DNA from: Chloracidobacterium sp. CP2_5A
Lineage (GTDB): Bacteria; Acidobacteriota; Blastocatellia; Chloracidobacteriales; Chloracidobacteriaceae
Assembly: GCA_002254845.1 (NCBI GenBank)
Contig: NKPT01000037.1
Span: 1 to 33,731 of the forward strand
Reading direction: 5' to 3'
Length of the DNA: 33,731 nt
The position numbers and the translations under genes were made by a program. Below the pieces are notes generated by a model. The model saw only the letters and a program-made list of their open reading frames with translations. It ran no database searches and was not told where the DNA came from. Below are positions 1-33,731 of the stretch, piece by piece. Within the stretch, counting starts at the first letter, position 1. Each line of letters starts with the position of its first letter.

Positions 1-36
1 GCTTGATGGTCAGCTTGATGGTCAGCTTGATGGTCA
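1..36. repeat. Three perfect tandem copies of a 12-bp unit at the window edge
   Basis: The unit gcttgatggtca is repeated three times without error (1-12, 13-24, 25-36) and may continue to the left of the window. Because 12 is a multiple of three, the repeat would be neutral in a reading frame. On the minus strand an ATG at 41-39, with a GGAAG-like sequence about six bases upstream, would open a frame coding for Met-Pro followed by repeated Asp-His-Gln-Ala. The repeat could therefore be the start of a divergent gene cut by the window edge, but too little is visible to call it. Confidence 0.85.
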
Positions 37-80
37 GGCATGGCGCGCTTCCGGCCCGCTTTGGGGAGATCACGTCAAGT

Positions 81-110
81 TTGACAGAAGTCGTCCGCAA
101 ACCATAGCAT
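81..110 (+). promoter_or_regulatory. Candidate sigma70-type promoter for the amino acid permease
   Basis: A perfect -35 hexamer TTGACA lies at 81-86 and a TAGCAT (four of six matches to the -10 consensus) at 105-110, with an 18-base spacer. The proposed start would fall about 35 bases before the permease ATG at 153. The -35 is convincing and the -10 is mediocre, so this is a sequence-based guess. Confidence 0.45.
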
Positions 111-152
111 CGGGCGGCTTTCCCAAAAACTTTCAAGGCGCCTTTCTGGAAC

Positions 153-1946
153 ATGTCCCTTCTCGCCCGTCTGTTCCGCGTCAAGTCGGTGGCTCGGATT
201 CAAGCTGATGCCGCGGCCGGCGGCGGAGACAGCGATGCCGGCGAAGCGCTGGCTAAAGAACTCACCGCATTTGACTTAACGGCGCTGGGCATTGCCGCCG
301 TGGTCGGGGCTGGAATTTTCTCGACGGTCGGCAACGCCGCCTACAGCGGCGGCCCGGCCGTATCGCTGCTTTTCATATTCACGGCCGTCGCCTGCGGCTT
401 TGCCGCGCTGTGTTACGCCGAGTTCGCCTCGATGATTCCCGTCGCCGGCTCGGCTTATACCTACGCTTACGCCAGCTTTGGCGAGCTTCTGGCCTGGATC
501 ATCGGCTGGGACCTGATCCTCGAATACGCCATCGGCAACATCGCGGTCGCCATTTCGTGGAGCGAGTACTTCTCAAACTTGCTCGCCGGCTGGGGTCTGC
601 CGATTCCGGCTTACTTTCGGATGGACTTTCTCACCGCCAAGCGCGGCTTTGACGCCGTGAGCGACTTGCTCCAACAGGGCAAAAGCCTTGAGCAAATCAG
701 CGCGCTGGAAGGATTCGCCGCGCAGGCGGTCGCCTATGAGGCGTGGCTCAACGCGCCGCGCCTGGGCAAGATTCCGATTGTCTGCAACCTGCCCGCGCTG
801 GGCATCGTGGCGCTCATCACGCTGCTGGTCTATGTCGGCATCCGCGAGTCCAAGCGCGTGTCAAACGCGATGGTGGTCTTCAAAGTGGCCGTCGTGCTGT
901 TTGTGATTGTCGTTGGCGCGTTTTATATCAAGCCGGAAAACTGGTCGCCCTTCGCGCCGAATGGCGCGGCCGGGGTGCTCAACGGCGTCGCGGCCGTTTT
1001 CTTCGCCTATATTGGGTTTGACGCCATTTCGACAACGGCCGAGGAATGCCGCGACGCGCAGCGCGATCTGCCGCGCGGGATCATCTATTCGCTCATCATT
1101 TGCACGGCGCTGTACGTGCTGGTCTCGCTCACGCTGACCGGCATGGTGCCATACACAAAGCTGCAAGTCGGCGACCCGATGGCCTTCGTCTTTGGGAAGG
1201 AGGGCGCGAGCCTGCCTATCGTCGAGCGCATCGTGGCCGTGAGCGCCGTCGTGGCGACCACCACCGTGCTGCTGGTTTTCCAAATCGGTCAGCCGCGCAT
1301 CTGGATGGCGATGTCGCGCGACGGGCTGCTTCCCAAGGTCTTTGCCCGCATACACCCGCGCTTCAAGACGCCGGGCTTCGCCACCATCGTGGCCGGCTTT
1401 GTGGTGGCGATTCCGTCCCTGTTTATGAACCTGACCGAAGTGACGGACCTCACCAGCATCGGCACGCTTTTCGCCTTCGCGCTGGTGTGCGGCGGCGTGC
1501 TCATTCTGGATCAGACCGCGCCGGCCGCTGAGCGGAAGTTTCGCGTGCCCTACGTCAATGCCAAGTATATCGTCCCGGCCGGCGCGGCTGTCGCGGCGCT
1601 GATCTTCGCGCTCTATCCGCCCGCGAACGCCGTGGCGCGCGAGTTTCTCACCGTCGCGCCGGCTCCAGGCGAAAGCTGGCTCGGCGCGGTTTCGCACAAG
1701 ATTCCGTTCGCGGTCTTCGCGCTGGGCGCGCTGGGGCTGACCGTCCTGTGTTTCCTCAAGAGCCTTTCGCTCATCCCGGTCTTGGGGTTGTTGATGTGCG
1801 GCTACTTGATGACGGAGTTGGGCGTCGTCAACTGGCTTCGTTTTTTGGGATGGCTGGCGGTCGGGCTCATCATCTACTTCAGCTATGGCTTCCGGCACAG
1901 CCGCCTCGCCGCCGAGACCGCCGCCGAAACCAAAGAGAACGCGTAA
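153..1946 (+). CDS. APC superfamily amino acid permease (cationic amino acid transporter-like)
   Basis: This 597-residue integral membrane protein belongs to the amino acid-polyamine-organocation superfamily and should carry amino acids across the inner membrane. The family signature GAGIF is at residues 52-56, following the Thr-Ala-Leu-Gly stretch of helix 1. A second conserved stretch, FFAYIGFDAIST followed by Thr-Ala-Glu-Glu, lies near the middle and is typical of the CAT/YfnA branch. About 12 or more hydrophobic helices are visible. A hydrophilic insert of roughly 60 residues (about 150-210) separates two early helices, and the C-terminus has extra helices, making the protein longer than the usual 450-500 residues. 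The ATG at 153 has only a weak ribosome site. The gene stands alone and converges on the DUF4350 gene. Substrate cannot be told from sequence; cationic amino acids are the best guess. Confidence 0.9.
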   Translation: MSLLARLFRVKSVARIQADAAAGGGDSDAGEALAKELTAFDLTALGIAAVVGAGIFSTVGNAAYSGGPAVSLLFIFTAVACGFAALCYAEFASMIPVAGSAYTYAYASFGELLAWIIGWDLILEYAIGNIAVAISWSEYFSNLLAGWGLPIPAYFRMDFLTAKRGFDAVSDLLQQGKSLEQISALEGFAAQAVAYEAWLNAPRLGKIPIVCNLPALGIVALITLLVYVGIRESKRVSNAMVVFKVAVVLFVIVVGAFYIKPENWSPFAPNGAAGVLNGVAAVFFAYIGFDAISTTAEECRDAQRDLPRGIIYSLIICTALYVLVSLTLTGMVPYTKLQVGDPMAFVFGKEGASLPIVERIVAVSAVVATTTVLLVFQIGQPRIWMAMSRDGLLPKVFARIHPRFKTPGFATIVAGFVVAIPSLFMNLTEVTDLTSIGTLFAFALVCGGVLILDQTAPAAERKFRVPYVNAKYIVPAGAAVAALIFALYPPANAVAREFLTVAPAPGESWLGAVSHKIPFAVFALGALGLTVLCFLKSLSLIPVLGLLMCGYLMTELGVVNWLRFLGWLAVGLIIYFSYGFRHSRLAAETAAETKENA

Positions 1947-1961
1947 TGTCCGGCGCTTTCG

Positions 1962-1992
1962 CCTTGAGCGACAACGCGACCTTGAGCGACAA
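1962..1992. repeat. 13-bp direct repeat between convergent genes
   Basis: The sequence ccttgagcgacaa occurs at 1962-1974 and again at 1980-1992, an 18-base period. It sits in the 48-base gap between the stop codons of the permease and the DUF4350 gene. No hairpin with a T-run is seen here. Confidence 0.8.
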
Positions 1993-1994
1993 GG

Positions 1995-3266
1995 CTACGC
2001 CGGGAGCAGGCTTTCCAGCTCGCGCAGACGCCGCGCCAGGCGGAGCAACTCGGCGTCCGTCGTCGGCGCGCCGTCCAGAATCGCCTGACAACGTTCCGTC
2101 AGCGCCCGCCATTCGCTGGACGGCCGCCCCGAGCGCTCTCCGGCAACCAAGCATAGTTCGGCAAGCGGCGCGGTCGTTGGCAGCCCAGTATAGCGGCACA
2201 GCCGCCGATGAAACCGCCGGTAGAGATTTTCCAGCGCCAGATCGCGGCTCTCGGCCACCCGTTGGATGCGGGCCATCGCCTCGACAAACTCCAGCGCGTT
2301 CACGCGCGACTTGACCGGCAGCCGGAGCGGTCGCCCGAAGCGTCGCCCCAGCGTATAAGCGACAAGGAGGCCGAGCGCGACCGTGTGCCAAACCATCCAC
2401 GGAATCGGCGTCCCCCGGAAATAGCCCAGCAAGCCCAGCAGACCGCCGTTCGTCGCCCGATAGCCGTGGTGGTAGTCGTCAAAAACGATGCGACCGCCGC
2501 TTTCGCCAAGAGCCAGGCGCGCTAGGTTCAAAACAAAGCGAGCGTTGTCGCCCTCCCCAATGCCGTTGTTGGCAATGACGTAGGGATCGCCGACGAAGAT
2601 GACCCGCCCCGCGCCGTAGCCAAGCTCCGCGACGGCGGGCGCGTCCTTGATGCCGGCCAGCGGCGCGAATCCCTTGAGCCAGACGGGATCGTTGAACCTG
2701 TCTTCATCAGCCGAATTGGGCGTTGTCGCCAGGCGAAGCGTCGCCGACGCGGCCTTTTCCGAGAAGGTCAGCCCGCTCACGCCCTGAAACAATCCGCTCG
2801 GCTGCCAGGGGACGACGCGCTGGGTCGGGGCTTTGCCAAACGCCGAGCCGCTGGTCTCGGTCGGCAAGGCGCCCGCTGGCAACAACTGGCGGCGGCCAAG
2901 CTCCAGCCCCCACCCGCGCTCAAACATAATGAACGTCCCGCCATCCGCCAGCCATCGCCGCAGGGCCCGAAGCTGTCGCGGGCGGGGCTTTTCGCGCGGC
3001 TCGATAAAAATGACGACGCGCGCGTCCTCGCTTTCCGCCAAGGCGCGGTAGTCCTGCTCCCAGCGGCCGACCCGCAGCCCTGACTCTTGCAGCAACAGGT
3101 AAGCCGCCATCGCGCCGTAGGCGCGGCCGGAGCGCGTTGACCGGTCGGCATACTCATCCGACTCCGCATCCGGTTCCGGCTTGACGTAAAACAGCAGGTT
3201 GAGCCCCAGCACGAGCAGAACGACCGAAATGACGACCAAACTGTTTTTGAAGGTATGGCGGCTCAT
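1995..3266 (-). CDS. DUF4350 domain-containing membrane protein
   Basis: The 423-residue product starts with a membrane anchor (about residues 9-28, SLVVISVVLLVLGLNLLFYV). It continues with an extracytoplasmic domain resembling DUF4350, including the stretch Ala-Tyr-Leu-Leu-Leu-Gln-Glu-Ser-Gly and a Gly-Gly-Thr-Phe turn typical of glutamine-amidotransferase-like folds. A second hydrophobic helix lies around residue 300 (HTVALGLLVAYTLG), and a basic cytoplasmic tail follows. The gene lies 30 bases downstream of the DUF4129 gene on the same strand. In many bacteria DUF4129 and DUF4350 genes sit with MoxR ATPase and DUF58 genes, but neither is present here. The biochemical role is unknown; a part in cell-envelope protein assembly is only an inference from those other contexts. 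Confidence 0.75.
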   Translation of the reverse strand: MSRHTFKNSLVVISVVLLVLGLNLLFYVKPEPDAESDEYADRSTRSGRAYGAMAAYLLLQESGLRVGRWEQDYRALAESEDARVVIFIEPREKPRPRQLRALRRWLADGGTFIMFERGWGLELGRRQLLPAGALPTETSGSAFGKAPTQRVVPWQPSGLFQGVSGLTFSEKAASATLRLATTPNSADEDRFNDPVWLKGFAPLAGIKDAPAVAELGYGAGRVIFVGDPYVIANNGIGEGDNARFVLNLARLALGESGGRIVFDDYHHGYRATNGGLLGLLGYFRGTPIPWMVWHTVALGLLVAYTLGRRFGRPLRLPVKSRVNALEFVEAMARIQRVAESRDLALENLYRRFHRRLCRYTGLPTTAPLAELCLVAGERSGRPSSEWRALTERCQAILDGAPTTDAELLRLARRLRELESLLPA

Positions 3267-3296
3267 GGGGCGGTCCCGCTCGCGGGGCGAGTCGTG

Positions 3297-4421
3297 CTAG
3301 GCGGTCGCGGGCAGCGCGGCCAGCGCTTCCCGGTAGCGGGCGAGGAATCGCTCGTAATCTTCGCGGCTGCCGTCCTGCCGGCCGTACCACAGGACATCAA
3401 AGCGGTCGGTCAAGTCGCGCAAGGGCAGATAGATGCGAGTTTGGGCGCGGACGGCGGCCAGGTATTCGCGGTTGGTCCAGGCCGGGTTGAGGCGGACCAC
3501 TTCGCGCTTGTCGAGCTCGTGCAGCAGGGCGATGTAAATCTTGCGCGCAGCTTGTCGCCAATCGCCCGACTCGGCCGCCGCGCGCGCCTGCGCCAACAAT
3601 TCGTCAGCGTCCATATCCAGGGGAACCGGCTCGCCAAGAATGACCCGCGCGCCGTCGTCGGCGGCAGCCTGTTGCCGCCGATGACGACCGACAAGCCAGA
3701 CCGCCGCGCCTATCAGCAGGATGACGATGGCCATCCACAACCCGAGCTGCATCCACTGATTCGACCACAAGCCGCTCTCGCCAATCGCTTTGACCGGCCG
3801 CGGCAGCTTGCGGAGAAGATTCTCCAGAATTTCAGCCAGCCACTCCCGAAGAACCTGAAACGGCGTTTTGGTCTTTTTGATCGGCTGGAACGCCTCGCGC
3901 GCGAGAATCGCTCGGATGTCGGCCGCCGCGCCCTCCGGCGGCGCGCCCAAGTGCTGCTGGATGATGACCAGCTGCGCGTCGAGCGCCCGCAGGCGCTCCC
4001 GCATTTCCGCGGCGCTCGCCGACTCGCACAGCTCGTCCAGCGCGGAACGAAGCGCCTGATTGTTCACGGCGCAAAAACCGGTCGGCGTCGCCACCGTGCA
4101 CCGCTCCGGCAGCAGCCGGCGCAGCTCCTCCCGCGCGGCGGGCGGCAAAACGTCGTCCATCCGCCAGGGCTCGTCCTCGGCGTAGTAGGGTTGGAGCGCC
4201 GCGCTGGCTTCGCTAAGCATCGCCTGCGCTCGCGCCATTTGCGCGCGATAGGCGTCAAGCGACAGCTCAGGCGGCGTTTCGGCGCGCGCGACGGCGGCGC
4301 TTCCCGCCCAGACGCACAGCGCCAGCCCCGTCAGGACCAGCTTCCCCAGCCGAGTCAGTCGGCGCGAAGCCGAGCGCGGCCAAACGCCTGCCGAGCCAAG
4401 CTGAGCCGCGTCAATACTCAT
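3297..4421 (-). CDS. DUF4129 domain-containing membrane protein
   Basis: The likely start is the ATG at 4421, which overlaps the 3' end of the dehydrogenase gene by 11 bases (ATGAGTATTGA), a sign of translational coupling. The open frame extends further upstream to 4508, but that part would lie inside the dehydrogenase gene. The 374-residue product has an N-terminal hydrophobic signal ([16 protein letters not shown] and on), an extracytoplasmic helical region, a transmembrane helix ([20 protein letters not shown]), and a C-terminal cytoplasmic domain. That domain has the DUF4129 pattern: Ala-rich TPR-like helices, then [11 protein letters not shown], then [11 protein letters not shown]. The function of this family is not established. 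It is paired with the DUF4350 protein downstream and probably works with it at the membrane. Confidence 0.75.
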
Positions 4422-5253
4422 AAAAGCCGCGTCCGGTTTTGCGTCCCAGCCAGCCCGCGGCGACATACTGCCGCAGAAGCGGGCAGGCGCGGTATTTCGG
4501 GTCGCCAAAGCCTTCGTAAAGAACGTCTAAAATCGCCAGGCACACATCGAGGCCAATGAAGTCGGCCAGCGTCAGCGGCCCCATCGGGTGATTCATGCCG
4601 AGCTTCATAATGCCGTCAATCGCCTCGCGGGTCGCCACCCCTTCATAGAGGGTAAAGACGGCTTCGTTAATCATCGGCATCAGAATTCGATTCGACACAA
4701 AGCCCGGAAAATCATTGGCCACCAGACAGGTCTTCCCTAGCTTCGCGCCTAACTCCAGCGTGTAACCGGCCGTGGCGTCGCTCGTCGCGCGCCCCCGAAT
4801 CACCTCGACCAGCGGCATGACCGGCACGGGATTCATAAAGTGCATGCCGATGACCTGCGCTGGACGCTGGGTGGCGGCAGCGATCCGCGTGATGGAAATC
4901 GAGGAAGTGTTTGTCGCCAGAATGGCTTCGGGGCGCGTCAGCGCGTCAAGCTCGCGGAAGAGCGCGGCCTTGGCGTCAAAGCTCTCAGTGATGGCCTCGA
5001 CGACGACTTCCGCTTCCGCGACCGCCGCAAGCTCGGTCACGGGGCGAATGCGCGCCAGAACTTCCTCTTTTTGAGCGAGCGTCAGGCGGTCTTTCCTCAC
5101 GTCGCGGTCGAGGCTGGCGCTGATGGTCGCCAGCCCGCGCTCAAGATATTCGGGCGCGACATCGCGCAAAATCACGGGAAAGCCGGCGCGAGCCGCGACT
5201 TGGGCAATGCCGCTGCCCATGGCGCCCGCGCCGATGACGGCAAAACTACCCAT
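4411..5253 (-). CDS. 3-hydroxyacyl-CoA (3-hydroxybutyryl-CoA) dehydrogenase
   Basis: This 280-residue enzyme oxidises (S)-3-hydroxyacyl-CoA to 3-ketoacyl-CoA with NAD(P)+, or runs in reverse, in fatty acid or butanoate metabolism. The N-terminal Rossmann motif GAGAMGSG is at residues 7-14. The active-site His lies in [13 protein letters not shown], and the C-terminal domain has [19 protein letters not shown] and [13 protein letters not shown], followed by the usual ending [11 protein letters not shown]. Length matches the short single-domain family (about 280). The ATG at 5253 is preferred over a GTG at 5262 because GCGAGG stands eight bases before the ATG but directly abuts the GTG. The stop codon is embedded in the start of the DUF4129 gene. 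Whether it serves beta-oxidation or short-chain metabolism cannot be told from this window. Confidence 0.9.
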
Positions 5254-5312
5254 AGATGACACCTCGCAGTGGCTAGGGCCGGCGCTCAGCCGACAAAGCG
5301 ATGAGCAGTCGA

Positions 5313-5543
5313 TTAGTAGTAACGGTCGCGGCCATCATCATCGTCGTCATAGTCATCATCGTCATAGTCATCGTCGTCTTCCTCGTCATCCTCGTAGTCG
5401 GATTCGAGGTCAAGCTCGATGGGGTCAAGTCCGACCAGACGCAGAACCGCGCCGCACTCGTCGCACTCAATTGTGTCGCCTTTGTCGGCGTCTTCGTCCA
5501 CGTGGACTGTCGCTTTGCACTCAGGACAAGTTCCCTGGGGCAT
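5313..5543 (-). CDS. LysW-like zinc-ribbon protein with aspartate-rich tail
   Basis: The 76-residue product starts [15 protein letters not shown] and has two CxxC pairs (CPEC and CDEC), a zinc ribbon like that of LysW. It also shares the LysW-type stretch ending [10 protein letters not shown]. LysW is the carrier protein whose C-terminal Glu (in an EDWGE tail) holds the substrate amino group in lysine/arginine synthesis in Thermus and archaea. Here that ending is absent; instead there is a run of about 25 Asp/Glu/Tyr residues ending GRDRYY. The DNA of the tail (about 5322-5400) is a degenerate GAT/GAC trinucleotide repeat. The ATG at 5543 has AAAGGAG upstream; a longer frame to 5627 lacks support. 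The gene is 59 bases upstream of the dehydrogenase gene, same strand. A carrier role is unlikely without the terminal Glu; function unknown. Confidence 0.75.
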
Positions 5544-5762
5544 GACTGTTCCGTCTCCTTTGGTCAGCAGGCAAAAGTTGTCGAGCTCGGCTGACACGAA
5601 CGTAAACCAGCCGGCAAAACGCTGCAAGCCGGCCTGTCGCGGGAAATCGCCTGCCCGTGGCGAGCGCTTGCGCCCGGCGCCGCTTGTCGGCGCGCTCCGC
5701 GGCCATTAGAGTCACCGCCTTGGCTCAGTTCATCTTTTGCGTTTCACAGCCCTCACGACGCC

Positions 5763-6740
5763 ATGTCTTCCGAAAAAGCCACGCAGGTCAAAACCCTTGA
5801 AGCCCAACTCGCGCAGCTTTCCTCCGCGCCGCACACGCCGGAGCAGGACGCGGAAATTCTCAAGCTGCAAGCGCGCGTTCGGGAGCTACAGCAGGAAATT
5901 CTCGGCGCTACGGATAGAAAAGGCGAGATGACGCCAATGGATCGGGTCAAGCTCGCCCGACATCCAGACCGTCCCTACGCCTTGGATTTCATTCACCTGC
6001 TGTTCACGGACTTCCATGAGCTGCACGGCGACCGGCGCTTCGCTGACGATCCGGCCATTGTCTGCGGCTTCGCTCGCTTTGAGGGCGAGCCGGCGCTTAT
6101 CGTCGGGCAGCAGAAAGCTAACTACCAGCAGCGCAAGATGGAGGACCGCAAGTATCGCAATTTTGGCATGCCCAAGCCGGAAGGCTATCGCAAGGCGATT
6201 CGGCTGATGCAAATGGCGGCGAAGTTTCGGCGGCCGATCATTTCGTTTATTGACACGCCGGGAGCCTATCCGGGCATTGAGGCGGAAGAGCGCGGGCAAG
6301 GCGAGGCAATTGCGCGCAACATCATCGAGATGATGCGGCTGGCGTCGCCGACGCTTGGCGTCATCATCGGCGAAGGCGGATCAGGCGGCGCGTTGGCCAT
6401 CGGGGCCTGCGACCGCATCATTATGCTCGAAAACACGGTTTACTCGGTTATTTCGCCGGAGGGCTGCGCCTCGATCCTGTGGCGCGACGCAAGCAAAGCC
6501 GACAAAGCCGCTGCCGCCATGAAAATCACGCCGGAGCCGCTCAAGGCGGCCGGCATTGTGGACGAAATCGTTCCCGAACCCGGCGAAGGCGCGCATACCG
6601 ACCACAAAGCGGCGGCCGATGCCCTGCGGCCCGTTTTGGTTAGGCATCTCAGGGAGCTAAGCGCCCTGTCGCCGGAAAAGCTTATCGAGCAACGTTACGC
6701 CCGTTATTGCCGACTTGGGGCTTTTGTTGAGGAAGCGTAG
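5763..6740 (+). CDS. Acetyl-CoA carboxylase carboxyltransferase subunit alpha
   Basis: AccA pairs with AccD to move the carboxyl group from carboxybiotin to acetyl-CoA, the first committed step of fatty acid synthesis. The 325-residue length is normal. The N-terminal helical segment (residues 1-55) is followed by the carboxyltransferase domain with RVKLARHPDRPYALDFI, FIDTPGAYPGIEAEERGQGE, the oxyanion-type loop GEGGSGGALAIG, and SPEGCASILWRDA. The ATG at 5763 has only a weak ribosome site. It is transcribed away from the LysW-like gene across a 219-base gap and converges on aroC. accD is not in the window. Confidence 0.95.
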   Translation: MSSEKATQVKTLEAQLAQLSSAPHTPEQDAEILKLQARVRELQQEILGATDRKGEMTPMDRVKLARHPDRPYALDFIHLLFTDFHELHGDRRFADDPAIVCGFARFEGEPALIVGQQKANYQQRKMEDRKYRNFGMPKPEGYRKAIRLMQMAAKFRRPIISFIDTPGAYPGIEAEERGQGEAIARNIIEMMRLASPTLGVIIGEGGSGGALAIGACDRIIMLENTVYSVISPEGCASILWRDASKADKAAAAMKITPEPLKAAGIVDEIVPEPGEGAHTDHKAAADALRPVLVRHLRELSALSPEKLIEQRYARYCRLGAFVEEA

Positions 6741-6741
6741 C

Positions 6742-6765
6742 GCGCTCAAAGCTAGCGCTCAAAGC
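6742..6765. repeat. 11-bp tandem duplication just after accA
   Basis: gcgctcaaagc occurs at 6742-6752 and 6755-6765 (13-base period), starting right after the accA stop codon and lying in the 62-base gap to the convergent aroC. The surrounding bases can form a GC-rich stem, but no clear T-run follows, so it is not called a terminator. Confidence 0.75.
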
Positions 6766-6802
6766 GAAAAGCGCGCCCGCTCGGCCTTGTCAATCGGCTT
6801 GG

Positions 6803-7990
6803 TCAGTACGCTGCCGTCTGCGCTCGGTAGCCCTCGACGTTGCGCTGCATTTCCGCAAGCGAGTCGCCGCCAAACTTTTCGCGCCAGGCCTGCGCCAACA
6901 CCAGCGCTGTCATCGCTTCGGCAATGACGCCCGCCGCCGGTACGGCCGTCGTGTCCGACCGCTCAAAAGCCGCCGCCTGAGCCTCTTTCGTCACGACATC
7001 CACGCTTTGAAGCGCGCGGCGCAAGGTTGAAATTGGCTTGAGGTGTCCGCGCAGGCGGAGTTCCTGTCCGTTGGTCATCCCGCCTTCGAGGCCGCCGGCG
7101 TGGTTGGTCGGGCGCGTGAACCGCTCGCCGTCATAATCAATTTCATCGTGCAACTGCGCGCCGGAGCGGCGGGCGACCGCCGCGCCATCCCCAATCTCGA
7201 CCGCTTTAACCGCCTGAATAGACATAATCGCCTGCGCGAGTCGCCCATCTAGCCGGAGGTCCCATTGCGTATGCGTCCCCAAGCCGACCGGCAGCCCCCG
7301 GACGACGACTTCAAAGGTCCCGCCTAGCGTATCGCCGCGCTCGCGGGCGGCATCCACGGCAGCCACCATCTCGGCCTCGACAGCGGGATCTATGCAGCGC
7401 AAAACAGCGCTGTCCTGCGCGGCCGCGATGCGCTCCCACGGGGCGCCCGTCAGCCTATCGTCAGCCGGAATGCCGCCCAGACAGGTGACGTGGCTGGCGA
7501 TTTCAACGCCAAACGCCGCAAGAAGCTGCCGCGCCAGCGCCCCTGCCGCCACCCGCGCCGCCGTTTCGCGCGCGCTGGCGCGCTCGAGAATGTCGCGGAG
7601 GTCATGCGTGGCGTACTTCAGCCCGCCCGCCAAATCGGCGTGCCCCGGACGCGGGCGCGTCAGCCGCCGCGACTTCTTCGGGTCGTCGGCAATGGCGTCC
7701 CACGCCGGCGTTGGCTGGCTGGCCATGACCGTCTGCCAGTTTTCGAAGTCGGCGTTGCGAATGAGGAGCGCGACCGGCGAGCCGAGCGTTCGCCCATGAC
7801 GGATGCCGGACAGCGCTTCAGCCGTATCCTGCTCGATTTTCATGCGCCCGCCGCGCCCGTAGCCAAGCTGGCGGCGGCGGAGCTGGGCATTGACGGCCGC
7901 CAGGTCAACCGTCAGCCCGGCAGGCAATCCCTCAACAATCGTGATTAGCGCCGGGCCGTGCGACTCGCCGGCCGTAACAAAGCGCAGCAT
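6803..7990 (-). CDS. Chorismate synthase
   Basis: AroC converts 5-enolpyruvylshikimate-3-phosphate to chorismate using reduced flavin, the last step of the shikimate pathway. The frame is open to 8083, but the protein clearly begins [12 protein letters not shown] at 7990, with GGAA upstream, giving 395 residues, the length of the longer bacterial form. Signatures seen are AGESHG near the N-terminus, [13 protein letters not shown], the flavin-binding region with [22 protein letters not shown], and [17 protein letters not shown]. The gene starts 13 bases after the stop codon of the YihY-family gene, so the two are probably co-transcribed. Confidence 0.95.
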
Positions 7991-8003
7991 GACGAACTTC
8001 CTT

Positions 8004-9047
8004 TCACGCGGTTTCAGCTTGCTCGTTTCGCTTTGGGCGCGCGGCCCCGGACGCGGCGTCAAGCGCCGCCAAATTCGCGCCAAGCAAAAGCAGCAGCGAC
8101 GATATAAACGCCCACATCACGAGCGACACGGTGACATAGAAGGGGCCGTAAGTCTTGCGAAAATTGATCAGCGGCAGCAAAGCCACGAAGATGTAGTGGG
8201 CGACCTCCCAGAGAAGCCCAACCCATACCGCCATCGGCAGCACCCGCCGCGCCGCCGGGCGCTCGCTCGGCAAGACCATATAAAGCCCGAACAGCATGCC
8301 GATGGCGATGGGCAGCGACAAAGCCTTGGCGACGACAAGCGCCGCGAGCGAGGCGGCGCGCGCGCCGCCAACGCTGCCGATGGTCTGCGTTGCCAGCCAC
8401 TGCAAGCCCGCCGTCAGCGCGACGATGGCGAGAAAGCCAGCGCCGCACGCCGGCACCAGCGCCATGGCCAGCAACTGGCTCTTCCAGCCGCTGCGGGGGC
8501 GCTTGACCCGCCAGGCGCGGTTGAGGGCTAGCTCCAGCGGCGTGAAAATGCCCGCGCTCGTGAATATCAGCGCCACAACCGAAAACAGGGCGACGCCCCG
8601 GCTGGCGTGCTCGTCTAGCGCCACGCGCAGGTTGCGGACGATGAAATCCTCCGCAACTGGCAAATACGCCGCCTTCAAAAGGAAAAATGTCGTTTCCACT
8701 CCGGCGCTCCAATGCAGCAGCTCCCGGCAGGTCAAAAGCGTCAAGAGCAGGAAAGGATAGAACGCGAGCAGCGCGTTGAAGGCAATCGCCGAAGCGAAGA
8801 CGTACACCTCATTGCTCGCCAAGTCGGCGATAGCCGGAAAGATGCGGCGGGCCGTCAGCCCAATGCGGTAGAAAAAGTCAAGCTGGGCCGGCGTTGCCGC
8901 GGGTGACAACTGAGCTGGCGCGGGATGGGCGTGCAAGTCGGCGGGCATGGCGCATCGGGCGATCGGCAATCGCGGACCAGGTTGCCGCGGTTCGCTAGGT
9001 TGCCGGAGTTCGGGCGGGCGTTCAAGTCGCGCCGCCATGCTCGCCAT
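8004..9047 (-). CDS. YihY/BrkB-family inner membrane protein
   Basis: This protein of about 347 residues matches the YihY/UPF0761 family (once misnamed ribonuclease BN). After a hydrophilic, proline-rich N-terminus of roughly 60 residues come six hydrophobic helices. Family stretches include [40 protein letters not shown] followed by [15 protein letters not shown], and the final helix region with [20 protein letters not shown]. Role and substrate of the family are unsettled; envelope transport has been proposed. The start is uncertain: TTG at 9068, ATG at 9047, 9038 or 8948 are all in frame, and none has a strong ribosome site. It is the first gene of a likely two-gene unit with aroC. Confidence 0.8.
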
Positions 9048-9225
9048 CCCGTCAGCTTCGCCTGCCAAAAAGCATCGTCAGATTGGGCTGGTCAATCTAC
9101 AATGCGGCGTTGTTGCCTTGGCAACAGCGATTTGCGGAACATCTCCGGGCGCGGCTCGTTTGCGCAACGGGGCTTGACTTTGGTCTCACGCCTGATACGG
9201 GCGTAACTTTCCTTGAGGTAGGATA

Positions 9226-9858
9226 ATGATGAACAGCACTTTCAAACGCGCATCGGCGCTTTGCGCGACTTTCGCCGCCTTGCTCGTGGCGGCTTGCACG
9301 GCTGCCACTACCGCCACGACGGAGCCGCCAGCCGGCGCGCCGGCGCCTGCGTTCACGGCCGTGGACAGCAACGGTAAAAAGCACTCGCTGAGCGATTTTA
9401 AGGGCAAGTTCGTGGTGCTCGAATGGGTCAACTTCGACTGTCCCTTTGTGGTGCGCCACTACAAGAGCGGCAACATGCAGGCCCTGCAGCGCAAGTACAC
9501 GGCGAAGGGCGTCGTGTGGCTTTCGATCAACTCTTCCGCCCCCGGCAAGCAAGGTCACTTCGCGCCGGCTGAGATCAACGCTAAGCTCAAGGAGCGCAAC
9601 GCTGCGCCGACGGCTTACCTAATTGATGCGGATGGCGCGATTGGCAAGGCGTACGGCGCGAAAACCACGCCGCACATATATGTCATTGACCCGCAGGGCA
9701 ACCTCATTTACCAAGGCGCGATTGACGATTCCGTCTCCACGGATGCCAACGAAAAGGCGAAGGTCAACTACGTCGAGGCGGCGCTCGACGCCGCCATGAG
9801 CGGCAAGCCGATCGCCGTGGCGACAACCAAGCCGTATGGTTGCAGCGTGAAGTACTAA
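9226..9858 (+). CDS. Lipoprotein redoxin (AhpC/TSA-thioredoxin-like)
   Basis: The 210-residue product has a lipoprotein signal peptide with lipobox VAAC (Cys24), then a linker rich in Ala, Pro and Thr, then a thioredoxin-fold domain starting around residue 38 (PAPAFTAVDSNGKKHSLSDF). The active-site region is WVNFDCPFVVRHY, with one Cys (Cys72) where classical thioredoxins have CxxC. The fold's cis-Pro region is KTTPHIYVIDPQG. A second Cys (Cys206) lies in the C-terminal YGCSVKY and could be the resolving partner. This fits the PRX-like family of secreted redoxins. GAGGTAGG precedes the tandem ATGs at 9226/9229. It probably acts at the outer face of a membrane in thiol or peroxide chemistry; substrate unknown. 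Confidence 0.85.
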   Translation: MMNSTFKRASALCATFAALLVAACTAATTATTEPPAGAPAPAFTAVDSNGKKHSLSDFKGKFVVLEWVNFDCPFVVRHYKSGNMQALQRKYTAKGVVWLSINSSAPGKQGHFAPAEINAKLKERNAAPTAYLIDADGAIGKAYGAKTTPHIYVIDPQGNLIYQGAIDDSVSTDANEKAKVNYVEAALDAAMSGKPIAVATTKPYGCSVKY

Positions 9859-10016
9859 GCTCAGTCATCGGCGACCAGCGCCGCCGGTCGCGGACTGGTC
9901 CCTAAGGCCGGGCGCCCCCAGCCGCCATATCTCGGCGGGAAGCGCGCTCAAAAGCCATAACGCCAACTAAGGCGCGGCGGTGCCTTGACCAAGCCGGCGC
10001 CGGAGAGAAATCCCCC

Positions 10017-10478
10017 ATGAGTGAAGAAGCGCCCTCATCGTTCAAGATCAGCGACCGTCGGCTATTTAATCCCGACGGCACGGTTCGCGCCGATGCGGAA
10101 CGAGACGAAACCGAAGCGCCGGCGCCCATCAATGAAGCCGCGCCAGTCGCGCCGCCAGACGGGCAAGCGGCGAAGCATCAGCCCGCTCCCAAGCCCGCTC
10201 CCCAAGCGGACCCCTTGTTTAGCGAGTTTGTCCTGGAGCTGGCGACAAACGCCATGATGATGCTCGGCTTGATTGAGCATCCGCAGTATGGGCGACTGCC
10301 CCCGGATATCGAGGGCGGACGACACTACATTGACATCCTGGCGATGCTGGTCGAGAAAACCAAGGGCAACCTAGCCCCGGCTGAAGAGCGTCAGCTTCAG
10401 GAGACAGTGGCGTCGCTGCGCATGGAGTTTGTCGGGCTGACCAAGCGCTTAGCTTCCAATGCCCGCAAGGACATCTAA
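10017..10478 (+). CDS. DUF1844 domain-containing protein
   Basis: The 153-residue protein has a disordered N-terminal half rich in Ala, Pro and charged residues (about 1-65). The DUF1844 domain follows: FSEFVLELATNAMMMLGLIE, then YIDILAMLVEKTKGNLAPAEE and a final helix LQETVASLRMEFVGLTKRL. This small helical domain is widespread in Acidobacteriota and deltaproteobacterial groups, and its function is not known. The ATG at 10017 has GGAGAG eight bases upstream. The gene converges on rplT. Confidence 0.85.
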   Translation: MSEEAPSSFKISDRRLFNPDGTVRADAERDETEAPAPINEAAPVAPPDGQAAKHQPAPKPAPQADPLFSEFVLELATNAMMMLGLIEHPQYGRLPPDIEGGRHYIDILAMLVEKTKGNLAPAEERQLQETVASLRMEFVGLTKRLASNARKDI

Positions 10479-10553
10479 AAAGCTCCGGCGGCGAGCGAGT
10501 CGCCGCGGCGACCGCAAGGCCCAAAACAGAGGCCCCAAACAGCATTCAAAGAG

Positions 10554-10587
10554 CAATCGGGGCAGGTCGGAAAGCCTGCCCCGATTG
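10554..10587 (-). terminator. Strong hairpin terminator after rplT
   Basis: A perfect 13-bp stem (10554-10566 with 10575-10587) closes an 8-base loop. On the minus strand it is followed by GCTCTTTGAA, a weak T-rich stretch. It stands about 33 bases past the rplT stop codon and 75 bases past the convergent DUF1844 stop, so it may serve both genes. Confidence 0.7.
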
Positions 10588-10620
10588 GCGTTACGGTCTC
10601 TCGCTTGGGCGCGGCGCCTG

Positions 10621-10977
10621 TCAGGCAAGGGCTTGCTTGATCTGCGCCGCCAGCTTCGCAAAGCCCGAGTCGTCAGTCACGGCCAAGTTGGCCAGAATTT
10701 TACGGTCGAGCAGGATGCCCGACTTCTTGAGACCATACATAAACTGGCTGTAGCTCAGCCCGCTCCGTCGGGCGGCGGCATTGATACGCACAATCCATAA
10801 TGACCGATAGTCGCGCTTCTTGATGCGGCGGCCGATGTAGGCGAACTTCAACGCCCGCTCGACCGACTCCTTGGCTGAGCGATACAGCTTGCTCTTGGTC
10901 ATTTTGTAGCCCTTGGCCAGCTTCAAAATTTTCTTGCGTCGCTGTAGGCGTTTATTTCCACGTTTTGCGCGGGGCAT
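10621..10977 (-). CDS. 50S ribosomal protein L20
   Basis: The 118-residue protein is the usual length for L20, which binds 23S rRNA early in large-subunit assembly. It begins [20 protein letters not shown], with the expected basic N-terminal extension. It continues with [26 protein letters not shown] and [16 protein letters not shown], all L20 hallmarks. It is last in the thrS-infC-rpmI-rplT cluster, 54 bases after rpmI. In other bacteria L20 represses its own operon by binding the mRNA leader; whether that occurs here cannot be seen. Confidence 0.97.
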
Positions 10978-11031
10978 GGCGTTTTCAACTCCTCAAAAAG
11001 AAAAAACTCAAATGATTCCGTAACCGCCAAT

Positions 11032-11235
11032 TTAGCGATTGCCATAGGGGAGCATTTGCCGAATCGCCCCCTCGTCAGCCGCTGAAACATAGGTGTCAAT
11101 ATCAAGGTGGCGGCGGCGCTTAGCCGACTTCTTTGTCAGAATATGGCGACAGTGCGAGTGTCCGCGCTTGAACCGCCCGCTAGCGGTCGAGCGAAACCGC
11201 TTGGCAGCCCCCTTGTGCGTCTTCAACTTCGGCAT
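11032..11235 (-). CDS. 50S ribosomal protein L35
   Basis: The 67-residue, strongly basic protein begins [20 protein letters not shown] and contains [22 protein letters not shown], the L35 signature. Its place between infC and rplT confirms the call. The gap from infC is 85 bases. Confidence 0.96.
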
Positions 11236-11320
11236 AGCTTCATCTCCTTCCGCAAATGCTCATCCGTAATGAACCACCTTCAATCGCCCTGGTCGCCCGC
11301 CCTGCTGGCCAGCAATGAGG

Positions 11321-11863
11321 CTATTTCTTGGGCGTAAAAATGACAAACATCGTCATGCCTTCCATCTTGGGGCGGACTTCAACGGTCGCGACCTGCGACA
11401 GGTCCTTTTCGAGTCGCGCCAGGACGCGCTCCCCAAGCTCGCGATGGGTAATCTCGCGCCCAATAAACCGCACCGAGGCCTTCACCTTGTCGCCATCCTC
11501 CAGCGCCCGGAGCGCATTGTTTTTCTTGAACTCGTAATCGTGATCGCCGATGGCCGGGCGAAGCTTAATTTCCTTGACCGAGATGACGGTTTGCTTTTTC
11601 TTGGCCTCGTGCTGCTTCTTTTTCTGCTCATACTGCCACTTGCCGTAGTCAATGATACGGCATACCGGCGGATTAGCCTGCGAAGCGACTTCGACCAAGT
11701 CCAGCCCCCGCTCCTGGGCAATGGCCAGAGCTTGCTGGGGCGACAGAATGCCAAGCTGATTACCATCTTCGTCTATGACGCGCACTTCGCGATGACGAAT
11801 TCGCTCATTCGTGGGAACCTGTGGCCCACGGTCACGGGCGCCTCGATTTGGTGGGATGGCGAT
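11321..11863 (-). CDS. Translation initiation factor IF-3, probable ATC start
   Basis: IF-3 binds the 30S subunit and checks start-codon pairing. The N-terminal domain runs from [19 protein letters not shown] to the linker with [20 protein letters not shown], and the C-terminal domain ends [10 protein letters not shown]. The open frame reaches a TTG at 11887, but AAAGGAG at 11877-11871 lies inside that longer version. Seven bases after it is an ATC codon (11863-11861), which would give a 180-residue protein starting (M)AIPPNRG, the length and start context expected. Rare starts (AUU, AUC, AUA) are known for infC in other bacteria and allow IF-3 to repress its own synthesis. No ATG, GTG or TTG sits at a proper distance from this ribosome site. 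Confidence 0.93.
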
Positions 11864-11877
11864 ACGACAACTCCTTT
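11861..11877 (-). promoter_or_regulatory. infC ribosome-binding site and non-canonical ATC start
   Basis: On the minus strand the order is AAAGGAG, seven bases (TTGTCGT), then ATC. The strong Shine-Dalgarno sequence with ideal spacing to a codon that IF-3 itself discriminates against is the arrangement used for infC autoregulation in E. coli (there AUU). Confidence 0.7.
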
Positions 11878-11942
11878 GCTGGGGCAACGTCCGCGGGGGA
11901 CCATGCCGAGCCTCATTGATCCGCGCGCCGGGCGCGGCATTG

Positions 11943-13901
11943 CTATGGCGTGATGGCGCGCTGCCGAACCTCTTCCGTCACTCGCGCGATGAACGCCTCG
12001 ACCGATAGCGTTCCGATATCGCCTTCGCTGCGCGTCCGAACCGCTAGGTCGCCGGTTTCAGCCTCGCGATCACCGAGAACAATCATATACGGCACTTTCC
12101 GCAGTTGCGCTTGACGAATTTTCGCGCCGATTTTTTCGCTGCGCGCATCCGCCTCGACGCGCAGCCCAGCCGCGCGCAGCCGCCGGGAGATTTCGAGCGC
12201 ATGCGCATTGAGCCGGTCGGCAATCGGCAGGATGGCAACCTGGGTTGGAGCGAGCCAAACCGGAAACTTGCCGCCAAAGTGCTCAATCAGCAGCCCGAAG
12301 AACCGTTCGAGCGAGCCGAGAATGGCGCGGTGAACCATAATCGGCGTATGCGCTCGGTTGTCCGCGCCGATGTATTCCAGCGCGAATCGCTGCGGCAGGT
12401 TGAAGTCCACCTGGATGGTCCCCAACTGCCATGAGCGCCGGATCGCGTCAATCACCTTGATGTCTATCTTGGGGCCGTAGAAAGCGGCCTCGCCTTCGAC
12501 CCGCGCGTAGGCCAAGCCAAGCTTGTCCAGCGCTTTCGTCAACGCGGCTTCGGCCGGCGCCCAAATCTCGTCGCCGCCCAAATATTTTGAGCGATCCTGC
12601 GCGTCGCGGACGGAAAGCTCGATTTGGTAGTCGAAGCCAAAGGTCGCATAGACTTTCCGGGCGAACGCCAGGCAGCCGATGATTTCGTCTTCAAGCGTTT
12701 CCGGCGTGCAAAACAAGTGGGCGTCGTCCTGCGTGAACCCGCGCACGCGCAGCAACCCGTGCTGAACGCCCGACCGCTCGTAGCGGTACACGGTGCCCAT
12801 TTCCGCGTAGCGCAGCGGCAACTCCCGATAGCTGCGCGGCTGCGACTTGTAAATCTGGATGTGGAACGGGCAGTTCATGGGCTTGAGCTGATATTCCAGC
12901 GGCTCATCCTCGAACTGCATGGCGGGATACATATCGCCGCGATACTTGGCGGTGTGGCCCGACGTTTCCCACAGCCGGCTGGACGCGACGTGCGGCGTGC
13001 GAACCAGGCTGTAATCGCAAGCCAGCAGCTCGTCGTAGAGAAACGCTTGCAACAGATGCAAAATCAGAGCGCCCTTGGGATGAAAGAGCGCCAAGCCGCT
13101 GCCGACTTCATCCGTAAAGCTAAATAAGTCAAGCTCCTTGCCAAGCCGGCGGTGGTCGCGCTTGGCGGCTTCTTCGCGCTGTTGAAGCCAGGCGTCAAGC
13201 TCTTCCTGCGTGAAAAACGACGTGCCGTAAATGCGCTGCATCTGCGGATGGCTCTCGTTGCCGAGCCAGTACGCCCCGGACACGGAAAGCAGCTTGAAGG
13301 CCTTGATGCGTCCGGCGCTTGGCAGGTGCGGCCCGCGGCAGAAGTCAATGAACTGGTCGCCCAGCGTGTAAAAGCTCGGATGCTCGCCGCCCTTCTCGCT
13401 GATGAAGTAGCACTTTAGCTCGTCGGCGCTGAACTTTCGAAGCGCCTCCTCGCGCGGCATTTCGATGCGCCGAAACGGCGCGTTGCGCTTGACGATCTCG
13501 CGCATGCGCTTCTCGATGCGCGCTAAGTCATCCGGCGTAAAGGGCTTTTCCTGCAAAAAATCGTAGTAAAAGCCGCCCTTGGGGTCGTCTTTGAGCGCCG
13601 GGCCGGCGCCCAGCTTGGTATCGGGGAAGAGATCGAGCACGGCGGCGGCCAGCAAGTGCGCCGTCGAGTGGCGATAAATCTCCAGCGCGTCGGGGTCTTC
13701 GGGAAGCACCGGCTCGACCAGGTCGGTTTCGGTCACGACACAGCTCGTATCGCGCAACTCGCCGTTGACGCGCGCCGCGATGGCGCGCTTGGCAAGCTCG
13801 GCGTCGCGCGCCTGAAGAGCTCGGAAAGCCGTGAGGCTTGAACTGGCGACTGGTTGCGCGGCCGACGACTCCATAAACAAGCGCTGCGAGGGAAACTCCA
13901 A
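11943..13901 (-). CDS. Threonyl-tRNA synthetase
   Basis: ThrS charges tRNA-Thr with threonine. The 652-residue protein has an N-terminal TGS-like region that looks reduced or divergent. The editing domain follows, with HSTAH near residue 79 and CRGPH, then the class II catalytic core with motif 2 ([24 protein letters not shown]), the zinc-ligand region LKPMNCPFH, and [20 protein letters not shown]. The C-terminal anticodon-binding domain starts near [12 protein letters not shown]. The start is probably the TTG at 13901, because GGAGG lies six bases before it; the first in-frame ATG (13874) has no ribosome site. It opens the infC-rpmI-rplT cluster and lies about 90 bases downstream of tRNA-Val. 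Confidence 0.96.
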
Positions 13902-13989
13902 TCCTCGCCTCCAAGGCTAAGCGACCGCAACGGCCGCATTGACAGACAAAGTCGCGCCGTCGGCTCGGCGCTTCCGGCGTAGTTGAAAG

Positions 13990-14064
<75 letters not shown>

Positions 14065-14209
14065 GCAAGCCGCCCGACGCCAAACCGACGACGCGACAGT
14101 AAGTCAGTAACGATACTAGCCTCGCCACAGGCTGTCAAAAGAAATCTGCGCGACTTGCCGACGCGCGTCCGCCTGCGCGTCGGCGGTCTTCGCGTCGCGG
14201 GGACTCGAC

Positions 14210-14638
14210 TTACCACCGCTTGGGGTAAAGGTCGCGCTGCCACGGGCTGACGGCATGCGCCAGCAGCATCAGCAGGGCGTAGAGCGCAAGGCCAAACGCC
14301 ATGCCCACCATCAGCCCATACCCGCCAATCACCTCCGCGTTGCGCAGAATGAACTTCCAGCCGACAAAGCACAGCAACAGGAGGGGAATGAAGCCCAAGC
14401 AGATAAAGCCAATCGTTTCGCCCAGCGTCCAGTTGCGCGCCTGGGGGTTGGGCGCGCTTTGCTTGCGCAGAAACTTCACCCCTAGCATTCCCAGCGCGCA
14501 CAGCAGCCCGACCGCCACAAGGTAGAGAAACCACTTGTCGCCGACCGTCTGCCACTCGCTATCGCTGGTGTCGCTTACAAAATACTGGATAAGCTGTTCC
14601 GGCAGCCGCGCCGCCGCCCCATAGGCCAACCGCGTCAT
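14210..14638 (-). CDS. Small three-helix membrane protein, unknown
   Basis: The 142-residue product has three clear hydrophobic helices: about residues 36-55 (WFLYLVAVGLLCALGMLGVK), 75-96 (TIGFICLGFIPLLLLCFVGW) and 104-127 (GGYGLMVGMAFGLALYALLM). Short polar loops separate them. The N-terminus and the C-terminus (SPWQRDLYPKRW) are polar. I do not recognise a family. It starts 27 bases after the stop codon of the vWA lipoprotein gene on the same strand, so the two are likely made together and may act together at the membrane. Confidence 0.7.
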   Translation of the reverse strand: MTRLAYGAAARLPEQLIQYFVSDTSDSEWQTVGDKWFLYLVAVGLLCALGMLGVKFLRKQSAPNPQARNWTLGETIGFICLGFIPLLLLCFVGWKFILRNAEVIGGYGLMVGMAFGLALYALLMLLAHAVSPWQRDLYPKRW

Positions 14639-14665
14639 AACCTTTCCCTTCGCGCGCCGCCGGCG

Positions 14666-16132
14666 CTATTTCGGGCCAACGGCAAGATAAATGTCGGCAA
14701 CCAGCTGCTTGCCAACCGGCGACCGCTCCCACGGCGCTTGCCAAGTCGCCAACAGGTTGTACGTCCGATTTGCTTGGGCGACCGTTCGGTCGTCGCGGGT
14801 ATTCCACTCCTCCAGCCAGCCCGGCAACCGCTTCTTGGGATTCAAGCGCCCAGCGAGGCGAAAGATGCGCCACGCCGGCGTTTTGGCTTTGCTTTCCCAC
14901 TCCGGCTGCACGGTGGCGACCGTCGCGCCGTTCTCAATTCTGATTTGCAGGTCGGTCAGTCGCGGATAGCCGGCGCCCGCCGCTTCCTGCCCCGGATAGA
15001 CCGGCGCGATCTCCCAATCAATCATCTCGGCTAATTGGGCGGCGTCGGCCGCGCCCAAGGCGGCTTCCGACCAGGCCGGGCGGATGGCGATGACCAGCCG
15101 CCGGTTTTTATTGGGGCCAATCTCGATGTTGAAGCTTGGCGGCGCATCCGGCCGCTTATGCTTGATGCGCGCCACGCGCGGTCCCAAGCCCTCGCTGGCT
15201 TCATCGCCCTTGACTTCAACCTCCGGCGGCCGCGACGTGAAACACGCCGATAGCGGAAGCTCATGGATTTCGGGCTTGCTCTCCAGCTTGGTCAACTCGC
15301 GGCGCAGACGGGCGATGTTTTCATCGTGGCGGGCGGCGTCGCTTGAAAACGCGATGAGGTAAAACGGCCGCCAGGTGGCTTTATCGTCCTCCGACTGATA
15401 GACGACAGCCTTTGAACGCTCAACTTCGGAGTACACTTTGCCGTTGAACTGGCTGCGAATCCCGAAAACGGTGGCCTGCCACGGCGGACGACCGTCGGCG
15501 CCGTCAAGCAGCTTGAGGCATTCGTCCCGGAAGCTCGCGGCGAGCGTCGAGCCAAGCGACTGCACGCCGTCCGTCACGAGAACGTGCAGGCGCGGCGGCG
15601 GCCCCGAGCGCTTGCCTTCCAGGTTGACGCTAAAGGCGCGGACGGCGGCGGCCAAGTCGGTCTCCGGCAATGTGTAAAACTCTTCCTTGTCGGGGAGCGG
15701 CGCGAGCGCTTCCCAGGGCTTCGGCGGGTCAACCGCGCCGCCGACCTTCCGAAACTGAATGCGCATGCTCGGCTCGCACAGCGGCCCGACTTCGGTCAGC
15801 AAGCGCAGGGTTTCACGGTAGGCGCTGGCGCCCTTGGGATTGAGGTAGCCGCGCATGCTCCCGCTGCCATCAAGATAAACCAGAAAGTCGTCACTGGCGG
15901 GGGCGGCGGCGGTCGGCGGGCAAGCCGGACGGTCGAAGTCGGCGATTTCCTTTTTCTCAATGATTTCCGCCCAGCGCGGCGGCGGCGTGGCGCAACCGCT
16001 CGCGGCGCAACCGAAGGCGCACAAGGCGACGGTTAGCCAAACGGATAGTCGGCTTCGCCGCAACCCGCGGGCGGCGCGGTCGCGCTTTCGCCGCCTGCAA
16101 ACCATGAACATCTCGGCAACAACCCTTTTCAT
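14666..16132 (-). CDS. von Willebrand A-domain lipoprotein, unknown function
   Basis: The 488-residue protein has a basic N-terminus, a hydrophobic signal (LSVWLTVALCAFGCAASGC) with lipobox Cys47, and then a vWA-type domain. The metal-site motif DxSxS is present as LDGSGSM (Asp88, Ser90, Ser92), and the strand LHVLVTDGVQSLG supplies the usual second Asp. The C-terminal part from about residue 310 is probably a separate beta-rich domain (LVIAIRPAW and on) with no recognisable motif. The metal site looks intact, so a metal-dependent protein-protein contact outside the cytoplasm is likely. The partner may be the three-helix membrane protein encoded just downstream. The ATG at 16132 is the first of several possible starts; upstream ribosome site is weak. 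Confidence 0.75.
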   Translation of the reverse strand: MKRVVAEMFMVCRRRKRDRAARGLRRSRLSVWLTVALCAFGCAASGCATPPPRWAEIIEKKEIADFDRPACPPTAAAPASDDFLVYLDGSGSMRGYLNPKGASAYRETLRLLTEVGPLCEPSMRIQFRKVGGAVDPPKPWEALAPLPDKEEFYTLPETDLAAAVRAFSVNLEGKRSGPPPRLHVLVTDGVQSLGSTLAASFRDECLKLLDGADGRPPWQATVFGIRSQFNGKVYSEVERSKAVVYQSEDDKATWRPFYLIAFSSDAARHDENIARLRRELTKLESKPEIHELPLSACFTSRPPEVEVKGDEASEGLGPRVARIKHKRPDAPPSFNIEIGPNKNRRLVIAIRPAWSEAALGAADAAQLAEMIDWEIAPVYPGQEAAGAGYPRLTDLQIRIENGATVATVQPEWESKAKTPAWRIFRLAGRLNPKKRLPGWLEEWNTRDDRTVAQANRTYNLLATWQAPWERSPVGKQLVADIYLAVGPK

Positions 16133-16345
16133 TCGAGATTTTTTGCAGACCTTGGCGACGAATACACCGCCAGCGCGGCGGGCGCAAGGCGTTCGGTTGC
16201 CAATCAGCGGCTTGGCGCTTGGATCCTCAAGGGACGCTTCTCATAAAAACGACTCCCTCGCCCGGCTACAAGCCCAGGCCCGCGCTACCGCCATAGCCTT
16301 TGGCTGGAGACGTTATCGCTTTAAGTCCTTAAGCCGCCATTGCCT

Positions 16346-17449
16346 TCAGAGGAATCGGCCAGGGATCGCCTCGCGCGCTTGGCGGAGCGCCTGCCGATCC
16401 CCCTCCCAGGCGAGCCGCGCTTGAGCCGTTTCAAAATCCAGCCACTCGTAGGCATCATGCTCGTCGGGCGACAAGCGTATGCAGTCGGCATCGGCCAGCG
16501 CGGCAAAAGCATGCTCACGGCTGAAGACGGGATGGGCGGCGGCCGGCGCGAGCCAGTCGGCGTCCGCCAAGTACGTTCGCGTCAGAGCCAAATCGTGTAA
16601 GCCAAGCGCAACGAGGCCGGTTTTTAAAAGCTCGCGCCGGGCCGCATCCAGCGGCGCTTCGCCAGCCTGGATGCGGCCGGTGATGAGCTGCCAGAAACCG
16701 CCGCGCGCGGCGACGCGTCGCAGCGCGAGGTACTCGCGGCGGCCAGCGCGCGTCCGGAAAACCACAACCTGCGCTGACGCCTGCGCCACTTCGCGCCGGA
16801 TCGCCTCCCGCTCAAACGTTTCGCTGAAACGCCGGGCGACCTGCCCGCCGACTTCCTCCAGCGAGGGCGTCAGGCCCGTCTCATGCGCGATGGACGTAAC
16901 AGCCTTATCCTGAATCCCGCATGGGATGATGCAGCTAAAGTCGCGCAGATCGGTTGTCACGTTGAGCGCGAAGCCGTGCGACGTGATCCAGCGCGAAATG
17001 TGGACGCCAAGCGCGGCAATTTTCCGCTCGCCCGCGACCCAGACGCCAGTCAGGCCCGCGACGCGCCCGGCCGCAACGCCGTACTCGCCGACCGCGCCGA
17101 TCAAAACCTCCTCAAGGTCGCGCATGTAGCGGCGAATGTCGCGCCGGTCAGGGTTGAGGTCGAGAATCGGATAGCCGACTAGTTGCCCCCAGCCGTGATA
17201 GGTCACATCCCCGCCGCGCCGCGTCTCGTGAACGCTCACGCCCCGACTCGCGAGGACAGTCGCCGGGACGACAATGTTGCGCGCTTCCGCCGCCCGCCCC
17301 AGCGTGATGACCGGCGGATGCTCCAGCAGCAGTAACATGTCGGGGATGTCGCCCGCGCGTCGCCAGGCGACAAGCTTTTCCTGAATTGCCAATCCAGCGG
17401 CGTAATCCACAACGCCAAGCGACCAGACTTCCAGCGGGCGAATCGGCAT
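16346..17449 (-). CDS. Octanoyltransferase LipB fused to a NUDIX-type domain
   Basis: Residues 1 to about 215 are LipB, which moves octanoyl from acyl carrier protein to lipoyl domains as the first step of lipoic acid synthesis. It carries RRGGDVTYHGWGQLVGYPI, the conserved Lys in ERKIAALGV (Lys143), SHGFALNV, and the catalytic Cys in PCGIQDKAVTSI (Cys177). From about residue 222 a NUDIX-like domain follows. Its box starts well (Gly258-x5-Glu264-x7-Arg272-Glu273-Leu274) but continues LKTG where LxEETG is expected, so the metal-binding Glu pair is missing and one residue is lost. The NUDIX part may be non-catalytic. The ATG at 17449 is chosen; a GTG six bases earlier is possible. nhaA ends just upstream (17462), so the genes are likely co-transcribed. 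No lipA is visible here. Confidence 0.92.
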   Translation of the reverse strand: MPIRPLEVWSLGVVDYAAGLAIQEKLVAWRRAGDIPDMLLLLEHPPVITLGRAAEARNIVVPATVLASRGVSVHETRRGGDVTYHGWGQLVGYPILDLNPDRRDIRRYMRDLEEVLIGAVGEYGVAAGRVAGLTGVWVAGERKIAALGVHISRWITSHGFALNVTTDLRDFSCIIPCGIQDKAVTSIAHETGLTPSLEEVGGQVARRFSETFEREAIRREVAQASAQVVVFRTRAGRREYLALRRVAARGGFWQLITGRIQAGEAPLDAARRELLKTGLVALGLHDLALTRTYLADADWLAPAAAHPVFSREHAFAALADADCIRLSPDEHDAYEWLDFETAQARLAWEGDRQALRQAREAIPGRFL

Positions 17450-17461
17450 GACCACAAGCGC

Positions 17462-18670
17462 CTATGAAGTCTCGACAACGTAATCCATCGTTTCGAGGTC
17501 GCGGTCAACCACGTCGGGCTGCCCGAAGAACTTGAGCCACAGGAAGCCGACCGTCCCCGCCGCAAGCGACGCCAGCAGAATCGTCATTTTTGACGCGCTT
17601 ATGGTGAGCGCGTCATTCGGAAAGGCCAGATTTGTGATGAAAATGGACATTGTGAAGCCGATGCCGCCCAGCAAGCCCGCGCCCAGCAGGTGCTTCCAGT
17701 TCAGGTCAAGCGGCATGCGACAGAGACCGATGCTTATGGCCAACACGCTGGCAAACACGATCCCGACCGGCTTGCCGATAAACAGCCCCGTAAAAATGCC
17801 AACGCCGTTGGCGCTGGTGATGAGCGACACCACATCCTGTTGAATGATGATGCCGGTGTTCGCCAGCGCAAACAGCGGCATGACGCCAAACGACACTGGC
17901 CACTGAAGCCACTTCTCAAGCCGGTGCGACGGCGAGGCCTCATCTTCCGCCTTCGGCGTGAATGGAATCGCGAAGGCCAGCAAGACGCCGGCAAGCGTGG
18001 CGTGAACGCCTGACTTGAGCATGGCAAACCACAGCCCGAGACCGACGAGCAAATAGGGCCAGACCCGCATGACGCGCAGCCGATTCAGGATAGTCAGCGC
18101 GGCGAAAATCGCCAGCGACGCGCCAAGGTAGTCCCACGCCAACGATCTCGAATAAAACAGCGCGATGACAATAATCGCGCCCAGGTCGTCAATAACCGCC
18201 AGCGCGGCCAGAAAGACCTTGAGCGACGCCGGCACGCGATCGCCCAACAGCGCCAGCACGCCCAGCGCGAACGCGATGTCGGTGGCCATTGGAATCCCAA
18301 TGCCGGGCTGCGTCACCGTGCCGTTGTTGAGCGTGAAGTGAATCGTCGCCGGAACGACAATGCCGCCCAGCGCCGCAAAAATTGGCAGCAGGGCGTGGCG
18401 AACGCTTGAGAGTTCGCCGACGCATAGCTCGCGCTTGAGCTCCAGCCCAATGAGCAGGAAGAACGCCGCCATCAATCCATCATTGATCCAGGCCTCAACC
18501 GGCAAGCCGCCGAGCTTGGCATGCCAAAAATGCAGATAGGCCTCCCCGCGCGACGAATTGGCAATGACCAGCGAGACCACCGTGCAGGACAGCAGCAACA
18601 CCCCGCTCGCCTGCCCGGAGGACAGAAAGCGCTTGAACGTCGGAGACAGTCGAATCTCTATGATGGGCAT
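17462..18670 (-). CDS. Na+/H+ antiporter NhaA
   Basis: The 402-residue inner-membrane protein exchanges sodium for protons in pH and salt balance. It shows the NhaA pattern: an amphipathic N-terminal segment, FFLLIGLELKRELCVGEL, GIGIPMATDIAFALGVLALL, the ion-binding Asp pair in AVIDDLGAIIVIALFYS, and GIGFTMSIFITNLAF near the C-terminus. About 11-12 helices are visible, normal length. It lies 117 bases downstream of nuoN on the same strand and just upstream of lipB. It might be an added gene of the complex I transcript or have its own promoter in that gap. Confidence 0.95.
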   Translation of the reverse strand: MPIIEIRLSPTFKRFLSSGQASGVLLLSCTVVSLVIANSSRGEAYLHFWHAKLGGLPVEAWINDGLMAAFFLLIGLELKRELCVGELSSVRHALLPIFAALGGIVVPATIHFTLNNGTVTQPGIGIPMATDIAFALGVLALLGDRVPASLKVFLAALAVIDDLGAIIVIALFYSRSLAWDYLGASLAIFAALTILNRLRVMRVWPYLLVGLGLWFAMLKSGVHATLAGVLLAFAIPFTPKAEDEASPSHRLEKWLQWPVSFGVMPLFALANTGIIIQQDVVSLITSANGVGIFTGLFIGKPVGIVFASVLAISIGLCRMPLDLNWKHLLGAGLLGGIGFTMSIFITNLAFPNDALTISASKMTILLASLAAGTVGFLWLKFFGQPDVVDRDLETMDYVVETS

Positions 18671-18787
18671 CGGGCGCGCTCCGCAGGAACGGCTTCTCCG
18701 TCCCTGAAATCGTTTCCGGTGTCAGGCAGACTCGCCAACCTTCAACCGAGGCGAGGCGGCGTCCACGAACAAGCGCGCCGCGCGTCG

Positions 18788-20374
18788 TCAGCGCAGCGCA
18801 ACCCCTGAACTCTGCGCGTAAATGGTCGTGATGCTCTGCGCGACAACATCCGCCACGTTGATGAGCGGCTGCGGGTAAACGCCAAAAAACAGCACAGCCG
18901 CCGCCGACAGCGTCATGGCGACCCGGACGCCCGGCGTCAGCAGGAGCGGCGCGGCGTCGGCGGCGCTTTCGCTCGGCGCGTTCAAAAACATCGCCCGCGC
19001 GAAACGCGCATAGTAGTAAAACGCCACCACCGCGTTGAGCACCGCGATCACGGCCACATACGTCAGCCAGGGATTCCCGCTGTCAATCAGCGAGCCGAAG
19101 AGCAGAAACTTGCCAACAAAGCCCGCCGTGGAAGGAATCCCGGCTAGCCCTAAAATGAAGATGAGCATAAGGACGGCAGCGCTGGGCGACTTGCTGAACA
19201 AGCCGTTCAGGTCATCCAGCTTTTCGCCGATGACGCCCTGCCGATGCAGCGCGATGATGACGGCGAAAACGCCCGTGTTCATCAGCGTGTAGGTCATGAT
19301 GTGGAAAGCGACCCCCTGGTAGCCCAGGTCCGTCCCCGACACGATGCCCAGCAGGATGTAGCCGGCATGGGCGATGCTCGAATAGGCCAGCAGGCGCTTG
19401 ACGTTGTCCTGCGTCACGGCGGCCAGATTGCCAACCGTCATGGTCAGCACGGCGACCACCGCGAGCATCGCCGCCCAGCCAGGGAGGCTTTCCATCTCGC
19501 GCAGCGGCCCCAGCATGAAAAGCAGCATCCGCGCCAACAGGACGTACGCCCCCGCCTTCGGCCCGACCGACATAAAGGCTGTAACGGTCGTCGGCGCGCC
19601 TTCGTAGGCGTCCGGGGCCCACATGTGGAATGGCACGGCGGCGATCTTGAAGAGCAGCCCAGCGGACACCAACGCCAGCGCCACAAAAAGCAGCAAGCGC
19701 GGATCGCCGGACTCGGACGCGCCGCCCTGGACGTAACCGGCGATTGTCTCTGAAATCAGCCCTAGGTTGGTGTGACCTGTCACGCCATAAACCAGCGACA
19801 ATCCGTAGAGAATGAGCGCTGATGAGAAAATCCCCATCAGGAAGTACTTCATCGCGGCCTCATTCGAGCGGCCGTCGCGCTTGAAGTAGCCAACCAGCAC
19901 GTAAACGCTCAGCGACATCAGCTCAAGCGAGACGAAAAGCGAAATGAGGTCGCCGCTCACGGCGACAAACATCATCCCCAGCGTCGAAAACAAAATCAGC
20001 GCGTAATATTCGCCCCGCTGCTCGCGCTCGAACTCCAGGTATTGGATCGAGTAGAGAATCGAGAACGCCGCCGCGACAATGAAGACAAAGCGGAAAACGA
20101 CCGACAGGCCATCAATGAACAGCATTCCGTAAAAGGCGCTTATCGGCAGCAGACTCGCCATCGTCGCCACCTGCTGCGCCAGCGCTACGGCCACAAAGGC
20201 CAGCCCGATTAGGCTGAAATAGGCCGTGATATGCTTTTTGCCGCGCGGCAGCGCCACATCCAGCGCCAGCGCCGCGCAGGCGAAGAGCGTCAGGATGATC
20301 TCCGGCATGATGAGCGCCGTATCGCGCAGCGTCGGAAGCGGAGGCAGTTCAACAAGCAATGGCAGCATAGTCAT
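18788..20374 (-). CDS. NADH-quinone oxidoreductase subunit N
   Basis: NuoN is one of three antiporter-like proton-channel subunits of complex I. The 528-residue product has about 14 hydrophobic helices. The functional Glu is in FVSLELMSLSVYVLVGYFKR, and the broken-helix Lys in FKIAAVPFHMWAPDAYEGAP. The following stretch TTVTAFMSVGPKAGAYVLLA is typical of NuoN. A second ATG stands two codons after the first (20368). It is the last gene of the nuo set here, 42 bases after nuoM. Confidence 0.96.
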   Translation of the reverse strand: MTMLPLLVELPPLPTLRDTALIMPEIILTLFACAALALDVALPRGKKHITAYFSLIGLAFVAVALAQQVATMASLLPISAFYGMLFIDGLSVVFRFVFIVAAAFSILYSIQYLEFEREQRGEYYALILFSTLGMMFVAVSGDLISLFVSLELMSLSVYVLVGYFKRDGRSNEAAMKYFLMGIFSSALILYGLSLVYGVTGHTNLGLISETIAGYVQGGASESGDPRLLLFVALALVSAGLLFKIAAVPFHMWAPDAYEGAPTTVTAFMSVGPKAGAYVLLARMLLFMLGPLREMESLPGWAAMLAVVAVLTMTVGNLAAVTQDNVKRLLAYSSIAHAGYILLGIVSGTDLGYQGVAFHIMTYTLMNTGVFAVIIALHRQGVIGEKLDDLNGLFSKSPSAAVLMLIFILGLAGIPSTAGFVGKFLLFGSLIDSGNPWLTYVAVIAVLNAVVAFYYYARFARAMFLNAPSESAADAAPLLLTPGVRVAMTLSAAAVLFFGVYPQPLINVADVVAQSITTIYAQSSGVALR

Positions 20375-20407
20375 ACTCGCGGCACCGTTCTCAAGCGTTC
20401 AGGTCTT

Positions 20408-20429
20408 GTTACGGGTTTAGTTACGGGTT
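20408..20429. repeat. 10-bp tandem duplication at the end of nuoM
   Basis: gttacgggtt occurs at 20408-20417 and 20420-20429, a 12-base period. The duplication spans the nuoM stop codon (20419-20417), so the last codons of nuoM and the start of the spacer are copies of each other. Confidence 0.8.
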
Positions 20430-22222
20430 GCCGTATCAGGCGCGCCCGGCGCGGCGGCTTTTTCCTCATCCGGCTTCCCCTGGTCGCCAAAATAGTTGGG
20501 GCGCATCTGCCGAACGACGACCTCCGTCGTGCCGTTGACAAAAGTCACAAGCGGCTTCGGATACACGCCAAAGACGATCATGGCGGCGACCAGCGGCGCG
20601 AGATACGCCCACTCGCGCGCGCTTAGGTCAGGCAAATCCGCGTTCTTCGGGTTCTTGACTGGCCCCAGAAACACTCGCTCATAGAGCCACAGCATGTAGG
20701 CCGCGCCCAAAATGATGCCCGTCGTTCCCCAGAACGCCCAGACGATATTGGCTTCAAACACGCCCCGCAGCCCAATGAACTCGCCCACAAAGCCGTTGAG
20801 CAGCGGCAGGCCAACGCTGGCCATCGTGGCAATCATAAACATTGCCGAAAAAGCGGGCATCGTATTGACAATGCCGCCGTACTCGGCGATCTGGCGCGTA
20901 TGCCGCCGCTCGTAAAGAATCCCGATCATGATGAACAGCGCCGCGCTCGTCACGCCGTGGCTCAGCATCTGGAGCGCCGCGCCGTTGATGCCGTTCGGGT
21001 TGAAGGCGAAAAGCGCCAGCATGGTCGTCCCCATGTGAGCGACGGACGAATAGGCGATGGTCTTTTTCATGTCCCGCTGCGCCAGCGCGACCATCGAGCC
21101 GTAAACAATCCCCAGAATCGCCAGCGTCGCCATGACCGAGGCGACCGTCGGATCCATGGCGGCGTCGGGGAACATCGGGAAGTTGAAGCGGATGAAGCCG
21201 TACGTGCCGATTTTGAGCAAAATGCCAGCCAGAATTGCCGAGCCGGCCGTCGGCGCTTCCACGTGAGCGTCCGGCAGCCACGTATGGAAGGGCACCATCG
21301 GCACCTTAATCGCCAGCGCCAGCGCGAAGCCCGCGAACAGCCACAACTGAAGCGATAGAGGCACCAGGGGCTTCCCCTGCCCGTCGCGCGCGCCGCCAAT
21401 CGCCTGCAGGGCGTAAATGTTGAATGTCCCCAGCGGCGCGGCCTCGGCGTCATAGCCTCCCCCGCCGGTCTGCGCGGCGCGCGCCACGCCGGCCCGGCGA
21501 GCGGCCTCGACGCCTTCCAAAACCATGCCGCGCATCGGGGCGTTGTTACCGACCACCGCCTCGACGGCCGCCTTGACCTCCGTCGGATACTTCGCCGCCG
21601 TTTCCGCCGCCGTGAAGTAGAACTTGAACACGGCGACCAGCATCAGCAGCGACCCGACCAGCGTGTAAACGAAAAACTTGATCGCCGAGTAAAGCCGCCG
21701 CTCGCCGCCCCAGATGCCGATGAGCAAGTACATCGGCACGAGCATGACCTCGAAAAAGACATAGAAAAGAAACAGGTCAGCCGCGGCGAACACGCCAATC
21801 ATAAACGACTGCATGATGAGCAGCAGCGCGTAGTATTCCTTGTGGCGCTTCTCGATATAGCTCCACGAGCACAGCGCCACAATCGGGCCAAGAAATGTCG
21901 TCAGCAGGACGAGCGTGAGCGCCAGCCCGTCCACGCCCATCTGATACTTGGCCCCGATCGCCGGAATCCAGTCGGCAGTCTCCATGTACTGCAAGCCGCG
22001 GGTCTCGTAGTTCCACAGCAAGACCAGCGGCAAGGAAGCCAGAAAGCAGACCGCCATCCAAAGCGTGGCGAACCGCTTGATGAGGTCAACGCCGCGCTTA
22101 TCGAAGAACAAGAGGATCAGCGCGCCGACCAACGGCAGCCACGTGACGAGGCTCAGAATGCCAATCGGACCGATAAAGAGCCGGGCCGGCTCCGCTGCCA
22201 AGAACATGTTGCTCAGTATCAT
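20417..22222 (-). CDS. NADH-quinone oxidoreductase subunit M
   Basis: NuoM is an antiporter-like proton-channel subunit of complex I. The 601-residue product carries the key Glu in FFEVMLVPMYLLIGIWGGE and the key Lys in AIKVPMVPFHTWLPDAHVEA, followed by PTAGSAILAGILLKIGTYGF. It is longer than the usual ~510 residues because of a hydrophilic insert at about residues 210-285, between two mid-protein helices, and a polar C-terminal tail. nuoL ends 41 bases upstream. Confidence 0.96.
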   Translation of the reverse strand: MILSNMFLAAEPARLFIGPIGILSLVTWLPLVGALILLFFDKRGVDLIKRFATLWMAVCFLASLPLVLLWNYETRGLQYMETADWIPAIGAKYQMGVDGLALTLVLLTTFLGPIVALCSWSYIEKRHKEYYALLLIMQSFMIGVFAAADLFLFYVFFEVMLVPMYLLIGIWGGERRLYSAIKFFVYTLVGSLLMLVAVFKFYFTAAETAAKYPTEVKAAVEAVVGNNAPMRGMVLEGVEAARRAGVARAAQTGGGGYDAEAAPLGTFNIYALQAIGGARDGQGKPLVPLSLQLWLFAGFALALAIKVPMVPFHTWLPDAHVEAPTAGSAILAGILLKIGTYGFIRFNFPMFPDAAMDPTVASVMATLAILGIVYGSMVALAQRDMKKTIAYSSVAHMGTTMLALFAFNPNGINGAALQMLSHGVTSAALFIMIGILYERRHTRQIAEYGGIVNTMPAFSAMFMIATMASVGLPLLNGFVGEFIGLRGVFEANIVWAFWGTTGIILGAAYMLWLYERVFLGPVKNPKNADLPDLSAREWAYLAPLVAAMIVFGVYPKPLVTFVNGTTEVVVRQMRPNYFGDQGKPDEEKAAAPGAPDTATRN

Positions 22223-22263
22223 GCCGTTCTTTCCTTAGTGAGCTTGCCGAACGCCGCCAGCCG

Positions 22264-24573
22264 TCAAGGCTGAGCCGCGCGACTGGTTTGCGGCGTCGGC
22301 GGGGGCGACGGCCGATCCGTCGGCATAAACAGCTCCTTGAAGAGCGGATAGCCCATCCCCGCGATGAAGAGAAAAATCCCCAGCGCCATCACCAGCGCGT
22401 AGTTCTGCATCAGGCCCGTCTGCACCGTGCGGAAGATGACTGAGCTGGCGCGAGCGAGCCACGCGAACAGGTTGACGATCGAGTCCACGACGAAATCCAC
22501 GCCCCACGCGCCGAGGCTGAGCTTCTTGAACGCGCCGACCAGGTACACATCAATGAACTCATCCCAGAACCACTTGCGGTAGCTGAGCGTGTAAAGCGGA
22601 CGCAGCGTCTGCGCGAGCTTTTCCGGCAACTCCGGGCGGATGACATAGAGAAAGTACGCCAGCCCCATCATGACCAGCGCCCAGACGACGCTCGCGCCGG
22701 CCAGCAGCCATTCCGTCCAGTTGACGCCGGCGACGGGCTTTTCGGGATAAAGCGTCGCGTCCATGACCGGCGCGAGCCAGTGATGCACATAGTTTGGAAA
22801 CGCTCCGCCGGTCAGCTCCTCGGAAACGCCCGCAAAGCCGGCCACGACGGCGAAGGCGCCCAAAACCATGAGCGGAAGCGTCATCACCAGCGGCGATTCA
22901 TGGGGGTGAAAATCCTTTGAGGCCGGCGCGTGATGACCGTCGCCATGATCCTCAGAATGGCCTTCCTGGAAGTCCGGACCCTCAAGAAATCGCTCCTTGC
23001 CAAAAAAGGTCAGGCACATCAGGCGCGTCATGTAAAAGGCCGTCACCCCGGCGGTGAGGAAGCCCAGCGCGTAGAGCGCGAGTCCAACCTCGTGGCTGAA
23101 AACCGGCGTATGCAGCGTCTTGGCGAGAATTTCATCCTTGCTGAAGAACCCGGCGAACGGGATGATGCCGCAGATGGCGAAGAGCGACAGCATCATCGTC
23201 GCGAAGGTAATCGGCATGTACTTCCTGAAGTTGCCGTAGTAGGTCATCTCCTGCTGGTGGCCGCTGGGCGAGCCGCCGTGGATGACGCTTCCCGAGCCAA
23301 GGAAGAGCTGCGCCTTGAAGAAGGCGTGCGTCACAACGTGAAAGACGCCCGCGACGAACGCCCCGACGCCGCACCCGACAAACATGTAGCCAAGCTGCGA
23401 TACGGTGGAGTACGCCAGCGCCTTCTTGATGTCGGTTTGCGTAATGCCAATCGTCGCGGCGACAAACGCCGTGGCAATCCCGATGACGGCGACCGTGAGC
23501 ATCGCCGTCGGCGCCCGCTGAAACAGCGGGTTGCAGCGGGCGACGAGATAGACGCCCGCCGTGACCATCGTCGCCGCATGAATGAGCGCGGAAACCGGCG
23601 TCGGGCCAGCCATGGCGTCCGGCAGCCACGTGTAAAGCGGTATCTGCGCGCTCTTGCCCGCCGCGCCGAGGAAGATCAACAGCGCGATGACGGTCAGCGT
23701 CCCAGTCGTGAAGCTCAGCGCCGCCAGTCCAAACGGCTCCTGCGGCAGCGCCTTCGCCATCGCCATTACGTCGGCATAGTCCAGCGTCCCAAAGACGGCG
23801 AAGGTCGCCATCATCGCCAGCATGAGGCCGAAGTCGCCAACGCGGTTCATCACGAAGGCTTTCTTCGCGGCGGTTCCGGCTTCCGGCTTCTTCAAGTAGT
23901 AGCCGATCAGCAGGTACGACGCCAGGCCGACGCCTTCCCACCCGACGAACGTCATCAGGAAGTTCGCGCCCAACACGAGGTTGAGCATCATGAACATAAA
24001 CAGGTTGAGATAGGCGAAGAAGCGGTGGAAGCTTGGGTCGCCGTGCATGTAGCCGATGGCGAACAAGTGGATGAAAAACGCGACGAACGTGACAAACAGA
24101 ATGTACAGCCCTGATAACTGGTCAAGCTGATAGGCCCACTTGACCGAAAACTCCGCCGTTTGACCGGCGCTCGCGCCCAGGGTCAGCCGCAGCGTTCCGC
24201 CGGGCATCCACTCAAACAGCGTCACGACGTAAGGCGTCGCCACGACTTCATGCGCCCCTTCTTTATGGTCGTCGGACTTGTGTTCGGGCGCTTCGCGCTT
24301 AGTATCCGTTTTTGCGTCATAGGCGACGCCCTGGCCCAGAATGCGCGCCTGCAGCTCGGCTTCGCGCTGCTTGGCGGCCGCCTGAACCTTGTTGTCGCGG
24401 GCGTGGCGGCTGAACTCATAAACGGCCGCCGCCGAGCAGACAAACGACGCCGCGACCATCGCGCAGGCGATCGCGCCGATGACCTTTTCGGAAAAGCCGA
24501 GCCGCTTGGCGAAAAGGCCGTTGACGATAAACCCCAGCAGCGGAAAAAATGGAACGAGCGCAACGAGATACAT
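22264..24573 (-). CDS. NADH-quinone oxidoreductase subunit L
   Basis: NuoL is the distal proton-channel subunit of complex I and carries the long lateral helix at its C-terminus. At 769 residues it exceeds the usual 610-650. Extra sequence is seen in a charged loop at about residues 55-125 (Lys, Glu, His and Ala rich) and in a His-rich loop at about 535-565 (GHSEDHGDGHHAPASKDFHP). Core features are intact: FVGWEGVGLASYLLIGYY (key Glu), GKSAQIPLYTWLPDAMAGPT (key Lys), and VSALIHAATMVTAGVYL. It begins 9 bases after the nuoK stop codon. The polar C-terminus is rich in Pro, Thr and Ser. Confidence 0.96.
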   Translation of the reverse strand: MYLVALVPFFPLLGFIVNGLFAKRLGFSEKVIGAIACAMVAASFVCSAAAVYEFSRHARDNKVQAAAKQREAELQARILGQGVAYDAKTDTKREAPEHKSDDHKEGAHEVVATPYVVTLFEWMPGGTLRLTLGASAGQTAEFSVKWAYQLDQLSGLYILFVTFVAFFIHLFAIGYMHGDPSFHRFFAYLNLFMFMMLNLVLGANFLMTFVGWEGVGLASYLLIGYYLKKPEAGTAAKKAFVMNRVGDFGLMLAMMATFAVFGTLDYADVMAMAKALPQEPFGLAALSFTTGTLTVIALLIFLGAAGKSAQIPLYTWLPDAMAGPTPVSALIHAATMVTAGVYLVARCNPLFQRAPTAMLTVAVIGIATAFVAATIGITQTDIKKALAYSTVSQLGYMFVGCGVGAFVAGVFHVVTHAFFKAQLFLGSGSVIHGGSPSGHQQEMTYYGNFRKYMPITFATMMLSLFAICGIIPFAGFFSKDEILAKTLHTPVFSHEVGLALYALGFLTAGVTAFYMTRLMCLTFFGKERFLEGPDFQEGHSEDHGDGHHAPASKDFHPHESPLVMTLPLMVLGAFAVVAGFAGVSEELTGGAFPNYVHHWLAPVMDATLYPEKPVAGVNWTEWLLAGASVVWALVMMGLAYFLYVIRPELPEKLAQTLRPLYTLSYRKWFWDEFIDVYLVGAFKKLSLGAWGVDFVVDSIVNLFAWLARASSVIFRTVQTGLMQNYALVMALGIFLFIAGMGYPLFKELFMPTDRPSPPPTPQTSRAAQP

Positions 24574-24582
24574 AAGCTGGCG

Positions 24583-24993
24583 TCACCACTTGAGCAAGTT
24601 GATTTCATCCGCCGCGATGGTCTCGCGGTTTCGGTAGAGCGCCAGCAGCAGCCCCAGCCCGAGCGCCGCCTCGGCCGCCGCGACCACGATCACGAAAATC
24701 GTCATGACGTGGCCGTTGTAGGCGTAAAGACCGCCTTGCGTCTGCCAGTAGCGGGCAAATGCGATGAAGTTTAGGTTGGCGGCGCTCAGCATCAGCTCAA
24801 CCGACATGAAGATGACGATGATGTTTCGCCGAATGAGCACGCCGCCCATGCCAAGGCTGAAAATGATGGCGCTCAACACCAGGAACTTCGAGGCGTCAAC
24901 TTCCTTGAGTCCCTGCACGTAACGCTCCATGAGCGAAGGCTCGGAGGCTTGCCGCGCAGCCCAGCTCGCCGCCAAAGCTAGAAAAGTCATCAT
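24583..24993 (-). CDS. NADH-quinone oxidoreductase subunit K
   Basis: NuoK is a small three-helix membrane subunit of complex I. The 136-residue product is longer than the common ~100, with about 33 extra N-terminal residues including a short hydrophobic segment. The two conserved membrane Glu are in FMSVELMLSAANLNFIAF and IVVAAAEAALGLGLLLALY. The longer start is supported by GGGAG eight bases before the ATG at 24993; an internal Met (MERYVQG) would give a more usual size. It sits 18 bases after nuoJ. Confidence 0.94.
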   Translation of the reverse strand: MMTFLALAASWAARQASEPSLMERYVQGLKEVDASKFLVLSAIIFSLGMGGVLIRRNIIVIFMSVELMLSAANLNFIAFARYWQTQGGLYAYNGHVMTIFVIVVAAAEAALGLGLLLALYRNRETIAADEINLLKW

Positions 24994-25011
24994 TTGGGTC
25001 GCTCCCGTCTC

Positions 25012-25596
25012 TCAGTCGTAGGTTTCTTCCTGTCTCCGGTCGCGCGCCAGCAGCACCGAGCCGACAATCGCCATCAGCAGCAACACGGAGGCGATCTCGA
25101 ACGGCAGCACCGCCCGCGTGTAAAGCGTCACGCCCAGCGTTTCGGTGTCGGCGGAAATCACGCCCGCCGGCGCGTTCGGGTCGGGCTTAGCATTCTCAAT
25201 CGCCATGCGGTCGGCGGAGGGTTTAGTCTTGAAGAAGCCGCCGCGCTGCTGCGTGTACGTCACGGCGCCCAGAATGGCCAGCCCGACCAGCGCGGCGATA
25301 AAAGCGCCGACCTTATCTTGCCGGTTGAACGGGTTCTCCACCTCGCTGCGCGTGTTGACCAGCATCAGCACAAAGAGAAACAGCACCAGAATGCCGCCGA
25401 CATACACCAGAATTTGCGCGCCGGCGACAAACTCGGCCCGGAGCAGCAAAAACAGCGCGCCCTTGGCAATCAGCGTTGAAATCAGAAACAATGCGCAGTG
25501 AACCGGGTTTCGCGCCGACACCGTGAAAACGGCTGCAAAAAGGGCCACCAGCGTCAGCATCCAGAAAAAGACGGCTTCCCAGCCAACGAGCAACAT
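25012..25596 (-). CDS. NADH-quinone oxidoreductase subunit J
   Basis: The 194-residue membrane subunit shows the NuoJ core: NPVHCALFLISTLIAKGALF, then AEFVAGAQILVYVGGILVLF (the conserved third helix) and FVLMLVN. Two further helices follow, separated by a polar loop of about 45 residues, and the protein ends with a short charged tail. Directly upstream is nuoH; the nuoI gene that usually lies between H and J is absent. Confidence 0.95.
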   Translation of the reverse strand: MLLVGWEAVFFWMLTLVALFAAVFTVSARNPVHCALFLISTLIAKGALFLLLRAEFVAGAQILVYVGGILVLFLFVLMLVNTRSEVENPFNRQDKVGAFIAALVGLAILGAVTYTQQRGGFFKTKPSADRMAIENAKPDPNAPAGVISADTETLGVTLYTRAVLPFEIASVLLLMAIVGSVLLARDRRQEETYD

Positions 25597-25630
25597 AATC
25601 GTTCTCCGTGCTTACGGCGCGGCAGCGCCC

Positions 25631-26992
25631 CTAGGCGGCCTTGACGCCCGGCGACAGCTTGACCTTGCGCGTGCTGACGGGAATCGTCGTCCGCTGGGCG
25701 CGCAGGTTGAAGCTCTTCGAGTTGCGGTTGATGGCGTTGAGCAGGGCGAGAATCGGAAACATCGAGAGCAGCCCGGCCAGCGTGAAAAAGAGCTTGCCCT
25801 GCCAATCCATTTGCAGCACGCCGCCCGCGGAGCGCACCAGGCCCAGCTCCTTGCCGACAATGAAGATGGTCGCCGTCAGCGCGATGTTGGCGAGCGCCGC
25901 GGGCATCAGCCACTTCCAGCCCAGCTCCATCAACTGGTCGTAGCGGTAGCGCGGGAACGTCCAGCGCATCCAGATGAACAAGTAAAGGATCGCGCCGCAT
26001 TTGATAGCGAAAGCCGTAACGCCCATCAGCGTCAGCGCCGCTTCCCGGTAGGCTTCAGGCAACCGCGCCGCGACCCAGTCCATGCCCGGCACGTACCACC
26101 CGCCCAGGTAAAGCGTCGCGCCAATCGCGGACACGACAACCATGTTGGCGTACTCGGCGATGAAAAAAATCGAGAAGCGAAAGCCGCTGTATTCCGTGTG
26201 AAAGCCGCCCACCAGCTCCGACTCGGCTTCCGCCAGATCAAACGGCGCGCGGTTGGTTTCCGCCACGACGGAAATGAGAAACACGATGAACGATGGAAAC
26301 AGAAACAGTACAAACCAGATGCCCAGACTGCGCTGCGCCTCGACGATGCCCTGCATCGAGAACGTCCGCGTGAAGATGAGCGCCGAGACGATCGTCAGCC
26401 CGATGGCGGCTTCATAGCTCACCATCTGCGCCGACGAGCGCAGCGCGCCCAAGAGCGGATACTTGCTGTTCGAGGCCCAGCCGCCCAGGATGATGCCCAG
26501 CACGCCAACCGACGACACCGACAGAATAAACAGCAGCCCGATGTTGATGTTGGTGATGCTCGCGTAGTGCGGCCCGTACGGCAGTACCGCCAGCACGATG
26601 AAGGCGCACACCATGCTGATGATGGGCGCGAGCGTAAACACCGTCTTGTCCGCCTTGAACGGAATCACATCTTCCTTGATGAGCAGCTTGATGCCGTCCG
26701 CCGCCGGCTGGAGCAATCCCAGCGGGCCGGTGCGGTTGGGTCCGACGCGCACTTGAATCCAGGCGCTTACCTTTCGTTCGGCGAGCGTCAGGTAGGCCAC
26801 CGCCGTCAGCACCACAACCAGCATGACGCCGATCTGAATCAGCGGCCACACAATGAAGTCGGCGACCTCGGTCGGCGCGAGGCTGGACGTTAGCCAAGCC
26901 GGCAGATAGGCGAAGAGCCGTTCCACCAGCGACTCAAGCCACTTCGGGGATGCGCTCAGCGCCAGCATCCACGGCCCTTGGGTCATCATCAT
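25631..26992 (-). CDS. NADH-quinone oxidoreductase subunit H
   Basis: NuoH forms much of the quinone chamber of complex I. The 453-residue product contains the signature [20 protein letters not shown], then [36 protein letters not shown] and the acidic loop [20 protein letters not shown] followed by FHTEYSGF. The N-terminus and C-terminus are extended compared with E. coli (325 residues), with a basic tail. The ATG overlaps the nuoD stop by four bases (ATGA), indicating coupling. No nuoG lies between D and H, unlike the E. coli order. Confidence 0.96.
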
Positions 26993-28125
26993 CGGTCAAT
27001 CTCACCCAGAACGATATCCAGCGATCCAATTACGGCCACCACATCTGAAACGAGCGAGCCGACCGCCATCTTGCGCAGCGCGCCCAGGTTGACAAACGAC
27101 GCCGGCCGCATGCGCAGACGGTATGGCTTCGTCCCGCCGTCGGAGACAAGATACAGTCCGAGCTCGCCTTTGGGGCCTTCGATGGAGTGATACACTTCGC
27201 CGGCCGGCACTCGTATGACTTTTGGCACCTTTCCCATCACGGGACCGTCCGGGAGGCGATCCAGGGCCTGCATAATGATGCGGCGGCTCTGACGCATTTC
27301 CTCCATGCGCACAAGGTAGCGATCAAACGTGTCGCCGTTTTCGCCAATCGGAATGTCGAACTCCAGGTCGGCGTAGCACTCATACGGGTCCGTTTTGCGC
27401 ACGTCGTAATCCACGCCCGATCCGCGCAGCGGCGCGCCCGTCAGCCCCAAGCTAATCGCGTCCTCGGCGGAAATGATGCCAATGCCGACCGTGCGCCCCA
27501 GCCAGATGCGATTTTCATTCAGGAGCGTCTCGTACTCTTCAAGCCGCTTCGGAAACAGGTCGCAAAAGGCCCGGACCTGCGCTTCAAATTCGGGATAGGC
27601 ATCGTAGGTCATCCCGCCAATCCGAAAGGCATGGCAGGTGAGCCGCGCGCCGAAGAAGTTCTCGAAAATCTTGAGAATCTCCTCGCGCTCCCGGAAGGCG
27701 TAGAGGAACACCGTGAAGCCGCCAATGTCGAGCGCGTGGGTCGCCAGCCAGAGCAGGTGGCTCGACAGCCGGTTGAGCTCGGTCAAGATAACGCGCAGGT
27801 ACTGCGCGCGCGGCGGCACTTCCAAGCCCATCGCCTTTTCGACCGTCTCCACATAGAGCAGTCCATTCGAGACGGCGGCGATGTAATCGAGGCGGTCAAA
27901 GTACGGCGCAATCATCGGGTACAGGCGGTTCTCGAAGATTTTTTCCGCGCCCCGGTGCAAGTAGCCAATATCGCAATCCAGGTCAACGACGCGCTCGCCG
28001 TCGAGCTTTAGAATGACGCGCAGCACGCCGTGCGTGGACGGATGCTGCGGACCCATGCTCAGAACCATCTGCTCGGAGTCAAACAGCGTTTCAGTGTGGT
28101 GCGTAACCAGCGGAATGGCGTTCAT
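26989..28125 (-). CDS. NADH-quinone oxidoreductase subunit D
   Basis: NuoD is the 49-kDa quinone-site subunit of the peripheral arm. The 378-residue protein has [20 protein letters not shown], the stretch [26 protein letters not shown] and the C-terminal ending DIVLGEIDR. The open frame extends to 28179, but the ATG at 28125 ([12 protein letters not shown]) has GAGG seven bases upstream and gives the family's normal length. It lies 72 bases after nuoC. Confidence 0.96.
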
Positions 28126-28129
28126 GCGT

Positions 28130-28149
28130 CGTCCTCGCAGCGTCCTCGC
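28130..28149 (-). repeat. Duplicated ribosome-site region before nuoD
   Basis: cgtcctcgc occurs at 28130-28138 and 28141-28149 (11-base period). On the minus strand this is GCGAGGACG repeated, so the GAGG ribosome site of nuoD is present twice, 7 and 18 bases before the ATG. Confidence 0.65.
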
Positions 28150-28197
28150 GGAAAACGGCGACCGAAGCGCGGTCGCCACAGCTTCTGTCAGGCGCGG

Positions 28198-29067
28198 TCA
28201 ATCAAACTTGCCGGTCAGGTCAGCGCCTTCGGGGATTTCAAGAATGTTCAGGTTCTCCGCCACCCATTCGTTGTGGCGATACTCAACCGGGTACTCCTTG
28301 CGGAGCGGAAAGCCGACCCAGCCTTCCGGGAGCAAAATGCGGCGCAGATCGGGATGGCCTTCAAACACAATGCCGAACATGTCGTACGCCTCGCGCTCCA
28401 GCCAGTTGGCGGCCGTCCAGATGTCGGACACGGTGTAAATGGGTTGGTCTTCCGGCAACTCGGCTTTGACGCGCAGCCGACGATTCTCAGGAATCGAATA
28501 GAGCTGATAGACGACTTCAAAGGCCTTGCGTTCGGGATAGTGCGCCGCCGTCACGTCCGTCAGCATGTCGAACCGAATGGCGGCGTCATAACGCAAATAC
28601 CAGAGCAGGTCGCGGGCGCGTTCCGGGACGACCCGGACAATCTGCTGGCCATTGCTCGTAACGGCTTCCTTGATGTCATCCTGAAAAGACGCCCGCAGCG
28701 CGGCGATAAAGGCGTCGTCCTTGATTTCGGCGTAGGCCGGCGCGACCTCTTTCTTGGCCGGAGCCTTGGCCGCCGCTTTGGCTGGCGCCTTGGCAGGCGC
28801 GGGCTTGGGCGCATCGCCGCCGTCGCCGGCCGCCTCGCGGGCCGCCTTCGCCGCCGCCGCCTTAGCCTTCGCCGCCGCGATTTTGGCCTCTTTGTCGGCG
28901 TCCGTCGGCGTGGCCTGAGCTGGCGCCGACTCAGCCGGCGCGGCCACGGATTCGCCGGCCGCCTTGGCGGCGGCGGCCTTGGCTTTGGCGGCCGCTACTT
29001 TCGCCTCGCGCTCGGCATCTGCAGCTGAAGGCTGCCCTTCCGGCGCCGGCTTCGTCTCATCGGACAT
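28198..29067 (-). CDS. NADH-quinone oxidoreductase subunit C with repetitive Ala/Lys extension
   Basis: NuoC is the 30-kDa subunit of the peripheral arm. Residues from about 120 to 289 are the normal subunit, with [60 protein letters not shown] and VEYRHNEW. The first ~115 residues are an unusual low-complexity part rich in Ala, Lys, Glu and Pro. A unit of about 22 residues built around [16 protein letters not shown] is present twice, followed by a [14 protein letters not shown]-type run. It could form a charged helix or a flexible tether. The ATG at 29067 has only a weak ribosome site. It is the first gene of this nuo set; nuoA and nuoB are not upstream. Confidence 0.94.
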
Positions 29068-29237
29068 CGCTGATGTGCCCCCAATCCGAATCTAGGCTAG
29101 GCGCGCTGCGGGCAGGCGCGCATCGGGTGAAAGGCGCTTGCAGACGCTTAACCCTGTAGATGCTTAAATAGGCGAAAGCCCGCGTCGAAGACTAGGTTAA
29201 GTTCCGCCCCTTTTCCGTTGCAAGTATATGATTCTGA

Positions 29238-29262
29238 ATATGTTAGAAAACTAACGCTATAT
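29238..29262. promoter_or_regulatory. Interrupted palindrome in the nuoC upstream region, possible operator
   Basis: ATAT-GTTAG-AAAA-CTAAC-GCT-ATAT: a perfect 5-bp inverted repeat (29242-29246 with 29251-29255) flanked by outer ATAT arms. It lies in an AT-richer patch of the 309-base gap between nuoC and the radical SAM gene, about 170 bases before nuoC. I found no convincing -35/-10 pair nearby. It could be a binding site for a dimeric regulator. Confidence 0.35.
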
Positions 29263-29264
29263 CC

Positions 29265-29274
29265 GGGGGGGGGG
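29265..29274. repeat. Homopolymer of ten G
   Basis: Ten consecutive G on the plus strand in the intergenic region between nuoC and the radical SAM gene. It could vary in length by slippage or be a sequencing-sensitive site. Confidence 0.9.
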
Positions 29275-29290
29275 CGGCTTGGCGGGCGCC

Positions 29291-29321
29291 AAAACGGCGG
29301 AGCGCGCCGGGCGCCCCGCCG
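29291..29321 (-). terminator. Hairpin terminator after the radical SAM gene
   Basis: On the minus strand an 11-bp GC-rich stem (CGGCGGGGCGC with GCGCTCCGCCG, one G-T pair) closes a 5-base loop and is followed by TTTT. It lies 56 bases past the stop codon at 29377. Confidence 0.6.
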
Positions 29322-29376
29322 AACGTTGTCGCATAAGCGCTCGCGCCTAAACCCCATCGGGGACTGGCGCGGCAGG

Positions 29377-31488
29377 CTACTTGGCCGCCGGCGAGCTATT
29401 CGCGCCCGCCGCCGCCGCGACCGCCACGCTGGCTGGCAACGGCTGAGGCGCGGCGCCATTGCCATTCGCAGCCGCTTTCTTGGAGCGACCAAGCTGCACC
29501 AGCTTCGTCTCCCCATTCTTGATGCCCAGGACTTTTTCCTTGAAGAGCTTTTCCATCATCCGCTTCTCTTCGGCAGCGGTCATCGGGACTTCTTCATCGC
29601 GCGGGCGAACCCGCGACGCATCTTCGGCATTGATGTTGAGCGTGTAGGGCGTATCCGCCAAAGCGACATTGCGCCCCTTGGCGTAGATTTCGTGCTTGCC
29701 ATGCTCCTTGTACCACTTCGCCACGGTCGCGTTCTTGTGCATATCCTCAATGATGTTCCGCCAGCCGACGCCGGTGTTGTAGGCGCAGAAGGAAATTTCG
29801 CCCTCCTGCGTGCCGTAGGGAATGATGCACATTTCCGTCCGGCGGAAGTCGTAGTTGAAGAGGTCCTGAAACCACATGCCGGCGATGAAGAGGAAGTTCC
29901 AGCGGTCGCGGCGGCGCTTTTCAATGTCCTCGCGCGTCCGGTTGCCTTTCACGCTGCCATAGTCGCGCCCGGAAATGCCGAGCGACTTGTCGAACTTTTC
30001 CATCAGCGACTTGAGCGTGAAGTGCGTCGGCGACTTGTAGGCGTCGTAGTTACGCAGCAGCGATAGCCCCATCATGAAGGACGAAAACGCCCGCCCGCGC
30101 CCGGCGTCCGTGATGGCCTGCATATCCTTGAGAAGTTGCGGCACATTGATGAACTCCGGCACTGGCACCATTTCCTTGGTTTCCTTATCAATCATCACCG
30201 CCGTGCCGACGCCGCAGTTAGGATGGCAGCCGCAGCTCAGGTGGCCGAACTGCGCTTCCGGACCGTGCGCCAAGTCGGCAAAGTCGGCGATGGTGCTCAT
30301 CACGGAGATGGGAAACCAGTCGCGGGTCGGCTCCGTGATGCCGACCTGCTCTTTGACATCATGCGCGAGGTGCGAAAGCGTGTACCGCTGACGCAGGCGG
30401 CGCTCGTCGGTAATGTCCTCATCGCGCCCGGTGAACGACACCGGCTGAAACGAAATGAAGGCGATCTTCTTCGGGTTATCGAGCGCGAAGCGAATGACCG
30501 GCGCGACTTGGTCATTCGTGACGCCGTTGACCAGCGTGACGACCAGCACGATTTCAACGCCCGCTTCGTGCAGGTTTTCAATCGCGCGCAGCTTCACGTC
30601 AAACAGGTTCCCGACCTGCCGGTGGCTGTTGGCGTCGTTGCCAATGCCGTCAAACTGAAGGTAAACGTAGCGCAGCCCGGCCTCGGCCGCTCTGCGGCAG
30701 AAGTCCTTGCTCTTGGCGAACTCAATGCCGTTGGTCGCGCACTGGACGCTGTTGTAGCCCAGATCGCGGGCATAGCGAATCGCCTCGAAGAAGTGGGGCG
30801 AAAGCGTCGGCTCGCCGCCCGAAAACTGCACTGACATCTGGCGGCGCGGCTTGATGCTAATCGCGTTGTCGAGAATTTCCTTCACTTCCTCAAGCGACAG
30901 CTCGTGAACAAAGCCGACTTGGTTAGCGTCCATAAAGCACGGATCGCACATCATGTTGCAGCGGTTGGTGAGATCAATCGTCAAGACTGAGCCGCGCCCG
31001 TGCTTGATGGAGCTTGTGCCGTGGTTGTGCAGCTTGGCGTCGTTGTGCGCGTCAATGTCGCGCCCCGGAAACTGCGCTTCAATGTGCGCGAGGAAGTTGG
31101 CATCTATCGCCATCAAGTCCTCGAATCGGCCATGGACGGGGCATTCCTTCTCCATCCAGACCTCGTCGCGCCCGGTCTCCGCATTGTGACGCTTGACAAT
31201 GTGGGCCTTGATTTCGCCAACGCGCTCATTGATAAGGATCGTGTAATCCGCTTCGCCGCTCAGAATCTTCTCGCGCGCCTCCTTGACACATTTCGGGCAA
31301 AGCGAGTCGGTCACGCGGGGCCAGCCAAGCGTGGGCTTTGTCTTCTGCCATGACTTGAGCATGGGCTTGTCTGACCACTTCGGGGTGAAGGAAGGCGCCG
31401 GGCGATGCTTATTGACCATCTGAATGGTTGTGAACAGCCCTCCCGCAATTTTCGACAACGCTTTTTCGGCGTGCTTAATGGGCTTCAT
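29377..31488 (-). CDS. Radical SAM protein of the Tes / membrane-spanning lipid synthase type
   Basis: The 703-residue protein has an N-terminal metal-binding module (LCPKC, Cys64 and Cys67; ECPVHG, Cys116). The radical SAM core follows: NRCNMMCDPCF (Cys177, Cys181, Cys184) for the SAM-binding [4Fe-4S] cluster, FSGGEPTLSPHF, and a barrel up to about residue 400. A second Cys group lies in LSCGCHPNCGVG (419, 421, 425), and further Cys in TEMCIIPYG and SFCAYNTG (554, 568). This order resembles the tetraether synthase Tes and its bacterial relatives, which join lipid tails by C-C bonds. That assignment is inference from motif layout. The tail after residue 670 is Ala/Asn/Pro rich and probably disordered. 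The ATG at 31488 is chosen as the first Met before continuous similarity, with AGGAGA upstream; the frame is open to 31710. Confidence 0.8.
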   Translation of the reverse strand: MKPIKHAEKALSKIAGGLFTTIQMVNKHRPAPSFTPKWSDKPMLKSWQKTKPTLGWPRVTDSLCPKCVKEAREKILSGEADYTILINERVGEIKAHIVKRHNAETGRDEVWMEKECPVHGRFEDLMAIDANFLAHIEAQFPGRDIDAHNDAKLHNHGTSSIKHGRGSVLTIDLTNRCNMMCDPCFMDANQVGFVHELSLEEVKEILDNAISIKPRRQMSVQFSGGEPTLSPHFFEAIRYARDLGYNSVQCATNGIEFAKSKDFCRRAAEAGLRYVYLQFDGIGNDANSHRQVGNLFDVKLRAIENLHEAGVEIVLVVTLVNGVTNDQVAPVIRFALDNPKKIAFISFQPVSFTGRDEDITDERRLRQRYTLSHLAHDVKEQVGITEPTRDWFPISVMSTIADFADLAHGPEAQFGHLSCGCHPNCGVGTAVMIDKETKEMVPVPEFINVPQLLKDMQAITDAGRGRAFSSFMMGLSLLRNYDAYKSPTHFTLKSLMEKFDKSLGISGRDYGSVKGNRTREDIEKRRRDRWNFLFIAGMWFQDLFNYDFRRTEMCIIPYGTQEGEISFCAYNTGVGWRNIIEDMHKNATVAKWYKEHGKHEIYAKGRNVALADTPYTLNINAEDASRVRPRDEEVPMTAAEEKRMMEKLFKEKVLGIKNGETKLVQLGRSKKAAANGNGAAPQPLPASVAVAAAAGANSSPAAK

Positions 31489-31945
31489 GAGTCCTGTGCT
31501 TCTCCTGTGTGGGTGTAGTGATTTCCCGATGATGAATTCCATTTCGGTTAGCGACTTTTGGCCGCGCCCGCCCGCAAGTCGGGCGCAATCCGCATCGCCA
31601 AGCGCTCCCAAGCCCAGGCGATGAGAGTCAGCTGCCTGGAAAGTCCGCCTAGGTCTAAGCGCGCCAAGCGTTTCTAATGACGCGCCCGCATCTTGTGGGC
31701 TGCCCTGCAAGGTGTCAAGACCAACCTGTGTAGTCCGTCTGTATGGGCCGTCAGAGCCGAAGCCCGGTCGGCCTGTCGCCCGTCGCCCAAGGGCGGCCAG
31801 CGACGGCGCGGGACATCGCGCTTGGCGGCGATTTCAACGACAACCGCGCCGCCTGACCGCCCGCGACGAAGGGTCGAGCCAGATTGGCAGGCGGAGCCTC
31901 GCTCGACCGCGTTTCCACAAAACATCCACAGGCGGCTGTAAATAA

Positions 31946-31975
31946 CTTATGAGAAGCTACACGAACTCTTATCAA
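31946..31975 (-). promoter_or_regulatory. Candidate promoter for the radical SAM gene
   Basis: Minus strand: TTGATA (31975-31970) and CATAAG (31951-31946) with an 18-base spacer, five and four of six matches to consensus. Transcription from here would give a leader of about 450 bases before the ATG at 31488, so a nearer promoter is also possible. Confidence 0.35.
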
Positions 31976-32088
31976 CTAAACCAAACAAAAAAAAAGATTT
32001 CAATTGCCAAAAGCGACTAACTCAAGAAAATTCAATAACTTGGCGTAACACTTGCGCGTCCGGTCGCGGCGGCGAGACGAAAGAGGGC

Positions 32089-32119
32089 TTGACAGTTACT
32101 TTAGCCTTCAATAGATAAA
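32089..32119 (+). promoter_or_regulatory. Candidate promoter for the zinc-ribbon gene
   Basis: A perfect TTGACA at 32089-32094 is followed 19 bases later by GATAAA (32114-32119), four of six matches to the -10. It lies at the edge of the AT-rich island, about 200 bases before the gene start. The spacer is a little long. Confidence 0.45.
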
Positions 32120-32319
32120 CAACTGTCCAAAAAAGATTTCACAGCTTCATCAGGAATGAGCAAGGGGGGAAAGTGGCCACCGACTGGTCGCGGCGGCGGC
32201 GGGAGCATTTTTCCTCTCGCAGTCGCCGCCTTAGGCGGCGTCACCGGAAGAAGCATCGGTCAGGGCAACCCCCGCGCTTCGCGGTCTGCGGGAGCGAAGG
32301 GAGAAAAACTCAAGGAGCT

Positions 32320-32718
32320 ATGGTCACTATGGAAGCCGAAGACAAAACGCCTGATCCAGCGTTTGAAGACATTCACCTCGCCTGCATCGAGTGTGGGGTG
32401 CCATTTGTCTTCACGGCTGGAGAGCAACAATTTTTCTTCGACAAGGGCTTGAAAAATCCGCCAAAGCGGTGCAAGCCTTGTAAAACGCGCAAGAATGAGC
32501 GATTCAACCAACTGTTGAGCATGATGGCGACCGACGGCAGCCGCCCGCGCATTCAAGTCGAGGTCGAATGCGCGGAGTGCGGCATCCAGACCACGGTGCC
32601 CTTCTTGCCGACGCAGGGGCGTCCCGTCTTGTGTCGGGACTGCTTCGTTCGGGCACGGGTCGCCGTTCCGGTCTGCGCCAAGCCGGTCGTCAAGTATTTG
32701 CCGCCGACCGCGGCCTAA
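32320..32718 (+). CDS. Double zinc-ribbon protein, unknown function
   Basis: The 132-residue protein has two zinc-binding units. The first is CIEC...CKPC (Cys22, 25, 51, 54) within HLACIECGVPFVFTAGEQQF and the following KNPPKRCKPC, a known probable zinc-ribbon type. The second is CAEC...CRDC (Cys84, 87, 105, 108), with TTVPFLPTQGRPVLCRDCF, a pattern common in small bacterial zinc-finger proteins. A basic stretch after the first unit (KTRKNERFNQ) could contact nucleic acid. AAGGAG stands two bases before the ATG at 32320 and eleven before the one at 32329, so the start may be either; the frame is open upstream to 32173 but that part is Arg-rich and not convincing. Role in RNA or DNA binding is inferred only. 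Confidence 0.75.
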   Translation: MVTMEAEDKTPDPAFEDIHLACIECGVPFVFTAGEQQFFFDKGLKNPPKRCKPCKTRKNERFNQLLSMMATDGSRPRIQVEVECAECGIQTTVPFLPTQGRPVLCRDCFVRARVAVPVCAKPVVKYLPPTAA

Positions 32719-32847
32719 TCCTTTCGCCAGCAAGCAAAACAGAGCCAACAGGATCAAGCGCGGCTGAGGGCAGCCGGAGCGAGCCGGGTTCAAACAGGAT
32801 CACCCCAGCGAAAGGCCACTTACACTCTCCATGAAGAAGTCACAAAG

Positions 32848-32887
32848 GCGATGTCGCGGCGCTGCGCCGCCGGCATCGCTTTTTTTT
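32848..32887 (+). terminator. Rho-independent terminator, possibly two-way
   Basis: A 14-bp stem with one bulged base (32848-32861 with 32865-32879) and a 3-base loop is followed by eight T (32880-32887). It lies between the convergent zinc-ribbon and protease genes. On the minus strand the stem is preceded by a run of A and followed by CTTT, so it may also stop protease transcripts. Confidence 0.85.
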
Positions 32888-32908
32888 CAGCCTCGCTTTT
32901 TCAGCCTC
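32883..32908. repeat. 12-bp tandem duplication at the end of the protease gene
   Basis: tttttcagcctc occurs at 32883-32894 and 32897-32908 (14-base period). The second copy runs into the protease stop codon (32909-32907), and the first overlaps the terminator T-run. Confidence 0.8.
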
Positions 32909-33731
32909 ACTCGCTTGGGCGCTCTTGGAGCGTCACATTGACGGTCAGCGACTGCCCAGCGCGAATGACTGTCACCGGCAAGGTATCGCCGATCTTCCTA
33001 TCCCGAAGCGACCGATACAAATCCTCATTGGATTTGATGGGCGCGTTGCCAACCTTGACAATTACATCGCCGACCACGATTTGCCCGCCCCGCTGAACGA
33101 CCCGGTCGCTGGCATAGAGTCCGGCTTGGGCCGCCGGCCCGCGCGGCGCAATGCCGGTGAGAATCAGTCCCTCGCTGACCGGCAGATTGAGGCGCTGCGC
33201 CAGCCTGGCGTTGAGCTGATAGGTATTGGTGATGCCAAGCCAGGGCCGGCGCACGCGACCGTATTCGAGCAGATCGGGAATGATCTGCCTGGCAATTTCG
33301 ACCGGCACGGCGAAGCCGATGCCAACGCTGCCGCCGCGCGGCGAATAAATCGCCGTGTTGATGCCGATTATCTCGCCGGCTGAGTTGAGCAGCGGCCCGC
33401 CGGAGTTGCCGGGATTGATGGAAGCGTCGGTTTGAATGACGTTCTCGATGGTGCGTCCATTCTCGCTGCGCAGCGGCCGCCCCAGCGCGCTGATGATGCC
33501 CGACGTGAGGGTTTGGTTCAGACCGAACGGATTTCCAATCGCCAGCACCTTTTGCCCGACCTTGAGGTTGCGTGACGACCCCAGCGGAATGACCCGCAGC
33601 CGTTCCGCCGGGGCCTGAATGCGAATGATGGCCAAGTCGTTATCGGGGTCGGCGCCAACCACGGTCGCCGGGTACGAGGTGTTGTCCGACAGCGTCACGT
33701 CCAAGCGATTCGCGCCCTCGATGACGTGGTA
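32907..33731 (-). CDS. HtrA/DegP-type serine protease, 5' end cut by the window
   Basis: The visible 274 residues are the C-terminal part of a periplasmic trypsin-like protease that degrades misfolded proteins. Reading continues in frame to the window edge (YHVIEGANRLDVTL), so the TTG at 33704 is not the start. The catalytic Asp is in DPDNDLAIIRI and the catalytic Ser in the sequence NPGNSGGPLLN; the His lies outside the window. FAVPVEIARQIIPDLLEYG ends the protease domain. One PDZ domain follows (about the last 95 residues), with RPWLGI at its start and GLILTGIAPRGPAAQAGL inside. Only one PDZ domain is present, as in DegS/HtrA-like short forms. It converges on the zinc-ribbon gene. Confidence 0.93.
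   Translation of the reverse strand, partial: YHVIEGANRLDVTLSDNTSYPATVVGADPDNDLAIIRIQAPAERLRVIPLGSSRNLKVGQKVLAIGNPFGLNQTLTSGIISALGRPLRSENGRTIENVIQTDASINPGNSGGPLLNSAGEIIGINTAIYSPRGGSVGIGFAVPVEIARQIIPDLLEYGRVRRPWLGITNTYQLNARLAQRLNLPVSEGLILTGIAPRGPAAQAGLYASDRVVQRGGQIVVGDVIVKVGNAPIKSNEDLYRSLRDRKIGDTLPVTVIRAGQSLTVNVTLQERPSE

Follow-up and report, generated by a model that had tools for sequence, protein, structure and literature searches.

Branched GDGTs, which serve as proxies of past temperature and pH, are presumed to be built from iso-diabolic acid, and the literature describes their biological sources and biosynthesis as poorly known (PMC13274423, PMC11868695, PMC12042123). The closest described system is the archaeal tetraether lipid synthase Tes (MJ0619, GDGT-MAS; PDB 7TOL/7TOM), which links lipid tails at their ends and has four metal sites: a rubredoxin-type site with the ligands CX2C...CX2H (PMC9433317), an N-terminal auxiliary [4Fe-4S] cluster bound by C73, C77, C80 and a His, a radical SAM cluster with the motif CX3CX2C, and a C-terminal site that includes Met439 and Tyr459. 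A function-tested bacterial enzyme is Mss, the membrane-spanning lipid synthase of Thermotoga maritima (PMC11604127, PMC13274423), whose models reportedly superpose on those of Tes (PMC13274423). Coupling of diabolic acid at the omega-1 carbon has been found by labelling in Butyrivibrio and proposed for Thermotoga (PMC8788747). By our comparison, the presumed coupling site is therefore omega-1 for the diabolic acid of Thermotoga and the terminal carbon for iso-diabolic acid (PMC8788747, PMC4644332). GDGTs are also modified by the radical SAM enzymes Gms, which has a SPASM domain, and Grs, which has a single radical SAM cluster (PMC11186832). Here we describe a Tes-family protein encoded in a 33,731-nucleotide stretch of DNA from Chloracidobacterium sp. 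CP2_5A (the window).

Overall fold and family membership of the window protein

The gene occupies positions 29377..31488 of the minus strand, with an ATG start at 31488 and a stop at 29377, and encodes 703 aa plus stop; this is the open reading frame from which a sequence-only reading had started. An in-frame TTG lies upstream at 31710; in the relatives L027 and L034, the frame opens merely 0 and 2 codons ahead of the matching Met, and the ATG at 31488 is therefore favoured as the start.

Sequence search against the PDB gave Tes (7tol) as the best match, with an E-value of 3e-62, followed by MoaA at 1.9e-7. An AlphaFold model calculated from 59 sequences, nine of them Tes-like (pLDDT 86.7, pTM 0.87), was used for the structural comparisons. 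Structural similarity search with this model revealed 7tom as the top match, with a Z-score of 41.8 and an rmsd of 2.5 over 470 of 498 residues, and MoaA as the runner-up with a Z-score of 19.5; Foldseek against Tes gave a TM-score of 0.84 by target length. An earlier model built with clade members only (16 sequences, pLDDT 75.7) had already yielded a Z-score of 32.4 to Tes over 472 residues. No other PDB entry approached Tes in the fold-match lists, although absence from those lists excludes nothing. At a sequence identity of about 30%, the two proteins thus have the predicted whole-length fold in common, including the C-terminal domain, and the assignment to Tes-like radical SAM proteins made from sequence is borne out.

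The Tes equivalog profile NF045702 matches the window protein with 318.8 bits (E 5.5e-95), under its 450-bit cut-off, and scores 315-322 bits in 7/7 Chloracidobacterium genomes; the TrsS profile NF045646 gives 207.6 bits and does not reach its cut-off of 490. Among 14 control genomes, NF045702 also matches Bacillus subtilis and Thermus composti at 1e-20 and all 14 at 1e-10, so that a match at either threshold alone tells little. Below the equivalog cut-off and without the Cys residues of the N-terminal auxiliary cluster, the window protein is, as judged by its sequence, a Tes variant and not Tes proper.

Metal sites and conserved residues

The window protein starts with a predicted amphipathic helix at residues 3-26 (31411..31482; this and all following features lie on the minus strand), which sits in a block with a pLDDT of 90-97 and sets the model apart from Tes. 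The hydrophobic moment of residues 1-18 is 0.55, a value that 0.4% of all 18-residue segments in the protein attain, and the helix might contact the membrane. The rubredoxin-type site follows at residues 64-119 (31132..31299; PF23545, 44.5 bits), with the ligands C64xxC67...C116xxH119 kept in 49/49 clade rows; C116 and H119 belong to an ECPVHG motif. Its loop comprises 48 residues in the window protein and 42-43 in the remaining 49 rows of the clade, compared to 20 in Tes and in nine acidobacterial Tes-like proteins.

The positions of C73/C77/C80 of Tes correspond to residues 152-159 (31012..31035), where K/H/S are found instead, and H154 and H156 are invariant. In the alignment, Cys occupies these columns in 0/49 clade rows, in contrast to 12/12 acidobacterial Tes-like rows; of the four metal sites known from Tes, one is therefore missing. 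The radical SAM motif CNMMCDPC at residues 177-184 (C177/C181/C184; 30937..30960; PF04055, 80 bits) is present in 49/49 clade rows.

The C-terminal part contains the motif CGCHPNC at residues 419-425 (C419xC421xxxC425; 30214..30234), of which C425 aligns with C338 of Tes and is a putative ligand of the C-terminal cluster. C419 and C421 are absent from Methanocaldococcus jannaschii Tes and invariant across the clade, a hint from sequence that the surroundings of this cluster are altered; of the acidobacterial Tes-like rows, 3/12 have Cys at 419 and 8/12 at 421. The C-terminal auxiliary cluster site lies at residues 538-568 (29785..29877), where M538, C554, Y558 and C568 correspond to Met439, C455, Tyr459 and C470 of Tes. 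C425, C554, C568, M538 and Y558 are kept in 49/49 clade rows, and the residues of the 538-568 site also in 12/12 Tes-like rows. The putative cluster-binding Cys residues of this site are deduced from conservation, the accessible passages on Tes naming Met439 only. Neither Met439 nor Tyr459 is essential in Tes (PMC9433317), hence their conservation counts for less than it might seem to. The tail after C568 is 81-179 residues long in 50 clade rows, versus 24-43 in nine acidobacterial Tes-like proteins.

In total, 11 of the 13 Cys residues are invariant in 49/49 clade rows (46 distinct sequences) and again in 50/50 rows of a second, overlapping alignment; as alignments go, this invariance puts the motif set far beyond chance. 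L014, L015 and L018, among 61 references, were left out of alignment A2. All motifs listed in the sequence-only reading are thus present, namely CxxC (C64/C67), ECPVHG (C116/H119), CxxxCxxC, CxCxxxC and two C-terminal Cys (C554/C568). The Tes-like order that it saw in them is correct overall, except that the auxiliary motif C73/C77/C80 has no counterpart in the clade. The disordered Ala-rich end that it noted does exist at residues 663-703 (29380..29502; pLDDT <50), but is not conserved in the alignment and says little.

Phylogenetic placement and distribution of the clade

A careful tree and an AU test were calculated from 31 rows, comprising 13 of the 49 clade rows, 5 of the 6 Trs rows and further sequences, with MoaA left out; a larger tree had 70 rows, 67 of them distinct owing to three duplicate pairs, with L001 and L028, which are copies of the window, excluded. 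In the 31-row tree, the clade is monophyletic (100/100) and nested within Tes plus the Tes-like proteins. A split joining the clade with Trs outside Tes was rejected (p-AU 2.3e-4 and 7.6e-5), with both AU tests examining one identical split and long branches calling for caution. The clade therefore sits inside the Tes group and not in an unrelated radical SAM subfamily, on a long stem that shows much change. The TrsS-type proteins, the N-terminal and radical SAM parts of which are homologous to the window protein, form a separate group. The nearest outside relatives in the tree are the acidobacterial Tes-like proteins, 33-36% identical to the window protein (9 rows), which share the C-terminal site residues; unlike the clade, they keep the N-terminal auxiliary Cys (12/12), the 20-residue rubredoxin loop (9/9) and a short C-terminal tail. 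Tes-like proteins above the NF045702 cut-off occur in 12/60 genomes of Acidobacteriota.

Members of the clade are present in 7/7 Chloracidobacterium genomes and in 133/147 genomes of its class, and in 0/61 genomes of the class inferred to be Holophagae; 131/297 genomes of Acidobacteriota have no match at 1e-60. All relatives among the best 80 of 579 matches are titled Acidobacteria or subgroups thereof, and within these 80 the clade is seen in Acidobacteriota only, other phyla being barely covered and more distant members possibly falling beyond the best 80. Plasmid searches for relatives in other phyla returned few and distant matches (6 records each), and four of the loci behind them serve as outgroup. 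The T. maritima control genome has no match to NF045702 at 1e-20 and none to PF23545, while all 14 controls match NF045702 at 1e-10; by this indirect evidence, the Thermotoga-type Mss is apparently no close relative of Tes, and the bacterial membrane-spanning lipid synthases, named together before, may not be one family.

The window genome encodes an FMO protein, and Chloracidobacterium is a photosynthetic acidobacterium. The nearest named contig, among the best 80 of 579 matches, is from Chloracidobacterium at 95%. Iso-diabolic acid has been reported from this genus (PMC12816986), and the organism therefore agrees, together with the placement, with the earlier suggestion of a candidate membrane-spanning lipid synthase. 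Of seven subdivisions surveyed, iso-diabolic acid is reported for 1, 3, 4 and 6 (PMC13274423), and the same group lists the seven as 1, 3, 4, 6, 8, 10 and 23 (PMC5462960). Within the accessible account, the survey implies that iso-diabolic acid is absent from the clade-free class inferred to be Holophagae, a gene-to-lipid link drawn at the level of subdivision or genus with class names partly inferred. In Solibacter usitatus, iso-diabolic acid was reported as not detectable despite two Tes homologues (PMC10087280), and a Solibacteraceae MAG (L111) carries a clade member; presence of the clade may hence not always mean iso-diabolic acid.

Gene neighbourhood

The complex I genes noted beforehand indeed adjoin the window gene. 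Among 80 named neighbourhoods that extend at most 7 kb to either side, however, complex I homologues occur only in L037 and L038, its nearest relatives, so the adjacency is local and says little about function. The neighbourhood was rejected as a functional clue, as the commonest neighbour family (ORFs of at least 90 aa) is found in just 19/80 loci; no neighbour gene of at least 90 aa is common to the whole clade among these loci, and the common neighbours resemble housekeeping genes by eye.

Proposed function and alternatives

Homology, predicted fold, conserved cofactor residues, placement in the Tes group and distribution lead us to consider the window protein probably a Tes-family enzyme of tail-to-tail coupling. 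Its most likely product is iso-diabolic acid (13,16-dimethyl octacosanedioic acid), formed in place on membrane lipids from two iso-C15 acyl chains. We infer the lipid substrate, the chemistry and a membrane attachment through the N-terminal helix. By analogy to Tes, the radical SAM cluster would cleave SAM, and the resulting 5′-deoxyadenosyl radical would abstract a terminal hydrogen of one tail. The C-terminal [4Fe-4S] cluster would then hold the carbon radical through a bond to one of its sulfur atoms. The other tail, once activated by a second SAM, would attack the held carbon to form the C-C bond. The chemical fit is good: when two 13-methyltetradecanoyl chains are joined at their terminal carbons, the product is precisely the 13,16-dimethyl C28 diacid, and in Tes, too, the coupling takes place between terminal carbons of isopropyl-ended chains. 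Mss probably does the same overall job on acyl chains. Zeng et al. describe iso-fatty acid tails and isoprenoid tails as structurally identical (PMC8941075).

A Tes-fold enzyme might have come to act on something other than a lipid, for example a pterin or a peptide, since radical SAM proteins switch substrate easily and the stem of the clade is long. The Pfam ribbon of the window protein is named HMPTM, presumably an old pterin methylase annotation that, as we take it, MJ0619 once carried as well. A pterin role of MJ0619 was, however, not confirmed in the accessible account of Lloyd et al. (PMC9433317), the model aligns with Tes through the C-terminal part, and the 80 loci share no clade-wide neighbour of at least 90 aa; we regard a non-lipid substrate as highly improbable. 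A different reaction on lipids, whether coupling of ether-linked chains into branched tetraethers, cross-linking of tails, thiolation or methylation, seems unlikely. PF09989, which we take to be a domain of Ger/PlsA-type proteins, has no match in the own genome (0/1), whereas the T. maritima control is positive, so ester-linked substrates are the simpler guess; moreover, the window protein retains the residues that the papers on coupling by Tes point out. In favour of such a reaction, C419 and C421 may alter the surroundings of the C-terminal cluster, Tes itself is multi-product, yielding macrocyclic archaeol, GTGT and GDGT (PMC8941075, PMC9433317), Mss-type condensation reportedly makes no distinction between ester and ether bonds (PMC13274423), and E. 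aggregans makes both iso-diabolic acid and brGDGT with one Tes homologue, 32% identical (PMC13274423, PMC8941075).

The iso-diabolic acid of Chloracidobacterium could also be made by another enzyme, either a Tes/TrsS-like protein of the same genome or a Thermotoga-type Mss, leaving the window protein a different task. As the example of Mss shows, membrane-spanning lipids can come from an apparently different enzyme, and the window genome encodes two further Tes/TrsS-like homologues, on contigs C25 and C385. The C25 gene adjoins LGT (PF01790) and 4HBT (PF13279, thioesterase) genes, and a methyltransferase gene adjoins that of C385. Both proteins, however, lack Met439 and Tyr459, with Val and Ile in C25 and Gln and Phe in C385. 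The C25 protein (470-477 aa) also has Asp at the cluster Cys C470, and Ser for C455, but with a Cys directly after, as in M. jannaschii Tes. Selenocysteine in the C25 homologue was considered and set aside, the in-frame TGA codons falling outside its 470-aa ORF. A different source of the lipid is accordingly improbable, and iso-diabolic acid synthesis by the window protein remains our preferred reading. More tentatively, on what comes close to an even judgement, we propose that an Acidobacteriota-specific Tes branch that lacks one iron-sulfur cluster and has an N-terminal helix and a changed Cys pattern is the iso-diabolic acid synthase of mostly oxygen-tolerant bacteria, non-orthologous to the Thermotoga-type Mss.

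Implications

That Tes homologues have this role in Acidobacteria has been proposed before (PMC8941075, PMC10087280); as this general proposal is already in print, the gain is a sharper and testable candidate and not a new idea. What is new here is the acidobacterial Tes clade that lacks the cluster: in titles and abstract openings of the open literature, with subscription papers outside this scope, no acidobacterial Tes clade without the N-terminal cluster is described. As a natural variant, the clade could help to find out which purpose the N-terminal auxiliary cluster serves in Tes, and C425, C554, C568, M538, H154 and H156 make up a short list for mutation. If the proposal is true, two different radical SAM branches make membrane-spanning lipids in bacteria, with a regiochemistry at the terminal carbon versus the omega-1 carbon. 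With a defined gene clade, genomes and metagenomes could show which soil and hot-spring bacteria can do the first step. Altogether, the window protein and its relatives are strong candidates for the enzyme that makes membrane-spanning lipids, compounds related to those that serve as fossil thermometers.

Gene, family assignment and predicted fold

The window gene at 29377-31488 (-) encodes a 703-residue protein that is real and well conserved, comprising an N-terminal zinc-ribbon (PF23545) and a radical SAM core according to Pfam. Among NCBIfam models, it scores best with NF045702, for the tetraether lipid synthase Tes, at 318.8 bits against a cut-off of 450. Sequence search against the PDB revealed M. 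jannaschii GDGT-MAS/Tes (7tol) as the top match, with an E-value of 3e-62, followed by MoaA at only 1.9e-7. The AlphaFold model, built from a 59-sequence alignment that includes nine rows of Tes-like proteins (acidobacterial relatives that keep the cysteines of the N-terminal auxiliary cluster), has a mean pLDDT of 86.7 and a pTM of 0.87. VIA-align showed that the predicted fold is alike to that of Tes (7tom) over 470 of 498 residues, with a Z-score of 41.8 and an rmsd of 2.5; the runner-up protein was MoaA, with a Z-score of 19.5 over 272 residues. Foldseek agreed (E 1.9e-34, TM 0.84 by target), and a model built solely from members of the window protein's own clade again found 7tom first, with a Z-score of 32.4.

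In a tree of 31 rows, this clade forms a single branch (100/100) within the Tes plus Tes-like group, with Trs-type radical SAM proteins outside. The opposite split, which groups Tes with Tes-like proteins and the clade with Trs, was rejected at p-AU of 2.3e-4 and 7.6e-5 (one split tested twice), so the phylogenetic check proposed with the sequence-only reading came out in favor of the Tes group. Membership in this group is surer than the exact sister group of the clade, because the clade stem is long and the sole archaeal Tes row is itself a long branch. The PDB match, the predicted fold and the tree position together bear out the earlier identification as a Tes-like radical SAM protein. It is not classed as Tes, because it falls short on two defining features, scoring below the curated cut-off and lacking the cysteines of the N-terminal cluster.

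Elsewhere in the window, the gene at 16346-17455 (-) encodes a fusion of a LipB octanoyltransferase (NF010925 at 197.8 bits over residues 5-223) with a Nudix-like domain; for the latter, residues 227-361 score 52 bits against a cut-off of 103 with a dihydroneopterin triphosphate diphosphatase model. The NuoC-like protein at 28198-29067 (-) has an N-terminal extension of Ala/Lys-rich repeats, its Pfam domain starting from residue 144.

Cofactor sites

Residues were counted in an alignment of 70 rows, 49 of which (46 distinct sequences) belong to the clade. The rubredoxin ligands C64, C67, C116 and H119 (Tes C9, C12, C33 and H36), the radical SAM cysteines, C425/C554/C568 (Tes C338/C455/C470), M538 (Met439) and Y558 (Tyr459) are each present in 49/49 clade rows. 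By contrast, cysteines at the columns of Tes C73, C77 and C80 occur in 0/49 clade rows and in 12/12 acidobacterial Tes-like proteins, which sets the clade apart from both Tes and the Tes-like proteins. Thus, the Tes-like cysteine order proposed earlier holds for the rubredoxin, radical SAM and C-terminal sets, but not for the N-terminal auxiliary cluster. In Tes, the substrate radical is taken up by the C-terminal cluster, of which Met439 is the labile ligand, and Tyr459 adjoins the substrate; neither residue is essential (PMC9433317). Conservation of M538 and Y558 therefore suggests the same site as in Tes, without proving the same reaction. C419 and C421 are invariant in the clade, with Cys also found there in 3/12 and 8/12 Tes-like proteins, respectively. 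The loop between the halves of the rubredoxin site is longer than in Tes-like proteins (20 residues in 9/9 rows): among 50 clade rows it has 42 residues in 47, 43 in two and 48 in one, the window protein, the N-terminus of which is a predicted amphipathic helix.

The host genome has two further Tes/TrsS-like homologues, on contigs C25 and C385; among the three, the whole C-terminal Tes set is found in the window protein only. In the C25 homologue, C470 is replaced by Asp, C455 by Ser (a Cys adjoins it), Met439 by Val and Tyr459 by Ile; its gene is flanked by Lgt-like and thioesterase genes. Together with the Lgt-like, 4HBT thioesterase and amine oxidase genes, this degraded-site gene forms a row (L152:2780-6957) that is possibly another lipid-related system. 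The TrsS-like C385 homologue (L153:5157-7228) is truncated where its contig stops, and contig C381 probably carries the missing N-terminal ribbon; the C385 homologue keeps the cysteines and not Met439 or Tyr459, and is followed by a SAM-dependent methyltransferase gene. On three Halobacteria plasmids (L148, L149 and L151), a TrsS-like radical SAM gene is directly followed by a methyltransferase gene.

Distribution in Acidobacteriota

NF045702 matched 36 of 60 genomes drawn from the phylum at 1e-20, and 12 of 60 above the cut-off. Full-length matches fall into two score groups, 486-619 bits and 308-344 bits, the latter including the window protein. Fifteen others of this lower group, which align to the window protein at 50-79% identity, were combined with it into a clade profile (sixteen sequences). 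At 1e-60, this profile matched 166/297 genomes of the phylum and gave no match in the other 131; 143 of the 166 reach 1e-200, the range typical of the clade. At 1e-200, the window's class is matched in 133/147 genomes (96/99 of the better ones), and the clade occurs in 7/7 genomes of the window's genus. The class of genome G027, inferred to be Holophagae, gave matches in 0/61 genomes at 1e-60. Genome G125, which carries the clade, fits Luteitalea of subdivision 6. Within the window's class, family f3 has many genomes (G025, G038, G141 and others) with two clade copies, at ~1250 and ~1050 bits, suggesting an old duplication.

Proposed relation to membrane-spanning lipids

In the host draft genome (3.41 Mb), PF02327 detects a gene for the FMO protein at E 2.5e-86, and it has no match in 14 control genomes. 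Among the best 80 of 579 matches, the closest named contig to the window locus is from an uncultured Chloracidobacterium (95% identical). Three genus-mates have 3.7 Mb in two contigs each, as expected with the two chromosomes reported for Chloracidobacterium, in which iso-diabolic acid is among the primary fatty acids (PMC12816986). The BcaP-like branched-chain amino acid transporter at 153-1946 (+) scores 511 bits against a cut-off of 690. Tested Chloracidobacterium strains require branched-chain amino acids (PMC12816986), the uptake of which would also supply iso-fatty acids.

Iso-diabolic acid is also reported in Pyrinomonas (PMC4644332), which like Chloracidobacterium belongs to subdivision 4. 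Among 46 strains surveyed across seven subdivisions, it was reported in subdivisions 1, 3, 4 and 6 (PMC13274423); since the culture list of the same group covers subdivisions 1, 3, 4, 6, 8, 10 and 23 (PMC5462960), we infer that 8, 10 and 23 were negative. The clade distribution agrees with these lipid data at group level, not at strain level. Against such agreement counts Solibacter usitatus, reported to have two Tes homologues yet no detectable iso-diabolic acid (PMC10087280); these homologues may or may not belong to this clade.

The bacterial synthase for which expression tests are reported is the Thermotoga-type Mss of T. maritima (PMC11604127). In the control genome of this species, there is no NF045702 match at 1e-20 and no PF23545 match; a remote Mss-Tes link is possible, because all 14 control genomes match NF045702 at 1e-10. 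PF09989, a domain of PlsA/Ger-type proteins, is found in the T. maritima control. The host genome gave no match to it, in keeping with ester-bound lipids more than with ether lipids made by Ger.

This function has been proposed before for Tes homologues in general in Acidobacteria (PMC8941075, PMC10087280); our search of the open-access literature found no published description of this clade. A Tes-like working of the window protein is supported by its predicted fold, residues and descent. Altogether, it is best read as a Tes-family variant and a candidate maker of iso-diabolic acid.
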